A stretch of DNA of 64,000 nt from Gluconacetobacter takamatsuzukensis. GTDB taxonomy: Bacteria > Pseudomonadota > Alphaproteobacteria > Acetobacterales > Acetobacteraceae. The notes under the pieces are model-generated. The model saw only the letters and a list, made by a program, of their open reading frames with translations, did not search any database and was not told the origin of the DNA. The stretch spans positions 1 to 64,000 of the forward strand of contig NZ_JABEQK010000012.1 in the NCBI RefSeq assembly GCF_014174275.1, in the 5' to 3' direction. This document shows positions 1 through 64,000 of this stretch, in pieces. The translations under genes and the position numbers were made by a program. The first letter of the stretch is position 1. Each line of letters begins with the position of its first letter.

Positions 1-1
1 C

Positions 2-121
2 GCGGATCGGGTGGCGTTTTTCTACATGGGCGAACTGGTCGAGGTGGACAGTGCGGACCGCATGTTCACCGCCCCGCGCGAGCGGCGGACCCAGGATTAC
101 ATTACCGGCCGGTTCGGCTGA
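2..121 (+). CDS. pstB: Phosphate ABC transporter ATP-binding protein PstB, C-terminal fragment
   Basis: This is the last 39 codons of a gene that begins before the window. The readable tail has [10 protein letters not shown] and ends in [10 protein letters not shown], the characteristic C-terminus of PstB, the ATPase of the high-affinity phosphate importer PstSCAB. The nucleotide-binding motifs lie outside the window. The gene sits 28 bases upstream of phoU, the usual pst-phoU order, so both are probably co-transcribed and phosphate-controlled by PhoB; the Pho boxes would lie upstream of the window. Confidence 0.9.
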
Positions 122-149
122 GGCCGGCGGGCACGGGGGAGAGGCAGCC

Positions 150-848
150 ATGGTCAAGGAACAGGCGCACACCGTCAGCCGCTACGAGCAGCAGCTTGCG
201 GAATTGCGCGACATGATGGTCGCGATGGGGCGGCTGGTGACGCGCCAGACCGAGCAGGCGGTCGCCGCCGTCGTCGAGGGCGATACCGAGGCCGGCCGCG
301 CGGCGCAGGCGCTCGACCCGCAGGTGGACCAGCTGGAGCGCGATATCGAGACGCTGGCGATCCGCCTGCTGGCGCTGCGCGCGCCGATGGCGGGCGATTT
401 GCGCGAGATCGTGGCGGCGATGAAGATTTCGGGCGACCTGGAGCGAATCGGCGACTGCGCGGCCAGCGTCGCCAAGCGCGCGCTCAAGGTCGATGCCGTG
501 CCGACCGATGTGCCGGCCGGGGCGCTGCGCAGCATGGGGCGGCTGGTGCAGGAGAATCTGCGCCGGGCGATCGATGCGCTCGACCAGCGCGACAGCGCGC
601 GCGCGGTCGAGGTCTGGCAGTCTGACGCGGCGGTGGACGAGCTGTATACCGCCATGTTCCGCGAGCTGGTGACGTACATGATGGAGGACCCGCGGACCAT
701 CCGGTCCTGCACCCATTTGCTGTTCATCGCCAAGAACCTGGAGCGGATCGGCGACCACGCGACCAATATCGCCGAGCGCGTCTATTACGCCGCGACGGGC
801 GAGATGCTGCCCACGGAGCGGCCGCGCGGGGGTGCATCGGTCCGCTGA
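150..848 (+). CDS. phoU: Phosphate signalling protein PhoU
   Basis: The product is 232 residues, the usual PhoU length, and is built of two repeated three-helix PhoU domains. Each repeat carries the metal-binding helix: LERIGDCAASVAKR in the first half and LERIGDHATNIAERV in the second. PhoU links the Pst transporter to the PhoR/PhoB two-component system and represses the Pho regulon when phosphate is plentiful. The start at 150 is chosen because it follows a purine-rich stretch (GGGGGAGAGG) and gives the family N-terminus; the reading frame stays open further upstream, but that part overlaps pstB. The gene follows pstB directly, and nothing else of the regulon lies downstream. Confidence 0.95.
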   Translation: MVKEQAHTVSRYEQQLAELRDMMVAMGRLVTRQTEQAVAAVVEGDTEAGRAAQALDPQVDQLERDIETLAIRLLALRAPMAGDLREIVAAMKISGDLERIGDCAASVAKRALKVDAVPTDVPAGALRSMGRLVQENLRRAIDALDQRDSARAVEVWQSDAAVDELYTAMFRELVTYMMEDPRTIRSCTHLLFIAKNLERIGDHATNIAERVYYAATGEMLPTERPRGGASVR

Positions 849-935
849 CGCGCCCAGCGGGTGGCGCCTTTGAGGCATGTCGGCAGGGGGAGGCCGCCAT
901 GCTTACATTTCGTAGCATAATGCCCTGATTTCGAA

Positions 936-973
936 CCGGGTCTCCATGGTTAGATTTCATGGTTTGGACCCGG
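936..973 (+). other. Imperfect hairpin in the leader of the Spy-like gene
   Basis: CCGGGTC at 936-942 pairs with GACCCGG at 967-973, and an inner CATG pair lies at 945-948 and 958-961. It sits about 40 bases before the ATG at 1012. It could be an mRNA leader structure or the phoU terminator, but no T-run follows it. Confidence 0.3.
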
Positions 974-1011
974 GGCGAACCCGGGCCGGTTACGGAAACA
1001 GAGGCTCACAC

Positions 1012-1536
1012 ATGTTCAAGAAGACGATCCTGGCGGTGACGGTCATGGCGGGCCTGTCGGCGACCGTGGCCCAGGCGCACGATATGCCCCCGCCCCCGCC
1101 GGGGCCTGGCATGCATGGCGGCTGGGGCGCGCGCGGCGGCATGGAAGTGCTGGCCGGGCTGAAGCTGACGCCCGCGCAGCACAAGCAGATCCACGCGATC
1201 CTGCAGGCCGCGCGCAAGGACAAGCGCGGGGACTGGAAGCAGGAAGGCGCCCTGCACGAGCAGATCAGGGACCTGCTGCTGACGCCGGGCCCGGTCGATC
1301 GGGCGAAGCTGGCCTCGCTGACCCAGCAGATCGAAGCCCTGCACCAGGCCGCCGTCGACAGCCGGCTGGACGTGGCGGTCAAGATCCATGACATCCTGAC
1401 GCCGGAGCAGTTGGCCGATGCGAAGGCGCGCGAGGACAAGATCCGTTCGCTGCGCGACCAGCTGGACGAGCTGACGGCGCCGCCCCCGCCGCCCCAGGGT
1501 GCCAAGGGCGCGCCCAAGGACGACGACGCGCAATAA
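1012..1536 (+). CDS. Spy/CpxP-like periplasmic protein with LTxxQ motifs
   Basis: The product is 174 residues. It opens with a clear signal peptide (MFKKTILAVTVMAGLSATVAQA, cleavage near residue 22), followed by a proline/glycine-rich segment and a helical domain with two LTPxQ motifs (LTPAQHKQI near residue 50, LTPEQL near residue 130). These are the marks of the Spy/CpxP/heavy-metal-resistance family of periplasmic chaperone-like stress proteins. The C-terminus is a Pro stretch followed by a charged tail. The start at 1012 is the one that gives the signal peptide; an in-frame ATG at 946 would put 22 extra residues before it. It stands alone, so no client or partner can be read from context. 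Confidence 0.75.
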   Translation: MFKKTILAVTVMAGLSATVAQAHDMPPPPPGPGMHGGWGARGGMEVLAGLKLTPAQHKQIHAILQAARKDKRGDWKQEGALHEQIRDLLLTPGPVDRAKLASLTQQIEALHQAAVDSRLDVAVKIHDILTPEQLADAKAREDKIRSLRDQLDELTAPPPPPQGAKGAPKDDDAQ

Positions 1537-1547
1537 GCAGCCTGCCT

Positions 1548-1584
1548 GCGGATGCGTGCCGGGGGTGACCCGGCGTGCATCCGC
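1548..1584 (+). terminator. Strong stem-loop after the Spy-like gene
   Basis: GCGGATGC and GCCGGG on the left pair with CCCGGC and GCATCCGC on the right, interrupted only by a GT/GT internal mismatch. It begins 12 bases after the stop codon. There is no clear T-run, so it is either a weak intrinsic terminator or an mRNA-stabilising hairpin. Confidence 0.45.
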
Positions 1585-1623
1585 CCCGCAGGGCGGGTGC
1601 GACTCCGCGGGGGAGCGGAATCG

Positions 1624-1652
1624 TTGACAGCGGGAGGGGAGGGGCGTAAAGC
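1624..1652 (+). promoter_or_regulatory. Candidate sigma70-type promoter for the ffh operon
   Basis: A perfect -35 box TTGACA at 1624-1629 is followed after 17 bases by TAAAGC (1647-1652), a weak -10 match. It lies 75 bases before the proposed ffh start and after the hairpin that closes the previous gene. The call rests on sequence match alone. Confidence 0.4.
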
Positions 1653-1726
1653 CTGCCCCGGAAATCAGGACCGCCGCCTCGCGAGTGTTCGCGCAGTGGC
1701 GCGATATCTTTTGGGGTGAACGTCCT

Positions 1727-3112
1727 TTGTTCGAGGCGCTGTCAGGTAAGCTTTCCGGTGTGTTCGACGGCCTCGCCAAGCGCGGCGCGCTGTCCGAGGC
1801 CGATGTGGCCGAGGCGATGCGTGAAGTGCGCTTGGCGATGCTGGACGCCGACGTGGCCCTGCCGGTCGTCAAGGATTTCGTCACCAAGGTGCGCGAGCGC
1901 GCCGTGGGGCACGAGGTGCTGGACAGCATCTCGCCCGGCCAGGCCGTCGCCAAGATCGTCAACGACGCGCTGATCGACGCCCTGGGCGGTGCCGGCGCGG
2001 TGCCGCTGAACCTGAACGCGGTTCCGCCGGTGCCGATCCTGATGGTCGGCCTGCAGGGTTCGGGCAAGACCACGACCTCGGGCAAGATCGCCCTGCGGCT
2101 GGCGACCCGCGAGCGCAAGAAGGTGCTGCTGGCCAGCCTGGATACCCAGCGCCCGGCCGCCCAGTTGCAGTTGCAGCAGCTTGCCGAGCGCGCCGGCGTG
2201 CCCTCGCTGCCCATCGTGCCCGGCCAGACGCCGGTCGAGATCGCGCGGCGGGCCATGGATACCGGGCGGCGCGAAGGGTTCGACGTCGTCATCCTCGACA
2301 CCGCCGGCCGCCTGTCGATCGACGAGGCCTTGATGAACGAGGTGCGGGAGATCCGCGCCGAGACGTCGCCGGCCGAAACCCTGCTGGTCGTCGATGCGAT
2401 GACCGGCCAGGATGCCGTCAACACCGCCCGCGCGTTCAACGAGGCCGTGGGCGTGACCGGCGTGGTCATGACCCGCATGGACGGCGATGCCCGTGGCGGC
2501 GCCGCGCTGTCGATGCGCGCCGTGACCGGCGCGCCGATCAAGCTGACCGGTTCGGGCGAGAAGCTGGACGCGCTGGAGGAGTTCCATCCCGAGCGCGTGG
2601 CCGGCCGTATCCTGGGCCTGGGCGACATCGCCGGCCTGGTCGAGAAGGCCGCCGACACCCTGGATCACGAAGAGAGCGAGAAGATCGCCCTCAAGATGAT
2701 GCAGGGCAAGTTCGACCTGGACGACTATGCCGCGCAGATCCGCCAGATCGCCAAGATGGGCTCGCTGTCGGGGATCCTCGACATGCTGCCCGGCATGGGC
2801 AAGGTCAAGCAGGCGCTGGGCGACAAGGACCTGGATACCTCGGTCCTGAAGCGCCACCAGGCCATCATTTCGTCCATGACCCGGGCGGAGCGCAAGACGC
2901 CCGCCATCATCAAGGCGTCGCGCAAGAAGCGCATCGCCGCCGGGTCGGGCAGCACTGTTCAGGACGTCAACCGGCTGCTGAAGCAGTTCGATGACATGTC
3001 CACGATGATGAAGCGGATCAACAAGCTGGGCATGAAAGGTCTCATGCGCCAGGGAATGTCCGCTCTCATGCCCAAGGGGCCGAAACCGCCCGGCGGCCGT
3101 CCGTTCGGCTGA
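1727..3112 (+). CDS. ffh: Signal recognition particle protein Ffh (SRP54)
   Basis: Ffh is the GTPase that binds 4.5S RNA and signal sequences of nascent membrane proteins and docks with FtsY. From the TTG at 1727 the product is 461 residues and begins [16 protein letters not shown], the standard family N-terminus. The N domain is followed by the G domain, with the P-loop [10 protein letters not shown] near residue 108 and the G3 motif DTAGRL, then a methionine-rich M domain ending in [12 protein letters not shown]. The TTG start is preferred because GGGGTGA lies 7 bases before it; a GTG at 1685 in the same frame would add 14 residues without a good ribosome-binding site. It leads the rpsP-rimM-trmD-rplS group. 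Confidence 0.96.
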
Positions 3113-3179
3113 CGCGATCGACCCGATCGTTTCGACCCTCTCTGCATTCCGCACGTTTTCATTTCGGAGAATTGCCTCA

Positions 3180-3530
3180 ATGAGCCTGAAGATCCGCCTC
3201 GCCCGCGCCGGCGCGAAGAAGCGCCCCTACTACCACATCGTGGTGGCCGACAGCCGTTCGCCCCGCGACGGCCGCTTCATCGAGAAGGTGGGCGCCTACA
3301 ACCCGATGCTGCCGTCCGAGCACGCCGAGCGCGTGCGCCTGGTCAACGAGCGCATCACCCACTGGCTGTCGCAGGGCGCCCTGCCGACCGACCGCGTCGC
3401 CCGCTTCCTGGGCAATGCCGGCCTGATCGCGAAGCCGGTCTATACCGAGCAGCCGAAGAAGTCCGCGCCGAAGAAGCGTGCGCAGGAGCGGGCCGCCGCT
3501 GCTGCCGCTGCTGCCGCCGCGGTGGCCTGA
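3180..3530 (+). CDS. rpsP: 30S ribosomal protein S16
   Basis: The 116-residue product has the S16 N-terminus [20 protein letters not shown] and the [22 protein letters not shown] block. S16 is a core small-subunit protein that stabilises 16S rRNA during assembly. The C-terminus is extended by a lysine/alanine-rich tail ([12 protein letters not shown] and then a run of alanines), as is common in alphaproteobacterial S16. It lies between ffh and rimM, consistent with one translation-related operon. Confidence 0.98.
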
Positions 3531-3566
3531 ACCAGCGCGGATTGAGGACACAGGCGGGCTGAACCG

Positions 3567-4130
3567 GTGGATCGCGATCGTATCCTGATGGGTGTGGTGG
3601 GGCGGCCGCATGGCGTGCGGGGGCTGGTGCGCGTGCACAGCTACGCCGCCGTGCCGGAAGACCTGACGGCCTACGGAACGCTGACCGACGACCGGGGACA
3701 GGCCTGGACCCTGCGCTGGCGCGGTGACGGCATTGCCGAACTGCGCGACGCGGCGGGCCAGGCCGTGGCCTCGCGCGAGGCTGCCCAGGCGCTGGTCAAC
3801 CGCCGCCTGTACATCCCGCGTGCCAGCCTGCCCGAGCCCGATCAGGACGAATTCTACTTCGCCGACCTGATCGGCCTGCCGGTGCACGAGCAGGGCGGCG
3901 GGGTGCTGGGGCGTGTCCTGGTCGTCCACGATTACGGCGCCGGGGTCAGCCTGGAGATCGGTGGGGAGGGGCGTGCGCCCCTGATCCTGGCCTTTACCCA
4001 GGCCTGTTTCCCGGTGATCGACATCGCCGCCGGCCGGATCGAAGCGGTCCTGCCGGACGAGGTCGAGGTGCAGGGCGACCTGTCGGCGGAAGGGGAGCAT
4101 GCCTCCTCTGCCGTCGGGGGGGCGTCATGA
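3567..4130 (+). CDS. rimM: Ribosome maturation factor RimM
   Basis: RimM assists late 30S maturation and binds S19 near the 16S head. The 187-residue product begins at a GTG and shows the RimM N-terminal barrel motif [18 protein letters not shown]. The C-terminal PRC-like domain includes [13 protein letters not shown]. Its last four bases overlap the ATG of trmD (ATGA at 4127-4130), which indicates translational coupling. S16 lies immediately upstream, the conserved bacterial order. Confidence 0.96.
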
Positions 4131-4873
4131 CCTGGCAGGCGACCGTGCTGACCCTGTTTCCGGGCATGTTCCCCGGTCCGCTCGGCCAGTCTCTGGCCGG
4201 ACGGGCGCTGGAGGACGGGCTGTGGTCGCTCGAACCCCGCGACCTGCGCGCGTACGGTCTGGGGCGGCACCGGGTGGTGGACGACACGCCTTTCGGCGGC
4301 GGGGCCGGCATGGTCATGCGGCCGGATGTCGTGGCCGCGGCACTGCGCGACGTGTCGGCCGCCGGGCGCCCGGTGATCTACCCGACGCCCCGTGGACGCC
4401 TGCTGCGCCAGGACGACGTCCGTCGCCTGTCCGGCGGCCCTGGCGTGGTGGTGCTGTGCGGGCGCTACGAGGGGGTGGACGAGCGGGTGCTGGAGGAATG
4501 CGCCGTCGAGCAGGTCTCGATCGGCGATTACGTCCTCTCGGGCGGGGAGATGGCGGCGCTGGTGCTGCTGGATTCCTGCGTCCGGCTGATCCCCGGCGTC
4601 ATGGGCTCGGACGCCAGCGGCACGGAGGAAAGCTTCTCCGACGGGCTGCTGGAATATCCGCATTACACCAAGCCGGCGAGCTGGGCGGGGCGCGATGTCC
4701 CCGACATCCTGCTGTCCGGTCATCACGCCGCCATCGCACGCTGGCGGCAGACTGAATCCGAGACGGCGACCCAGATCCGCCGGCCCGATCTCTGGGCCGC
4801 GTATCGGCGCCGCACCGGCCAAGACACGTCCGATCCGGTCAGCCATGCGGCTGATCCCGACCGGCTGCACTGA
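4127..4873 (+). CDS. trmD: tRNA (guanine-37-N1)-methyltransferase TrmD
   Basis: TrmD is the SPOUT-fold enzyme that methylates G37 of tRNAs reading CNN and related codons and so prevents +1 frameshifting. The 248-residue product has the family opening VLTLFPGMF, the RYEGVDERV segment, and the knotted AdoMet-binding region with [19 protein letters not shown]. It overlaps rimM by four bases. The tRNA-Pro(GGG) found later in this window carries G at the position after the anticodon and would be a natural substrate. Confidence 0.97.
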
Positions 4874-4903
4874 CTAGACTGTTTTGAAACGAGGAACCCG
4901 ATC

Positions 4904-5284
4904 ATGAACATTATCCAGCAGTACGAGGCCGGTGAGATTGCCCGCCTCTCCGCCGAGCGTGCGGTCCCCGAATTCGGCCCCGGCGACACGGTTCGCGTGT
5001 CGGTCCGCGTTGTCGAAGGCGAGCGCAAGCGCGTCCAGGCCTATGAAGGCGTGGTGATCGCCCGTTCGAACAAGGGGCTGAACAGCAACTTCACCGTTCG
5101 CAAGATCTCGAACGGCGAGGGCGTCGAGCGCGTGTTCCCGCTCTATGCCCCCACGATCGCCGAGATCAAGGTCGTGCGTCGCGGCGCCGTCCGTCGCGCG
5201 AAGCTGTATTACCTGCGCGGCCGTCGCGGCAAGTCGGCGCGTATCGCCGAGCGCGCCCGCGAGACGGTGACGGCCCAGGCCTGA
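4904..5284 (+). CDS. rplS: 50S ribosomal protein L19
   Basis: The 126-residue product shows the L19 signature: [33 protein letters not shown] in the middle and [24 protein letters not shown] near the C-terminus. L19 lies at the 30S-50S interface. It ends the ffh-rpsP-rimM-trmD-rplS series, and a GC-rich hairpin follows the stop codon. Confidence 0.98.
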
Positions 5285-5299
5285 TCGCCGTCCGATACG

Positions 5300-5346
5300 C
5301 GATGCGTCGCGCCGCCCACCGCCCTGGCCGGCGGGGCGGCGCATCG
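5300..5346 (+). terminator. Hairpin after rplS
   Basis: CGATGC and GCCGCCC on the left pair with GGGGCGGC and GCATCG on the right, with a small bulge on the left arm and a GC-rich loop. It begins 16 bases after the rplS stop. No clean T-run follows, so termination here is plausible but not certain. Confidence 0.45.
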
Positions 5347-5370
5347 TCCTGATTTACGGGTTCGTTCCCT

Positions 5371-5399
5371 CGCCGCCTGCGCGACCCGCGCGGGCGGCG
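5371..5399 (+). other. GC-rich stem-loop in the leuC leader
   Basis: CGCCGCC-T-GCGCG pairs with CGCGC-G-GGCGGCG around a three-base loop; the central T can pair with G in RNA, giving a continuous 13-bp stem. It lies about 40 bases before the leuC start codon. No leucine-rich leader peptide could be found, so classical attenuation is not supported; it may affect mRNA stability or initiation. Confidence 0.35.
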
Positions 5400-5440
5400 G
5401 GGCCGTTCCCCGCCATGCCGTTCCGAAGGGGGAAAGACCG

Positions 5441-6844
5441 ATGGCCGCACGCACGCTGTTCGACAAGATCTGGGACAGTCACGTCGTGGAACGGCTCGAG
5501 GACGGCACGGCCATTCTCTATATAGACCGTCACCTCGTGCATGAGGTCACGAGCCCCCAGGCGTTCGAGGGGCTGCGCATCAGCGGCCGCCGCCTGCGCC
5601 GGCCCGATGCGACCATCGCGGTGGTGGACCATAACGTGCCGACCTCGGACCGTACCCTGCCGATCGAGGAGCCGGAAAGCCGCAACCAGATCGAGACGCT
5701 GGAGCGCAATGTCCGGGAATTCGGCGTGCCCTATTTCCCGCTGCTGTCGGAGCGGCAGGGCATCGTGCATGTGGTGGGGCCGGAGCAGGGGATTTCGCTG
5801 CCCGGCATGACCATCGTCTGCGGCGACAGCCATACCTCCACCCACGGCGCGCTGGGCGCGCTGGCATTCGGCATCGGCACGTCCGAGGTCGAGCATGTGA
5901 TGGCGACCCAGACCCTGCTGCAGAAGCCCGCCCGCAACATGAAGGTGGTGGTCGAGGGCACGCTGGGCGCGGGAGTGACCGCCAAGGACGTGATGCTGGC
6001 GATCATCGGCACCATCGGCACCGCCGGCGGCACCGGCTACGTCATCGAATTCGCAGGGTCGACCATTCGCGGCCTGGACATGGCCGGGCGGATGACGATC
6101 TGCAACATGTCGATCGAGGCGGGTGCGCGCGCCGGCCTGGTGGCGCCGGACGAGACGACGTTCGAATATGTGCGCGGCCGGCCCTTCGCCCCGCAGGGCG
6201 AGGCGTTCGAGCAGGCGGTGGCCTACTGGAAGACGCTGGTGGCCGACGAGGGCGCGCAGTACGACAAGGTCGTGGAACTGCGGGCCGAGGATATTCCGCC
6301 GGTCCTGACCTGGGGCACCAGCCCCGAGACGGTGATCCCGGTATCCGGCACCGTGCCCGACCCGGCGGCCGAGGGCGACGAGGCCAAGCGCGCGCAGATG
6401 CAGCGCATGCTCGATTATATGGGGCTGGAAGCCGGGCAGAAGATTGCCGGCGTGCCGGTCGATGTCGTGTTCATCGGCTCCTGCACCAACAGCCGGATCG
6501 AGGATCTGCGCGCGGCGGCGGCCATCGTGGCGGGGCGGCATGTGGCGCCGGGCGTGCGCGCCATGGTGGTGCCCGGCTCGGGCATCGTGAAGGCGCAGGC
6601 CGAGCGCGAGGGGCTGGACCAGGTCTTTCTGGGTGCCGGTTTCGAATGGCGCGAGGCCGGGTGCTCGATGTGCCTGGGCATGAACCCCGACCGGCTGACG
6701 CCGGGGCAGCGCTGTGCCTCGACCTCCAACCGCAATTTCGAAGGGCGGCAGGGGCCGGGCGGGCGCACGCACCTGCTCTCGCCCGCGATGGCGGCGGCGG
6801 CGGCGGTGACGGGACATCTGACGGACGTGCGGGAGCTGATCTGA
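5441..6844 (+). CDS. leuC: 3-isopropylmalate dehydratase large subunit LeuC
   Basis: LeuC is the [4Fe-4S] subunit of isopropylmalate isomerase, which with LeuD converts 2- to 3-isopropylmalate in leucine synthesis. The 467-residue product has the aconitase-family N-terminus [16 protein letters not shown], the [13 protein letters not shown] motif, and the cluster ligands in GSCTNSR (Cys348) and [12 protein letters not shown] (Cys408, Cys411). A GGGGGAAAG ribosome-binding site precedes the ATG. leuD follows after 3 bases. Confidence 0.97.
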
Positions 6845-6847
6845 GCC

Positions 6848-7471
6848 ATGGAGAAATTTACCGTCCTGACCGCCATCGCGGCCCCGCTGCCCGAGGCGAA
6901 TGTCGACACCGACAAGATCATCCCGGCGCGGTTCCTCAAGACCACCAAGCGGTCCGGCCTGGGCGTGCATGCCTTCGACGGCATGCGCTACAATCCCGAC
7001 GGGTCGGAAAAGCCGGATTTCGTGCTGAACCGGGAGCCCTATCGCAAGGCGGGCATCCTGATCACCCATGACAATCTGGGCTGTGGCTCGTCGCGCGAGC
7101 ACGCGCCCTGGGCGCTGCTGGATTTCGGTATCCGCTGCGTGATCGCGCCGTCCTTCGCCGATATCTTCTTCAACAACTGTTTCAAGAACGGCATCCTGCC
7201 GATCCGCCTGCCGCGCGAGATCTGCGATGCGCTGATGGACGATGCGCGGCTGGGCGCCAACGGCCGGCTGACGATCGACCTGGAGCGCCAGGTGGTCGTG
7301 CGCCCCGACGGCGAGGAGATCGGGTTCGAGATCGATCCGCTGCGCAAGCATCTTCTGCTGGAGGGGCTGGACGATATCGGCCAGACCATGCAGCACGAGG
7401 GCGCGATCAGCACGTTCGAGGCCGCGCGCGGCCAGGCCCAGCCCTGGCAGACCCGGATCGTGATCGACTGA
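6848..7471 (+). CDS. leuD: 3-isopropylmalate dehydratase small subunit LeuD
   Basis: The 207-residue product is the swivelling domain subunit that completes the isopropylmalate isomerase active site. It shows [14 protein letters not shown] near the N-terminus, [13 protein letters not shown] in the middle, and [17 protein letters not shown]. Its length matches bacterial LeuD. It starts three bases after leuC stops, and leuB follows after 41 bases, so the three genes probably form one unit. Confidence 0.97.
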
Positions 7472-7512
7472 CGTTCACGCGCCGCCTCTTTGTCACCACA
7501 GGAAAACGAGAA

Positions 7513-8625
7513 ATGACCGTTACCAAGAAGCTCCTTGTCCTGCCCGGCGACGGGATCGGCCCCGAGGTGATGAACGAGGTCGCGCGCGTCGTGGCGTGGA
7601 TGGGCCGGGCGCGCGGCATTGCCTTCGATATTTCCGAGGACCTGGTCGGCGGTGCGTCGCTGGCGGTGCATGGCGTGCCGATCCGTGACGAGGTGATCGT
7701 GGCGGCGCGCGCGGCGGATGCGGTGCTGTTCGGTTCGGTCGGCGATCCGAAATGGGCGTCGGTCGGTTTCGACCTGCGGCCCGAGGTCGCGATCCTGAAG
7801 CTGCGGCAGGAGCTGGGGCTGTTCGCCAACCTGCGCCCCGCCAAGGTATTCGACGCGCTGGCCGAGGCCAGCACGCTGAAGCCCGAAGTGGTGGCCGGGC
7901 TGGACATCATGATCGTGCGCGAATCGGTGGGCGGCATCTATTTCGGCACCCCGCGCGGCATCGAGACGCTGCCGGACGGCACGAAGCGCGGCATCAATAC
8001 CGAAATCTACACCACGCCCGAGATCGAGCGCGTGGCGCGGGTGGCCTTCGACCTGGCGCGTCAGCGCGGCAACCGCGTCTGCTCGGTCGAGAAATGCAAC
8101 GTGATGGAAAGCGGCCTTCTGTGGAAGCAGGTCGTGACCGAGCTGCATGCCCGCGAATATGCCGATGTGGAACTGACCCACATGCTGGCCGACAATTGCG
8201 CGATGCAGCTGGTGCGCAATCCGCGCCAGTTCGACGTGATCGTGACCGGCAACCTGTTCGGCGACCTACTGTCCGACCTGGCATCGATGCTGACCGGCAG
8301 CCTGGGCATGCTGCCCTCGGCCACGCTGGGGGCGGTGGATGCCGAGGGGCGGCGCCCGGCGCTGTACGAGCCGATCCATGGCAGCGCGCCCGACATCGCC
8401 GGCAAGGGAATCGCCAATCCGCTGGCGCAGATCCTCTCGTTCGCGATGCTGCTGCGCTATTCCTTCGGCATGGAGGAAGAGGCCGCGCTGATCGAGCAGG
8501 CGGTGGCCAACGTGCTGGCCAGCGGGCTGCGCACCGCCGACATCATGAGCCCGGGCATGGCCCAGGTCGGCACGTCGGTGATGGGCGAGGCCGTGGTGCG
8601 CGAACTCGACAAGCTGAACGGCTAA
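7513..8625 (+). CDS. leuB: 3-isopropylmalate dehydrogenase LeuB
   Basis: LeuB oxidatively decarboxylates 3-isopropylmalate with NAD+, the third dedicated step of leucine synthesis. The 370-residue product begins [20 protein letters not shown] and contains [19 protein letters not shown], the metal-binding region [24 protein letters not shown] and the NAD-binding [18 protein letters not shown] motif. AGGAAAACGAGAA precedes the ATG. A perfect inverted repeat downstream closes the operon. Confidence 0.97.
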
Positions 8626-8674
8626 GTCGTTCCGGCGACCGCTCCGGTTCCCGGGGGGCGGCGCCGGGCTTCCC

Positions 8675-8707
8675 ATGACCCGAAGCATCTGGAATGCTTC
8701 GGGTCAT
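8675..8707 (+). terminator. Perfect 14-bp inverted repeat between leuB and the S9 peptidase gene
   Basis: ATGACCCGAAGCAT at 8675-8688 is exactly repeated in reverse complement at 8694-8707 around a five-base loop. It is 49 bases after the leuB stop and is not followed by a T-run. The right arm includes two in-frame ATG codons of the next gene, so in mRNA it would also hide the start region of that gene. Confidence 0.5.
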
Positions 8708-10814
8708 GCGCTCGTTTCGAATCGTTATCGCTGGAGTCGCGATGCTGGCCGCCGGGCCGGCTGTCGCCTCGTCATCCTCAGTGCCGCCGCCCGATGCCCT
8801 GTCCCAGGTGCACGGCAAGGCCGCCCTGTCATGGGTGGACCGGCAGAACCGGCGAACCTTCGCGGCGCTGGAGGCCGATCCCCGCTATCGCGGCTTCCAT
8901 GAGTCCGTGCTGCGCATCCGGCAGGATTCGCACCGCATTCCGGTGCCGGAATTCCTCGGCGGGGCGATCTTCAACCTGTGGCAGGACGCGGCCCATCCGC
9001 GCGGGATCTGGCGCGAGGCCGCGCCGGAGGCGTTTTTGGCCGGACAGCCGGCATGGACCACGCGGCTGGATGTCGACGATCTGGCCCGGCGCGAGCATCG
9101 CGACTGGGTATTCCAGGGCGCGGACTGCCTGGCGCCCGACGATTCGCCCTGCCTGATCCAGCTTTCGGAAGGGGGCGAGGACGCGACGACCCTGCGGGAA
9201 TTCGCGCCTCTGTCCGGCGGGTTCGTGCCCGACGGGTTCCTGCTGCCCCGTTCCAAGCAGGATGTGGCGTGGGAGGACCGGGACACGCTGCTGGTGGCGC
9301 GCGACTGGGGCGAGGGGCCGGCCGGGGTCGCGGGCGGGGCGATGACCCGTTCGGGCTATCCGTTCGTGGTGCGCCGCCTGCGCCGGGGGCAGGCGCTGGA
9401 CCAGGCCGTGGAAATCATGCGCGGTCAGCGTGACGACGTGTCGGTGGCCCCCGTGGCGCTGGCCGACGGCGCGGGGCACCGGCTGGTGCTGATCCGCCGC
9501 GCCGTGACCTTCTTCGAGGATCGCTACAGCCTGGTGACGGGCGGGGGCACGCGGGTGCTGGACCTGCCGGCGCGCATGGACCTGCACGGCCTGCTGGCCG
9601 GGCGGCTGATCCTGTCGGCCAACCAGGACTGGTCGTCGGGCGGCGTGCAGGTCGCGGCCGGCAGCGTCGTCGCCGTCGATCCGGACGGGCGGCAGAAGGT
9701 GCGGGTCCTGTTCACCCCCGGCGCGCGTCAGGCGGTCGACGAGGTCGCGGTGACGGGGACGGGCGTGGTGATGACGGTGCTCGACTCGGTGCGCGGGCAG
9801 GGCTGGGTCTTCCGGCCCGATGCGGCCGGGGACTGGCACGGCGCGCGGCTGGCGCTGCCCGACATGATGTCGGTCCATGTCGTGGACGCCGACCGCCGCT
9901 CGGGGCGGGCGTTCCTCTCGGTCTCGGGCTTTCTGACGCCCCAGCAGCTCTGGCTGGCCGACAGCAGCAACGGCAGCGCGCGCAAGATCATGGAACTGCC
10001 GCCCCAGTTCGATGCGGCGGGGCTGGTGGTCGGGCAGGAATGGGCGACCTCGACCGACGGGACGCGGATTCCCTATTTCATCGTCCATCGGGCGGATATG
10101 CGGCCCGATGGCAGCAACCCGACCCTGCTGACGGCCTATGGCGGGTTCCAGCTTTCCTCCCTGCCGGATTACGACCCGGTGGCGGGCCGGCTGTGGCTGG
10201 ATCGGGGCGGGGTCTATGTAGTGGCCAATATCCGGGGCGGCGGCGAGTTCGGGCCGGCATGGCACGAGGCCGGGCGGATGGCCGGCCGCCAGCATGTCTT
10301 CGACGATTTCGCCGCCGTGGCGCGGGACCTGATCGCCCGGAAGATTACCGTGCCGCCCCATCTGGGGATTCGCGGGCGCTCGAATGGCGGGCTGCTGATG
10401 GGGGTGGAATTGACCCAGCACCCCGATCTGTGGGGGGCGGTGATCGTCGGCGTGCCGCTGCTGGACATGGAGCATTTCGAGACCATGGCCGCCGGGGCAT
10501 CCTGGGCCGGGGAGTATGGCAGCATGGGGGTGCCGGCGCAGCGGGCGTTCCTGGAGCGGATCTCGCCGCTGCGGGCGCTGCGGCCCGGTGTGTATTACCC
10601 CGAGCCGTTCATCTTCACCTCGACCCTCGACGACCGGGTGGGGCCGGTGCATGCGCGGCTGTTCGCGGCGCGGTTGCAGGCGCTGGGCGTGCCGTACCTG
10701 TATTACGAGGATACCGAGGGCGGCCATTCCGGCACGGTGAATGCGAACGAGGTCGCGCGCGAGCGCGCGTTGGAGGCGGTGTATCTGAGCCGCCTGATGA
10801 ACCCGGGCCGCTGA
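8706..10814 (+). CDS. Exported prolyl oligopeptidase family (S9) peptidase
   Basis: A serine peptidase of about 702 residues. The start at 8706 gives a typical signal peptide (MRSFRIVIAGVAMLAAGPAVAS), which points to a periplasmic enzyme; an in-frame ATG at 8694 would add four residues. The N-terminal two thirds is a degenerate beta-propeller, and the C-terminal alpha/beta-hydrolase domain carries the nucleophile in GIRGRSNGGLLMG (Ser559), followed by DDRVG (Asp) and EGGHSG (His). The family cleaves short peptides after proline or basic residues; the exact specificity cannot be read. No strong ribosome-binding site is visible, and the start lies in the arm of an inverted repeat. A bidirectional terminator separates it from rpsU. 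Confidence 0.85.
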   Translation: MRSFRIVIAGVAMLAAGPAVASSSSVPPPDALSQVHGKAALSWVDRQNRRTFAALEADPRYRGFHESVLRIRQDSHRIPVPEFLGGAIFNLWQDAAHPRGIWREAAPEAFLAGQPAWTTRLDVDDLARREHRDWVFQGADCLAPDDSPCLIQLSEGGEDATTLREFAPLSGGFVPDGFLLPRSKQDVAWEDRDTLLVARDWGEGPAGVAGGAMTRSGYPFVVRRLRRGQALDQAVEIMRGQRDDVSVAPVALADGAGHRLVLIRRAVTFFEDRYSLVTGGGTRVLDLPARMDLHGLLAGRLILSANQDWSSGGVQVAAGSVVAVDPDGRQKVRVLFTPGARQAVDEVAVTGTGVVMTVLDSVRGQGWVFRPDAAGDWHGARLALPDMMSVHVVDADRRSGRAFLSVSGFLTPQQLWLADSSNGSARKIMELPPQFDAAGLVVGQEWATSTDGTRIPYFIVHRADMRPDGSNPTLLTAYGGFQLSSLPDYDPVAGRLWLDRGGVYVVANIRGGGEFGPAWHEAGRMAGRQHVFDDFAAVARDLIARKITVPPHLGIRGRSNGGLLMGVELTQHPDLWGAVIVGVPLLDMEHFETMAAGASWAGEYGSMGVPAQRAFLERISPLRALRPGVYYPEPFIFTSTLDDRVGPVHARLFAARLQALGVPYLYYEDTEGGHSGTVNANEVARERALEAVYLSRLMNPGR

Positions 10815-10841
10815 GGATGCGGCACCGGGCATCCGGGCATG

Positions 10842-10875
10842 AAAAAAGCCGGCCCCCCGAAGGAGGCCGGCTTTT
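10842..10875. terminator. Bidirectional intrinsic terminator between the S9 peptidase gene and rpsU
   Basis: AAAAAGCCGGCC pairs with GGCCGGCTTTTT around a short loop, giving an A-run on the left and a T-run on the right. It can stop transcription of the plus-strand peptidase gene and of rpsU on the minus strand, which converge here. Confidence 0.85.
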
Positions 10876-10901
10876 TCATGGAATCGATGCCAGGTGGCGG
10901 A

Positions 10902-11105
10902 TCAGAACCCTTCGCGCTCCAGGCGCTTGCGCTCCATCTTGCGGGCGCGGCGCACGGCCTCGGCAGCCTCGCGCGCCTTGCGCTCGGAGGGCTTTTCGTA
11001 GTGACGACGCAGCTTCATCTCGCGGAAGATGCCTTCACGCTGCATCTTCTTCTTGAGTGCCTTGAGAGCCTGGTCGACATTATTGTCGCGAACGAGAACC
11101 TGCAC
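10902..11105 (-). CDS. rpsU: 30S ribosomal protein S21
   Basis: The 67-residue product [20 protein letters not shown]...[28 protein letters not shown] is a textbook S21, a small basic protein near the anti-Shine-Dalgarno region of 16S rRNA that is needed for initiation on natural mRNAs. It is a single-gene unit: a bidirectional terminator lies downstream and a candidate promoter lies about 110 bases upstream, diverging from def. Confidence 0.97.
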
Positions 11106-11212
11106 TTGGTCGCTAACTCCTGTTTGTGGCTGCCTTGGGGTTAACCACGAAAACCGTAGGATGGGGTAACGCCCAAGGCCCGGCCCTGAATGCGATTCCC
11201 GAATGGCGCGGA

Positions 11213-11242
11213 GCTATAACATGGGCCTTGCGCGAAATACAA
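11213..11242 (-). promoter_or_regulatory. Candidate rpsU promoter
   Basis: Read on the minus strand, TTGTAT (11242-11237) and TATAGC (11218-11213) are separated by 18 bases, a fair sigma70-type match. It lies 108 bases upstream of the rpsU start in the rpsU-def divergent region. Confidence 0.4.
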
Positions 11243-11359
11243 ATCATTCCGCCCGTTTCCTGCCGGCTTTGGGCGGACTATTTTACAGGCCCGCCGCGCG
11301 CCAGGCGCGTGGGTGGACGATTTGGGGGCCGCGCGGCCCGGCAGGACGAAGGACAGACC

Positions 11360-11890
11360 GTGACCTTGCTCAAGATTGCCCGGATGGGCCATCCCGTGCT
11401 GCTGCGCCGCGCGGATGACGTACCCGATCCCGCTGCGCCCGAGATCGGCCGGCTGATCGACGACATGATCGAGACGATGGAGGACGCGCGCGGCGCCGGG
11501 CTGGCGGCGCCGCAGGTCCATGTCCCGCTGCGGCTGTTCGTCTATCGCGTGCCCGCCGAACGTAGCGCGGGCGAGGACGATCCGCCGCGCGAGGCCAGCG
11601 TGCTGATCAACCCGATCGTGCGGCCGGTGGGCGACGAGATGGCGCTGCGGCCGGAAGGCTGCCTGTCGATCCCCGGCCTGCGGGGCATGGTGCCGCGCCA
11701 TGTGCGGGTTGCCTATTCGGGGCTGGACCGCGCCGGGCAGCCGGTGCAGGGCGTGGCGGCGGGTTTCCTGGCGAACGTGTTGCAACATGAATACGATCAC
11801 CTGGACGGCATTCTCTACCCGATGCGGATGAAGGATCTGGGCCAGATGGGATTCGACGAGGAAATCGGGCGTTACGGGGTGCGGGCATGA
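11360..11890 (+). CDS. def: Peptide deformylase
   Basis: The 176-residue product removes the N-terminal formyl group from nascent proteins. All three family motifs are present: GAGLAAPQV, EGCLSIPG with the metal-ligand Cys, and QHEYDHLDG with the HExxH metal ligands and catalytic Glu. The GTG start at 11360 is chosen because GGACGAAGGA lies just upstream and the product then begins TLLKIARMGHPVL as in the family. fmt is not adjacent. Its stop overlaps the coq9 start (ATGA). Confidence 0.95.
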   Translation: MTLLKIARMGHPVLLRRADDVPDPAAPEIGRLIDDMIETMEDARGAGLAAPQVHVPLRLFVYRVPAERSAGEDDPPREASVLINPIVRPVGDEMALRPEGCLSIPGLRGMVPRHVRVAYSGLDRAGQPVQGVAAGFLANVLQHEYDHLDGILYPMRMKDLGQMGFDEEIGRYGVRA

Positions 11891-12549
11891 ACGGAATCGG
11901 GGCTTTCGCGGGGCTGGCGGGCCGGCTGGCGGGGTGTGCGCTGGCGTGCGGACAGGTGGGGCGGCCGGAACGCAGCCTGGCGCGCGACGAAGCGGTGTGC
12001 CGGCTGGGCGCCGTGGCGGGGGAGCGCGGATGGGGGCCGGATGTCCTGCGCGCGGTCGCCGGCCCGGACGCCGACCTGCTGTTTCCCGGCGGGTCCGCCG
12101 AACTGGTCGAGGCCTGGTTCGACCTGGCCGACCGGATCATGATCGACGCCGCGCGCGGGCTGGACGAGCCGCGGCTGGGGCGGCGTGTGCGCGCGGTGAT
12201 CCTGCTGCGGCTGGGGGCCGTCACGCCCGATCGCGACGCGGTGCGCCGGGCGCTGGCCGTGCTGCTCGCGCCCGGGCATGCGGCCCTGCTGGCCCGGGTC
12301 ATGGCGCGGACGGTGGATGCGATCTGGGAAGCGGCGGGGGACCATGCGACCGGGATCACCCGGCAGACCAAGCGGATGAGCCTGGGGGCGATCTACGCCC
12401 AGGTGCTGCTGTTCTGGCTGGCGCGGGGGGACGACAGCGAGGCGGTGGCGGAATTCCTGGACCGGCGACTCGCCGGGGTCGTGCGGCTGGGCCGGGCGAA
12501 GCAGGCGCTGCTGGCGCGGCTGCGGCCCGGACGGGCCCAGGCCGCGTGA
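11887..12549 (+). CDS. COQ9-family ubiquinone biosynthesis protein
   Basis: The 220-residue product resembles COQ9, the lipid-binding accessory protein of the COQ7 hydroxylation step of ubiquinone synthesis. The diagnostic block is near the C-terminus: AIWEAAGDHATGITRQTKRMSLGAIYAQVLLFWL followed by EAVAEFLDRRLAGVVRLG, which matches the DxxWxxAGDxSTDxxxYTKRxxLxxVY...FLDRRI pattern of alphaproteobacterial COQ9. It overlaps def by four bases (ATGA) and overlaps the MarR gene by GTGA, so all three are probably translated as one operon. Acetic acid bacteria depend on ubiquinone for their periplasmic dehydrogenases. Confidence 0.8.
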   Translation: MNGIGAFAGLAGRLAGCALACGQVGRPERSLARDEAVCRLGAVAGERGWGPDVLRAVAGPDADLLFPGGSAELVEAWFDLADRIMIDAARGLDEPRLGRRVRAVILLRLGAVTPDRDAVRRALAVLLAPGHAALLARVMARTVDAIWEAAGDHATGITRQTKRMSLGAIYAQVLLFWLARGDDSEAVAEFLDRRLAGVVRLGRAKQALLARLRPGRAQAA

Positions 12550-13085
12550 GCGACCAGAAGGCGCCGGGCCGGCGGCATGGCGCCGGGGCCGGCCTGCTGT
12601 TCCTGCGCGAGGAGGAGATGCGCCAGGCGCAGGAGCTGATGATGCTGGCCTGGCGGGATTTCGGCGGGGTGGTCGATCCGGTGCTGGAGGCGTTGGGCCT
12701 GGGGCGCGCCCATCACCGGATATTGCAACTGGTGGGCCATCACCCCGGCATCGCCGTCGGCGCGCTGATCGAGTTGCTGGGCATCACCAAGCAGAGTCTG
12801 GGGCGCGCGCTGACCGATCTGCAGGACCGGGGCTATGTGGTGCAGGAAGTGGGGCGGCGCGACCGCCGGCTGCGCCTGCTGTCGCTGACCGAGAGCGGGG
12901 CGGCGGTGGAGCGGCAGCTCTTCGACCTGCAACGGGAGAAGCTGATGGGCGTGTATCGCGATGTCGGTGCGGCCGCGATCGACGGGTTTCGCCGGGTCGT
13001 GCAGGGGCTGATGGACGACCGGACGCGCCGTGTGCTCGATGACGTGGCCACGGCGGCGGAACGGGCGCATCGTGGCTGCGCATGA
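12546..13085 (+). CDS. MarR-family transcriptional regulator (PetP-like)
   Basis: The product is 179 residues from the GTG at 12546, which overlaps the coq9 stop (GTGA). The winged helix-turn-helix is visible as AHHRILQLVGHHPGIAVGALIELLGITKQSLGRALTDLQDRGYVVQEVGRRDRRLRLLSLTESG. The ITKQSLGRALTDL recognition helix and the position just before an OmpR-type regulator recall the petP-petR pair of Rhodobacter; that parallel is inference from family and order. The stop codon TGA at 13083-13085 is directly followed by a decayed MITE-like repeat. An internal ATG at 12618 is an alternative start. Confidence 0.85.
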   Translation: MSDQKAPGRRHGAGAGLLFLREEEMRQAQELMMLAWRDFGGVVDPVLEALGLGRAHHRILQLVGHHPGIAVGALIELLGITKQSLGRALTDLQDRGYVVQEVGRRDRRLRLLSLTESGAAVERQLFDLQREKLMGVYRDVGAAAIDGFRRVVQGLMDDRTRRVLDDVATAAERAHRGCA

Positions 13086-13142
13086 GAGGCTGTTTCAAAA
13101 GCGTCGTCAGGCCGGGGGCGGCGGCGCTTTCGAAACAGTCTG
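13086..13142. repeat. Internally deleted MITE-like element (relic)
   Basis: It begins with GAGGCTGTTTCAAAAGC (13086-13102), identical to the terminal repeat of the 163-bp element at 60406-60568. Its right part, from about 13108, aligns with the right end of that element: both carry GTCAGGCCG, a GC-rich spacer, and GCTTTYGAAACAGYCT. The left end therefore joins almost directly to the right end, as expected for an internal deletion. The left flank is the TGA stop codon of the MarR gene; the right flank is TGG, so a perfect target duplication is not preserved. In RNA it folds into a hairpin and may terminate the MarR transcript. Confidence 0.65.
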
Positions 13143-13155
13143 TGGGTCGGGACGG

Positions 13156-13893
13156 ATGATGATGGTACTCGAGGGGCAGAACGGTGTGCGCGACGGATCG
13201 GTGGCGGGCGCGCACATTCTGGTGGTGGATGACGATCCGCGCCTGCGGCGGCTGCTGCAACGCTATCTGACCGAGCATGGATTCCGCATCAGCGCGGCGT
13301 CGTCGGCCGCCGAGGCGCGGCAGGTTCTGGGCTTCATGCAGCCCGACGCCATGGTGCTGGACGTGACCATGCCGGGCGAGAACGGGCTGGCGCTGACCCG
13401 TGCCCTGCGGCAGGAGGGGCAGGACCTGCCGATCGTGCTGCTGACGGCGCGCGGCGAGCCCGAGGACCGGATCACGGGCCTGGAGGCGGGCGCCGACGAT
13501 TATCTGGGCAAGCCCTTCGAGCCCCGCGAGCTGCTGCTGCGGCTGAAGGCGCATCTGCGGCGTTTCGCCCCGCCCATGCCGTCGGACAATCTGCGGGTGG
13601 TGCGGCTGGGCGGGCTGGAATTCGACCCGGCGCGGGGCCTGCTGTCGGGTGCCGAGGGCAGTGTCCACCTGACGGGCGGCGAGGTCGCGCTGCTGAGCGC
13701 CCTGGCGCGCCGGCCCAACGAGATCCTGGCCCGCGACGAGATCGCCCGCCTGCTGGACATGGAGGAAATCGGTGAGCGCGCGGTGGATGTGCAGGTGACG
13801 CGCCTGCGCCGCCGGATCGAGCCCGACCCGCGTGAGCCGCGCTTTCTCCAGACCGTGCGGGGCAAGGGATATGTGCTGAAGCCGGGCATGTGA
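13156..13893 (+). CDS. OmpR-family response regulator (PetR-like)
   Basis: The 245-residue product has a receiver domain with ILVVDDDPRLRRLLQRYL, the phospho-acceptor in VLDVTMPGENG (Asp69) and the KPFEPRELLLRLKAHLRR hinge. A winged-helix DNA-binding domain follows, with LTGGEVALLSALARRPNEILARDEI and VDVQVTRLRRRIEPDPREPRFLQTVRGKGYVL. Three consecutive ATG codons (13156, 13159, 13162) could serve as the start. A histidine kinase gene follows 24 bases after the stop, so they are probably a cognate pair. Targets are unknown; the MarR neighbour suggests a PetR-type role, which is inference. Confidence 0.92.
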   Translation: MMMVLEGQNGVRDGSVAGAHILVVDDDPRLRRLLQRYLTEHGFRISAASSAAEARQVLGFMQPDAMVLDVTMPGENGLALTRALRQEGQDLPIVLLTARGEPEDRITGLEAGADDYLGKPFEPRELLLRLKAHLRRFAPPMPSDNLRVVRLGGLEFDPARGLLSGAEGSVHLTGGEVALLSALARRPNEILARDEIARLLDMEEIGERAVDVQVTRLRRRIEPDPREPRFLQTVRGKGYVLKPGM

Positions 13894-13917
13894 CGGCAGG
13901 CGGGAAGGAGGCCGTCC

Positions 13918-15309
13918 ATGGCGGTGGGTAAGGGGCCGGGCGCGGCCAGGCGGCGCGGCATGGCGGGGTTCTATCGCCGGATGGACCGGCCGGTGCGCCG
14001 GGTCCTGCCGCGCTCGCTGCTGGGGCGGATGCTGCTGATCGTGCTGATTCCGCTGCTGGTCACGCAGGGCATTTCGCTGGAGCTGTTCTACGGCAATTAC
14101 CTCAAGGTCGTGTCGCGCCGCATGTCGGGCAGCGTCTCGGCCGATATCGTCCTGACGCTCGACCTGCTGAAACGCTACGAGTCGCCCGAGGACCGGGCCT
14201 GGATCATGAACCAGGTGCGGGCGCGGACCCAGCTGGATATGGATTGGGAGCCGGGGCAGCATCTGTCGCGTACCGGTTCGACCCATGTCCTGGGCCCGAT
14301 GGACGACGATCTGGCGGATGCGCTGAACAATTCGATCGGCCGCCCGTACCATGTCGACTGGATCGACGATCCGCAGACCGTGCATATCCATATCCAGATG
14401 CCGGACGGGGTGCTGGATGTCCGCACGCCGCGCAAGCGGCTGTCCGTCGCGCCGATCTGGCTGTTCGTGGCCTGGGCGGTGGGCAGCACCCTGCTGCTGT
14501 TCGTGATCGCCAGCCTGTTCATGCGCAACCAGATCCGCGCGATCCGCCGCCTGGCGCGGGCGGCGGAGCTGTTCGGCCTGGGGCGCGATATCGGGCCGAT
14601 CTGCCCCGAGGGCGCGCAGGAGGTGCGCAAGGCCGCGGTCGCGTTCAACCGCATGCAGGAGCGGATCTTCCGCTTCGTGGCGCAGCGTACGGCCGTGCTG
14701 GCGGGCGTGTCGCACGACCTGCGCACGCCGCTGACCCGCCTGCGCCTGTCGCTGGCGATGATCCCGCCGCAGGGCACGATCGATGCCGCGCAATTCCATG
14801 CCGAGGTGACGGACATGGTCGCCGACGTGGCGGAAATGGAGGGCATGATCGAAAGCTACCTGTCCTTCGCGCGGGGCGAGGGGGCGGAGACGCCGGTGGC
14901 GGTCGATGTCGGCCAGATGCTGGACGAGGTCGCGTCGGCTTTCCGCCGGGCGGGAGGGAGCATCCTGTCCGTCTCGGTGCCGCAGCCGGTCGAGGCCGTG
15001 CTGCGGCCCGGTGCGATCCGCCGCGTGCTGGACAATCTGTTGCAGAACGCGCGCCGGCACGATGCGCGGGTGGCGCTGAGTGCCGGCCGGGACGAGCGGG
15101 GCGTGGTGATCTGCGTGGACGATGACGGGCCGGGCATCCCGCGCGACCGCATGGAGTCGGTCTTTCGCCCGTTCGAGAGCGGGCAGAATGGCGGGACGGG
15201 GCTGGGCCTGACCATCGCGCGCGATATCGTGCGCGCCCATGGCGGCGACATCGCGCTGCGGCAGAGCCGGCGCGGCGGCTTGCAGGTCCGGATCGTGCTG
15301 CCCGCATAG
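13918..15309 (+). CDS. EnvZ-like sensor histidine kinase
   Basis: The 463-residue membrane kinase has a first membrane segment near residues 36-50 (LGRMLLIVLIPLLVTQG), a periplasmic loop of about 125 residues and a second segment near residues 178-200. HAMP follows, then the phospho-acceptor helix LAGVSHDLRTPLTRLRLS (His266) and a HATPase_c domain with N box (LDNLLQNARRH), G1 (VDDDGPGIP) and G2 (NGGTGLGLTIARDIVRAHGG). It forms a two-component pair with the upstream regulator. The signal it senses cannot be told from the loop. The frame opens with a basic stretch, and the ATG at 13960 is an alternative start. Confidence 0.92.
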   Translation: MAVGKGPGAARRRGMAGFYRRMDRPVRRVLPRSLLGRMLLIVLIPLLVTQGISLELFYGNYLKVVSRRMSGSVSADIVLTLDLLKRYESPEDRAWIMNQVRARTQLDMDWEPGQHLSRTGSTHVLGPMDDDLADALNNSIGRPYHVDWIDDPQTVHIHIQMPDGVLDVRTPRKRLSVAPIWLFVAWAVGSTLLLFVIASLFMRNQIRAIRRLARAAELFGLGRDIGPICPEGAQEVRKAAVAFNRMQERIFRFVAQRTAVLAGVSHDLRTPLTRLRLSLAMIPPQGTIDAAQFHAEVTDMVADVAEMEGMIESYLSFARGEGAETPVAVDVGQMLDEVASAFRRAGGSILSVSVPQPVEAVLRPGAIRRVLDNLLQNARRHDARVALSAGRDERGVVICVDDDGPGIPRDRMESVFRPFESGQNGGTGLGLTIARDIVRAHGGDIALRQSRRGGLQVRIVLPA

Positions 15310-15338
15310 GGCGGGCGAACGGCCTCCTGAAGGCAGCC

Positions 15339-15902
15339 TTACGGCAGCGTGTTGCCTGCGCCGGCATGACCCGGGCCGCTGTTGGAGCTCATGGGCCCGC
15401 TGCTGCCGCCGAACGTGCTGTTCATGTTGCTCAGCGGGTTGTAGCGGCCGACATTGCCCAGGATCTGTTGCAGGACATTGATCTTGGTGCCCGGAGTCGG
15501 CGTGGCGCCGGGGGCCATGTCGGTGGGGCGGGCGTTGCTCTTGTCCAGGGTGCGCAGGCTGCGCAGCACGCCCTTGTCGTCGAAATTCAGCACCACCACG
15601 TCCTGCGAGCGGATATGCGGGAAGTCCAGCGGCGCCGGCACCGAGCGCATGGAGATGTAGATCCACGTATTGTCGTCGAACGTGGCGTGGGTGGTGGGCG
15701 AGCCCAGCAGGTCCATCGCCTCGGCGCGGGTGCTCACGCCGGGCTTGAGCTGCGCGTAATCGTCGGGTTCGATCAGCGACCCGCGCTGCCCCGGCCGGGG
15801 CGAGAAGACCGAGCAGCCCGACAGCAGCAGGCCGAGTCCCACGACCGCGCAGGGAAGAAGACGCCCGATCGGGCGGATGGTCGTGTCCGAAGATGACCGC
15901 AT
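15339..15902 (-). CDS. bamE: Outer membrane assembly lipoprotein BamE
   Basis: The 187-residue product begins with a lipoprotein signal ending in LLLSGC (Cys30). The SmpA/OmlA domain is visible as YAQLKPGVSTRAEAMDLLGSPTTHATFDDNTWIYIS and VLNFDDKGVLRSL. BamE is a small subunit of the BAM complex that inserts beta-barrel proteins in the outer membrane. A low-complexity Gly/Ser/Asn/Pro-rich tail of about 60 residues follows the domain, a length seen in alphaproteobacterial homologues. It is divergent from yceD across about 150 bases. Confidence 0.9.
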   Translation of the reverse strand: MRSSSDTTIRPIGRLLPCAVVGLGLLLSGCSVFSPRPGQRGSLIEPDDYAQLKPGVSTRAEAMDLLGSPTTHATFDDNTWIYISMRSVPAPLDFPHIRSQDVVVLNFDDKGVLRSLRTLDKSNARPTDMAPGATPTPGTKINVLQQILGNVGRYNPLSNMNSTFGGSSGPMSSNSGPGHAGAGNTLP

Positions 15903-16051
15903 GGCCTGGGGGGCGTCCTGATCCGGGGAAAACTCTTCCGTCCGGTGCCCGATTGGGGTGGCGAAGTCAATTCTTCATCGCCATACAGGGAGCATTATCA
16001 GCATCAGGCGCGCGGATTTGCGGGGGCGCCGCCGGGCGGGAGCAGGACAGG

Positions 16052-16603
16052 ATGAAGACGGAATTTTCCCGCAGGCTCGCGGTTGGACGAATCGGTGCGG
16101 CGGGTCGCGAGATGGATATCGAGGCCGATGCCGCCGAGCGCGCGGCCCTGGCGCGCCGGTTCGGCCTGCCGGCCATTCATGCGCTGTCCTGCCATTACCG
16201 CCTGACGCTGGGCCGGCGGGATGAGGTGCTGGCCGAGGGCGAGATGACGGCCGAGGTGGAGCAGGTCTGCGTGCTGACGGCCGAGCCGTTCGTGAGCCTG
16301 CTGAATGTCGGCATCCTCGCCCGCCTGGTGCCGGCCGAGCGCTTTCGCGAGGACGAGGAGATGGACCCCGAGGCGGTGGACGAGATCCCGTACGAGAACG
16401 ACACGATCGACCTGGGCGAACTGACGGCCGAGGAACTGTCGCTGGCGCTGGACCCCTATCCGCGCCGCCCGGGGGCCATGCTGCCCGAGGAGATCGGGCA
16501 TGTGGACGTGCCGCCGACGAATCCCGAGGCGGCGGAAGAGCCGGAAGAGGGCCGTCCGTCGCCGTTCGCCGGCTTGGCCGCGCTGCGCCGGGATGATACA
16601 TAA
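16052..16603 (+). CDS. YceD/DUF177 family protein
   Basis: The 183-residue product belongs to the DUF177 (YceD) family, which is almost always encoded just before rpmF; plant and bacterial members are linked to 23S rRNA processing or accumulation. The acidic motif YENDTIDLGELTAEELSLALDPYPRRPG near residue 130 is diagnostic. The start at 16052 follows AGGACAGG. rpmF lies 139 bases downstream. The molecular activity is not established by the sequence. Confidence 0.88.
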   Translation: MKTEFSRRLAVGRIGAAGREMDIEADAAERAALARRFGLPAIHALSCHYRLTLGRRDEVLAEGEMTAEVEQVCVLTAEPFVSLLNVGILARLVPAERFREDEEMDPEAVDEIPYENDTIDLGELTAEELSLALDPYPRRPGAMLPEEIGHVDVPPTNPEAAEEPEEGRPSPFAGLAALRRDDT

Positions 16604-16742
16604 GGCGCGCGCCGGGGGCGGGGCGGAGAGAGATGTCTTGCGAACGCGCATTCTTCCTGCTAGAGGCGCCCCCTCATTATCGATAACTGATCGGGTTCCA
16701 GCCGGGCCCGGTTAAGATCCCAGATCGGAGGGGCCCGGGCCC

Positions 16743-16946
16743 ATGGCTGTACCCAAAAGAAAAACCTCGCCGTCCCGCCGCGGCATGCGCCGCAGCCACG
16801 AGGCGCTGAGCGTGCAGGCACATGCCGAATGCGCGAATTGCGGCGAACTGAAGCGCCCGCACCATGTCTGCAGCCATTGCGGCCACTATGACGGCCGCGA
16901 GGTCGTTGCGGCTGGCAAGACGCTGAAGACCGCCGTCCGGGCCTGA
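16743..16946 (+). CDS. rpmF: 50S ribosomal protein L32
   Basis: The 67-residue product begins [22 protein letters not shown] and carries a zinc-ribbon pair [22 protein letters not shown] with four cysteines, so this is the zinc-binding form of L32. It sits in the conserved yceD-rpmF-plsX-fabH series. A hairpin with a short T-run follows. Confidence 0.97.
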
Positions 16947-16977
16947 CCCGCGGCGCATGGCCGCGCGGATGCGATGA

Positions 16978-17008
16978 CATGGCCCGTCGGGTGGCGGGCC
17001 ATGCTTTT
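16978..17008 (+). terminator. Intrinsic terminator after rpmF
   Basis: CATGGCCCG (16978-16986) pairs with CGGGCCATG (16995-17003) around an eight-base loop and is followed by CTTTT. It lies between rpmF and plsX, so part of the transcripts may stop after rpmF and plsX may have its own promoter. Confidence 0.6.
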
Positions 17009-17067
17009 CTGCGACACGATTCCGTGACGGCCTTGCGAATTTGGTGTTCACCCGGCAGAAGGCAGGC

Positions 17068-18165
17068 ATGAGCGAGACAGGTTCCTCTTTTTCCGGGGCA
17101 GAGCCCTTCACGCTGGCGGTTGACGGCATGGGGGGGGACGGCGGTCCGGAAGTTGTGGTGGCCGGCCTGGCGATTGCTGCCGACAGGCACCCCGGCACCC
17201 GGGTCCTGCTGATCGGGGATGAGCGTCGGCTGACCGAGACACTGACCCGCCATCCCAAGGCCGCCGCGATCTGCACGGTGCGCCCGGCCGGCAGTGCCAT
17301 CCCGATGGACATGAAGCCGACGGCCGCGCTGCGCGTGCGGGATTCGTCGATGCGGCTGGCGATGGATGCCGTGGCGCAGGGCGAGGCCCTGGGCGTGGTA
17401 TCGGCCGGCAACAGCGGCGCCATGCTGGCGCTGGCCAAGATTGTCATCAAGACCCTTCCCGGCGTCTCGCGCCCCGCCATGGCGGCCATCAGCCCGACCC
17501 TGAAGGGCGATGTCGTGATGCTGGACCTGGGCGCGAATGTCGCCTGCGACGCGCGCAACCTCGTCGAATTCGCGGTGATGGGCGAAGCCTTCGCCAAGGC
17601 GGTGCTGGGCCTGCCCGCGCCGACCATCGGCCTGCTGAATGTCGGGTCCGAGGAAGTGAAGGGCGACGAGAAGCTGCGCCAGGCAGCCGAGATCCTGCGC
17701 AAGAGCTCGCTGGGCGCGCAGTTCCATGGATTTGTCGAAGGCCACGACATTACCGCCGGCACGACCGACGTGGTGGTGACGGACGGATTTACCGGCAATG
17801 TCGCGCTCAAGACCGGCGAGGGCGCGCTGAAGATGGCGTTCGTCCTGCTGCGCCAGGTTTTCCGCTCCGGCCTGCTGGCCAAGCTGGGCTACCTGCTGGT
17901 GCGGCCGGGGCTGGAGCGCATGCGCGAATGGCTGGACCCGCGGCGTTATAACGGCGCGGTATTCGTCGGCCTCAACGGTGTCGTGGTCAAATCGCATGGC
18001 GGGACCGATGCGGAAGGCTTTGCATCGGCGGTGGATGTTGCCATGGATATGGTATCGCACCGGTTCAATGAAAGCATAAGGGACCAGATCTCCCGACTGG
18101 AGACGCTGTCCGTCATGCGACCGGGCGTGGAAAAGGAACAGCCGGCGGTCGCAGCCGTAAGCTGA
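17068..18165 (+). CDS. plsX: Phosphate acyltransferase PlsX
   Basis: PlsX makes acyl-phosphate from acyl-ACP, the donor for PlsY in glycerophospholipid synthesis. From the ATG at 17068, preceded by GAAGGCAGG, the product is 365 residues. It shows LAVDGMGGDGGPEVVVAG at the N-terminus, SAGNSGAMLALAKI, LDLGANVACDARNLVEFA and GFTGNVALKTGEGA. It is followed after 53 bases by fabH, the standard pairing of phospholipid and fatty acid initiation genes. Confidence 0.96.
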   Translation: MSETGSSFSGAEPFTLAVDGMGGDGGPEVVVAGLAIAADRHPGTRVLLIGDERRLTETLTRHPKAAAICTVRPAGSAIPMDMKPTAALRVRDSSMRLAMDAVAQGEALGVVSAGNSGAMLALAKIVIKTLPGVSRPAMAAISPTLKGDVVMLDLGANVACDARNLVEFAVMGEAFAKAVLGLPAPTIGLLNVGSEEVKGDEKLRQAAEILRKSSLGAQFHGFVEGHDITAGTTDVVVTDGFTGNVALKTGEGALKMAFVLLRQVFRSGLLAKLGYLLVRPGLERMREWLDPRRYNGAVFVGLNGVVVKSHGGTDAEGFASAVDVAMDMVSHRFNESIRDQISRLETLSVMRPGVEKEQPAVAAVS

Positions 18166-18218
18166 CCCGCTCCGCTGGGGCGGTGCGTCTCCATCGGGGG
18201 GCGAAGGCCGGGCTTGGA

Positions 18219-19196
18219 ATGATGGGAATGATGGCGAGACGTTCGCTGATGGTCGGGTTTGGCGGGTATCTGCCGGACCGGATCGTGACCAATGACGAGC
18301 TGGCGGCTCGCCTCGAGACTTCGGACGAGTGGATCCGGGCCCGTACCGGGATCGGCCAGCGGCATATTGCCGGTCCGGGGGACAATGCCGTCAGCATGGC
18401 GGCGGCGGCCGCGACCCGGGCGCTGGATTATGCCGGCATGGCGGCGGCCGACGTGGGCGCGATCGTGGTCGCGACCAGCACGCCGGACCAGGCCTTTCCC
18501 GCCACCGCCGTCCGCGTGCAGGCCGAACTGGGCATGCGCGGCGGCTTTGGCTTCGATATCGCGGCGGCGTGCTCGGGCTTCATCTATGCGCTGACCGTGG
18601 CCGACTCGCTGATCCGCAGCGGCCAGACGGAATCGGCGCTGGTGATCGGCAGCGAAGTCTATTCGCGCATTCTCGACTGGTCGGATCGCGGCACCTGCGT
18701 GCTGTTCGGCGACGGCGCGGGCGCCGTGCTGCTGAAGGCCGGCGATGCCGGGCAGCCGGCCGGCATCCTGTCCACGCACCTGCATTCGGACGGCACGACG
18801 GGCGACCTGCTCTATGTCGACGGGGCCGTGGGGCTGCGCGAGCAGTCGGGCTTCCTGCGCATGCAGGGGCGCGACGTGTTCCGCCACGCGGTGGGCAAGC
18901 TTTCGTCGTCGGTGGACGAGGTGTTGCAGGCCAACGGGCTGGGCTATGCCGACGTGTCGTGGCTGGTGCCGCACCAGGCCAACCTGCGGATCATCGAAGC
19001 GGTGGCCCGCAAGCTGGAACTGCCGCCCGAGCGCGTGGTGGTGACGGTCGACAAGCATGCCAACACCTCGGCGGCCTCGATTCCGCTGGCGATGAACGAG
19101 GCCGTGCGCGACGGCCGCATCCGCAAGGGCGACCTGGTGCTGATGGAAGCCCTGGGCGGTGGCCTGACCTGGGGCTCCGCCCTGGCCCGCATCTAG
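18219..19196 (+). CDS. fabH: 3-oxoacyl-ACP synthase III FabH
   Basis: FabH condenses acetyl-CoA with malonyl-ACP to start fatty acid synthesis. The product is about 325 residues and has the thiolase-fold active site Cys in DIAAACSGFIYAL, His in VPHQANLRII, and Asn in KHANTSAASIPLA, with the C-terminal GGGLTWGSALARI. Four in-frame ATG codons (18219, 18222, 18228, 18231) make the exact start uncertain; the conserved part begins at ARRSLMVGFGGYLPDRIVTN. It follows plsX. Confidence 0.96.
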   Translation: MMGMMARRSLMVGFGGYLPDRIVTNDELAARLETSDEWIRARTGIGQRHIAGPGDNAVSMAAAAATRALDYAGMAAADVGAIVVATSTPDQAFPATAVRVQAELGMRGGFGFDIAAACSGFIYALTVADSLIRSGQTESALVIGSEVYSRILDWSDRGTCVLFGDGAGAVLLKAGDAGQPAGILSTHLHSDGTTGDLLYVDGAVGLREQSGFLRMQGRDVFRHAVGKLSSSVDEVLQANGLGYADVSWLVPHQANLRIIEAVARKLELPPERVVVTVDKHANTSAASIPLAMNEAVRDGRIRKGDLVLMEALGGGLTWGSALARI

Positions 19197-19198
19197 CC

Positions 19199-19308
19199 GG
19201 TTGGCCGGAAATGCGCGCTGGCGGCGATCCGGCGCGCGTTTCCTGCGCTCCGGTGCTCACGGCCCCATAGGGCCGCTCTCGCTCGCCAGCCCACATTTCC
19301 GACCAACC
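19199..19308. repeat. 110-bp palindromic repeat element between fabH and ihfA
   Basis: GGTTGGCCGGAAATG at 19199-19213 is repeated in reverse complement at 19294-19308 with one mismatch. A CGCTGGCG/CGCCAGC pair continues the arms inward after a short mismatch, and a GGCCC-CATA-GGGCC hairpin is at 19261-19274. The segment 19238-19264 matches the reverse complement of 60501-60527, inside the MITE-like element near lysE, at 26 of 27 bases. The ends differ from that element, so it is either a related family or a shared internal module. It starts two bases after the fabH stop codon. Confidence 0.6.
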
Positions 19309-19398
19309 TCCGCCGTCCCCCAATCAGAGAGGGAGGGCTCTCCGGGGTGGCTTCCCGGGCGCCGAGCGTGAAAAAGTAGTATGGCTTAACGCATTGAA

Positions 19399-19426
19399 TT
19401 GACGCGTCGTCGTCGGATGCCATAGC
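19399..19426 (+). promoter_or_regulatory. Candidate ihfA promoter very close to the start codon
   Basis: TTGACG (19399-19404) and CATAGC (19421-19426) are 16 bases apart. The -10 ends only 8 bases before the ihfA ATG at 19435, and no ribosome-binding site is visible, so a transcript starting here would be nearly leaderless. Confidence 0.3.
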
Positions 19427-19434
19427 TTTGCGGC

Positions 19435-19752
19435 ATGAGCACCGTGACCCGCGCCAGTCTGGCAGAGCATATCTATAGTCAGGTCGGACTCTCCCGAAAC
19501 GAGTCTGCCGACCTTCTCGAACATGTGCTCGAGCGCGTCGCCAAAGAGCTTGAGGGCGGGAATACCGTCAAGATCAGCGGGTTCGGGACGTTTTCCGTCC
19601 GCCAGAAGGGCCGCCGGACCGGCCGCAACCCCAAGACGGGCGTCGAAGTGCCGATCCTGCCGCGTTCGGTCCTGGTCTTCCGCCCCAGCCAGCTTCTGCG
19701 GGCGCGCGTCAATGGCCGCCAGGTCGAGGGCATCGAGGACGAGGGTGAATGA
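19435..19752 (+). CDS. ihfA: Integration host factor subunit alpha
   Basis: The 105-residue product is a DNA-bending HU/IHF-family protein. It starts [33 protein letters not shown] and contains the family signature [26 protein letters not shown] with the intercalating Pro region and [17 protein letters not shown]. Position after plsX-fabH and directly before a MerR regulator gene, with overlapping ATGA, is typical of alphaproteobacterial ihfA. No Shine-Dalgarno sequence is evident upstream. Confidence 0.95.
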
Positions 19753-20483
19753 ACACGCTCAATGCGGGGCAGGGGGACTGGCCGGATTCCGGCATGCCCG
19801 AACCCGGTGAGGGCGCCGACCCCCATGTGCTCGACGACGCCGCCGGTGCCGGCCGCCTGAAGAAGGCGCCTCATGCGTTCCGCACCATCAGCGAGGTCGC
19901 GGACGAGCTGCACGTGCCGCAGCATGTGCTGCGCTTCTGGGAGACGCGGTTCAGCCAGGTCCGCCCGCTGAAGCGGGGCGGCGGCCGCCGCTACTACCGC
20001 CCCGACGATATCGAATTGCTGCGACGGATCTCCGACCTGCTGTATGTGCAGGGCTATACGATCAAGGGGGTGCAGCGCATGCTGCGCGAGGGCGGCGACG
20101 CCGGCGCACCCTATGCCGCGACCCCCGCCGAGGTGGCGGAGGACGCCGAGCCTTTCCTGCCCGATTCGCCCGTTGTGGCCGAGGAGCCCACGGTTGAGGT
20201 TTCGGCGGTCGATGCCGCGCCGGAGACGGCCGAGCAGGTCGAGCCGGTCGAGCCGGTCGAGCCGGTCGAGACCGGGATCGTGGTCGAAAGCGTTGTCGAA
20301 TCGGTCGCGGTCGTGATGGTCGAGGCCGAATCGCCCGAGCCGGCTCCTGCGATTCCGGATGAGGAAACGGGTGCAGACGCCTCGGAGATCGCACGAATCC
20401 ATCGCGAGAACCTGATCCTGAAGGACAGCCTGCGCGGGATTCTGGTCGAATTGCAGGCCCTGAGGCGGCTGATTCCGGTCTGA
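19749..20483 (+). CDS. MerR-family transcriptional regulator with acidic repeat tail
   Basis: The 244-residue product has a MerR winged-helix domain at about residues 44-118 ([70 protein letters not shown]). It lacks the cysteines of metal-sensing MerR proteins. The rest is an acidic Val/Glu/Pro-rich region with a threefold VEP repeat, ending in a short coiled-coil-like helix ([27 protein letters not shown]). It overlaps ihfA by four bases, and tRNA-Pro follows; this regulator is conserved at this position in alphaproteobacteria but its targets are unknown. Confidence 0.85.
20241..20267 (+). repeat. Threefold 9-bp direct repeat inside the MerR-family gene
   Basis: GAGCCGGTC occurs three times in tandem (20241, 20250, 20259), with a fourth degenerate copy GAGCAGGTC just before. 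It encodes the repeated VEP/EPV tract and could vary in copy number by slippage without breaking the frame. Confidence 0.8.
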
Positions 20484-20565
20484 GCCGGATTTGGTGCCGG
20501 ATTGGTGGCACTCATGGGTTGCAGAGCACGGCGCACGCTGCTACACGGCGTGTCGTCGCAGACGG

Positions 20566-20640
20566 TCGGGCAGTAGCGCAGCCTGGTAGCGCATCAGTCT
20601 GGGGGACTGGGGGTCGTGGGTTCGAATCCCGCCTGCCCGA
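20566..20640 (+). tRNA. tRNA-Pro, anticodon GGG
   Basis: The acceptor stem TCGGGCA (20566-20572) pairs fully with TGCCCGA (20634-20640). The D arm has AGCGCAGCCTGGTAGCGCA, the anticodon stem TCAGT/ACTGG encloses the loop CTGGGGG with anticodon GGG, and the T arm carries GGTTCGAATCC. It reads CCC codons, with CCU by wobble. No CCA is encoded, as is usual in this group. The gene follows the MerR regulator by 82 bases. Confidence 0.96.
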
Positions 20641-20719
20641 TATCCCGTCTGCGACCAAACTCCCTTTTCGAACAATCCGAAATCGATCGTCGCACAGGCG
20701 TGGGCGTGGCCCGGGCGGT

Positions 20720-21892
20720 TCAGCCCAGGCTCGGGTCCGGCAGGTCGTCGATATCCTCGCGCTCGATGCGCGTAGGGTCCTGCAGGCGGTCGCGGGTCCA
20801 GTTGCGCCAGATCAGGTGCAGGACCGACATGATGGCGGGGCCGATGAACAGGCCCAGCAGGCTCCAGCTTTCCACCCCGCCGAGAATGCTGATGAGCACC
20901 CACAGGAAGGGCATCTGGGTCGATCCGCCGATCAGCGCGGGGCGGACGAAATGGTCGGCGAAGAAGATGACGGCCATGCCCAGGCAGAAGATGACCAGGG
21001 CGGCGATTACCGTGCCCTTCACCAGCAGCGCCAGCGCGACCAGCGTGACCGCGATGACGGCGCAGAACGGGATCATGGCCGCCACGGCGGTAAAGACACC
21101 GAACAGGAACGGATGCTGCGCGCCGGCGATCAGGTAGGCGACGCCCATCAGCGCGCCCTCGCCCAAGCCCACCAGCACCAGGCCCGCCACCGTGCCGTGG
21201 ATCGAGGCCACGATCTGCTCGGCAATGGTCTCGCCCCGCTTGCCGAAGGCCCGGCGCGACACCACCAGGCATTGCCGCGTGACCGTGTCACCGTCCTTGA
21301 GCAGGAAGAACAGGGTGAGGATGGTGAAGACGAACAGCAGGCCGCGATGGAAGACCTGCGTGCCGACCTGCTGCGTCATCCGCACGCTGCGCCCGACATT
21401 GAACGAGCGCAGCAGTTCCGAGACGTCGTCCGGGTCCTGGAGATGCTGCTGCCACCAGCTGGTGATGGCCGAGGCCCCGGCGGGCAGGCGGCGCAGCCAG
21501 CCCGGCACGGGCACGCCCGTATGGCGGGCGATGTCGGCCCAGCTCAGCACGCCCTGGGCCTCGCGCCCCGCTTCCAGCGCGAACAGGCCCATCGGGATCA
21601 GGAAGATCAGGGCGATCGCGGTGGTGAACAGCAGCGGCAGCAGGATGCCGCCCGGCCGGACCTTCCAGCGGTCGCGGACGGCGACATAGGGCGGCCAGGC
21701 CGCGATGGCGAAGATGACGCCCCAGATCAGCGACGGCAGGAACCCCCGGACCGTATAGAGTCCCAGCAGCACGAAGGAGGTCGCCAGCAGGCCGCGGGCG
21801 ATCCGCTGCACCCTGTGACGTTCGCGCATCTGGCGGAACGGCGAGCGGTCCATGGGGGGAACGATCGCGGGGGTGGCGTGGTCCGTCATCAT
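20720..21892 (-). CDS. AI-2E transporter family (PerM-like) permease
   Basis: The product is about 390 residues and contains paired hydrophobic segments at the N-terminus (ATSFVLLGLYTVRGFLPSLIWGVIFAIAAWP and LLPLLFTTAIALIFLIPMGLFAL), a soluble middle loop, and a cluster of segments at the C-terminus (GLVLVGLGEGALMGVAYLIAG, FTAVAAMIPFCAVIAVTLVALALL, FCLGMAVIFFADHFVRPALIGGST). GGSTQMPFLWVLISILGGVESWSLLGLFIGPAIMS is the family hallmark. Substrates vary in this family and cannot be told here. The start follows AAAGGA; either of two adjacent ATG codons (21892, 21889) may be used. It lies downstream of the oligopeptidase B gene and is probably co-transcribed. Confidence 0.85.
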   Translation of the reverse strand: MMTDHATPAIVPPMDRSPFRQMRERHRVQRIARGLLATSFVLLGLYTVRGFLPSLIWGVIFAIAAWPPYVAVRDRWKVRPGGILLPLLFTTAIALIFLIPMGLFALEAGREAQGVLSWADIARHTGVPVPGWLRRLPAGASAITSWWQQHLQDPDDVSELLRSFNVGRSVRMTQQVGTQVFHRGLLFVFTILTLFFLLKDGDTVTRQCLVVSRRAFGKRGETIAEQIVASIHGTVAGLVLVGLGEGALMGVAYLIAGAQHPFLFGVFTAVAAMIPFCAVIAVTLVALALLVKGTVIAALVIFCLGMAVIFFADHFVRPALIGGSTQMPFLWVLISILGGVESWSLLGLFIGPAIMSVLHLIWRNWTRDRLQDPTRIEREDIDDLPDPSLG

Positions 21893-21909
21893 GATCCTTT
21901 GCTCGGGCG

Positions 21910-23988
21910 TCACGGCAGGTTCGTGCCATCCGCCGCCCAGATGGCGAAGGCCTGAATCAGGGCGGCCTCCTTCAACGCGTCGAAGCGGCCCGAGGCGCCG
22001 CCATGGCCGGCTTCCATATTGATGCGCAGCATGATGGGGCGGTCGGACAGCGTATGCTCGCGCAGGCGGGCGACCCATTTGGCCGGTTCCCAATAGGTCA
22101 CGCGCGGGTCCGACAGGCCGCCGATGGCGAGGATGGTGGGGTAGGGACGCGGGGCGACCTGTTCGTAGGCCGCGTAGCCGGCGATCAGGTCGTAGGCGTC
22201 CGGGTCCTCCAGCGGGTTACCCCATTCGGGCCATTCGGGCGGCGTCAGGGGCAGGCTGGTGTCGGACATGGTGTTCAGCTCGTCCACGAACGGCACCACC
22301 GCGACGATGCCCGCGAACAGGTCGGGGCGCATGTTGGCGATCGCCCCCATGACCATGCCGCCGGCCGACCGCCCGTCGCCGACGATCCGCCCCGCGCGGG
22401 TAAAGCCGGTGGCGACCAGATGTTCGGCGCAGGCGATGAAGTCGGTGAAGCTGTTGGGCTTGTGGCGCCCGCGCCCGCCCAGGAACCAGTTCCAGCCTTT
22501 CTCCGACCCGCCGCGCACATGGGCGATGGCGTAGAACCAGCCCCGGTCCGCCAGGCTGAACACGCCGGTCGAGAATGTGGGCTCGATCGTATGGCCGTAG
22601 GCGCCGTAGCCGTACAGCAGCAGCGGGGCGGAGCCGTCCAGCGGGGTGTCGTGCCGGCCCAGCACGGTGATTGGAACCTCGGTGCCGTCGGCGGCGCGGG
22701 CGGTCAGGCGCCAGCAGCGATAGCGCGCGGGGTCGTGGCCCGACGGGACCTCCTGGCTTTTCACCAGGTGGCGGATCCGCGTGTGCATGTCGTAGGCGTA
22801 CCATTGCCGGGGCGTGGTCGGCGACTGGTAGACATAGCGCAGCTCGGTCGTCTCGTATTCGTAGGAGCCCGAGAAGGACAGGACATAGGCGTCCTCGTCG
22901 GACGACAGCACATGGTCCGGCCCGTCGGCGGGGCGGATCACCAGGGCCGTGTTGGCGTCGCGGCGTTCGCGCCAGACCAGATGGCCGGCGAAGGCGACGC
23001 AGTCGGTGATGTAGCGGCCCGGCTCGTGCGGCACCAGGTCGCGCCAGTTTTCCGGCGACAGGGCGGTGTCGGGCGTTTCCATCAGCTTGAAATCGACCGC
23101 GCCGTCGGCATTGGTCAGGATCGCGAACCGGTCGCCCCAGTGGCTGAGCGTGTAGAGCACGCCGTTGCGGCGCGGCGCGACGCAGACGGGCTCGGCCTCG
23201 GGGCGGGCGCCGGGGACCAGCCAGGATTCCGACGTGTCCTGGTTGCTGGCGGAAATGACGATCCAGCGGCCGGAGCGGCTGGCCTCGACCCCGATGAAGA
23301 AGCCGGGATCGGCTTCCCGATAGACCAGCACGTCATCCGCCGTGCCGATGCGGCGGCGAAAGATCTGCGTCGGGCGCCCGTGGGCGTCGCGCCAGGTCCA
23401 GAACAGGTATTGCGCGTCGGGCGAGAAGGTGAAGTTGCCGCTGCAATTTTCGATCGCCGGGCCGATCGCGGCACCGCTGGCGATGTCGCGGACGATGACG
23501 CGATAGACTTCGGAGCCCTGGCTGTCTTCCGCATGGGCGAACAGGCGGTGGTCGGGGCTGTGCGTCGCGGTGGCGACGGCGAAATAATCGTGGCCCTGCG
23601 CCGCGCGCTCGACATCCAGCAGGATGGTTTCCTGATCCGGCCGGCCGGCGGGGTGGCGGGCGTGGATGGGGTGCTGGGCGCCCGTGTTGTAGCGCATGTA
23701 GTAGCGCCAGGGGCCGTGGGGCAGGGCGGGGTAGGTCTCGTCCTCGCGGATGCGGCCGCGCATCTCGGCGACGATGGTGGCCTGCAAGGCCTCGGTCGGG
23801 GCCAGGATGGCGGCGGTATAGGCGTTTTCGGCCCGCAGGTGGGCGGCGATATCCGCGCGCAGCACGGTCGGGTCGCGCAGGACGGCCTGCCAGTTCTCGT
23901 CCTTCATCCAGCCATATTCGTCGACGCGCGTGCGGCCGAGCTGGGTGATGGTCTGGGGTTCCTTGCGGGCGACCGGGGCGGTGGTCAT
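21910..23988 (-). CDS. ptrB: Oligopeptidase B (protease II, S9A family)
   Basis: The product is a 692-residue cytosolic serine peptidase with no signal peptide. The N-terminal part opens with VDEYGWMKDENWQAVLRDP, the oligopeptidase B pattern, and then forms a beta-propeller. The catalytic domain has LLLYGYGAYG, HVRGGSEKGWNWFLGGRGRHKPNSFTDFIACAEHL and the nucleophile in GDGRSAGGMVMGAIANM (Ser541), then GLSDPRVTYWEPAKWVARLRE (Asp) and MEAGHGGASGR (His). The family cleaves short peptides after Arg or Lys. The start at 23988 follows GGAGAGA. Its stop lies 17 bases before the permease start. Confidence 0.93.
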   Translation of the reverse strand: MTTAPVARKEPQTITQLGRTRVDEYGWMKDENWQAVLRDPTVLRADIAAHLRAENAYTAAILAPTEALQATIVAEMRGRIREDETYPALPHGPWRYYMRYNTGAQHPIHARHPAGRPDQETILLDVERAAQGHDYFAVATATHSPDHRLFAHAEDSQGSEVYRVIVRDIASGAAIGPAIENCSGNFTFSPDAQYLFWTWRDAHGRPTQIFRRRIGTADDVLVYREADPGFFIGVEASRSGRWIVISASNQDTSESWLVPGARPEAEPVCVAPRRNGVLYTLSHWGDRFAILTNADGAVDFKLMETPDTALSPENWRDLVPHEPGRYITDCVAFAGHLVWRERRDANTALVIRPADGPDHVLSSDEDAYVLSFSGSYEYETTELRYVYQSPTTPRQWYAYDMHTRIRHLVKSQEVPSGHDPARYRCWRLTARAADGTEVPITVLGRHDTPLDGSAPLLLYGYGAYGHTIEPTFSTGVFSLADRGWFYAIAHVRGGSEKGWNWFLGGRGRHKPNSFTDFIACAEHLVATGFTRAGRIVGDGRSAGGMVMGAIANMRPDLFAGIVAVVPFVDELNTMSDTSLPLTPPEWPEWGNPLEDPDAYDLIAGYAAYEQVAPRPYPTILAIGGLSDPRVTYWEPAKWVARLREHTLSDRPIMLRINMEAGHGGASGRFDALKEAALIQAFAIWAADGTNLP

Positions 23989-24100
23989 CGTCTCTCTCCA
24001 TCGCTGTCCGACCCGAAGCCGGGACCAGCGGCGACCATACAAGACCGCCTGTGGAAGGGACAGAGGGGGACGCGACGGAGGGCAGGAGCCCGTCAGCTTC

Positions 24101-24541
24101 TCAGAACGTCTGGCAGCCCGCGCGAATGACCAGGCCGACCGATTGCTGCTGGAAATCGTGGCGATAGGCGGCGCGGATGGCGTCCAGCCGCGCCGCCAGG
24201 CCGGGGGTGTCGGGATCGGCGGCGATCCAGACGATGCGGGAGGGTTCGGTCGTGACCTGCCCGCTGACGCGGTCGCGCCACTGGCCGCCGGCCTGGAACA
24301 CGCTCAGCCCGTCGGGGAAGCGCGGGGTGACGGTGCGGGCCAGGAAATCCTGCCATTCGGCGTCGGTGACCGGGCGGCCGTCGGGGCGGGTCAGGCCGAA
24401 CAGCAGCGAGATCTCGATGCCGCGATGGGCGCCGAATCGCGCGCAGGCCAGGTCCGTGGCCGCCGGCCTGTCAGGGGCGGCCGGCGCGCAGGCGGCCAGC
24501 AGGGAGGTGGTTGCCACAAGGCATGCCGCCGCCGCGCGCAT
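24101..24541 (-). CDS. DUF3574-domain lipoprotein
   Basis: The 146-residue product begins MRAAAACLVATTSLLAACAPAAP, a lipoprotein signal with lipobox LLAAC. The mature part contains GIEISLLFGLTRPDGRPVTDAEWQDFLARTVTPRFPDGLSVFQAGGQW, which matches the DUF3574 family of small exported proteins of unknown function. The ATG shares a base with the stop codon of the upstream Nudix gene (TGATG), so translation is coupled. The start at 24541 is fixed by the lipoprotein signal. Confidence 0.78.
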   Translation of the reverse strand: MRAAAACLVATTSLLAACAPAAPDRPAATDLACARFGAHRGIEISLLFGLTRPDGRPVTDAEWQDFLARTVTPRFPDGLSVFQAGGQWRDRVSGQVTTEPSRIVWIAADPDTPGLAARLDAIRAAYRHDFQQQSVGLVIRAGCQTF

Positions 24542-25392
24542 CAGGCGAAAGCCGGATTGTCCAGGCCGGACAGGCCCGCGCGCAGGTGGCGGCCGCCGGG
24601 GCTGTCGGGGTCGATCAGCCCGTGGCGCAGGAACAGGTCGATCAGCACCAGGTTGACGTTGAACTTGAAGGCATCGCCCTCGCGCACGATCCGCCAGGCC
24701 TCGTGCAGGGGCATGAGGATGAAGGATTCGACCTCGCCGTCGGTGGGGACGGGCACGAAATCGGGCGGCAGGTCGAGGTCGTAGCAATGCAGCACGTCGC
24801 GGCGCAGCCCCTCGGGCCGGTCCATGGCGTAGCGGATGCCGGCCGACGGCGTGGCGTGGGCGACCAGGGCGGGGGCGATGCCGGCTTCCTCGGCCGCTTC
24901 CTTCTCCAGCGCCTGCCGGGGCGTGTGGCCGGCGGGGATGCCGCCGGCGACCAGATGGTCCAGCTTGCCGGGGTCCAGGCGCTTGTTCATGGCGCGGCGG
25001 CCGACCCACAGATGCAGCCCGTCGGGGCGGCGGACCAGGCCGTTCATGTGCACGCCATGGGCGATCAGCCCGAACAGCGGCAGGGCGCCCCGGTCGATGC
25101 GCGCCACGGGCGGCGCGTCGGCGGTGGGGGCGACGTCGAACAGTTCGTGGTGGGAACGGTAGGCGCCCTCGGCGGCCAGGGCCTCGCCGATGGCCTCCAG
25201 CCGGGACGGGTCGTCCAGCACCAGCGCGCCGTCCTGCCGGTGCAGGCCGTGCCGCGCCAGCGCGGGCAGCAGGGCGGGCGCGATCCAGCCCGCCATGGCG
25301 CCGCCCAGGCGGAAGGGCGTGCGGTCGCCGGGCAGGCGTGCCGTGTTGCAGGAATCGAGATGCCGGATGAAGGGGGCGGCGTCCGATGTCAT
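24541..25392 (-). CDS. DUF4743/Nudix hydrolase family protein
   Basis: The 283-residue product has an N-terminal DUF4743-like region (FIRHLDSCNTARLPGDRTPFRLGG) and a Nudix domain with VWVGRRA-like LHLWVGRRAMNKRLDPGKLDHLVAGG and the Nudix box GGIPAGHTPRQALEKEAAEEAGI. The helix Glu residues KEAAEE are kept, but the first Glu of the consensus is a His and the Arg is a Lys. Proteins of this architecture act on thiamine-diphosphate-like or other nucleoside-diphosphate-like substrates; the substrate here is not known. The start at 25392 has AAGGAG nine bases upstream. The DUF3574 lipoprotein gene overlaps its stop. Confidence 0.82.
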   Translation of the reverse strand: MTSDAAPFIRHLDSCNTARLPGDRTPFRLGGAMAGWIAPALLPALARHGLHRQDGALVLDDPSRLEAIGEALAAEGAYRSHHELFDVAPTADAPPVARIDRGALPLFGLIAHGVHMNGLVRRPDGLHLWVGRRAMNKRLDPGKLDHLVAGGIPAGHTPRQALEKEAAEEAGIAPALVAHATPSAGIRYAMDRPEGLRRDVLHCYDLDLPPDFVPVPTDGEVESFILMPLHEAWRIVREGDAFKFNVNLVLIDLFLRHGLIDPDSPGGRHLRAGLSGLDNPAFA

Positions 25393-25520
25393 GCCGGTCT
25401 GCTCCTTGTGCGTGGGCATGGCATACCGGGTGGGGAAGGGTGTGACAATCCTGCCGCGCCGCGGGCCGGACAGGGGGGCGACGGTTTGCAAATGCGGCCC
25501 CGCATGCCACATCCAGAGGC

Positions 25521-27392
25521 ATGACACCGCCCTCATCCTCCCCCCGGGCCGCGCGCGAGCGCCCCGTGCACGCGACCCTGCGCGCGCTGCTGCCCTATCT
25601 CTGGCCCCGTCACGATCTCGGCACCCGCGCGCGGGTGGTGGGGGCCTGCCTGCTGCTGGTCGCCGCCAAGGTCGCGACGATCGCCGTGCCTTATGTCTAC
25701 AGCCTGGTGGTCGATGCGCTGCATCGCGGGCCGGGCACGCCGGGCGGCATGGGGGAAATGACGGTGCCGATGGCGCTGATCGTCGGTTACGGGACGCTGC
25801 GCCTGATGTCGGCGGGGATGGGGGAGTGGCGCGATGCGCTGTTTGCCCCGGTGCGCTTTCATATCAGCAGCGTGGCGGCGGTGCGCAGTTTTCGCCACAT
25901 GCATGCGCTGTCGCTGCGCTTTCACCTCGACCGCCAGTCGGGCGGCGTCACGCGGGCGATCGCGCGCGGGACCGAGGCGATCGAGACCATCCTGCGGGTG
26001 GGCGTGTTCAACATCGTGCCGACGCTGATCGAGGCGCTGATGGTGATCGCCGTGATCTGGCGGCTGTTCGACTGGCGCTATGCCGCGATCATGCTGCTGG
26101 CGGTGGTCGCCTATGTCGGCTTCACGATCACCTTTACCTCGTGGCGGATCGGCATCCGCCGCGAGATGAACGAGATCAACAGCGAGGCGAGCTGGAAGGC
26201 GCTGGACAGCCTGCTGAACTACGAGACGGTCAAGTATTTCGGCAACGAGGAGCATGAGAGCCGCCGGTACGAGGAAACCCAGCGCCGCTACGAGCGCGCG
26301 GCGGTGCGGACCCAGCTTTCGCTCAACGGGCTGAATTTCGGGCAGGCGGCGATCATCGCCGTGACGCTGACGGTGGTGATGCTGCTGGCGGCGCACGATG
26401 TGGGGCAGGGGCGCCTGACGGTGGGGCGTTTCGTGCTGGTCAACACCTATCTGATGCAGCTCTACCTGCCGCTCAATTTCCTCGGCAGCATCTATTCGTC
26501 GCTGCGCACCTCGCTGGTCGATCTGGAGCAGATGTTCCGGCTGATGGAGGAGGCCCCCGACGTGACCGACCGGCCGGATGCCATCGACCTGCCGGCGCGG
26601 CTGGACGAGGCACCGGCGGCGGCGATCCGCTTCGAGCATGTGCGGTTCGGCTACCGGCCCGACCGCGAGATCCTGCACGATGTCAGTTTCAGCGTGCCCG
26701 CCGGCGGGCGCGTGGCCATCGTCGGCCCCACCGGGGCGGGCAAGTCGACCATCAGCCGGCTGCTGTTCCGCTTCTACGACGTGAATTCGGGCCGGGTCGT
26801 GATCGACGGGCACGATGCGCGCGACTACCGCCAGGCGGCGCTGCGGGCGGCGATCGGGGTGGTGCCGCAGGATACGGTGCTGTTCAACGACACGATCGGC
26901 TACAATATCGCCTATGGCCGCCGGGGGGCCTCGCAGGACGAGATCGAGCATGCGGCGCGGCTGGCCCAGATCCACGATTTCATCGCCAGCCTGCCGGACG
27001 GGTATGCGACCCGGGTGGGCGAGCGGGGGCTGAAACTGTCGGGCGGCGAGAAGCAGCGCGTGGCCATCGCCCGGACCATCCTGAAGAATCCGCGCATCCT
27101 GATCCTCGACGAGGCCACCAGCGCGCTGGATACCCACACCGAGCAGGAGATCCAGGTCGCGCTGCGCACCGTCTCGGCCGAGCGGACGACCGTGATCATC
27201 GCCCATCGGCTGTCCACCGTGGTCGATGCGGATGAAATCCTTGTGATGGGCGACGGGGTGATCAAGGAGCGCGGCACCCATCGCAGCCTGCTGGCCCGCG
27301 ACGGACTCTATGCCGGCATGTGGGCCGCCCAGGCCGAGGAGCGTGGAGAGGATGCCGGCCAGGCGGCGGTGGGGGCTGGTCTTCCGGCCTGA
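25521..27392 (+). CDS. Atm1/ABCB7-like ABC exporter
   Basis: The 623-residue half-transporter has six membrane segments between about residues 40 and 310, the ETVKYFGNEEHESRRYEE loop typical of Atm1/HMT1, and a C-terminal ATPase. Walker A is GPTGAGKST near residue 402, the signature is LSGGEKQRVAIARTI, Walker B is ILILDEATSALD and the switch is IIAHRLSTV. Mitochondrial and alphaproteobacterial Atm1 export glutathione-linked sulphur or metal species and support iron-sulphur and heavy-metal homeostasis. It diverges from the Nudix gene across about 130 bases. Confidence 0.92.
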   Translation: MTPPSSSPRAARERPVHATLRALLPYLWPRHDLGTRARVVGACLLLVAAKVATIAVPYVYSLVVDALHRGPGTPGGMGEMTVPMALIVGYGTLRLMSAGMGEWRDALFAPVRFHISSVAAVRSFRHMHALSLRFHLDRQSGGVTRAIARGTEAIETILRVGVFNIVPTLIEALMVIAVIWRLFDWRYAAIMLLAVVAYVGFTITFTSWRIGIRREMNEINSEASWKALDSLLNYETVKYFGNEEHESRRYEETQRRYERAAVRTQLSLNGLNFGQAAIIAVTLTVVMLLAAHDVGQGRLTVGRFVLVNTYLMQLYLPLNFLGSIYSSLRTSLVDLEQMFRLMEEAPDVTDRPDAIDLPARLDEAPAAAIRFEHVRFGYRPDREILHDVSFSVPAGGRVAIVGPTGAGKSTISRLLFRFYDVNSGRVVIDGHDARDYRQAALRAAIGVVPQDTVLFNDTIGYNIAYGRRGASQDEIEHAARLAQIHDFIASLPDGYATRVGERGLKLSGGEKQRVAIARTILKNPRILILDEATSALDTHTEQEIQVALRTVSAERTTVIIAHRLSTVVDADEILVMGDGVIKERGTHRSLLARDGLYAGMWAAQAEERGEDAGQAAVGAGLPA

Positions 27393-27479
27393 ACGGAGGC
27401 ACCTTGCGCCCGCCGCGTCCCCCGGGGACGCAGGAACAGGACGCCGTCTCGAAGACGCGCAGCAAAGGGAGAGGATGAC

Positions 27480-27761
27480 ATGGCGGAGAAGGAAGGCGAG
27501 GGACCCGCGCTGGGCCAGGACGGATCGGTGCCCGAGGAACTGAGCCATTGCGGCGCCGTGGTCGACAAGGCCATCGAATACATGCTGGGCGAGAACCTAC
27601 CGCCGATCGCCATCTCGTCGGCCCTGCTGGGCGGTGCGCTGGGCCTGCTGGCCCGCACCATGGACCAGGGCACGATGCTGGCGATGCTGGAAAACGCCCT
27701 GCACAGCGTGCGCTCGGGCGACCTGCACCCCGACCGCGACAAGGTCACGCGCCCCGAATAA
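27480..27761 (+). CDS. Conserved small protein with one hydrophobic segment
   Basis: The 93-residue product is not assigned to a known family. It starts at an ATG preceded by AAAGGGAGAGG. Residues 42-59 (PIAISSALLGGALGLLAR) are hydrophobic and could form one membrane helix or an amphipathic helix; the rest is polar and acidic. The region VVDKAIEYMLGENLPP before it is helical. It follows the Atm1-like exporter by 87 bases, so it may belong to that operon. Codon use looks like its neighbours. Confidence 0.65.
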   Translation: MAEKEGEGPALGQDGSVPEELSHCGAVVDKAIEYMLGENLPPIAISSALLGGALGLLARTMDQGTMLAMLENALHSVRSGDLHPDRDKVTRPE

Positions 27762-27779
27762 AGCAGAGGGCCGGAAGGG

Positions 27780-27806
27780 GATTCGGGCGAAAACGCCCCG
27801 AATCGC
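27780..27806 (+). terminator. Hairpin after the 93-residue protein gene
   Basis: GATTCG-GGCG pairs with CGCC-C-CGAATC around an AAAA loop with one bulged base, followed by GCGCCTTT. It closes the exporter unit before the rpmB promoter. Confidence 0.5.
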
Positions 27807-27816
27807 GCCTTTCGGC

Positions 27817-27845
27817 TTGACTGGGCGCGGTACCTTGGCCATAAG
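27817..27845 (+). promoter_or_regulatory. Candidate rpmB promoter
   Basis: TTGACT (27817-27822) and CATAAG (27840-27845) are separated by exactly 17 bases. The pair lies 67 bases upstream of the rpmB ATG and just downstream of a hairpin, a good position for an independent ribosomal-protein promoter. Confidence 0.5.
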
Positions 27846-27912
27846 CCGCGCCTAATCTTGACGATCGTTGCCGGGCATTATGCCTCGGCCCCAGTTATCC
27901 GAGGATGATACC

Positions 27913-28215
27913 ATGTCTCGCCGTTGCCAGATCACGGGCAAGGGCGTGCTGACGGGAAATAACGTCAGCCACGCCAACAACAAGAGCCGCCGCCGCTACC
28001 TGCCGAACCTGCAGGAGACGTCCCTGCTGTCCGATATCCTGGGCATGCCGGTGCGCCTGCGGGTCAGCACCAACGGCATCCGCACGGTCGAGCATAACGG
28101 TGGCCTGGACGCGTTCCTGCTGTCGACGCCCGACCGCAAGCTGCCGGTCGAGGCCCAGGCGCTGAAGCGCCGTATCCTGCGCGCGCAGGAAAAGAAGGCC
28201 GTAGCGGCCGCCTGA
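27913..28215 (+). CDS. rpmB: 50S ribosomal protein L28
   Basis: The 100-residue product begins [34 protein letters not shown], the canonical L28 N-terminus, and includes [22 protein letters not shown]. The length is normal for alphaproteobacteria. The start at 27913 has GAGGATGAT before it. A hairpin lies downstream, and the EF-G gene follows after 202 bases. Confidence 0.97.
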
Positions 28216-28229
28216 AGACGGTGCGCCGG

Positions 28230-28252
28230 TCCGGCCGGGTTTTTCGGCCGGA
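28230..28252 (+). terminator. Hairpin after rpmB
   Basis: TCCGGCCG (28230-28237) pairs with CGGCCGGA (28245-28252); the loop GGTTTTT holds the T-run instead of the position after the stem. It may stop or pause transcription between rpmB and the EF-G gene. Confidence 0.45.
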
Positions 28253-28361
28253 TCGGGCTTGCATGTCTCAGGTGCCTGACGCATGTCAGGGCCATCTGTC
28301 TATTCAGCCGGTCCGCATCTTCCTCGATCCCCGCGATGGGGTGGGGGGCTTCCGGCTCCGA

Positions 28362-28394
28362 CAGGCGCGAGGGGAAAGGTTCCGTTCGCGCCTG
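28362..28394 (+). promoter_or_regulatory. Strong stem-loop in the EF-G leader, followed by a T-rich tract
   Basis: CAGGCGCGA (28362-28370) pairs perfectly with TCGCGCCTG (28386-28394), and inside it GGAA pairs with TTCC. The stem is followed by AATTGTTTTG, which also runs into the GTGGAGG ribosome-binding region of the EF-G gene. It could act as an attenuator, a protein-binding site for autoregulation, or a processing site. Confidence 0.5.
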
Positions 28395-28417
28395 AATTGT
28401 TTTGTGGAGGTTCCCCC

Positions 28418-30505
28418 GTGTCTGAAAAGTCCGATCTTTCACTGATCCGTAATATCGGAATCACCGCGCATATCGATGCCGGCAAGACGACGACCACCGA
28501 ACGGATCCTGTATTACACCGGCGTGTCGCACAAGATCGGTGAGGTCCACGAGGGCAACACCACGACCGACTACATGGACCAGGAGCGTGAGCGCGGCATC
28601 ACGATCACCTCGGCCGCCGTCACCTGCGAATGGGACGGGCATCGCATCAACATCATCGACACCCCGGGCCACATCGATTTCAACATCGAGGTGAATCGCT
28701 CGCTGCGCGTGCTCGACGGCGCGGTGTTCATCATCGAGGGCGTGGCCGGCGTGCAGCCGCAGTCCGAGACCAACTGGCGCCTGGCCGACCGCTACAACGT
28801 GCCGCGCATCATCTTCATCAACAAGCTGGACCGCACCGGCGCCGACTTCTACCGCGCGTTCGACACGCTGAAGGAGAAGCTGGACATCGTCGCGATCCCG
28901 CTGCAGCTGCCGATCGGGGCCGAGGAAAACTTCGTCGGCGTCGTCGACCTGGTCGAGATGCGCGCCATCATCTGGGAAGGCGGCGAGCTGGGCGCGAAGT
29001 TCCATTACGCCGAGATCCCCGACGACCTGAAGGAAAAGGCCGCCGAGGCCCGCCAGGAGCTGCTGGACACGGCGCTGGCCGTCGACAACGCGGCGATGGA
29101 AGAATATTTCGAGAAGGGTGAGGTCGACGTCGCGACCCTGAAGCGCTGCATCAAGAAGGGCACGATCTCGGGCGAGTTCCGTCCGGTCCTGTGCGGCACG
29201 GCCTTCAAGAACAAGGGCGTGCAGCCGCTGCTGGACGGCGTGATCGACTATCTGCCGGCGCCGGACGACGTGGCGGGCATCCGCATCGCGCCGCCCGAGG
29301 GCGAGGAAGTCGACGAGAACGCGCTGCCGATCATCCCGGTCGATCCGAACGGCAAGTTCGCCGGCCTGGCGTTCAAGATCATCAACGACAAATACGGCAC
29401 GCTGACCTTCGTGCGCGTCTATCGTGGCGTGCTGCGTTCGGGCGACAGCGTCCTGAACACCACGAAGGACCACAAGGAGCGTATCGGCCGCATCTTCCAG
29501 ATGCATGCCGACAAGCGCCAGGAAGTGAAGGAAGTCCACGCCGGCGACATCGCCGCCTTCGTGGGCCTGAAGGACACGCAGACCGGCGACACGCTGGCCG
29601 ATCCGGCCGATCCGGTGGTGCTGGAGCGCATGAGCTTCCCGGTCCCGGTCATCGACATCTCGGTCGAGCCGAAGACCAAGGACGGCGTCGAGAAGATGAC
29701 CCTGGCGCTGCAGAAGCTGGCGGGCGAAGACCCCTCGCTGCGTCTGAAGACCGACCAGGAAACCGGCCAGACCATCCTGTCGGGCATGGGCGAGCTGCAT
29801 CTGGACATCATCATCGACCGCCTGCGCCGCGAATATGGCGTGGACGCGAATATCGGCGCGCCGCAGGTGGCCTATCGCGAGACGATCACCCAGCCGCATG
29901 TCGAGACCTACACCCACAAGAAGCAGTCGGGTGGTTCGGGCCAGTTCGCCGAAGTGAAGATCGAGTTCGCGCCGCTGGAGCGGAACCAGGAGATCCAGTT
30001 CGAGAACAAGGTCGTCGGCGGCACCGTGCCGAAGGAATATATTCCGGCGGTCGAAAAGGGCATCCGCATGCAGTCCACGACGGGCGTGCTGGCGGGCTTC
30101 CCGACCGTGGACTTCAAGTTCACGCTGCTGGACGGCAAGTACCATGACGTCGACTCCTCGGCGCTGGCGTTCGAAATCGCCGCCAAGGCCTGCTTCCGCG
30201 AAGGCATGAAGCGCGCCGGCCCGGTGATCCTGGAGCCGATCATGGACGTGGAAGTCACGACGCCGAACGACCATGTCGGCGACGTGGTGGGCGACCTGAA
30301 CCGTCGTCGCGGCATGATCCAGAACCAGGAGAGCTCGGGCTCGACCGTCATGGTCCGTGCGCTGGTGCCGCTGAAGGAAATGTTCGGCTACATCTCGCAC
30401 CTGCGTTCGATCACGAAGGGCCGCGCGTCCTTCACGATGCAGTTCCATCACTACGACCCGGTGCCGCGCAACGTGGCCGAAGAGATCGTGGCCAAGTCGG
30501 CCTGA
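28418..30505 (+). CDS. fusA: Elongation factor G
   Basis: EF-G is the GTPase that drives ribosome translocation and, with RRF, recycling. The 695-residue product has the complete domain set: G domain with [27 protein letters not shown] and [10 protein letters not shown]; domain II from about residue 290; domain IV with [28 protein letters not shown]; and domain V with [19 protein letters not shown]. The GTG start at 28418 follows GTGGAGG. Unusually it is not next to rpsL, rpsG or tuf but stands alone behind rpmB with its own leader and terminator. It may be a relocated gene or a second copy; the sequence looks like a normal housekeeping EF-G. Confidence 0.93.
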
Positions 30506-30562
30506 TCCCGACCGGATGACAAGGACCGCCGCCCCGCAAGGGGCGGCCTGCATTACCGGCAG

Positions 30563-30594
30563 ACCCCGCCCATGTGGCGGGGTTTGTTGTTTTG
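30563..30594 (+). terminator. Intrinsic terminator after the EF-G gene
   Basis: ACCCCGCC (30563-30570) pairs with GGCGGGGT (30576-30583) around CATGT and is followed by TTGTTGTTTT. A clear terminator 57 bases after the stop codon. Confidence 0.8.
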
Positions 30595-30712
30595 GGGCTT
30601 CGGCCGGCCGATGCACCCGGCCCGGTCATGGGCGCGGATCGGCCGTGGTTCCCCCTCGGTGGGCCGGCCGCGGGCAAGCCGACGCGGGGGGGAGGCCTGG
30701 CCCGATCCGGTC

Positions 30713-31150
30713 TCAGATGTTGTATTCGATGTGATCCTTCAGGGCGTTGTCCGGCGTCCTTGTGAGGTCTTTCCCGATGATTCCGATGATCTTGGCCTTG
30801 GTCCCGGCCTTGAGGTGGCTGGCGATGCCGGAACTGCTGTGCGCCGGGGCGATCAGCAGAAGCCTTTCGTAAGGCTGATCCCATGCGTCGATCTGCCGGG
30901 CGACGAATTTTGCGAACGACGCCATTTCCAGCCCATGACGATCGTGGCGCGGGTTGAGGGCATGGTGGGCGGTCGAGCCGGTATGGTAGGTGGCGCCCGG
31001 CGCGTCGTCGCCCAGGTCCGACGTTCGCTGATGGGCGGTGAGCGCATCGAAGGACGCGATGGTATGCAGGGCATGATTGTCGGCCGGTTGCACGAAACGG
31101 GCATGCTCCCCGTCCGCGACGACGATCAGAATCCCGTGCCTGGCGGTCAT
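30713..31150 (-). CDS. Host-attachment-type protein (PF10116-like)
   Basis: The 145-residue product begins MTARHGILIVVADGEHARFVQ and continues with a DLGDDAPGATYHTGSTAHHALNPRHDRHGLEMASFAKFVARQIDAW segment and LLLIAPAHSSSGIASHLKAGTKAKIIGIIGKDLTRTPDNALKDHI, matching the family named protein required for attachment to host cells. The fold resembles the eRF1/Dom34 central domain, and the real function is unclear. The start at 31150 follows GAGGAAA. The gene diverges from a site-2 protease gene across about 200 bases. Confidence 0.8.
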   Translation of the reverse strand: MTARHGILIVVADGEHARFVQPADNHALHTIASFDALTAHQRTSDLGDDAPGATYHTGSTAHHALNPRHDRHGLEMASFAKFVARQIDAWDQPYERLLLIAPAHSSSGIASHLKAGTKAKIIGIIGKDLTRTPDNALKDHIEYNI

Positions 31151-31352
31151 TTTCCTCGATCCTTGTCGAAAGCCGACGCTGGCCCCCGAGAAATGCGGAC
31201 AGGCGGGAGGGAGGACAATGGGCCTCCGGACTCTGTGATGACGGGCGGGCGAATGCGTCGCGCCCGCGACGCGCCCTGTGTGCGGCCTGGGCGAACTTGT
31301 GCCGCGCGCCCGTGTTAAGCGTGCAGCAAGCATGGCACAGGGAGGGCATGGT

Positions 31353-32456
31353 ATGGCCTGGTCCATCCCGATCGGCAGGTTCTACGGTACGACCGTTCGC
31401 CTCCATGTCACCTTCCTGCTCTTTCTGGTCTGGATCGGTGCGGCCTACTTCATGCAGGCGGGCGCGCGGGCGGCGATCGACGGCGTTGTCCTGATCCTTG
31501 CCGTGTTCGCCTGCATCGTTCTGCATGAGTTCGGCCATGTGCTGGTCGCGCGACGCTATGGCGTGCGCACGCCGGACATCACGCTCCTGCCGATCGGCGG
31601 GGTGGCCCGGATGACGCACATCCCCGAACAGCCGACGCAGGAACTGGCGATCGCGCTGGCGGGGCCGGCGGTGAATCTCGTGATCGCCACGATCCTGTTC
31701 GGGGTGACGCATACCGTGCCTCATCTGTCCGACGTCGATTTCCAGGACCCCGGCACCGGGCTGATACCCAGATTGTCCAGCATCAATCTGTTCCTGGCCG
31801 TCTTCAACCTGATCCCGGCCTTTCCCATGGATGGCGGGCGGGTGCTGCGGGCCTTGCTGACCTATCGGGCGGGCTATGCGCGGGCGACCCAACTGGCCGC
31901 CGCGGTCGGCCAGGGGATTGCCTTTCTCTTCGGGTTCCTGGGGCTGATGGGCAATCCGCTGCTGCTGTTCATTGCCCTCTTCGTCTATATGGGCGCCGCG
32001 GCCGAAGCGCATGGCGCCCTGTTCCGGCAATTGGCGCATGGCATGATCGTATCCGATGTCATGACCACACATCTGGAAACGCTGTCACCCGACAGCCGGA
32101 TGGACGAGGCGGCCCTCAGGATGATCCATGCGCCGCAGCAGGAATTCCCGGTCGTGGACGGGCAGGGCGTGCTCCGTGGCCTGCTGACGCATGCGACCAT
32201 CCTGAAGGCGATGCAGGACGGCAAGGCGGACAGCATGGCCGCGGACATCATGGTGCCCGACATTGCCTGCCTGCATCTTTATCGGACGGTGGACGAGGCG
32301 CTGCGCCTGCTGGAGGATAATCAGGTGCCGGCGATCGGCGTGACGGATGCGCGGGGGCGGTTCATCGGCCTGGTTTCCCGGACGAATATCGGGGAGGTCA
32401 TGACGCTGCATATCCTGCGGAACCGGCCGGCACCGCCTCTGCCGCTGCCTCCCTGA
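31353..32456 (+). CDS. Site-2 protease family zinc metalloprotease with CBS domains
   Basis: The 367-residue product is a membrane-embedded metalloprotease. The zinc motif HEFGH is at residues 58-62 within a membrane helix, and the second motif is in FNLIPAFPMDGGRVLRALLT. About six membrane segments lie in residues 15-225. Two CBS domains fill the C-terminus (MTTHLETLSPDSRMDEAALRMI and MVPDIACLHLYRTVDEALRLL), which usually bind adenine nucleotides and gate activity. The start at 31353 has GGAGGG six bases upstream. Its neighbours, a host-attachment-type protein and a phosphoribosyltransferase, often accompany stress genes, so a role in stress response is likely but inferred. Confidence 0.9.
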   Translation: MAWSIPIGRFYGTTVRLHVTFLLFLVWIGAAYFMQAGARAAIDGVVLILAVFACIVLHEFGHVLVARRYGVRTPDITLLPIGGVARMTHIPEQPTQELAIALAGPAVNLVIATILFGVTHTVPHLSDVDFQDPGTGLIPRLSSINLFLAVFNLIPAFPMDGGRVLRALLTYRAGYARATQLAAAVGQGIAFLFGFLGLMGNPLLLFIALFVYMGAAAEAHGALFRQLAHGMIVSDVMTTHLETLSPDSRMDEAALRMIHAPQQEFPVVDGQGVLRGLLTHATILKAMQDGKADSMAADIMVPDIACLHLYRTVDEALRLLEDNQVPAIGVTDARGRFIGLVSRTNIGEVMTLHILRNRPAPPLPLPP

Positions 32457-32481
32457 GGCGAGCGGCCGCCGCGCCGGAGGG

Positions 32482-33147
32482 TCAGTGCGGGGCGCGGGCC
32501 TGCGCGACCAGTCGCATGACCTCGGCATCGTCGACCTGCGGGAAATCCTGATAACAGGCGCCCACGGCAAGGAACGATCGCGGTTGCAGCAGGCAGACGA
32601 TCCGGTCGCATTCGGCGCCGAGTGCCGCGATGCTTTGGGCAGGCGCGACCGGGACGGCCAGCACCAGGCGGGCCGGGTGATTTTTTCGCAGGGCCCGCAG
32701 GGCGGCCCGCATCGTGCCCCCGGTGGCGATACCGTCATCGACCACGATCACGACGCGACCGGTGACCGGCACGGGGTGGCGACCGGGTGCATACAGGTGG
32801 CGTTGCCGGTCGATTTCCGCGCATTGCCGATCCACGATGCGCTGGATGGTGTCCGCACCGATCCCCGACGCCCGGATATAGGCTTCATCGAGCACGATCT
32901 GCGGATCGGCGCCGTCCACGACCGCGCCGAGACCATATTCCTCGTGATCCGGGCTGCCGATCTTGCGCACGAACAGCAGGTCCATGTCCGCATCGAGCGC
33001 CCGCGCGACCTCGAAGGCGACCGGCACGCCGCCGCGCGGCAGCGCCAGGACCAGGGGATGGGAGGCGGCCAGCGGCAGAAGGGCCGCGCCCAGTGCCCGC
33101 CCCGCATCCTGCCTGTTCCTGAAGAAGAAGGAGCGATCGGGCGGCAT
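32482..33147 (-). CDS. Phosphoribosyltransferase-family protein
   Basis: The 221-residue product has the type I phosphoribosyltransferase fold: PLVLALPRGGVPVAFEVARALDADMDLLFVRKIG at the N-terminal half, and the PRPP-binding loop VVIVVDDGIATGGTMRAALRAL. A conserved EEYGLGAVVDG segment follows the first motif. Members of this subgroup are widespread next to stress proteins, and their substrate is not known; it is not one of the named purine or pyrimidine salvage enzymes. The start at 33147 follows GGGAGAG. It converges on the site-2 protease gene with a 25-base gap. Confidence 0.85.
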   Translation of the reverse strand: MPPDRSFFFRNRQDAGRALGAALLPLAASHPLVLALPRGGVPVAFEVARALDADMDLLFVRKIGSPDHEEYGLGAVVDGADPQIVLDEAYIRASGIGADTIQRIVDRQCAEIDRQRHLYAPGRHPVPVTGRVVIVVDDGIATGGTMRAALRALRKNHPARLVLAVPVAPAQSIAALGAECDRIVCLLQPRSFLAVGACYQDFPQVDDAEVMRLVAQARAPH

Positions 33148-33254
33148 GTGGCTCTCCCGTCAGTCTCGGCGCGCCTGCGGGACATGGGACGGGCCGGGTC
33201 ATCGTGCAGGGAGGGGGCTTTTCACGAAGCGGGGAGGCCGGTTGCCGCGCGCGA

Positions 33255-35681
33255 TCATCCGTCCCGCAATGCCGTGGCCGGAGGCTGGCGGGCCGCCCGC
33301 AGGGTCTGGGCAATGACGGTCGCATATCCGATCAGGAGCGCGCTGAGTGTCGCCTCGACGAATGGCCAGGGGGTCAGCGCGATGCGCTGGTCGAAGCCGT
33401 TCAGCCAGCTCCGCATCAGGACCCACGCGACCGGCCACGCGATCAGGTTGGCCAGCAGGACCGGGCGCAGGAACTGCCCGACCAGCAGGGCCAGCACGTT
33501 CCAGGCGCGCGCGCCCAGCACCTTGCGGATTCCGATCTCGTGACGCCGGCGCGAAACGGTAAAGAGCGACAGCCCATAGAGGCCGAGGGCGGCGATGCCG
33601 ACCGAGATGCCGGCGCCCATGCCGAAGAGGAGCCCATGTTCCCGGTCGCTCCGGCTGTCCTCGGCCAGGATGTTCGCGACCGTCTCGGCCGCGAAGGGGA
33701 CGTCGGGCGCGGTGGCGATCCATGCGGCGCGCAGGCGTGCGAGCATGTCGGGCGCGGAGGCACCGGCGAAACGCACATGGATCGCGACTGCCGTCCGGGC
33801 CTGGTCGTCGGGGCGCAGCCCGTAGAACAGCAGGGGGCGGACCCGCTCGTGCGGGCCGTTGAGTCGTGGGTCGTCGATCACCCCGATCACGCGCAGGGTC
33901 GGTGCCGTATCTTCCTGGCGCACCAGGCGGCCGATTGCCGCCTGCGGATCCCCGATGCCCAGCCGTTCCACCGCCGCGCGGCTGAGCACGACGCTGCGGA
34001 TGGAGGGCACGAGGCGCTGCGCGCCCCGGAAATCCTCCCCCCGCTGGGGATCGAACCACCGCCCGGCCAGGAGTTTCAGCCCGTAGAGATCGGCATAGCC
34101 TTGCGTCGCGAAGCCCCAGTTGAGCGATGCGTGGTTCTGCGGGGTCGTATCGAGGCTGAACGTATCGCCGTCGGTCACGAAATGCGGGTAAATGTCGGAC
34201 CGTTCCACGCCCGTGACGCCGGGGACCGTGCCGAGGGCGCGGCGCAGGGCGCCCTGACGATCGACCAGGCTGTCGTCGGTGGCCGAGGTGACGACGATCA
34301 GGCCGCTGGTCGTGATGCCGCGCGCCATCATGCGCACGAACTGCGCCTGGTCGGTCATGACCAGCGTGCAGATGGCAAGCCCGATCGCGAAGCCGAATTG
34401 CAGGGTGACGAGGGCGGCGCGCAGCCGGGCGCCCATGCGGCCCCCGGCGGGCATGCGGCTGGCCGCCAGCACCGGGGCCGGCGCGTAGGTCGACAGGACC
34501 ATGGCCGGATAGAAACCCGCACCCGCCCCCACCACCAGCACGGTGGCAAGGCACAGCAGCCCGCAGAAGAGCGGATCGAGGGTGAGCTGCCAGCCGCCGA
34601 GCGTGCCGATCAGATGGATTGCCATCTCGCACAGGGCCAGCCCGCAGAACGCGGCGACGGCCGTCAGGACCATGGCCTCGGCGACGAAGCGCCGCACCAG
34701 GGCGGCCCGGGTGGCACCGAGAACCTTGCGGACCGCGATCTCGCGCGCGCGAAGCGACGCGCAGGCGGTTGCGAGATTGATATAGTTGATGCCGGCCGTG
34801 ACCAGGGCGGCGAGGCCGACGAGGCCGAGGATGGTGACGAAGGTGCGGCTGATCGTGCCCGCGCCGATCCGGGCATCGCGGAAATGCATCGCACGGAACG
34901 GGACCGGCGTCAGCCCGCCATTGCCCAGATCGTTGCGGATGGTTTGCAGCGTGTCCGCGCCCGGATGGCGCGCCATGTAGCGGCGCAGGCCCGCGCGGAC
35001 CGCGGGCAGGGCGCGCGCATCGGGTATCCGCACGAAGACCTGCCCCCAGGTCGAGCCCCAATGGGTCACGGCTTCCCAGTTTGCGGCATCGGCCGGAAAA
35101 CGCTCGATAATTCCGAAATGGTAGGTCGCGTTCAGCGGCAGGTCGGCGTAGACGAGCGTGACGATGGAGGGCCTGGCATCCTGGGCGATGCGCATCGTGC
35201 GGCCCACCGCATGGACGGTTCCGAAATATTTGCGGGCAATGCTGGCGGGAATGGCAATGTCGGCGGGTTCGGACAGCGCCGAGCGCGGGTCGCCGTCCAG
35301 GGCACGCAGCCTGAAGAACGAGAAGAAGCCGGGATCGGTGAAGCTGGTCTCTTCCTGCTCGACACGCGGCCCGACATGTACCGGCTGGTCCTGCGTCATC
35401 AGCCGCAGCATGTCGGTGACGGCCGGGAAATCCTGCCTCAGGAAAGGGGCTGCGACAAAGCTGGCACCCGGGATTTCCTCGGGCGTGCGACCGGGCAGCG
35501 TCCAGACCTGGTCGAGCCGGTAGAGGCTGCCGGTCTCGGGCAGGCTGCCATCATATCCCGTTTCGTAGCGCACGATCAGCGCCATCGTCAGGAAGACGGC
35601 GATGCCCAGCGAGAGGCCGGCGAGATTGATCGCCGTATAGAGCGGATGTCGCGCCAGGCTGCGCAGGACAGAATGGATCAT
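33255..35681 (-). CDS. MacB/FtsX-type ABC transporter permease without visible ATPase partner
   Basis: The 808-residue product is a duplicated permease of the MacB_PCD-FtsX type. Segment one is at residues 18-40 (AINLAGLSLGIAVFLTMALIVR), followed by a large periplasmic domain. A three-helix FtsX core near residues 280-400 contains YINLATACASLRAREIAVRKVLGATRAALVRRFV; a second periplasmic domain and a second FtsX core near residues 690-800 have SRRRHEIGIRKVLGARAWNVLALLV. Such proteins move lipids, peptides or drugs by mechanotransmission and need a separate ATPase, which is absent from this window. Neighbouring genes give no substrate hint. Confidence 0.85.
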   Translation of the reverse strand: MIHSVLRSLARHPLYTAINLAGLSLGIAVFLTMALIVRYETGYDGSLPETGSLYRLDQVWTLPGRTPEEIPGASFVAAPFLRQDFPAVTDMLRLMTQDQPVHVGPRVEQEETSFTDPGFFSFFRLRALDGDPRSALSEPADIAIPASIARKYFGTVHAVGRTMRIAQDARPSIVTLVYADLPLNATYHFGIIERFPADAANWEAVTHWGSTWGQVFVRIPDARALPAVRAGLRRYMARHPGADTLQTIRNDLGNGGLTPVPFRAMHFRDARIGAGTISRTFVTILGLVGLAALVTAGINYINLATACASLRAREIAVRKVLGATRAALVRRFVAEAMVLTAVAAFCGLALCEMAIHLIGTLGGWQLTLDPLFCGLLCLATVLVVGAGAGFYPAMVLSTYAPAPVLAASRMPAGGRMGARLRAALVTLQFGFAIGLAICTLVMTDQAQFVRMMARGITTSGLIVVTSATDDSLVDRQGALRRALGTVPGVTGVERSDIYPHFVTDGDTFSLDTTPQNHASLNWGFATQGYADLYGLKLLAGRWFDPQRGEDFRGAQRLVPSIRSVVLSRAAVERLGIGDPQAAIGRLVRQEDTAPTLRVIGVIDDPRLNGPHERVRPLLFYGLRPDDQARTAVAIHVRFAGASAPDMLARLRAAWIATAPDVPFAAETVANILAEDSRSDREHGLLFGMGAGISVGIAALGLYGLSLFTVSRRRHEIGIRKVLGARAWNVLALLVGQFLRPVLLANLIAWPVAWVLMRSWLNGFDQRIALTPWPFVEATLSALLIGYATVIAQTLRAARQPPATALRDG

Positions 35682-35783
35682 GCCGTCTCTTCATTGTCGG
35701 ACCGTTCGGACCGACAGTCTGACATGAAACGGGATGTCGTGCAGTTGCTTGAAATGAAAGGGATTTTTGAAAACGGGTCGCTA

Positions 35784-35811
35784 CCCCTGTGTCCGGATAC
35801 GGACACAGGGG
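35784..35811. terminator. Perfect 12-bp hairpin between the permease and the small lipoprotein genes
   Basis: CCCCTGTGTCCG and CGGACACAGGGG flank a GATA loop without mismatch. It lies between the minus-strand lipoprotein gene and the permease gene, so it could terminate the lipoprotein transcript; the T-rich stretch on the minus strand starts about 10 bases after the stem. Confidence 0.5.
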
Positions 35812-35850
35812 CAGGCGGGGCCCGGCATGTCCTCGACCGGCCAGCGGAAA

Positions 35851-35878
35851 CGTCCGCCTCCCGGTGGAGAGGCGGACG
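35851..35878 (-). terminator. Hairpin after the proline-rich lipoprotein gene
   Basis: CGTCCGCCTC and GAGGCGGACG pair around an eight-base loop; on the minus strand the stem is followed by TTT. It lies 42 bases after the stop codon of the lipoprotein gene and is the first of two hairpins there. Confidence 0.5.
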
Positions 35879-35920
35879 CCCGGACAAACCATATCGTTCG
35901 GAATGAAGCCCTGGAGGCCC

Positions 35921-36115
35921 TTAGCCGCGTGCCGGCGGAACCGTGACGGGCGGCGGCGGCGGGGGCGGCGGGGGAGCTTCGACCGGCGCGGGCGGCGGCG
36001 GCGGGGGCTTGTCCTCGGCACACGCCGCCAGGAGCATGACAGGAAGCGCTGCGGCAACCATCGCGACCACACGCAGACGCTTACGACGGGACAATGTTTC
36101 AGAAACCGCGAACAT
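35921..36115 (-). CDS. Small proline-rich lipoprotein
   Basis: The 64-residue product starts at 36115, where GGGGAG lies six bases upstream. A signal sequence (RRKRLRVVAMVAAALPVMLLAAC) ends with the lipobox LAAC at about residue 35, followed by AEDK and then a tail that is almost only proline, alanine and valine (two runs of six and nine prolines). The mature part is only about 30 residues. It is not a member of a family I can name. It diverges from an L,D-transpeptidase gene with 156 bases between the two start codons, so a role at the outer membrane-peptidoglycan interface is possible. Confidence 0.7.
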   Translation of the reverse strand: MFAVSETLSRRKRLRVVAMVAAALPVMLLAACAEDKPPPPPPAPVEAPPPPPPPPPVTVPPARG

Positions 36116-36168
36116 CAGGCGCTCCCCAATTGGAATTTCAGAAGATAACGCGTAATTAGCTACACCTC

Positions 36169-36183
36169 TTGACAAAAAGTCAA
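36169..36183. promoter_or_regulatory. TTGAC-A5-GTCAA palindrome in the lipoprotein/L,D-transpeptidase divergent region
   Basis: TTGAC and GTCAA are separated by five A residues, a symmetric site in the AT-rich middle of the 156-bp divergent region. Each arm also supplies a -35-like TTGACA (plus strand) or TTGACT (minus strand), so it may be an overlapping promoter pair or a repressor site. Confidence 0.4.
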
Positions 36184-36271
36184 ACTACTATTTGCGTGAT
36201 CTACGACGATCCTGGAGACATGTTTCGTGCGGGTATCATGGTGGGCGGCCGGGCCGGGCCGGCAGAAGTCA

Positions 36272-37681
36272 ATGACCGTCGTTCGGCCGCAGATTGCCAC
36301 CCGCAGCATCGTCGCTCGCAGCCTGCTTGCCCTCGCCATGACATGCGGGCTTGCGGCGTGCGGCACGAATCCGGAACATGCCAATACCGAACTCGGCAAT
36401 CTGATCGACGGCGCGCCGCACCTGACGGTCGCCGGCGAACCCGTGAATGTCGCGCTGCTGCGGCGTTTCTATGCGCGCCATGATTTCGAGCCCGTATGGA
36501 CCGGGCGGCAGACAGAGGCGAATGCCCTCCTGAAGGCCGTGTCGCGTGCGGGAGAGAACGGTCTGGACCCCGAATTGTTCCATGCCGGCCTGCTGCGGCA
36601 GGGGACAGATCTGTCGCCGCTCGACCGCGAATTGTTACTGTCCGATGCGTTCCTGTCCTATGCCGATGCCCTGGCCCGCGGCGCCGTGCCCGTGGAGCGC
36701 CGGAAAGACGACGAGGCGCTGACGCCCGAGCCGGTCGATGTGGCCGCCAGGCTCGATGCCGCCATCGACAGCCCCGATCCGGCGGCGGTCATCGATGCGC
36801 TGGCGCCCTCGACGCCGACCTATCGGGCTTTGCGCCAGGCCTTGCGCACCTGCCGCCAGTCTCCCGCGGGCGGTGCGGCGGGATGTGCACGCAGGATCGC
36901 CGTGAACCTCGAACGCCAGCGCTGGCTGCCGCGATCGCTGCCGCCCGATCGTGTCATGGTCAACGTGGCCGAGGAAAGGCTGGTGCTGTACCGGGCCGAC
37001 CGGCCGGTATTCTCCACGCGGGTCGTCGTCGGCCAGGATGAGGAGCGTAACCAGAGTCCGGAATTCCGCGCCATGATCGAGGCCAGCCTGTATAATCCGC
37101 CATGGGTTATTCCGGGCGATATCGCCCAGCGGGAAATCCTGCCGAAGATCCGCCGTGACCCCGGTTATCTGGCGCGGAACCGGATGGTCATGATGCCGGG
37201 TGGCGAGATAGAGCAGCGGCCGGGACCCGATGCCGGGCTGGGGCTGATCATGTTCGACATGCCAAACCGGTTCGATGTCTATCTGCACGATACGCCGGAT
37301 CAATATCTCTTCAGGCGCGAGAACCGTCGCATCAGCCATGGCTGCATCCGGGTGCAGAATCCCCGCGACTTTGCCGCCCTGCTGATGCGGCAACCGGTCG
37401 ACGCGATCAATCAGGGGATCGCGCAGGGGACGACCACGCGCAATGCGCTGCCGGTGCCCGTGCCCGTATTCGTGGTCTATATGACCGCGTTTGTGGATCC
37501 TGACGGGGTGTTGCGGTTCCAGCCGGATTTCTACAATCGCGATGCTGATATCTGGCAACATCTGAAGCGGCCGCCATCCGGGCGGCTGCCGGTGGCGCGG
37601 ACGGACCGTCGCCCGGTATCGTCGGCGACCCTTCTGGCTGCGCTGGAGAATCCGGGACCGCCGGCGGTCAGGATTTTTTGA
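36272..37681 (+). CDS. YcbB/LdtD-like L,D-transpeptidase lipoprotein
   Basis: The product is about 469 residues. It has a lipoprotein-like signal ending in LAAC (Cys30), then a peptidoglycan-binding-like region with LRRFYARHDFEPVWTG and AGENGLDPELFHAG, which is typical of the YcbB architecture. The catalytic YkuD domain has NPPWVIPGDIAQREILPKIRRDPGYLARNRM and the active site RRISHGCIRVQNPRDFA (Cys358). Such enzymes make 3-3 peptidoglycan cross-links or attach proteins to peptidoglycan. The start at 36272 is chosen for the signal; a GTG at 36227 would add 15 residues. No strong ribosome-binding site is visible. Confidence 0.9.
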   Translation: MTVVRPQIATRSIVARSLLALAMTCGLAACGTNPEHANTELGNLIDGAPHLTVAGEPVNVALLRRFYARHDFEPVWTGRQTEANALLKAVSRAGENGLDPELFHAGLLRQGTDLSPLDRELLLSDAFLSYADALARGAVPVERRKDDEALTPEPVDVAARLDAAIDSPDPAAVIDALAPSTPTYRALRQALRTCRQSPAGGAAGCARRIAVNLERQRWLPRSLPPDRVMVNVAEERLVLYRADRPVFSTRVVVGQDEERNQSPEFRAMIEASLYNPPWVIPGDIAQREILPKIRRDPGYLARNRMVMMPGGEIEQRPGPDAGLGLIMFDMPNRFDVYLHDTPDQYLFRRENRRISHGCIRVQNPRDFAALLMRQPVDAINQGIAQGTTTRNALPVPVPVFVVYMTAFVDPDGVLRFQPDFYNRDADIWQHLKRPPSGRLPVARTDRRPVSSATLLAALENPGPPAVRIF

Positions 37682-37749
37682 AAAAGGCCCGATAATACCG
37701 GACGAAGTTCCGGGACGGACCGATAACCATGGCACGGGCCGGCCAGTGG

Positions 37750-37785
37750 CCTGCCCCGTCCGGTGAGAGACCCGGACGGGGCAGG
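37750..37785. terminator. Perfect 14-bp convergent hairpin between the L,D-transpeptidase and malate synthase genes
   Basis: CCTGCCCCGTCCGG pairs with CCGGACGGGGCAGG around an eight-base loop. The two genes converge here, so it probably serves both. No T-run is present. Confidence 0.6.
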
Positions 37786-37799
37786 GCGGCAGGGCCCGT

Positions 37800-40010
37800 T
37801 CAGGCGCCCGTGCGTTCCAGCACCGGTGCGCCCTGACCCTGTGCCGCCCGGGCCTTGGCGACGCGGCGCCAGCGGTGCAGCGTCGGCTCGGTATAGCCGT
37901 TGGGCTGGGTGGCGCCGGTGAAGACCAGTTCGGCCGCCGCGCGGAAGGCCGGGCCGTCTTCATTGCCGGCCATCGGGCTGTAGCCTTCCTCCCCCTTGTT
38001 CTGCGCATCGACGATCGCGGCCATGCGCGTCATCGAGGTCCGGACTTCCTCTTCCGAGATCACGCCGTGACGCAGCCAGTTCGCGACATGCTGCGACGAG
38101 ATGCGCAGCGTGGCGCGGTCCTCCATCAGGCCGACATCGTTGAGATCGGGCACCTTGGAACAGCCGATCCCCATATCCACCCAGCGCACGACATAGCCCA
38201 GGATGCCTTGCAGATTGTTGTCCAGCTCTGCCCTGCGCTCGGCCGCCGACCAGTCGATCTGCCGGGCCAGCGGCAGCGTCAGCAGCGATTGCAGGGCTGC
38301 GGGCGGCACCGTCTCCAGCCGGCCCTGCACGGCGCGGACATCGACAAAATGATAGTGCAGGGCATGCAGTGTCGCCGCCGTGGGCGAGGGCACCCATGCC
38401 GTGTTGGCACCCGCGCGGGGGTGGGCGATCTTCTGTTCCATCATGTCGGCCATGCGGTCTGGCATCGCCCACATGCCCTTGCCGATCTGCGCGCGTTCCT
38501 TCAGGCCGCAGGCCAGGCCGATGGCGACGTTGCGCTGTTCGTAGGCGGCCATCCACGGCTCGCCGCGCATCGCGCCCTTGCGGACCACCGGGCCGGCCTG
38601 CATGCAGTAATGGATCTCGTCGCCCGTGCGGTCGAGGAAGCCGGTATTGATGAACACCACGCGGTCGCGCGCGGCATGGATGCAGGCGGCCAGGTTGGCG
38701 CTGGTGCGCCGTTCCTCGTCCATGATGCCCATCTTGATCGTGTTGGGCGGCAGGTCGAGCATCTGCTCCACACGGTCGAACAGGGCGTTGGACAGCGCGA
38801 CTTCCTCGCCGCCGTGCATCTTCGGCTTGACGATATAGATCGAGCCGGTGCGGCTGTTGATGGTCGGCGAATTGCCGCGCAGGTCGTGCAGCGCGATGGC
38901 GGCGGTGATCGCGGCGTCCAGCACGCCTTCGGGGATGGCGTGGCCGGTGCTGTCCACCACCGCATCGGTGAACATGTGGTGGCCGACATTGCGCACCAGC
39001 ATCAGGCTGCGCCCCGGCAGCACCAGCGACGTGCCGTCGGGCGCGGTGTAGCGGCGATCGGGCGCCAGCTGCCGCTCCACCATCCGCCCGCCCTTGGGGA
39101 ACGAGGCGGTGAGGGTGCCCTTCATCAGGCCCAGCCAGTTGCGATAGACCAGGATCTTGTCCTCGACATCGACGGCCGAGACGCTGTCCTCGCAATCCAT
39201 GATGGTAGTCAGCGCGGATTCCGCGATCACGTCCGCAATGCCCGCCAGGTCGCGGCTGCCGATCGGCGAGGCGCGGTCGAAGCGCAGCTCGATATGCAGG
39301 CCGTGATTGCGCAGCACGATCGCCTCCGGCGCGTCGCCCGTGCCCTGGAAGCCCGCGAACTGGGCGGGACGGCGCAGCTCCACCGGCTGGGCGACGCCGT
39401 CGAGGGTCGCGAACAGCCGGCCGTCGGCGACGTGATAGCGCGTGGCGTCGGCGTGACTGCCCTGCGACAGGGGCGTGATTTCGTCCAGCAGCAGCCGCAC
39501 GCGGCGGATCACCTGCGCGCCGCGCTGCTCGTCATAGCCGCGCGCCGGCACGCCCGAGGGGCCGTAGGGCTCGGCATCCGTGCCGTAGAACGCATCGTAC
39601 AGGCTGCCCCAGCGCGCATTGGCGGCATTGAGCGCGTAGCGGGCATTGGTGACGGGAACCACCAGCTGCGGGCCGGCGACATGCGCGATCTCGGCATCGA
39701 CGTCGCGGGTCGTGATCGCGAAATCGGACGGCTGTGCCTCGAGATAACCGGTTGTGCGCAGCACGCGGATCTGGCCCTCGACATCGGCCGGGTCGAAGCC
39801 CGGGGCGGTCAGCAGCTGGTCCACGGCCTGTTGAAGCAGCCGCCGCCGCGCCAGCGCGTTCAGGACCTTGGGCGCGAACTGCGAGACGAGGTCGGACAGG
39901 CCGGCCCAGAACCGGTCAGGGGCGATGCCGGTCCCGGGCAGGACCTCGTTCGTGACGAAGGCATCGAGGGCGTGATCGACTTGAATCTGACCAATCGTGC
40001 GGCGGGACAT
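37800..40010 (-). CDS. glcB: Malate synthase G
   Basis: Malate synthase G joins glyoxylate and acetyl-CoA to malate, the second glyoxylate-bypass step. The 736-residue length is diagnostic of the G isoform. Landmarks include ADVIAESALTTIMDCEDSVSAVDVEDKILVYRNWLGLMKG, the catalytic region SIYIVKPKMHGGEEVALSN, IKMGIMDEERRTSANLAACIHAARDRVVFINTGFLDRTGDEIH and the C-terminal GIGCSKVPDLNDVGLMEDRATLRISSQHVANWL. Isocitrate lyase is not in the window. The gene diverges from a RamB/ScfR-type regulator and from acs beyond it, forming an acetate/glyoxylate module. Confidence 0.97.
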   Translation of the reverse strand: MSRRTIGQIQVDHALDAFVTNEVLPGTGIAPDRFWAGLSDLVSQFAPKVLNALARRRLLQQAVDQLLTAPGFDPADVEGQIRVLRTTGYLEAQPSDFAITTRDVDAEIAHVAGPQLVVPVTNARYALNAANARWGSLYDAFYGTDAEPYGPSGVPARGYDEQRGAQVIRRVRLLLDEITPLSQGSHADATRYHVADGRLFATLDGVAQPVELRRPAQFAGFQGTGDAPEAIVLRNHGLHIELRFDRASPIGSRDLAGIADVIAESALTTIMDCEDSVSAVDVEDKILVYRNWLGLMKGTLTASFPKGGRMVERQLAPDRRYTAPDGTSLVLPGRSLMLVRNVGHHMFTDAVVDSTGHAIPEGVLDAAITAAIALHDLRGNSPTINSRTGSIYIVKPKMHGGEEVALSNALFDRVEQMLDLPPNTIKMGIMDEERRTSANLAACIHAARDRVVFINTGFLDRTGDEIHYCMQAGPVVRKGAMRGEPWMAAYEQRNVAIGLACGLKERAQIGKGMWAMPDRMADMMEQKIAHPRAGANTAWVPSPTAATLHALHYHFVDVRAVQGRLETVPPAALQSLLTLPLARQIDWSAAERRAELDNNLQGILGYVVRWVDMGIGCSKVPDLNDVGLMEDRATLRISSQHVANWLRHGVISEEEVRTSMTRMAAIVDAQNKGEEGYSPMAGNEDGPAFRAAAELVFTGATQPNGYTEPTLHRWRRVAKARAAQGQGAPVLERTGA

Positions 40011-40361
40011 GGCGGTTCCCCTTGATAGGATGGTGCGGACCGGCGGGTCCGGAGTGTCGGTGGTGGCGGGACTGTCCGGCGGACAGGCCGGCGTGGCTCA
40101 GAAACGGGTCCTGTGGCTGTGCAGGAGCAGGCGGCCCGCCGTGCCGGCGGGGTGGCCGGCATGGAGCGGGAGAAACGGCCGAAGGATGCCGCCCGCGCCC
40201 CATACCGGCCGCAGGGCGGCGGCACGGGCCGGGGCAGCGTTTAAAATGGCGATGGATTCGACGGGCATTGACGAATCTTCCTCTTCGATCATCCTGTGGC
40301 TTCAGTTAAGGAGACCCATGAAGTCGATGCCAGACAAAAGGAGACGCCCAGTCATGAATGG

Positions 40362-40377
40362 TGTAAAACCATTTACA
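40362..40377. promoter_or_regulatory. TGTAAA-N4-TTTACA inverted repeat, candidate operator
   Basis: TGTAAA and TTTACA flank ACCA. The site is 38 bases before the regulator ATG. RamB and ScfR/MccR proteins are known to bind TTTGCAAA-like sequences, and these arms are close to half of such a site, so autoregulation and control of glcB are plausible. Confidence 0.5.
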
Positions 40378-40388
40378 TACTGATCTGA

Positions 40389-40412
40389 TTATTTGTAAAA
40401 ACGGGTAAATAA
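40389..40412. promoter_or_regulatory. Second TTTGTAAA-containing inverted repeat before the regulator gene
   Basis: TTATTT and AAATAA frame an interrupted repeat with TTTGTAAA inside, ending two bases before the regulator ATG. Binding here would block ribosome access or the promoter; it supports a two-site operator with 40362-40377. Confidence 0.4.
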
Positions 40413-40414
40413 AC

Positions 40415-41857
40415 ATGTCCCCGACCCGCATCGGTCGCATCATCCGCAGGCTTCGGACCGAACGCTCGCTGTCGCAGCAGGCGCTGGCCGTCCGGCTGGG
40501 CATTTCGCCCAGCTACCTCAACCTGATCGAGCACGACCAGCGCAGCGTCACGGCGTCGTTGCTGATCAAGCTGACGCGGGCGCTGGATGTCTCCATCGAG
40601 GCCCTGTCGGGCGTGGACGAGCAGCGGATGGAGGGGCTGCTGCATCAGGCGCTGTCCGACCCGCTGCTGGGCGCGCACGGCGTGCCGGCGCAGGAAATCG
40701 CGGCACTGGCGGCGCAGCCCGAGGCCGCGCGGGCGGTGCTGACGCTGCACCAGGCGTTCCGCGCCGCGCATCACGACGCGACCCGCCTGATGCTGCCGAC
40801 GGGCACGCGCGTGATCCTGCCGCAGGACGAGGCCCGGCTGGTCTATGACGAGCGGCTGAACCATTTTCCGCAACTGGAAGAGCTGGCGGAGCAGGTGCGC
40901 GCCGAGATGGCGCGCACGGCCCGCCTGCCGGATGGCGAGGCCGTGGCGCCGTCGGAAAGCAACCACATGATCGCGACCCGGCTGCGCCAGCATCATGGCA
41001 TCGTGGTGCGGATCACCGCGCTGGACGGGGCATTCCGCCGCTACGACCCCGACAGCCGGCTGCTGCTGCTGTCCGACCTGCTGCCGCGGGAAAGCCGGGG
41101 ATTTCAACTGGCTTTTCAACTGATGCTGCTGGAAGGGCGGGAGGTGATCGAGGCGCTGTTGCAGGAGATCGCGCCCAGCACCGACGATGCGCGCATCGTG
41201 ATCCAGATCGGGCTGGTCAACTACGCCGCCGCCGCGCTGCTGATGCCCTATTCGCCGTTCCTGGCGGCGGCGGCGGCGCTGCGCTACGATTTGGACATTC
41301 TCTCGGCGCGGTTCGGCGTGTCCTACCAGCAGGCGGCGCAGCGGCTCTCGACCTTGCAGAAGCCGGGCGAGCGGGGGGTGCCGTTCTTCTTCGTGCGCAC
41401 CGATCCTGCGGGAAACATGACAAAGAGTTTCTCCGCCTGCGGTTTTCCGGTGCCCCGGCAGGGACATTCCTGCCCGCAATGGAATGCCAATACCTGCTTC
41501 GCCACGCCGGGCGTGACGCAGGCGCAGGTGGCGCAGTTTACCGACGGGCGGACATTCCTGTGCTTCGCGCGGACGGTATCGGGCATTTCGACCGGCTGGA
41601 ACGACCTGCAACCGGTTCATGCCATCGCCATGGGGTGCGATATCACCCGCGCGTCGGAAATCGTTTACTCCGACCGGCTGAATCTCCAGGCGCCGGCCAT
41701 TCCCGTCGGTATTTCCTGCCATCTGTGCGACTGGACCGAATGCCGGTCGCGCGCGCATCCGCCGCTGCACCATCGCCTGGCGCTGGATATCAACCGGCGG
41801 GATGCGCTGCCGTTCACGCTCGATACCGGGCCGGAGCGCCCGGGCGGAGGAGGGTGA
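40415..41857 (+). CDS. RamB/ScfR-type XRE-family transcriptional regulator
   Basis: The 480-residue product has an N-terminal XRE helix-turn-helix (IIRRLRTERSLSQQALAVRLGISPSYLNLIEHDQRSVTASLLIKLTRAL), an IrrE-like central region (FQLAFQLMLLEGREVIEALL, LVNYAAAALLMPYSPFLAAAAALRYDLDILSARFGVSYQQAAQRLSTLQ) and a C-terminal short-chain-fatty-acyl regulator domain with several cysteines (CGFPVPRQGHSCPQWNANTCF, CHLCDWTEC). This architecture is that of RamB, PrpC-type and ScfR regulators, which respond to acyl-CoA and control acetate, glyoxylate or propionate genes. Its place between glcB and acs fits that role. The cysteine pattern hints at a bound metal or cluster. Confidence 0.88.
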   Translation: MSPTRIGRIIRRLRTERSLSQQALAVRLGISPSYLNLIEHDQRSVTASLLIKLTRALDVSIEALSGVDEQRMEGLLHQALSDPLLGAHGVPAQEIAALAAQPEAARAVLTLHQAFRAAHHDATRLMLPTGTRVILPQDEARLVYDERLNHFPQLEELAEQVRAEMARTARLPDGEAVAPSESNHMIATRLRQHHGIVVRITALDGAFRRYDPDSRLLLLSDLLPRESRGFQLAFQLMLLEGREVIEALLQEIAPSTDDARIVIQIGLVNYAAAALLMPYSPFLAAAAALRYDLDILSARFGVSYQQAAQRLSTLQKPGERGVPFFFVRTDPAGNMTKSFSACGFPVPRQGHSCPQWNANTCFATPGVTQAQVAQFTDGRTFLCFARTVSGISTGWNDLQPVHAIAMGCDITRASEIVYSDRLNLQAPAIPVGISCHLCDWTECRSRAHPPLHHRLALDINRRDALPFTLDTGPERPGGGG

Positions 41858-41958
41858 TCGGGAAAAAACGCAAGCCGGCGAAACGGCCGCGAACCCGGGT
41901 GGGCCCCGGAAGTTTCAGCGATCGGGGCATCCCGACCTGAAATTGGGCTCGTGCAGTG

Positions 41959-41977
41959 GAGATGAAATCTCTATATT
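41959..41977 (+). promoter_or_regulatory. GAGAT-GAA-ATCTC palindrome directly before a TATATT box upstream of acs
   Basis: The palindrome at 41959-41971 is followed at once by TATATT (41972-41977), a good -10 match, about 70 bases before the acs GTG. No convincing -35 lies at the right spacing, which suggests activator dependence. Confidence 0.35.
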
Positions 41978-42046
41978 GGGGACTGTACATCCCCCCAACC
42001 AAGAAATCGGCGTTCGAACCGATCAGACAGGTGGATTGAAAATACA

Positions 42047-43984
<1,938 letters not shown>

Positions 43985-43989
43985 GGGGC

Positions 43990-44013
43990 GGCGGGCAGGA
44001 TATCCTGCCCGCC
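43990..44013 (+). terminator. Perfect 24-bp palindrome after acs
   Basis: GGCGGGCAGGAT is followed directly by its reverse complement, starting six bases after the acs stop. It would fold with an ATAT loop, and a TTCCTG follows. Probably a terminator; a protein-binding dyad is the alternative. Confidence 0.55.
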
Positions 44014-44268
44014 TTCCTGCCCTGAAGGGGAGCGGGGCAAGGGGCCGGCGAGCCTGCCTCCCGCGGATCGCGCACCCGGTTCCGCCGCGCATGTTGCCGG
44101 GTGTCCCTTTGGACGGCCGGCTTGTTCGCGCGACCATCCATTGGCATCACAAGATCGCACCCTGTCGCGGCCTCGATGCCGATATGGTCGATGCGGTGCG
44201 CCGGGCGGACTGGATCGGTGCCAGTGGCGGGCCGATTCGCGCACGCGATGCCGAGGGGGAGGAAAATA

Positions 44269-45084
44269 ATGCGATCCTGGTGGAGACTTGCTGTGCTTGC
44301 CTGTCTGGCCCTGTCCGCTGCCTGCGGCGGGCCGGGCGAGGCCGTGGCGCGGATGGTGACGCGGCCCGTGAGCTGGAGCCAGGACGGCGTGCGGTTTGAC
44401 AGCGTGCTGGTCTATGACGATGCCGTGTCGGGCCGCCGGCCCGGGCTGGTCATGGTGCCCAACTGGCATGGGGTGAACGCGATCGCCATCGACAAGGCGC
44501 GGATGATCGCGGGGCATGAGTACGTCATCCTGCTGACCGACCTGTATGGGGCCTCGGTCCGCCCGGCCGACGATGCGCAGGCCAAGGCGGCGGTGCAGCC
44601 GCTGATGGCCGACCGGGCGCTGCTGCGGCGGCGGATGGTGCGGGCCTTGGCCGAATTGCGGGCGCAGGCGGCCTCGGCGCCGATCGACCTGTCGCGTCTG
44701 GCGGCCATCGGGTTCTGTTTCGGCGGCACGGCGGTGCTGGACCTGGCGCGCAGCGGGGCGGATCTGCGCGCGGCGATTTCGTTCCATGGCGGGCTGGCGA
44801 CCGACGACCCGGCACTGGCGCGCAAGATCCGGGCCCCGCTGCTGGTCATGAACGGGGCGGACGACCAGTGGACGATGCCGGACCTGCCGGCCTTTCTGCG
44901 GGAAATGAGCCAGGTGCCCACGGCCTGGCAGTTCGTGACGATCGGGCATGCGGTACATTGCTTTACCGAGACCGAGGCGACCGGCGCCACGGGCATGTGC
45001 CGGTACAACGAGGATGCGACGCGGCAATCCTATGCACTGATGCGCGGGTGGCTGGCGACGCAGTTTGCGAAGGCGGCACCATGA
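44269..45084 (+). CDS. Exported dienelactone hydrolase family protein
   Basis: The 271-residue product starts with a hydrophobic signal (MRSWWRLAVLACLALSAACGG), which may be a lipoprotein or cleaved signal; the Cys lacks a perfect lipobox. The alpha/beta-hydrolase has the DLH nucleophile Cys in AAIGFCFGGTAVLDLAR, Asp in VMNGADDQWTMPD and His in IGHAVHCFTE. The natural substrate is unknown; most such proteins are general esterases or lactonases. The start at 44269 has GGGGGAGG seven bases upstream. The next gene overlaps its stop (ATGA). Confidence 0.85.
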   Translation: MRSWWRLAVLACLALSAACGGPGEAVARMVTRPVSWSQDGVRFDSVLVYDDAVSGRRPGLVMVPNWHGVNAIAIDKARMIAGHEYVILLTDLYGASVRPADDAQAKAAVQPLMADRALLRRRMVRALAELRAQAASAPIDLSRLAAIGFCFGGTAVLDLARSGADLRAAISFHGGLATDDPALARKIRAPLLVMNGADDQWTMPDLPAFLREMSQVPTAWQFVTIGHAVHCFTETEATGATGMCRYNEDATRQSYALMRGWLATQFAKAAP

Positions 45085-45566
45085 AGGACGCGCGGGTGCT
45101 GCGGTACGGGCTGGCTGTGCTGACGGCGGTGGCGCTGCTGTCGGGGCGGTCGGCGGCCTGGTCGCAGGGATATCCTGCCGGCATTCCGCCGGGGCGGATC
45201 GCCCCCTCCGGGATCATGCAGGGCGACAGCGTGGCGTCGGCGGCCGACCGGGCGCGGCGGCGGATGGAGGCGGACACGGCGATCCGCCAGCAGGACCTGG
45301 CGGTGCGGACGCGTCAGCAGCGGGCAATCGAACGCGACCGCGCGGCACTGGACGCGGCGCGCGGGCAGCGGGGAGGGTCGGCGCCCGCAACGCCGGAGCA
45401 ATGGCAGCGCGAGCAGGCGTTGCGGAACGATATCGACCGGCGGATCGCAGTGCAGCGGCAGGGTGTGACCGTAACGTCGACCGGCCCCGGGGCTTGGATC
45501 ATGCGCGACGGGGCCGGCGCGACCCAGGGCGTATGCCGGGAAATCGGCGGCGTCCTGACCTGCTGA
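45081..45566 (+). CDS. Exported protein of unknown function
   Basis: The 161-residue product begins with a signal peptide (MKDARVLRYGLAVLTAVALLSGRSAAWSQ). The mature part has a long charged helical stretch (residues about 55-105, rich in Arg, Gln and Asp) that could form a coiled coil, and ends GAWIMRDGAGATQGVCREIGGVLTC with two cysteines that may form a disulphide. No family is recognised. Its ATG overlaps the stop of the hydrolase gene, so both are translated together and probably exported together. Confidence 0.7.
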   Translation: MKDARVLRYGLAVLTAVALLSGRSAAWSQGYPAGIPPGRIAPSGIMQGDSVASAADRARRRMEADTAIRQQDLAVRTRQQRAIERDRAALDAARGQRGGSAPATPEQWQREQALRNDIDRRIAVQRQGVTVTSTGPGAWIMRDGAGATQGVCREIGGVLTC

Positions 45567-45600
45567 CCCACACCCCGATCATTTGATAACGAATGGGTTT

Positions 45601-45643
45601 CCAAAGGGCGACTGCCCTTTGGCGGGTCAAGGGCAGCGCCCTT
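45601..45643. repeat. Double-hairpin REP-like sequence
   Basis: CCAAAGGGC-GACT-GCCCTTTGG (45601-45622) is followed by AAGGGC-AGC-GCCCTT (45629-45643). It lies between the unknown exported protein gene and the convergent outer membrane efflux gene. Besides acting as a terminator, it looks like the short dispersed double hairpins found in many alphaproteobacterial intergenic regions; that repeat status is inferred because no second copy is in the window. Confidence 0.5.
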
Positions 45644-45648
45644 GCCTC

Positions 45649-47187
45649 CTACGGCGGCCACCCCCCATGGGCAGCGGGAGCATCGTGACGGTTCCACCAG
45701 CCGCCCCCCAGCGACTGGAAGAGGCCGGCCGTGTCGGACAGGCGCGCCGCGCGGGCCTGGGCCAGGGTGAGGCGGGCCTGAAGGGCGGTCTGGGTGGCCA
45801 GCAGCATGTCCACCCGCGAGGCGTCGCCATAGGCGAGGCGGGCGCGGGCGATGTCGAGACCGCGCGTGGCCGCGCGTTCGGCGTTGGTGTCGGCGACCAG
45901 GGCGGTGGCGTCGAAGCTGACGGCGTTCAGGCTGTCGGTGACGTCCTGCACGGCGGAGACGACGGCGGCGCGATATTCGTCGGCGGCCTGCTCGTACTGC
46001 GCGCGGGCGGCGCGTTCCTGGTGCATCAGCTGGCCGCCCTGGAACAGGGGCTGGGAGACCATGCCGGCGATCATCCACTGGCCGTAGCCGGGGACGAACA
46101 TCTGGCCGATTGAGGCCGCCGCCACGCCGGGCTGGGCGCTGAGTTGCAGGTTGGGCAGGCGGTTGGCGATGGCGACGCCGACCTGCGCGCAGGCGGCGTG
46201 CCAGTCGGCCTCGGCCACCTTCAGGTCCGGCCGCTGGTCGATCAGTCGGGCGGGCACGCTGACGGGCAGGTCCTGCGGCAGGGTAAAGCCGTCGAGTGTG
46301 AAATCGGGTGTCGGGTCGTCGGGCATGTCGCCCGCCAGCGCCGCGATCTGGTCGTGCTGCTGCGACAGTTGCTGGCGCAGCGGGACCAGCGTGGCCTCGT
46401 CCTGCGCAAGCTGGGCGCGCTGCACCGCCAGGTCGGAATCGGCCATCTGGCCCAGCGCCATCTGGCGCGTCGCGGAGTCCAGGATCTGGTGCTGGCTGGC
46501 GATCATCTCCTGCACCGTGTCGACCTGCGCGCGCAGGGCGGCGTAGGCGATGGCGGCCTGGACCAGTTCGCCGGTCAGGGACAGGTAGGCGGCTTCCAGC
46601 TGGTAGCGTTCGGCGTCGCGCTGGGCGCCCGAGGCCTCGATCCCGCGCCGCAGCCCGCCCCAGATATCGGCCTGGTAGGAGATGTTCAGCTGCGCCGTAT
46701 GAACGGTGTAGAGCCAGCTGTTGCTGTTGGGCACCGGCGAATAGGTGCGCGAGGTCTTGAAGCGCGCCGGGTTGAAGCTGGCCGAGATGCTGGGATAGAG
46801 CACGCCCGCCTGGGCGGCGCGGTTTTCCTGCGCCACGCGCAGCGCGTGGCGCGCGGAATCCAGGGTCGGGCTGTTGGCCAGCGCGTGCCGGACCAGCCGG
46901 TCCAGCGCCGGGGAGCGGAACAGCGCCCACCATTGGGCAGGGATGTCCGCGCCGGGGCGGAAGGTCTGGGCCTGCCCGTCGGTGCCGGCCACGCTGTCGG
47001 TCCGGGCGGGGCGCCCGGCCTGCGCGAAATCGGTGGCGGGGGCCGCGGGGTGATGGAAGTTCGGCCCGACCGCGCAGCCGCCCAGATCCGCCAATATCGC
47101 CAGCAGGCCGGCACCGCACAGCAGGGGCCGCCAGCGGCGGGGCGGAAGGGCGCGCGCGGGGGGGCGGCGCGCGGGCGCGGCGGTCAT
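45649..47187 (-). CDS. Outer membrane efflux channel of the NodT/CusC family
   Basis: The 512-residue product is a TolC-like outer membrane factor. It begins with a long basic stretch and a lipoprotein signal (LLCGAGLLAILADLGGC) with Cys at about residue 38, then AVGPNFHHPAAPATDF, the usual NodT opening. The repeat helical hairpins contain SPTLDSARHALRVAQENRAAQAG and LPNLQLSAQPGVAAASIGQMF. It shares the ATGA overlap with the RND pump gene upstream and is the third gene of the RND tripartite operon (adaptor, pump, channel). Confidence 0.9.
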   Translation of the reverse strand: MTAAPARRPPARALPPRRWRPLLCGAGLLAILADLGGCAVGPNFHHPAAPATDFAQAGRPARTDSVAGTDGQAQTFRPGADIPAQWWALFRSPALDRLVRHALANSPTLDSARHALRVAQENRAAQAGVLYPSISASFNPARFKTSRTYSPVPNSNSWLYTVHTAQLNISYQADIWGGLRRGIEASGAQRDAERYQLEAAYLSLTGELVQAAIAYAALRAQVDTVQEMIASQHQILDSATRQMALGQMADSDLAVQRAQLAQDEATLVPLRQQLSQQHDQIAALAGDMPDDPTPDFTLDGFTLPQDLPVSVPARLIDQRPDLKVAEADWHAACAQVGVAIANRLPNLQLSAQPGVAAASIGQMFVPGYGQWMIAGMVSQPLFQGGQLMHQERAARAQYEQAADEYRAAVVSAVQDVTDSLNAVSFDATALVADTNAERAATRGLDIARARLAYGDASRVDMLLATQTALQARLTLAQARAARLSDTAGLFQSLGGGWWNRHDAPAAHGGWPP

Positions 47188-50100
47188 GTCGGGTCTCCCT
47201 TCCGGCGTGGCGCGCGGCGGGCGTACCAGGCTTCCAGCTCGCAATAATAGGTGGGCAGGATGAACAGGGTCAGCAGGGTGGCGATGCCCAGCCCGCCGAC
47301 GACGACGGTGGCGAGCCCGCGCTGGACATCGGTGCCGATGCCCGTGGCCAGGGCGGCGGGCAGCATGCCCATGCTGGCGACGGTCGCGGTCATCAGCACG
47401 GGGCGGAACCGCTCGCCCGCGCCCTCCAGCACCGCGTCGCGCAGGGGCATGCCCTCGTCGCGCAGGCGGTTGATGGCCGAGATCATGATGATGCCGTTCT
47501 GGATCGCGACGCCGAACAGGGCGATGAAGCCGACGGCGGTGGCGATGTTCAGCGTCTCGCCGCGCAGGTTCAGGGCCACCAGCCCGCCCAGGGTGGCCAT
47601 GGGCACCACCGCCAGCACCAGCAGCGCCTGGCGCAGGCAGCCGAACTGGCCGAACAGCAGCACCAGCATTACCCCGAACATGATGGCCAGCGCCACGGTC
47701 AGCCTGGCCTGGGCGCGTTCTTCCTGCTGGAAGGTGCCGGCCCATTCCAGCCGGTAGCGCGCGGGGTCGAAATGCACCTGGCCGGCGATGCGGCCCTGGG
47801 CGTCGGCCAGGTACTGCGACAGCGGGCGCTGGCCGTTATCGACGCGGATGGTGATCTGCCGGTGGTTCATCTCGTGCGCGATGTTCGCCTCGCCGGTCTG
47901 GAGCGAGACGCGGGCGACCAGCCCCAGCGGGACCCGCGCGCCGTTCAGGCCCGTCAGCGGAATCTGCCGGATGGCGGAGAGGTTGTTGTTCAGGCGCCGC
48001 TTCATGTGCGCGGTCATGGCGTAGATGCGGTCGCCCACATAGACCTGCCCCACGGCGGCATCGCCGACCATGTTCTGGACCACGTTCATGATGTCGGTGC
48101 CGCTGACGCCGTAGCGCGCCGCCGCCGCGCGGTCGACCGTCACGTCCAGCTGCGGGATTTCGGGTTCCTGGAAGATCGAGGCATCGGCGGTGCCCGGCAC
48201 CTGCCGCAGCACCTCCACGATATGGGTGCCGATATGGCGCAGTTCCTTCAGGTCGTCGCCATAGACGCGCAGCACCAGCGGGCTGTGCGCGCCGCCGACC
48301 AGGTCGTTCATGTTGTCGGCGATCGGCTGGCTGATGCCGAAGCTGATGCCGGGGATCTGCGCCAGCCGGTCATGCAGGCGGCGGATGAATTTCACGCGGG
48401 TCTCGCCGTGCGGCCAAGTGCCGTACGGGGTCAGGCCGACCGGGGCCTCGATATGCGAGGGGCTCCACGGGTCGGTGCCGGAATCGTTGCGGCCGATCTG
48501 CGTCGCCACGTAGCTGGTCTCGGGGAAGGCGCGGATCGCGTCGCGGATCTCGTCGGCCATCGCGCTGGCCTTTTCCAGCGACAGGCCCGAGGGAAGCTGG
48601 ATCTGCAGCCACAGCGAGCCCTCGTCGAGGTCGGGCAGGAACTCGCGCCCCGTGCGCGCGCCCAGCCACACCACCAGGCAGAAGGCGACGGCACCGGCCA
48701 GGTAGGCCGCCCAGGGCCGGTCCACCATGTGCCCCAGCCCGCGCCGGTAGGCATGGTGCAGCTTTTCCAGCGGTACGTTGTGATACAGGCGGTGCGGCTT
48801 GCGCATGGCCAGGTACGCCAGGGCCGGCGTCAGCGTGGTGGCGCACAGCAGCGCGCCGATCAGGGCGAAGCTGACGGTAAAGGCCATGGGCCGGAACAGC
48901 CGGCCCTCGGCGCCCTCGAAGGCGAAGAGCGGGCCGTAGGCGATGATGATGATCAGGGTCGCGAAGACGATGGCGCGGCCGACATGCCGGGTGACGGCAA
49001 GGATATCGCCCTCGTCCATCTTGTGGTCGGGATGTTCCTCGCGGATGCGCAGGATGGCCTCGGTCACCACGATGGCGCCGTCCACGATCACGCCGAAATC
49101 GATGGCGCCGAGCGAGAACAGGTTGGCGGGCATGTGCAGCAGGTGCATCAGCACGAAGACCGTGGCCAGCGCCAGCGGGATGGTCACGGCGGCGACGATC
49201 GCGCTGCGCGGGCTGCCCAGGAACAGGACCAGGATCAGGAACACCAGCCCCACGCCCTCGATCACCGTATGCGTGACCTTGTCGGTCGTCGTGCGCACCA
49301 GGCTGTCGCGGTCGATGATGGGCACGATCTTCACGCCCGACGAGGAAAGCTGGGTCTGGAGCCGCGCGACGGTGGCGTGCAGGTCGCGCAGCACCAGCGA
49401 GGGGTTCTGCTCGCTGAGCATCGTGACGATGCCCTCGATCGTGTCCGCGTTGCCGTTCAGGCCCAGGATGCCCTCGCGCACCTGGTGGCCCAGTTGCAGT
49501 TCCCCCAGGTCGCGGATCAGGATCGGCACCCCCTTGTGCTGGGTCACGGCGATGGCGCCCATGTCGGCCAGCGTATGGACCATGCCGACGCCGCGCACGA
49601 TATAGGACTGGTCGCCCCGGGTGACGCGGCCGCCGCCGGCATTGGCGTTGTTGGCCTGCAATGCCGCGATCACGTCGTTGACGCCGACGCCGTAGCGGAA
49701 CAGGGACTGCGGATCGAGGACGATCTGGTACTCGATGGTGAAGCCGCCGAAATTGTTGACCGCCGCGACGCCGGGGACCTGCATCAGCGCCGGGATGACG
49801 ATCCATTTCTGGATGTCGGACAGTTCCATCAGGTTCCGGCCGTCGGATTCCAGCGTGTAGCGGTAGATCTCGCCCGACGGGCCGGTGATCGGGCCCAGCG
49901 TGGGGATGACGCCCGTGGGCAGCATGGCCTGGGCGAGCTGTTCGGAGACATGCTGGCGCGCCGCATAGACATCGGTGCCGTCGCTGAAGATCAGGGTGAT
50001 CAGCGACAGGCCGAAGGTCGAGCTGGAGCGGCTGTCCACCAGCCCCGGCGTGCTGGCCAGCAGCCGTTCCAGCGGGATCGTGACCTCCTGCTCGATCTCC

Positions 50101-50276
50101 TCGGCCGCCAGGCCCGGGACCTGGGTCGTGACCTGGACGTTGACCGCCCCCAGGTCGGGATAGGCCTCGACCGGGATCAGGTGCCACGAGACTGCGCCCA
50201 TGGCGACCAGGATCATCATGGCGGCGAAGACGACGCGCCGCTGCCGCAGGCAGGTGGCGATAAAGCGATTAATCAT
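47184..50276 (-). CDS. Heavy-metal efflux RND pump (CzcA/CusA family)
   Basis: The 1030-residue inner membrane pump is of the HME-RND class. The opening VSWHLIPVEAYPDLGAVNVQVTTQVPGLAAEEIEQEVTIPLE is typical. The fourth membrane helix near residue 393 has AIDFGVIVDGAIVVTEAIL, which keeps the Asp-Asp-Glu pattern of divalent-metal pumps (CzcA type) and differs from the copper pumps that lack it. Metal specificity is therefore more likely zinc, cobalt, nickel or cadmium than copper, as inference. It overlaps both the adaptor gene before it and the channel gene after it. Confidence 0.92.
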   Translation of the reverse strand: MINRFIATCLRQRRVVFAAMMILVAMGAVSWHLIPVEAYPDLGAVNVQVTTQVPGLAAEEIEQEVTIPLERLLASTPGLVDSRSSSTFGLSLITLIFSDGTDVYAARQHVSEQLAQAMLPTGVIPTLGPITGPSGEIYRYTLESDGRNLMELSDIQKWIVIPALMQVPGVAAVNNFGGFTIEYQIVLDPQSLFRYGVGVNDVIAALQANNANAGGGRVTRGDQSYIVRGVGMVHTLADMGAIAVTQHKGVPILIRDLGELQLGHQVREGILGLNGNADTIEGIVTMLSEQNPSLVLRDLHATVARLQTQLSSSGVKIVPIIDRDSLVRTTTDKVTHTVIEGVGLVFLILVLFLGSPRSAIVAAVTIPLALATVFVLMHLLHMPANLFSLGAIDFGVIVDGAIVVTEAILRIREEHPDHKMDEGDILAVTRHVGRAIVFATLIIIIAYGPLFAFEGAEGRLFRPMAFTVSFALIGALLCATTLTPALAYLAMRKPHRLYHNVPLEKLHHAYRRGLGHMVDRPWAAYLAGAVAFCLVVWLGARTGREFLPDLDEGSLWLQIQLPSGLSLEKASAMADEIRDAIRAFPETSYVATQIGRNDSGTDPWSPSHIEAPVGLTPYGTWPHGETRVKFIRRLHDRLAQIPGISFGISQPIADNMNDLVGGAHSPLVLRVYGDDLKELRHIGTHIVEVLRQVPGTADASIFQEPEIPQLDVTVDRAAAARYGVSGTDIMNVVQNMVGDAAVGQVYVGDRIYAMTAHMKRRLNNNLSAIRQIPLTGLNGARVPLGLVARVSLQTGEANIAHEMNHRQITIRVDNGQRPLSQYLADAQGRIAGQVHFDPARYRLEWAGTFQQEERAQARLTVALAIMFGVMLVLLFGQFGCLRQALLVLAVVPMATLGGLVALNLRGETLNIATAVGFIALFGVAIQNGIIMISAINRLRDEGMPLRDAVLEGAGERFRPVLMTATVASMGMLPAALATGIGTDVQRGLATVVVGGLGIATLLTLFILPTYYCELEAWYARRAPRRKGDPT

Positions 50277-51420
50277 CGTTCAGCAGCACCGCGCCCTGGG
50301 TCACGACGCGATCGCCGGCCGAAAGGCCGGAGATGACCTCGCACAGGTCGCCGTCGTCGTAGATGATCTCGATCTCGCGCCGCCTGTAGGTGTGGGGCGC
50401 GGTCTCGACGAACACCGTGACGGTATCGTTGTTCATCAGCAGCGCCGATTGCGGGACCATGATGCGCGGGGGCTGCGGGGTCAGGATGGTCACGGTGGCG
50501 AACATGCCCGGTTTCAGCATGGCGTCGTCGTTGGCCAGCACCACGCGCGCCTGGAGCGTGCGGGTATCGGCCTGCAATGCGGGCTCGATGGCCGCGATCG
50601 TGCCGTGGGCCGTAAGGCCCGGCCGGGCGGCGACGGTGATGTCGGCCTGCTGCCCGACATGGACCGTGTCCGCCAGGTTTTCCGGCACGGCGGCGACGGC
50701 CCAGACCTGCCCCGTGCCCACGATCGTCATCAGCGGCGCCGTCGGGTCGGTGACGAAGGCGCCGGCGGCGGTGTTGACCGCCGACACCGTGCCGTCGATC
50801 GGCGCGGTCAGCCTGATCACGCCGCCCTGTCCGGGCTGGGCGCGCAGGGCGGCCAGCCGCGCGGTGGCGCGGTCGTCTTCCGCCTGGGCCTGGAGCCAGG
50901 CGTTGCGGGCGGATTCCACGTCGCGCGTCGCGGCCCCGCCGGCGCTGGCGACCCCCTGGGCGCGGGCCAGGGCCCGCCTCGCATAGTCCAGCCCCGCGCG
51001 GGCCTTGGTGGCGTCGGTGGTGGCCAGGGCCATGTCGCCCGATGCCAGTTCGGCGACCACCTGGTTGCGGGTCACATGGTCGCCGGCGGAGACCGGCAGG
51101 CTGACGATCGCGCCGGCGACCGGCGTCATCACCGACAGCGACTGCGACGGCTCGGCCCTGATCTCGCCCGGGACGGGAATGGTACGGCTGGGCGAGGCGA
51201 GCGTCACGGAGGTGACGGACAGGCGCGCGGCCAGCGGGGAATCCGGGGCCACCGTCAGCCGGCCATGGTCGTCGCGGACCATGGCGGTATCGGCCCGGGC
51301 GCATGCGAGGCCCCCGAACAGGATGGCGCAGACCGCGAGCCCGGCCGCGACAGGACGCAAGGCGCGGCCGGACGACCGGAAGAAGAACTGCGGATATGTC
51401 GCGGGCGCGGTCTGGTGCAT
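50269..51420 (-). CDS. RND efflux periplasmic adaptor (CzcB/CusB-like)
   Basis: The 383-residue product is a membrane fusion protein linking the RND pump to the outer membrane channel. A signal segment (ALRPVAAGLAVCAILFGGLACARA) is followed by a lipoyl-like hairpin (GAIVSLPVSAGDHVTRNQVVAEL), an alpha-hairpin (TKARAGLDYARRALARAQGV) and beta-barrel domains with IRLTAPIDGTVSAVN and VRVVLANDDAMLKPGMFATVTI. The start at 51420 has GGCTCAGGCCC before it, with no strong ribosome-binding site. It overlaps the pump gene by eight bases and is the first gene of the operon. No metal-sensing regulator is adjacent. Confidence 0.88.
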   Translation of the reverse strand: MHQTAPATYPQFFFRSSGRALRPVAAGLAVCAILFGGLACARADTAMVRDDHGRLTVAPDSPLAARLSVTSVTLASPSRTIPVPGEIRAEPSQSLSVMTPVAGAIVSLPVSAGDHVTRNQVVAELASGDMALATTDATKARAGLDYARRALARAQGVASAGGAATRDVESARNAWLQAQAEDDRATARLAALRAQPGQGGVIRLTAPIDGTVSAVNTAAGAFVTDPTAPLMTIVGTGQVWAVAAVPENLADTVHVGQQADITVAARPGLTAHGTIAAIEPALQADTRTLQARVVLANDDAMLKPGMFATVTILTPQPPRIMVPQSALLMNNDTVTVFVETAPHTYRRREIEIIYDDGDLCEVISGLSAGDRVVTQGAVLLNDD

Positions 51421-52184
51421 GGGCCTGAGCCTGAAGTCCTGGAAGAGAAGGCGCCACCCGATCCCTCGAACAGGGGCCAGGCCGGGACCGATTCTGTACA
51501 AGATTATCGTGTTACGGGAAGAAGGGGGCCGTTCTGGGGCGGGAGGGCGCTTGGGCTCGTGATGTGTGGCGCGCGCCGGACCCGTCAGGCCCCGGCACCG
51601 CGCGCTGCCACTAGCGACGATCCGAACCATTGTCCATGGGGGCGCGGCAGGGGGCGTTTCGGCATGGCGCACGGCCGTGGCGGGGGCCGGACCGGGGTGT
51701 CGCCGCGGGCCGGCGACGGGCGCGGAAAGGGCGGCACGACCGGCGGCAGCGGGGCGGGAACGGGGACCGGCCGGGGGGCGGAAAAGGAGGGCTGTAAAAA
51801 ACGAAATGAAAACATCTGTCTGTATCAGGTCTGGCACGGTCTTCGCTTTTATATCGGGCCGATCCGGCCGAGGCCCGGCCCGGAGGGCCCGGGCGCGGCA
51901 GGCAGGTAAGGCGACCGATTAAATATTACAAACTTTTGCAAAATCATAACGGTAAGATGATGGTTATTTAATATTCTTTCATGAGAGAATGCGGAATTCG
52001 CATATGTCATGAAAATTTCACGTCCCTTTTCCGTGCTCTCCGACCGGCGGGGGTGCCGGATGCGCCCGGGTGCCGGCAGCCGGCGTGACGGGGGTTGGAT
52101 TTCATGTCATTGCGGAATGTGATTGCCGGGCCACGCGTCCCGGCGCGCCTGCGATTTCCCGAAAAATCTTGAAAGGTTGTCCCT
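51421..52184. other. 764-bp gene-free region between the efflux operon and the M61 peptidase gene
   Basis: The first 490 bases are GC-rich and low in complexity with G-runs; open frames there have compositions unlike real proteins. From about 51908 the region turns AT-rich for roughly 110 bases, holding TTTTGCAAAA (51934-51943) and a nested palindrome (51977-52014). Both divergent transcription units must have promoters here; none could be assigned with confidence. Confidence 0.65.
51977..52014. promoter_or_regulatory. Nested palindrome in an AT-rich island, candidate operator
   Basis: TTTCATGA (51977-51984) pairs with TCATGAAA (52007-52014), and within it ATGCG-GAATT-CGCAT forms a second dyad. 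It lies about 170 bases before the M61 gene start. A double-dyad like this suits a dimeric regulator or a cruciform; the regulator is unknown. Confidence 0.45.
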
Positions 52185-54167
52185 TTGCGTCCGCTCTCCA
52201 AACGCATTCTCGCCCTTTCCCTGTCCACGGCCCTGGCCACCGTCGGCGTGGCGGGCCTGTCGCAGCGCGCGCACGCGGCCGACAGCCAGCCGCAGCCGCA
52301 ACCCCTGGCGCTGCCGGATTCCATTCCCGCGCCGCGCGACGTGCCGTTCGGCGGCACCATCCGGCTGTCGGTCGATGCCACCGACCTGACGCGCCATATC
52401 ATGACGGTGCACGAGACCGTGCCGGTGCCGGCCGCGCTGGCGGCGACCGGCGGCGACCTGCCGCTGTTCTACCCGATGTGGCTGCCGGGCGACCATTCGC
52501 CGACCGGCTCGCTGGACCAGTTCGGCGGCCTGGTCGTCAAGGCCGGCGGCACGACGCTCGACTGGGTGCGCGACAGCGTGGCGGTCAGCGCCTTCCATAT
52601 CCATGTGCCCAAGGGGGCGCATGCGCTGGATGTGTCGTTCCAGCTTCTGTCGCCCGTGTCGCCCGAGGAAGGGCGCATGGTGATGACGCCCGGGATGCTG
52701 AACGTGCAGTGGAACCAGGTGGCGCTGTATCCGGCCGGCTATTTCACGCGCCAGATCCCGGTGGAGGCCAGCCTGCGCCTGCCCCGGGGCTGGCAGTATG
52801 GCACGGCCCTGCGCGCGCAGGTGACGGCGGGCGACGTCGTGACCTTCAAGCCGGTGCCGTTCAATACGCTGGTCGACTCCCCGCTGTTTGCCGGGCGCTA
52901 TTTCCGCCGCATCGACCTGGCGCCGGGCGCCGTGGTGCCGGTGTCGCTGGACCTTGTGGCGGACAAGCCGGAGGAGCTGGAGGCGACCGACGCGCAGATC
53001 GCGACGCATCGCGCCCTGGTGACGCAGGCGAACCTGCTCTACGGCTCGCATCATTACGACCATTACGATTTCCTGCTGGCGCTGACCGACGAGCTGGGGC
53101 GGATCGGGCTGGAGCATCACCAGTCCAGCGAAAACAGCGGCCCGCGCGGCTATTTTACCGAATGGGACAAGACGTTCGCGGCGCGCGACCTGCTGGCGCA
53201 CGAATATACCCATTCGTGGAACGGCAAGTATCGCCGGCCGGCCGACCTGTGGGCGCCCAACTTCAACACGCCCCAGCGCGGGTCGGGCCTGTGGGTCTAT
53301 GAGGGGCAGACCCAGTATTGGGGCTATGTCCTGGCGGCGCGCGCGGGCCTGATGACGGTGCCGCAGGTGGAGGAGGCGCTGGCCGAGGTGGCGGCGATGT
53401 ACGACACGCGGCGCGGGCGCACCTGGCGGCCGCTGCTGGACACGACGAACGACCCGGTGATCGCGCGGCGCGCGCCGCTGTCGTGGCGGAGCTGGCAGCG
53501 GAGCGAGGATTACTATTCGGAAGGCCAGCTCGTGTGGCTGGATGCCGATACGCTGATCCGCCAGCTTTCGGGCGGCAAGCATTCGCTGGACGATGTGGCG
53601 CGCCATTTCTTCGGCACCAATGACGGCAGCTTCATCACCAGCACCTACGCATTCGACGACGTGGTGAAGGCGCTGAACGACATCCAGCCCTATGACTGGG
53701 CCGCGTTCCTGCACCAGCGGCTGGACAAGACGTCGGAGCATGCACCGCTGGACGGGTTCACCCGCGCCGGCTACCGGCTGGTCTATACGGACAAGCCGAA
53801 CAAATATGTCTCGTCGGTCGCCTCCATGCGCCACGTGACGGATTTCAGCTTCTCGCTGGGCATCATGATCGGCAAGGGCGGCACGCTGAGCAATGTCGAA
53901 TGGGGCAGCCCCGCCTGGCAGGCCGGGATCACCCGCGATGCCAAGCTGATCGCGGTGAACGGCGATGCGTATGACGCCGACGTGCTGCGCGACGCGGTCG
54001 TCGCGGCCAAGGACGCGCATGCCGCGCCGATCGCGCTGCTGCTGCAGGAAGGCGACCGGTACGTGACGGTGTCGGTGCCCTATCATGGCGGGCTGCGCTA
54101 TCCGCATCTGGAGCGCGTGGACGGCAAGCCCGACATGCTGGCCGACATCCTGGCCGCGCGTCACTGA
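52185..54167 (+). CDS. Exported M61-family glycyl-type metalloaminopeptidase with PDZ domain
   Basis: The 660-residue product begins with a signal peptide (LSKRILALSLSTALATVGVAGLSQRAHA). The peptidase domain carries HEYTHSWNGKYRRP with HExxH at residues 339-343 and the WVYEGQTQYWG motif with the third zinc ligand. A C-terminal PDZ domain is visible in GIMIGKGGTLSNVEWGSPAWQAGITRDAKLIAVNGDAY. M61 members are aminopeptidases with preference for Gly or Ala. The TTG at 52185 is chosen because GAAAGG precedes it by about eight bases and the product then has a standard signal peptide. Confidence 0.92.
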   Translation: MRPLSKRILALSLSTALATVGVAGLSQRAHAADSQPQPQPLALPDSIPAPRDVPFGGTIRLSVDATDLTRHIMTVHETVPVPAALAATGGDLPLFYPMWLPGDHSPTGSLDQFGGLVVKAGGTTLDWVRDSVAVSAFHIHVPKGAHALDVSFQLLSPVSPEEGRMVMTPGMLNVQWNQVALYPAGYFTRQIPVEASLRLPRGWQYGTALRAQVTAGDVVTFKPVPFNTLVDSPLFAGRYFRRIDLAPGAVVPVSLDLVADKPEELEATDAQIATHRALVTQANLLYGSHHYDHYDFLLALTDELGRIGLEHHQSSENSGPRGYFTEWDKTFAARDLLAHEYTHSWNGKYRRPADLWAPNFNTPQRGSGLWVYEGQTQYWGYVLAARAGLMTVPQVEEALAEVAAMYDTRRGRTWRPLLDTTNDPVIARRAPLSWRSWQRSEDYYSEGQLVWLDADTLIRQLSGGKHSLDDVARHFFGTNDGSFITSTYAFDDVVKALNDIQPYDWAAFLHQRLDKTSEHAPLDGFTRAGYRLVYTDKPNKYVSSVASMRHVTDFSFSLGIMIGKGGTLSNVEWGSPAWQAGITRDAKLIAVNGDAYDADVLRDAVVAAKDAHAAPIALLLQEGDRYVTVSVPYHGGLRYPHLERVDGKPDMLADILAARH

Positions 54168-54256
54168 AGAGCGGGGGCGGGGGCCTGCGGGCGCGGTGCT
54201 GATGCGCGTGCGCCTTTGTCTTCCGCCCCGACATGACGGGGCGGTGGGGCACTGAC

Positions 54257-54883
54257 ATGCGCCCCACACTGGCTTCGGTCGTGCTGGTTGCCGACCTGGC
54301 GGGAACGGTCGTGTTCGCCGCCGAGGGCGCGATGGTTGCCTCCGCGCGGCGCCTCGACCTGTTCGGCATCATGGTGCTGGCCTGCGTGGTCGCGCTGGGC
54401 GGCGGCATGATCCGCGACGTGCTGATCGGCGCCGTGCCGCCCAGCGCGATCCGCGACTGGCGCTATCCGGCGCTGGCCTTCCTGACCGGCCTGGTGGTGT
54501 TCCTGCTGCCGCCCGCCCTGCGGCCCGTGCCGGGGGGCGCGGTGCTGGCGGGGCTGGATGCCGCCGGCCTGTCGCTGTTTGCCGTCGCGGGGGCCGAGAA
54601 GGCCCTGTCGCGCGGGACCGGGCCGCTGGGCGCGGCCCTGATGGGCATGGTGACCGGGGTGGGTGGCGGCGTGATGCGCGACCTGCTGCTGGCGCGCGTG
54701 CCGCTGATCCTGGTGTCAGACATCTATGCCACCGCCGCGCTGGCCGGCGCGGCGGTGGTCGTCGCCTGCCGGCGGCTGGCGGTGCCGGTGGCCTGGGGGG
54801 CGGTGGCGGGCGGGCTGGTCTGTTTCGGCCTGCGGCTGACGGCCCTGCGCTATGGCTGGAACCTGCCCGGCGCCGTGCGCTGA
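54257..54883 (+). CDS. TRIC cation channel family protein (YadS/UPF0126)
   Basis: The product is about 208 residues with seven predicted membrane segments in two repeats, each with the conserved glycine motif: GGGMIRDVLIG in the first and GVGGGVMRDLLL in the second. Such proteins form trimeric potassium-permeable channels in bacteria. The start at 54257 is preferred since GGTGGGG precedes it; an ATG at 54233 is possible. A solute-binding protein gene follows after about 50 bases. Confidence 0.85.
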   Translation: MRPTLASVVLVADLAGTVVFAAEGAMVASARRLDLFGIMVLACVVALGGGMIRDVLIGAVPPSAIRDWRYPALAFLTGLVVFLLPPALRPVPGGAVLAGLDAAGLSLFAVAGAEKALSRGTGPLGAALMGMVTGVGGGVMRDLLLARVPLILVSDIYATAALAGAAVVVACRRLAVPVAWGAVAGGLVCFGLRLTALRYGWNLPGAVR

Positions 54884-54936
54884 CAAATCCATGCCGGGTG
54901 CTATGCTGCCGCCGGTCGTGGAAAAAGGCGGGGCGC

Positions 54937-55809
54937 ATGCGACGTCGGACAATGCTGCTGGGGGCGGCGATGCTGCCCGTGCCGGTTTCGGTGCCGGGGC
55001 CGGCCTGGGCACGGGGCGGGCGCACGGTGGACGTGCTGTATGCGGGCTCGCTGCTGAACCTGATGGAGCGCGGGATCGGCCCCGCCTTCGATGCGACCGG
55101 CGACGATGTCTTTCGCGGCTATGCGGGCGGGTCGGGGGCGCTGGTCAACCAGATCCGGGGCGGGTTGCGGCGCGGCGATGTCTTCATCAGCGCCGATCCG
55201 GCGCTGAACGACCGGCTGGGGGCGGGGCAGGGCGACCATGTGCGCTGGTATGTCGTCTTCGCGCGCTCGCCGCTGGTGATCGGCTACAACCCGCGCAGCG
55301 CCTTTGCCGATGCGTTGCGTACACGGCCCTGGTACGAGGTCCTGCAACGGCCCGGCATCCGGATCGGCCGCACCGACCCGGTACTGGACCCGAAAGGGGC
55401 GCTGACGGTCCGCATGCTCCAGCAGGCCGGGCCGTTCTATCGCCAGCCGGACCTGGCGGCGCGGATCATGGGCAACGACACGGCCGGGCAGGTGCGGCCC
55501 GAGGAAAACCTGGTCGGGCGCCTGCAATCCGGGCAGATCGATGTCGGGTTCTTCTACGCGATGGAAACCGCCGACCTGCATATCCCCACCATTCCCCTGC
55601 CGCCGGAATTGTCGCTGGCGGCCCGCTATTCGGTCACGATCCTGCGCGATGCGCCGAACCCGGAAGGGGCGGCGCGGTTCGTCGCCTTCCTGCTGGGGCA
55701 GGCCGGGGGCGCGATCCTGCGGCAGCACGGGCTGGAGACGGTGCCGCCGGCCGTGGTGGGCGATGGCGGGACGATGCCCGCGCCGTTGCGGCCGCTGATC
55801 CATTCCTGA
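54937..55809 (+). CDS. Molybdate/tungstate-type extracellular solute-binding protein
   Basis: The 290-residue product has a signal peptide (MRRRTMLLGAAMLPVPVSVPGPAWA) and the family opening TVDVLYAGSLLNLMERGIGPAF, then GYAGGSGALVNQIRGGLRRGDVFISADPALNDRL, which is the WtpA/ModA-like binding-protein pattern. RTDPVLDPKGALTVRMLQQAG follows. It would deliver an oxyanion to the fused permease/ATPase encoded ten bases downstream. Molybdate or tungstate is the likely ligand, by family; sulphate or others cannot be excluded. Confidence 0.82.
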   Translation: MRRRTMLLGAAMLPVPVSVPGPAWARGGRTVDVLYAGSLLNLMERGIGPAFDATGDDVFRGYAGGSGALVNQIRGGLRRGDVFISADPALNDRLGAGQGDHVRWYVVFARSPLVIGYNPRSAFADALRTRPWYEVLQRPGIRIGRTDPVLDPKGALTVRMLQQAGPFYRQPDLAARIMGNDTAGQVRPEENLVGRLQSGQIDVGFFYAMETADLHIPTIPLPPELSLAARYSVTILRDAPNPEGAARFVAFLLGQAGGAILRQHGLETVPPAVVGDGGTMPAPLRPLIHS

Positions 55810-55819
55810 CGGGCCGGCG

Positions 55820-57649
55820 ATGCGGCGGATGCCCGGTGCCGTCAGGTTTCTGGCCTGTCTTCTCGGCCTGTGGCTGCTGGCGCCGTTCGCCGCGGGCCTC
55901 TTGCGGCTGGGCGATGCGGACTGGTCCGGGGTGGATCGTGCGGCCCTGTCCCGTGCCGCCGGCGTGTCGGTGGCCAGTGCCGGTATCGCGACCCTGCTGA
56001 TCGGGCTGTTCGGCATTCCGCTGGGTTATGTGCTGGCGCGGGGACGGGGCTGGTGGACGGCGTTGCTGGGTGGGGCGGTGCAATTGCCGCTCGCCCTGCC
56101 GCCCCTGGCCGGCGGGGTACTGCTGCTGTTCCTGCTGGGCTATGGCGGGCCGCTGGGCGCGCTGGGGCTGAGCGAGCATTTCGCCGGCATCGTCGCGGCC
56201 GAGATGTTCGTGGCGGCACCTTTCCTGATCATTGCCGCGCGCTCGGCCTTTGCCGCCATCGATCCGGCGCTGGAGGATGTGGCGGCGACGCTGGGGCACC
56301 GGCCGGGCGCCATCTTCCTCCGCGTCAGCCTGCCGCTGGCGTGGCGGCCGATCCTGGCAGGACTGGTCCTGGCGTGGCTGCGGGCCTTCGGCGAATTCGG
56401 CGCGACCGTGATGCTTGCCTATCATCCCTATTCGCTGCCGGTCTTTACCTATGTCGCGTTCGGCGAGGCCGGGCTGCCGTCCATGCTGCCAGTGCTGGCG
56501 CCGACGCTGGGGCTGGCCGTGCTGGTGATGGCGGCGGGGCACTGGCTGACGCGGCCCCTTGCCCGGCAGGCCCCAACCCGGACAGGCCTATTGCCGCCTT
56601 TGGCCGAAAGCGGGGCGGCCGAGGCACCCCCGCGCCATCTGGCGCTGGCGCTCCACCGCGCCCTGCCGGGCTTTACCCTCGAGCTGAGGCTGGAAAGCCG
56701 GGCGCGGCGCATCGCCGTCCTCGGCCCCTCCGGATCGGGAAAATCGATGACCCTGCGGGCGATTGCGGGGCTGGAGGGCATGGCGGGGATGCAGGTTAGG
56801 CTCGATGGCCAAGACCTGTCGCCGCTGCCGCCGGAACGGCGCGCGGTGGCCTATGTGCCGCAGGGGTACGGGTTGCCGGCGCATCTGACGGTGGCGCGGC
56901 AGGTCGGGTTCGCGGTGGATTGCGTGCCTGACCGGGCGGCGGCGTGGATGGCCGCGCTGGGGCTGGAGGATCTGGCGGGCCGCTACCCCGACGAACTCTC
57001 GCCCGGCCAGCGCCAGCGTGTGGCGCTGGCCCGTGCCCTGTCGCGGCGCAGGGTGGACCTGGTGCTGCTGGACGAGCCGTTCTCGGCGCTGGATGCGCCG
57101 CTGCGCGCGCGGTTGCGGCGCGAGGTGCTGGCCGTACTGCGCGGCATGAACGTGCTGACGGTCCTGGTGACGCACGACCCGGCCGAGGCGCTGGCGATGG
57201 CCGAGGACATCGTGCTGCTGGATGGCGGGCGCATCATCCGCGCCGGCCCGGCCGCCGCCGTCTTCGCCCGGCCGGGCAGCGACCTGGCCGCCCGCCTGCT
57301 GGGGGCCGAGGCGATCGGCGACGGGGTGGTTCTGCCGGACGGCCGGATCGATGTCGGGCAGGGCGTGGCATTGCTGGTCGGGCACCCGGACGGCGAGGCG
57401 GCCGATCTGCCACCGCCGGGCACGCGGGTGCGCTGGTCGGCCCGCCCCCACCAGATCCGGCCGATGGACGATGGCGCCTATCCCGCGCGCATCCTGTGGC
57501 GCGGCGCGGTACGCGACGGCCAGCGCCCGATGCGGCTGCTGCTGGGCGATGCCGAACTGGAGATCCTGGCTGACCCGTCCTGCATGGCGGACGGCCCGTG
57601 CCGGGTGAGCATCGACCCGCGTTGTCTGCAGATCTGGCCGGCGGCGTAA
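55820..57649 (+). CDS. Fused ABC transporter permease and ATPase for an oxyanion (ModB-ModC type)
   Basis: The 609-residue product joins two proteins that are normally separate. Residues 1-250 form a ModB-like permease with about five membrane helices and the EAA loop AAIDPALEDVAATLGHRPGAIFLRVSLPLAWRPILAG. A linker of roughly 30 residues leads to an ATPase with Walker A GPSGSGKS (302-309), Q loop YVPQGYGLPAHLTV, signature LSPGQRQRVALARAL, Walker B LVLLDEPFSALD and switch LVTHDPAEAL. The last 110 residues resemble the ModC regulatory TOBE region. No frame break or internal stop separates the halves. Together with the upstream binding protein it forms a complete importer in two genes. Confidence 0.88.
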   Translation: MRRMPGAVRFLACLLGLWLLAPFAAGLLRLGDADWSGVDRAALSRAAGVSVASAGIATLLIGLFGIPLGYVLARGRGWWTALLGGAVQLPLALPPLAGGVLLLFLLGYGGPLGALGLSEHFAGIVAAEMFVAAPFLIIAARSAFAAIDPALEDVAATLGHRPGAIFLRVSLPLAWRPILAGLVLAWLRAFGEFGATVMLAYHPYSLPVFTYVAFGEAGLPSMLPVLAPTLGLAVLVMAAGHWLTRPLARQAPTRTGLLPPLAESGAAEAPPRHLALALHRALPGFTLELRLESRARRIAVLGPSGSGKSMTLRAIAGLEGMAGMQVRLDGQDLSPLPPERRAVAYVPQGYGLPAHLTVARQVGFAVDCVPDRAAAWMAALGLEDLAGRYPDELSPGQRQRVALARALSRRRVDLVLLDEPFSALDAPLRARLRREVLAVLRGMNVLTVLVTHDPAEALAMAEDIVLLDGGRIIRAGPAAAVFARPGSDLAARLLGAEAIGDGVVLPDGRIDVGQGVALLVGHPDGEAADLPPPGTRVRWSARPHQIRPMDDGAYPARILWRGAVRDGQRPMRLLLGDAELEILADPSCMADGPCRVSIDPRCLQIWPAA

Positions 57650-57662
57650 CGGCGGCTTGCTG

Positions 57663-57677
57663 TTCCCGTTGCGGGAA
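57663..57677. terminator. Short hairpin between the fused transporter gene and mocR
   Basis: TTCCCG and CGGGAA pair around TTG in the 95-base gap between two convergent genes. The stem is short; a weak terminator at most. Confidence 0.35.
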
Positions 57678-57744
57678 AGAACGGAAAGACTCCGCTCTGT
57701 TCGTGAAAAACAGGCAGGCGAGACGGTGCCATGATCGGCGCCCG

Positions 57745-59163
57745 TCAGACGATGCTGGTGGCCTCGCTGGTCGCAGGGTCGCGGATGGCGGCGCGGACGA
57801 TATGCAGGGCCCGTTCCAGGGCCGGGTGGTCGTCCGGAGCGCCCAGGCAGATGCGCAGGCCGGAATCGGCGTCGCGGGAAACGCTGCACGCTTCGGGGGG
57901 CGTGAGTTCCACCCCGGCGCGCAGGGCGCGGTTCAGGGTGCGCTGGGCGGCCAGCGGCGGAAGCGGCACCCAGACATGGGGCGAACGCACCGCCCCCGGC
58001 GGGTCGATGGCAAGGCCCAGGACCCGGTGTGCCATGGCCAGCCGGACGGCGGTTTCGGCCTGGACCGCGTCGGCCAGGGCATCGGCGGTGCCGTCCGCCA
58101 CCCAACGGGCGAAGATCATCCCGCCCAGTGCCGGCGGGCAATAGCCCAGCGCGCGGATGCCGCGCATGATCCGCTCGCGCGCCACATTGGGCGGCAGCGT
58201 GACGAAGGCCAGGCGCAAACCCGGGCACAGCCCCTTGGAAATGCTGGCCAGATAGACCGTGCGTTCCGGCGCGATGGTGGCGATCGGCGGCGGACGGTCG
58301 GCCGGATCGGCGTAGGTATAATAGGCATCGTCCTCGAAGATCGTCAGGTCGTGCTGCCGGGCGATCCGCGCGATGTCCTGCCGGCGGGACAGGCTCATCG
58401 TCCGCGTCGTGGGGTTCTGCAGGGTCGGCAGCGTGAACAGGACCCGCGCGCGGGTCTCGGCGGCGGCGCGCTCCAGCGCGGCGGGGATCAGCCCTTCCTC
58501 GTCCATCGCCACGCCGCGCAATGTCAGGCCCAGATGCTCGGCGGCGGTGCGGGCGCCGTAGAAGGTGGCGGATTCGCACAGCACCGTGTCGCCCGGCCGG
58601 CAGAGCGAGGACAGCACCAGCGCAATCGCATGCTGGCCGCCATTGCACTGGATCAGGTCGGCCGGATCGCACGCCAGTCCGTAGCGGCGCGCCAGCCACG
58701 CCGCGCCGGCCTCGCGCACCGAACGCAGGCCGCTGGCCTGGATATACTGCACGGCCGATTCCAGATGCCCGGTGGCGGCCAGGTCCGCGACCGCGCGCTC
58801 CAGCGCCCGCGACAGTCCGACACGCGGCGGCACGTTGCAGCGCAAATCGATGGTGGCGGCCGGCGGGGCGGCCTGCGGGGCGAACGGCGCGGGATCGAAG
58901 CTGGTGGCGATCGTGATGTCGGGGCTGGCATCCCGGATGAACGAGCCACGGCCGACCTGGGCCACCAGCAGGCCGCGCCGTTCGGCCTCGGCATAGGCCT
59001 TCGTCACGGTGCCGATGCTTAGCCCCAGTGCGAAGGCAAGCTCGCGCTGGGGCGGCAGGCGGCTGCCCGCCGGCAACAGCCCCGAAGCCACGTCGCGCTC
59101 CATGGCGTCGGCCAGCCGGGAATAGAGGGGGCCCGGCGGGGGCGGGATATCGGGGCGCCACAT
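57745..59163 (-). CDS. MocR-type regulator (GntR helix-turn-helix fused to aminotransferase fold)
   Basis: The product is about 472 residues from the ATG at 59163; an upstream ATG at 59199 would add 12. The N-terminal GntR domain reads GPLYSRLADAMERDVASGLLPAGSRLPPQRELAFALGLSIGTVTKAYAEAERRGLLVAQVGRGSFI. The rest is an aminotransferase fold with the PLP-binding Lys in LASISKGLCPGLRLAF (Lys310) and the FEDDAYYTYAD region. MocR proteins sense PLP with amino acids or vitamin B6 and control adjacent operons. It diverges from the small membrane protein and phzF genes, with two palindromes in between. Confidence 0.9.
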   Translation of the reverse strand: MWRPDIPPPPGPLYSRLADAMERDVASGLLPAGSRLPPQRELAFALGLSIGTVTKAYAEAERRGLLVAQVGRGSFIRDASPDITIATSFDPAPFAPQAAPPAATIDLRCNVPPRVGLSRALERAVADLAATGHLESAVQYIQASGLRSVREAGAAWLARRYGLACDPADLIQCNGGQHAIALVLSSLCRPGDTVLCESATFYGARTAAEHLGLTLRGVAMDEEGLIPAALERAAAETRARVLFTLPTLQNPTTRTMSLSRRQDIARIARQHDLTIFEDDAYYTYADPADRPPPIATIAPERTVYLASISKGLCPGLRLAFVTLPPNVARERIMRGIRALGYCPPALGGMIFARWVADGTADALADAVQAETAVRLAMAHRVLGLAIDPPGAVRSPHVWVPLPPLAAQRTLNRALRAGVELTPPEACSVSRDADSGLRICLGAPDDHPALERALHIVRAAIRDPATSEATSIV

Positions 59164-59230
59164 GATTGTCGTTGATCCGGCAGGTGAGTTTCGCTGCATT
59201 GAACTATGACAATATAGAAATTGACGGTCA

Positions 59231-59249
59231 AGTTTTGTGGGACAAAACT
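59231..59249. promoter_or_regulatory. Perfect 8-bp palindrome in the mocR-phzF intergenic region
   Basis: AGTTTTGT and ACAAAACT flank GGG. It is 68 bases from the mocR start and lies between it and the second palindrome. A candidate MocR binding site. Confidence 0.5.
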
Positions 59250-59269
59250 CGGGACCGAAGAGGAATTGT

Positions 59270-59291
59270 CAAATTGTAATAGTACAATTTG
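59270..59291. promoter_or_regulatory. Perfect 9-bp palindrome in the mocR-phzF intergenic region
   Basis: CAAATTGTA and TACAATTTG flank ATAG with no mismatch. It is 47 bases before the 56-residue protein gene. With AATTGTC just before it, it forms an AT-rich block unlike the flanking GC-rich DNA. A likely operator for the divergent MocR regulator. Confidence 0.55.
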
Positions 59292-59337
59292 CCTCGCAAT
59301 CCATGGCGCATGCCATGGGCGGGAGGGGGAACGGACA

Positions 59338-59508
59338 ATGAATTCTATCGTGGGAAGAGGGGCCGGGCGGCTGCGGCAGCGGGTCCGGACGGAGCGCATC
59401 GTGCTGTCGGAGCGTGTGCGGCATCACCTCGAAGGGGCGGGGATCGGGCTGGCGATCCTGCTCGGCCTTATCGTGCTGATGGCGCTGGGCAGTGTCTTCC
59501 CGGGATAG
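59338..59508 (+). CDS. Small membrane protein of unknown function
   Basis: The 56-residue product starts at an ATG preceded by GGAGGGGGA. The N-terminal half is basic (GRGAGRLRQRVRTERIVLSERVRHHLEGA), and residues 33-52 (GAGIGLAILLGLIVLMALGS) form one membrane helix. The net charge pattern suggests an inner membrane protein with a cytoplasmic N-terminus. No family is recognised. It is directly followed by phzF (35 bases), so it may be the first gene of that operon under MocR control. Confidence 0.65.
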   Translation: MNSIVGRGAGRLRQRVRTERIVLSERVRHHLEGAGIGLAILLGLIVLMALGSVFPG

Positions 59509-59543
59509 GGGGGCGCCGAGGGGCAGACGGAGAGAGAGAGACA

Positions 59544-60386
59544 ATGACAACATGTGCATTTCATCAGGTCGATGTCTTCGCGGCGGCACCGCTGAAGGGC
59601 AATCCGCTGGCCGTCGTCGCGGGGGCGGACGGGCTGGATGACGGGCAGATGGCGGCCTTCGCGAACTGGATGAACCTGAGCGAGACGACGTTCCTGCTGA
59701 AGCCCACGCGCCCCGGCGCCGACTACCGGGTGCGCATCTTCACGCCCGAGGAGGAACTGCCCTTCGCCGGTCATCCGACCCTGGGGTCGTGCCATGTCTG
59801 GCTGGCCATGGGCGGCGTGCCGCTTGGGCGCGATGTGGTGCAGGAATGCGGCGCCGGGCTGGTGACGGTGCGGCGCGACGGCGACGGGCTGGCCTTTGCC
59901 GCCCCGCCCCTGCGGCGCGCGGGGCCGGTCGGGGCGTCGGACCTGGAAACCGTCATGCGTGGGCTCGGCCTGTCCGCCGACCGGGTGGTGGCGGCGAACT
60001 GGGTGGATAACGGCCCCGGCTGGCTGGGCCTGATGGTGCGCGACCGGGCGGAACTGCTGGCGCTTCGGCCCGATTCCCAGGCCCTGGCGGGCTGGGCCGT
60101 GGGGCTGGTCGCGCCGTGGGATGCGGCGCGCGACGGCGATGCGGCCCAGTTCGAGGTCCGGGCCTTTACCGGCGGCGCCGCGGTCTTCGAGGACCCGGTG
60201 ACCGGCAGCCTGAATGCGGGACTGGCAGCATGGTTGATCGGCGCCGGCCTGGCCCCGCCATCCTATGTCGCCAGCCAGGGAACGGTGCTGGGGCGCATGG
60301 GGCGGGTCCGGGTGGCGCGGGACGAAGCCGGGATCTGGATCGGCGGCGAGACCGTGACCCGGATCGCCGGGCAGGTCACGCTGTAG
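59544..60386 (+). CDS. PhzF-family isomerase/epimerase-like protein
   Basis: The 280-residue product has the PhzF/diaminopimelate-epimerase-like fold: QVDVFAAAPLKGNPLAVV, NLSETTFL with the catalytic Glu, and RIFTPEEELPFAGHPTLGSCH, then the C-terminal EVRAFTGGAAVFEDPVTGSLNAGLAAWL. PhzF proteins isomerise small substrates; in phenazine synthesis the substrate is dihydro-hydroxyanthranilate, but most homologues act on unknown metabolites. No other phenazine gene is present, so a phenazine role is unlikely. The gene is preceded by GAGAGAGAGA and a 56-residue membrane protein gene. Confidence 0.88.
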   Translation: MTTCAFHQVDVFAAAPLKGNPLAVVAGADGLDDGQMAAFANWMNLSETTFLLKPTRPGADYRVRIFTPEEELPFAGHPTLGSCHVWLAMGGVPLGRDVVQECGAGLVTVRRDGDGLAFAAPPLRRAGPVGASDLETVMRGLGLSADRVVAANWVDNGPGWLGLMVRDRAELLALRPDSQALAGWAVGLVAPWDAARDGDAAQFEVRAFTGGAAVFEDPVTGSLNAGLAAWLIGAGLAPPSYVASQGTVLGRMGRVRVARDEAGIWIGGETVTRIAGQVTL

Positions 60387-60405
60387 CCCTTATTTCGAGC
60401 CCTTA

Positions 60406-60568
60406 GAGGCTGTTTCAAAAGCTCCGATAGTGAGCGGAAGCGTGGCGCCAGCCACGCGTCTGGCGGTGGTTTTCGAGCATCGGAGCGGAGCGGCCTTGAT
60501 GGCCGTGAGCACCGAAGCGCAGGAAACCGCCGTCAGGCCGCCGCTAGCGGGGCTTTTGAAACAGCCTC
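60406..60568. mobile_element. 163-bp MITE-like element with 17-bp terminal inverted repeats
   Basis: The ends are GAGGCTGTTTCAAAAGC and its exact reverse complement. A TTA duplication flanks both sides (60403-60405 and 60569-60571). Inside, GCTCCGAT/ATCGGAGC and GCGTGGC-GCCA-GCCACGC form further stems, and no open frame fits a transposase, so the element is non-autonomous. TNA target duplications and GAGGC-type ends are typical of the IS5/IS1031-like families of acetic acid bacteria, which is the likely source. The right TTA is the reverse-strand stop codon (TAA) of lysE. Confidence 0.75.
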
Positions 60569-61195
60569 TTATTTCGGGTTGTGCAGCAGCAGGACACAGC
60601 CGAACAGGATGAACAGCGCGCCGCTGGTCCGCTGCATGCGGCGGCGCCAGGTGGCGCGGGACAGCACCGCCGCCAGCCGGGCGCCGCTGCCGGCATAGAC
60701 GAGGTACCACAGCACCTCCACCACCGCCGAGGTCGCGATCAGCAGCGCGTATTGCGGGGCCTGTGCGGCGGCGGGGTTGACGAATTGCGGCAGGAACGAC
60801 GCCGCGAAGACGATCGCCTTGGGATTGCTGGCCCCGACCAGGAACGACGTGCGCAGCGCGGCATGCCAGGCCAGCGGCGGCACGGTCGCGCCCTCATCCC
60901 GCGCCGTGGGGGCGTGGGATAGCCAGCCGCGCACGCCAAGCTGGATCAGGTAGAGCGCGCCGGCCCATTTCAGGATCGCGAACAGGATGGGCGATGCCGC
61001 CAGCACGGCGCTGAGCCCCAGTGCCGAGGCCGCCATCAGTGCGACCAGCGACAGCAGGCAGCCCGCCATGTCCGGGATCGTCCGCCGCACCCCGTAGCGG
61101 ATGCTGGCGGTCATGATATGCGTCATGTTCGGCCCCGGAATGGCCGACAGCAGGAACACGGCGTTGAGGTACAGCAGCCACGATTGCAGCGTCAT
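60569..61195 (-). CDS. LysE/RhtB-family amino acid exporter
   Basis: The 208-residue product has six membrane segments and the family opening WLLYLNAVFLLSAIPGPNMTHIMTASIRYGVRRTIPDMAG, with FLVGASNPKAIVFAASFLPQFVNP in the middle. LysE/RhtB proteins export amino acids such as homoserine, threonine, lysine or leucine. Its neighbour ltaE breaks down threonine, so threonine or a related amino acid is a plausible substrate. The stop codon TAA coincides with the target duplication of the MITE-like element. The start is 61195. Confidence 0.9.
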   Translation of the reverse strand: MTLQSWLLYLNAVFLLSAIPGPNMTHIMTASIRYGVRRTIPDMAGCLLSLVALMAASALGLSAVLAASPILFAILKWAGALYLIQLGVRGWLSHAPTARDEGATVPPLAWHAALRTSFLVGASNPKAIVFAASFLPQFVNPAAAQAPQYALLIATSAVVEVLWYLVYAGSGARLAAVLSRATWRRRMQRTSGALFILFGCVLLLHNPK

Positions 61196-61210
61196 GACGG
61201 GGCCGGGTTC

Positions 61211-62254
61211 CTATGCCGCGTCGGCGGTGGCGAGGGCGCGCAGATCGGCAACCAGCATGTCCACGCGGGCGATTTCGGAATCCCACGCGAACATGAAGCG
61301 GGCGCTGCCGCCGATGAAGGTGTAGAACCGCCAGCCCCGCGCATGCAGCCCCTCGATCAGGGAATCGGGCAGTTTCAGGAACACGCCGTTGGCCTCGACG
61401 GGAAACATGATCCCCACCCCCGGCAGGCCCTCGACCTGGTTCGCGAAATGCCGGGCGCAGGCATTGGCGTGGGCGGCATGGATGCGCCATGCGCCGGTTT
61501 CGAACATTACCGCCCACGGCGCGGACAGGAAGCGCATCTTGGATGCAAGCTGTCCCGCCTGCTTGCAGCGGTAATCGAAACCCTCGGCCAGCGCGCGGTC
61601 GAAGAAGATCACGGCCTCGCCGATCGCCATGCCGTTCTTGGTGCCGCCGAAGCTCATGACGTCGACGCCGGCCTGCCACGTCATCTCGGCCGGCGAGCAG
61701 CCCAGGGTTTCGATGGCATTGGCGAAACGCGCGCCGTCCATGTGCAGCCGCAGCCCCAGTTCGCGGCAGGTGGCGGAGATCGCGCGGATCTCGTCCAGCG
61801 TATAGACCTGCCCGGTCTCGGTCGGCTGGGTGATGGTCACGGCCTTGGGGCGCGGGAAATGGATGTCGGTGCGGCCCAGCACGAAGCCCCGGATCGTCTC
61901 CGGCGTCAGCTTGCCGTTGGTGGTGCGGCCGACCAGGATCTTGGCGCCGTTCGAGAAGAATTCCGGTGCCCCGCACTCGTCGGTTTCGACATGGGCGATG
62001 TCGGCGGCGATGATGCTTTCGTACGACTGGCACAGCGACGCCAGCGCCAGCGAATTGGCGGCCGTGCCGTTGAAGACGAAGAACAGTTCGCAATCGGTCT
62101 CGAACGTCCGGCGAAAGGCGTCGGCCGCGCGCAGCGTCCACGGATCGTCGCCATAGGCGGTGGCGGAGCCGCGATTGGCTTCTTCCATCGCCCGCAGGGC
62201 CTCGGGGCAGATGCCCGCGTAATTGTCGCTGGCGAATTGCTGTGTCTGGGGCAT
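61211..62254 (-). CDS. ltaE: Low-specificity L-threonine aldolase
   Basis: The 347-residue PLP enzyme cleaves L-threonine or L-allo-threonine to glycine and acetaldehyde. Landmarks are FASDNYAGICPEALRAMEEANRGSATAYGDDPW, FFVFNGTAANSLALASL, RLHMDGARFANA and the PLP-binding Lys in VMSFGGTKNGMAIGEAV. Its C-terminus has FYTFIGGSARFMFAWD. The start at 62254 lies after AGGAAAGG at a distance of about 12 bases. It lies just upstream of lysE with 15 bases between them. Confidence 0.92.
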   Translation of the reverse strand: MPQTQQFASDNYAGICPEALRAMEEANRGSATAYGDDPWTLRAADAFRRTFETDCELFFVFNGTAANSLALASLCQSYESIIAADIAHVETDECGAPEFFSNGAKILVGRTTNGKLTPETIRGFVLGRTDIHFPRPKAVTITQPTETGQVYTLDEIRAISATCRELGLRLHMDGARFANAIETLGCSPAEMTWQAGVDVMSFGGTKNGMAIGEAVIFFDRALAEGFDYRCKQAGQLASKMRFLSAPWAVMFETGAWRIHAAHANACARHFANQVEGLPGVGIMFPVEANGVFLKLPDSLIEGLHARGWRFYTFIGGSARFMFAWDSEIARVDMLVADLRALATADAA

Positions 62255-62513
62255 CGTGATCGCTGCCTTTCCTCGCTTGCTACAGGCACCACGAGGATCG
62301 ATGACTTGAGGTAGCGGTCCGTTTTTTGCCGGATCGGCCACATCTTCCCGGAACGGGAACGCCACCTTGCTCGGATGCAGGTTGGTGCCGGGATGGCCCG
62401 GCTCTGGATGCGGCGCGCACCATATCGCAGCACCCTGGCGGCGGCAAGCGAGGCATCGGGGCGCGAAAAACGCATGCCGCAACGCCGGCAGCGCCCCTCG
62501 CACCCCCGTCTTT

Positions 62514-63770
62514 TCAGGCGCGATAGCGGCTCAGGGCCAGGTCCTCGTGCGCGATGTCGGGCTTGCGGGCCGAGAGGATGTCGGCCAGCACCCGGCCCGA
62601 GCCGCAGGCCATGGTCCAGCCCAGCGTGCCGTGGCCGGTATTGAGGTACAGATTGTCGATGGCGGTGGGGCCGATGATCGGCGTGCCGTCGGGCGTCATG
62701 GGGCGCAGGCCGGTCCAGAAGGTGGCGGCGGGCACGTCGCCCGCACCGGCGAACAGGTCGGTCAGCGAATGTTCCAGCGTCGCCCGGCGCGGGGCGCGCA
62801 GCGTGGTACTGAAGCCAGCCAGCTCGGCGGTGCCGCCGACGCGGATGCGGTCGCCCAGCCGGGTGATGCCGATCTTGTAGGTCTCGTCCATCACGGTGGA
62901 GACCGGCGCGCGCGCCGCATTCACGATCGGGGCAGTGATCGAATAGCCCTTGACCGGATAGATCGGCAGGTCGAGCCCGAGGCTCCGCACCATGGCGGGT
63001 GAGAAACTGCCCAGTGCCAGCACGTAAGCATCGGCATCCATCCGGCCCCGGCTTGTCTCGACGCCGGCGATGCGGCCGCCTTCGCGGTGCAGGCCGCGGA
63101 TCGTGGTGTCATACAGGAAGGTCACGCCGCGTTCGGCCGCCATCGCCGCCAGGCGTTGGGTGAAGATGTGGGCGTCGCCCGTCTCGTCGCCCGGCAGGCG
63201 CAGGCCGCCGACCAGCTTGCCCTGGGCCGCCGCCAGCCCGGGTTCGGCCCGCACGCAGCCGGCGGCATCCAGCAGTTCGTACGGCACCTTGTACTGGTCC
63301 AGCACGCGCAGGTCCTCGCCGAGATGGTCCAGCTGCTTCTGCTTGCGGAAGACCTGCAACGTGCCCTGCTGGCGGTCGTCATAGGCAATGCCGGTGCTGG
63401 CCCGCAGGTCGGCCAGCACGTCGCGGCTATATTCCGCCAGCCGGACCATGCGGCCCTTGTTGCGGTCGTAGGCGGCGCTGGTGCAGTTGGCCAGCATCTG
63501 CGCCAGCCAGCGCCACTGGTGCGGGTCGGCCATCGGGCGGAAGACGAAGGGGCGATAGGCCATCATCAGCCAGCGCACGGCCTTGAGCGGCACGCCCGGC
63601 CCGGCCCAGGGCGAGGAATAGCCGGGCGAGACCTGGCCGGCATTGGCGAAGCTGGTTTCCAGCCCGGCCGCCGGCTGCCGGTCGATGACCGTGACCGCGT
63701 GTCCGGCCTGCGCGAGGTACCAGGCCGAGGTCACGCCGACCACGCCGCCGCCGAGAATGATGATCTTCAT
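62514..63770 (-). CDS. dadA: D-amino acid dehydrogenase
   Basis: The 418-residue FAD enzyme oxidises D-amino acids (mainly D-alanine) to oxo-acids and passes electrons to the respiratory chain. The dinucleotide-binding motif [27 protein letters not shown] opens the protein. [34 protein letters not shown] and the C-terminal [25 protein letters not shown] match DadA. The start at 63770 follows a weak purine stretch. It is downstream of an alr gene, giving the alr-dadA pair used to catabolise L-alanine through D-alanine. Confidence 0.93.
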
Positions 63771-63789
63771 GATTGGGTATCGGGTCCGC

Positions 63790-64000
63790 TCAGGAGAGGG
63801 CCACGCCGTCCGCGACATAGGCGCGGTGGTAGCGGTGGCCCAGGGAAGTGAGGATTTCGTAGCCGATGGTGCCGGCGGCGCGGGCGACCTCGTCGACCCC
63901 GTGCTGCGGCCCCAGCAGGTCCAGCATCGCGCCGGGGGCGGTCAGGGGTTCGGGCGCGTCGGTGATGTCGACGGCCATCGAATCCATCGAGATACGCCCG
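63790..64000 (-). CDS. alr: Alanine racemase, C-terminal fragment
   Basis: The frame runs off the right edge, so the N-terminal PLP domain is missing. The visible 70 residues include [60 protein letters not shown], which matches the C-terminal beta domain of Alr with the SMD catalytic loop and the EILTSLGxR motif. The product interconverts L- and D-alanine. With dadA 19 bases downstream it forms an alr-dadA unit; it may be the catabolic DadX form. Confidence 0.85.

Follow-up and report, generated by a model that had tools for sequence, protein, structure and literature searches.

The window, that is the whole stretch of 64,000 nucleotides that was analysed, includes a lysE-type exporter gene on the reverse strand whose stop codon is directly abutted by a short foldback element. 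The encoding open reading frame (60569-61195) contains a LysE translocator domain (PF01810, E 1.8e-35), and two related hairpins are located elsewhere in the window. The features identified were as follows:

60406..60568, reverse strand: foldback element of subtype A, 163 bp, with the lysE strand as its sense orientation (perfect 17-bp ends, folding)
60406..60422, forward strand: terminal inverted repeat GAGGCTGTTTCAAAAGC (direct sequence comparison of the ends)
60552..60568, reverse strand: terminal inverted repeat GAGGCTGTTTCAAAAGC (direct sequence comparison of the ends)
60403..60405, no strand: TTA copy of the target-site duplication (sequence and element-free loci)
60569..60571, reverse strand: TTA duplication copy that is the TAA stop codon of lysE (sequence, open reading frame and element-free loci)
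60475..60512, reverse strand: conserved apex GTGCTCACGGCC-N5-GGCCGCTCCGCTCCGATGCTC (core pattern and covariance model)
60569..61195, reverse strand: lysE-type exporter gene, stop abutted by the element (open reading frame and Pfam)
19197..19312, forward strand: family copy with the inner right arm partly deleted, directly 3' of the TAG stop of the gene at 18228-19196
13086..13142, forward strand: 57-bp hairpin sharing the terminal repeat of the lysE element, directly 3' of the TGA stop (13083-13085) of the gene at 12546-13085

Direct reading of positions 60403-60571 bore out the initial annotation, which had described an element of 163 bp whose 17-bp ends are perfect and which is flanked by a duplicated TTA. 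Ends matching GAGGCTGTTTCAAAAGC with up to 3 mismatches would be expected by chance 0.06 times in the whole window. A single hairpin spans the entire element, with an RNA folding energy of -95.2 kcal/mol (z -9.0) on the lysE strand and -120.3 kcal/mol (z -12.0) on the other strand, and the apex at 60465-60530 on the reverse strand scored 89.6 bits with a covariance model. The element was absent from two congeners (G010 and G005) with an identical lysE stop (..CCTTATTTCGG and ..TCTTATTTCGG, respectively), and these empty loci indicate that the lysE element is an insertion rather than a coincidence. The right-hand TTA had been read as the lysE TAA stop left intact by the insertion and this held, the stop being the native one kept in both element-free congeners. 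The site was also empty in G003, G012 and G002, where the stop is TAG, while internally deleted copies were located at the same lysE stop in G004 and G007. A SAM-I/IV riboswitch (62312-62416, reverse strand) is located upstream of a beta-eliminating-lyase (threonine-aldolase-like) gene adjoining lysE.

Elsewhere in the window, the copy at 19197-19312 was matched by the covariance model at 19235-19294 on the forward strand (20.8 bits, E 0.003), and the 57-bp hairpin at 13086-13142 is probably an internal-deletion derivative without the apex. A different hairpin (GCAGCCTGCCTGCGGATGCG...) occurs at 1537-1657, soon 3' of the TAA stop of the gene at 1012-1536; the apex covariance model gave no match to this hairpin, which is possibly a decayed relative of the family. 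The idea of a stop-adjacent hairpin at every gene end was rejected, as within the window it is mainly family members that are positioned in this way.

The family is one of non-autonomous mobile elements, ~120-165 bp long, that fold back into a hairpin. Its apex is conserved, and its arms vary freely in sequence while staying complementary. Many other copies exist, and a 38-base core pattern had 54 matches in the 3.78-Mb host genome (up to 3 mismatches) and a reversed control of the pattern had none there. Each of the 13 other Gluconacetobacter genomes sampled had the pattern, in 3-84 copies, and a sister genus had 26 copies. Three subtypes were distinguished including A (ends GAGGCTGTTTCAAAAGC), B (ends GAGGCTGTTTGCAAAGTC) and C, a large divergent group that was the most numerous. 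Tandem element pairs were observed in the host genome (C7:119178/119314, C7:167621/167789, C8:22716/22846 and C1:399816/399634), in which the first copy abuts a stop and the second has different or truncated arms. A search of Rfam gave no gathering-threshold match to the lysE element and, at a lax threshold, no credible match to two other copies.

For the analysis of placement, 158 copies from the host and named congeners were clustered by flanking sequence into 101 independent sites. Genes were called by a codon log-odds (codon-usage) model built for the analysis, copies were delimited by their arms, and the census consisted of core-pattern and BLAST hits plus their flanks rather than an annotated whole genome. 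A copy was classed as abutting when a co-oriented upstream stop codon was located -10 to +3 nt from the arm start, and most were at -2 to 0. Sixty-seven of the 101 sites abut the stop of an upstream co-oriented gene while two abut a stop at the other end in the opposite orientation (67:2, P 8e-18). Uniform placement in the same intergenic gaps would give 7.6 left-stop and 3.8 right-stop sites, and the maximum left-stop count in 20,000 simulations was 18. The excess at stop codons, which the initial annotation had considered conditionally, is general (69/101 independent sites). It is not an ascertainment effect since the copies were found by their core sequence and not by position, and the gene calls were independently supported by RefSeq CDS ends in Bosea and Sphingobium and by orthology. 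The three stop types TGA, TAA and TAG were used as in the genome (P 0.82). About one third of the copies were not at a stop, and copies away from stops had no clear orientation preference (14:9). One host copy starts at the final base of a tRNA-Gly gene, and other copies follow tRNA-Ala genes. A TTTT within the 10 nt after the element was present for only 3 of the 67 stop-abutting copies, the U tract of an intrinsic terminator being mostly missing.

Orthologs of twelve genes with a stop-abutting copy in the host were searched for in five congeners, and each of the twelve had at least one element-free ortholog with its stop at the same codon. Among 56 ortholog alignments (a few from overlapping loci) the stop was shifted by 0 nt in 47, of which 37 were without the element, and the remainder had shifts of -12 to +18 nt except for one match running off its locus. 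These element-free orthologs indicate that the element as a rule arrives at existing stops, and they rule out, for all twelve genes, a truncation through a stop brought in by the element. An exception is L207, where a copy inside the gene end creates a new TAG ~15 codons early. The elements occupy pre-existing stops with a precision of 1-3 nt, in one orientation and far above chance.

Subtypes A and B are mobile. A B-type copy is present in L202 while the allele L124 is element-free, showing a TCA duplication. Perfect TNA duplications flank the lysE element (TAA) and copies at C13 (TGA), C3 (TGA), C7 (TTA), L394 (TAA) and L231 (TGA), two further perfect duplications were not TNA (CTG and CCA), and exact duplications were a minority even among A and B copies. 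For A and B copies at stops the right triplet often differed from the left stop by a single base (TGA/CGA, TAA/CAA), which would follow if one duplicate stays a stop while the other drifts. Copies 95-98% identical to each other sit at unrelated genes. In subtype C duplications were found at 9 of 82 copies (shuffled mean 4.0, maximum 11), which is not clearly above chance, and the ends match those of insertion sequences (ISs) only loosely, so that movement by the IS-type route is supported for A and B only.

Full-length IS1031-type ISs with a DUF4096 transposase and ends of GAGCCTGTTTGGAAAGTC or close variants were present in the host and in G003 and G012. This agrees with the initial annotation, which described a non-autonomous element whose ends are of the IS5/IS1031 type and whose duplication is TNA. 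The B-type end GAGGCTGTTTGCAAAGTC was identical to the IS end GAGCCTGTTTGGAAAGTC at 16 of 18 positions, while the element interior had no similarity to the 883-bp IS past the 18-bp ends when 60 bases on each side were compared by eye. All fourteen ISs were flanked by TNA on both sides, with identical duplicates for eleven. Two of the ISs were at a stop, a small control (n=14), compared to 69 of 101 elements (Fisher P 1.6e-4). This proportion equals the ~15% obtained by counting TNA sites, which makes the ISs plausible as the machinery but not as the source of the stop bias. An IS1031-type transposase probably mobilises the IS-ended subtypes A and B in trans. A RAYT partner for the family was rejected, as no PF01797 (RAYT/Y1 transposase) hits were obtained in the host genome while control genomes did give hits.

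Across 70 independent copies of subtype C the arms vary widely yet remain complementary. One outer-arm column pair consisted of AU 22, CG 21, UA 12 and GC 7, thus 62 of 70 copies were paired compared to 19.6 if the columns were unlinked. The arms of orthologous copies differ between species and match internally, and the arms are subject to constraint or correction. On the sense strand, A.C intermediates in the arms (85) were at least as common as G.U intermediates (about 50). The antisense strand relative to the upstream gene had the more stable fold for all 52 Gluconacetobacter copies and for 14 of the 15 copies belonging to other lineages. Sense-strand A.C mismatches in the conserved apex correspond to G.U pairs on the antisense strand.

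A covariance model of the 66-nt apex was built from 16 diverse sequences. At E <= 1e-4 this model had matches in 28 of the 385 alphaproteobacterial genomes sampled, or 26 of 277 genera, many of them multicopy (up to 13 candidates were scored per genome). The DNA core pattern found only the host in the class search, which given the 28 genomes reflects a limit of the pattern. Several apex-model hits in G166 and G449 were less than 100 bases from contig starts, as with assembly-breaking repeats, and the copy number in these genomes is probably high. For 36 apex matches outside Gluconacetobacter, 93.4% of cells were paired compared to 70.7% when shuffled, although the alignment was fitted to the structure and leans that way. 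There were 139 double-changed cells compared to 34.8 +/- 4.4 when shuffled, and sliding the pairing partner abolished the signal. Stems beyond the apex share no common sequence. Thirteen of 33 copies at distant loci had a same-orientation long-ORF stop within 4 nt of the arm start, and nine of these ORFs had Pfam support including GMP synthase, acyl carrier protein, AhpC, TolB, OmpA-like, DmpG and HemF. The C-terminal domain of the GMP synthase is complete.

A TNA target preference had been put forward as the natural cause of placement at stops, TGA and TAA stops being available TNA sites outside coding sequence. Such a preference is consistent with the TNA duplications at lysE and several A and B copies and with the invariable TNA flanks of the ISs, but as the sole cause it is contradicted by the data and very improbable. 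Counting TNA sites predicts ~15% at stops compared to the 69 of 101 observed (P 9e-33), the ISs did not exceed this prediction, TAG stops, which are not TNA, were occupied in proportion to genome usage, and a symmetric target cannot yield the 67:2 orientation bias. A non-mobile conserved RNA 3' motif inherited with the genes, such as a terminator or stability element, would account for the covariation and conserved apex, the occupation of the same stop in several congeners and the class-wide distribution. This is improbable given the element-free orthologs for 12 of 12 genes, the empty site with a duplication, the near-identical copies at unrelated genes, the tandem copies and the variation from 3 to 84 copies among congeners. 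The arm covariation could instead be a mutational by-product of template switching or gene conversion in the hairpin, giving structure without function, which we consider an appreciable possibility though not the expected one. Outer-arm A.C and G.U intermediates are both rare and similar in frequency and the arms of orthologous copies diverge fast, as would be the case under this process; however, the apex keeps its mismatches and the sequence of its internal loop in almost every copy and throughout the class, while such correction should erase them, and the stop bias is left unaddressed.

Targeted insertion, in which the element or its machinery senses gene 3' ends and lands in a fixed orientation, would explain why all three stop types are hit to within 1-3 nt whatever the local sequence, as well as the strict orientation, the copies that begin exactly at tRNA 3' ends, the lack of clear duplications in subtype C and the absence of a clear orientation preference away from stops. 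The cue could, for example, come from the ribosome during termination, from an intermediate made of RNA or from DNA that is single-stranded where transcripts end. We regard targeting as rather unlikely. A and B copies have mostly TNA duplications and IS-type ends, the host genome has no RAYT/Y1 transposase and about one third of copies are elsewhere. We know of no machinery that could direct insertion to gene ends in a fixed orientation.

We lean towards retention over targeting as the cause of the stop bias because the duplications of A and B copies are ordinary TNA ones and the similarly ended ISs show no bias. In the favoured explanation, an IS1031-type transposase would move A and B copies in trans into TNA sites and, where the site is a TGA or TAA stop, one duplicate would remain a working stop while the other decays. 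Sense-orientation copies at stops would then be preferentially kept and those at other sites or in other orientations lost, which is the least certain step. As a whole this explanation has in our estimate a slightly better than even chance of being correct. Copies may be kept because they carry no cost at this position or because they help as a structured mRNA 3' end, either as an exonuclease barrier or, in the manner described for REPs of E. coli, as a structure close to the ribosome. Retention together with the orientation rule would imply that the sense transcript matters, and the proposal that the element may act as a portable 3' end fits the placement pattern. Two observations are against a benefit from the mRNA hairpin, as G.U pairs would be expected to be tolerated on the sense strand, yet A.C was at least as common, and the antisense strand folds better than the sense strand. 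A classical terminator role is unlikely due to the missing U tract and since in E. coli the ribosome represses terminators situated very near a stop (PMC4824070).

Similar to IS5-family MITEs of the IS1031 group, the elements are short and non-coding, with terminal inverted repeats common to ISs of the same genome; 3-bp TNA duplications occur at the lysE element and several other A and B copies. They differ from such MITEs in the conserved apex and covarying arms throughout the family and in that most copies (subtype C) have divergent ends and no clear duplication, and from the IS1031-type ISs in their stop-codon position and fixed orientation. Rickettsia palindromic elements, likened here by description only, are alphaproteobacterial palindromic mobile repeats of similar length and are known for in-frame insertion within genes. 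We know of no stop-abutting orientation rule for RU-1, RU-2 and RU-3. These are, again by description only, comparable MITE-like intergenic repeats of 100-170 bp (PMC2759123, PMC2229807). The REP/BIME-RAYT systems of E. coli, Pseudomonas and Stenotrophomonas are likewise multicopy extragenic palindromes near gene ends, but the elements are ~160 bp compared to 20-40 for REPs, have no Y1 transposase in the host genome and lack in their sequences the GTAG or CGTC tag that marks the base of the REP palindrome. About two thirds of element copies abut the stop itself while ~11% of E. coli REPs are within 15 nt of a stop (PMC12306157). The same source, citing Liang 2015, describes effects on translation for REPs within 15 nt of a stop and on translation or decay for E. 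coli stop-proximal hairpins. GTAG REPs often provide a TAG stop, and CGTC REPs are reported absent from Acetobacteraceae (PMC3733652).

The family therefore behaves like MITEs and REPs while the defining features of both are partly lacking, as RAYT, the GTAG/CGTC tag and an IS-derived interior are all absent and the main subtype has no clear duplication. A literature search, mostly without subscription papers, found no paper on the family or on stop-codon-directed MITEs, and there is a real chance that the placement rule itself is something new. Gene ends appear to be the preferred home of this hairpin family, which is abundant, widespread and absent from Rfam and has a built-in control in the ISs with similar ends that lack the stop bias. 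Stop codons are defined by translation and not by a DNA motif, and precise one-way placement therefore needs either gene-end sensing or strong selection in favour of a mobile 3' end. If the bias were present at insertion, it would represent a new transposition target choice that reads gene ends and not DNA sequence. More tentatively, and on the doubtful side, the elements could form a family of structured mobile DNA that extends across the Alphaproteobacteria, has a conserved apical motif and is directed to or kept at exact gene 3' ends (stops and tRNA ends) in a fixed orientation, and would so be a spreading portable gene-end module.

A distant member was located at ~1200-1343 of L414 (Mesorhizobium plasmid pMspAR02c); its ends GAGACTGTTTGGAAATTC are of IS1031 type and its duplication is TTA/TTA. 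IS-type ends recur in this lineage with different stems.
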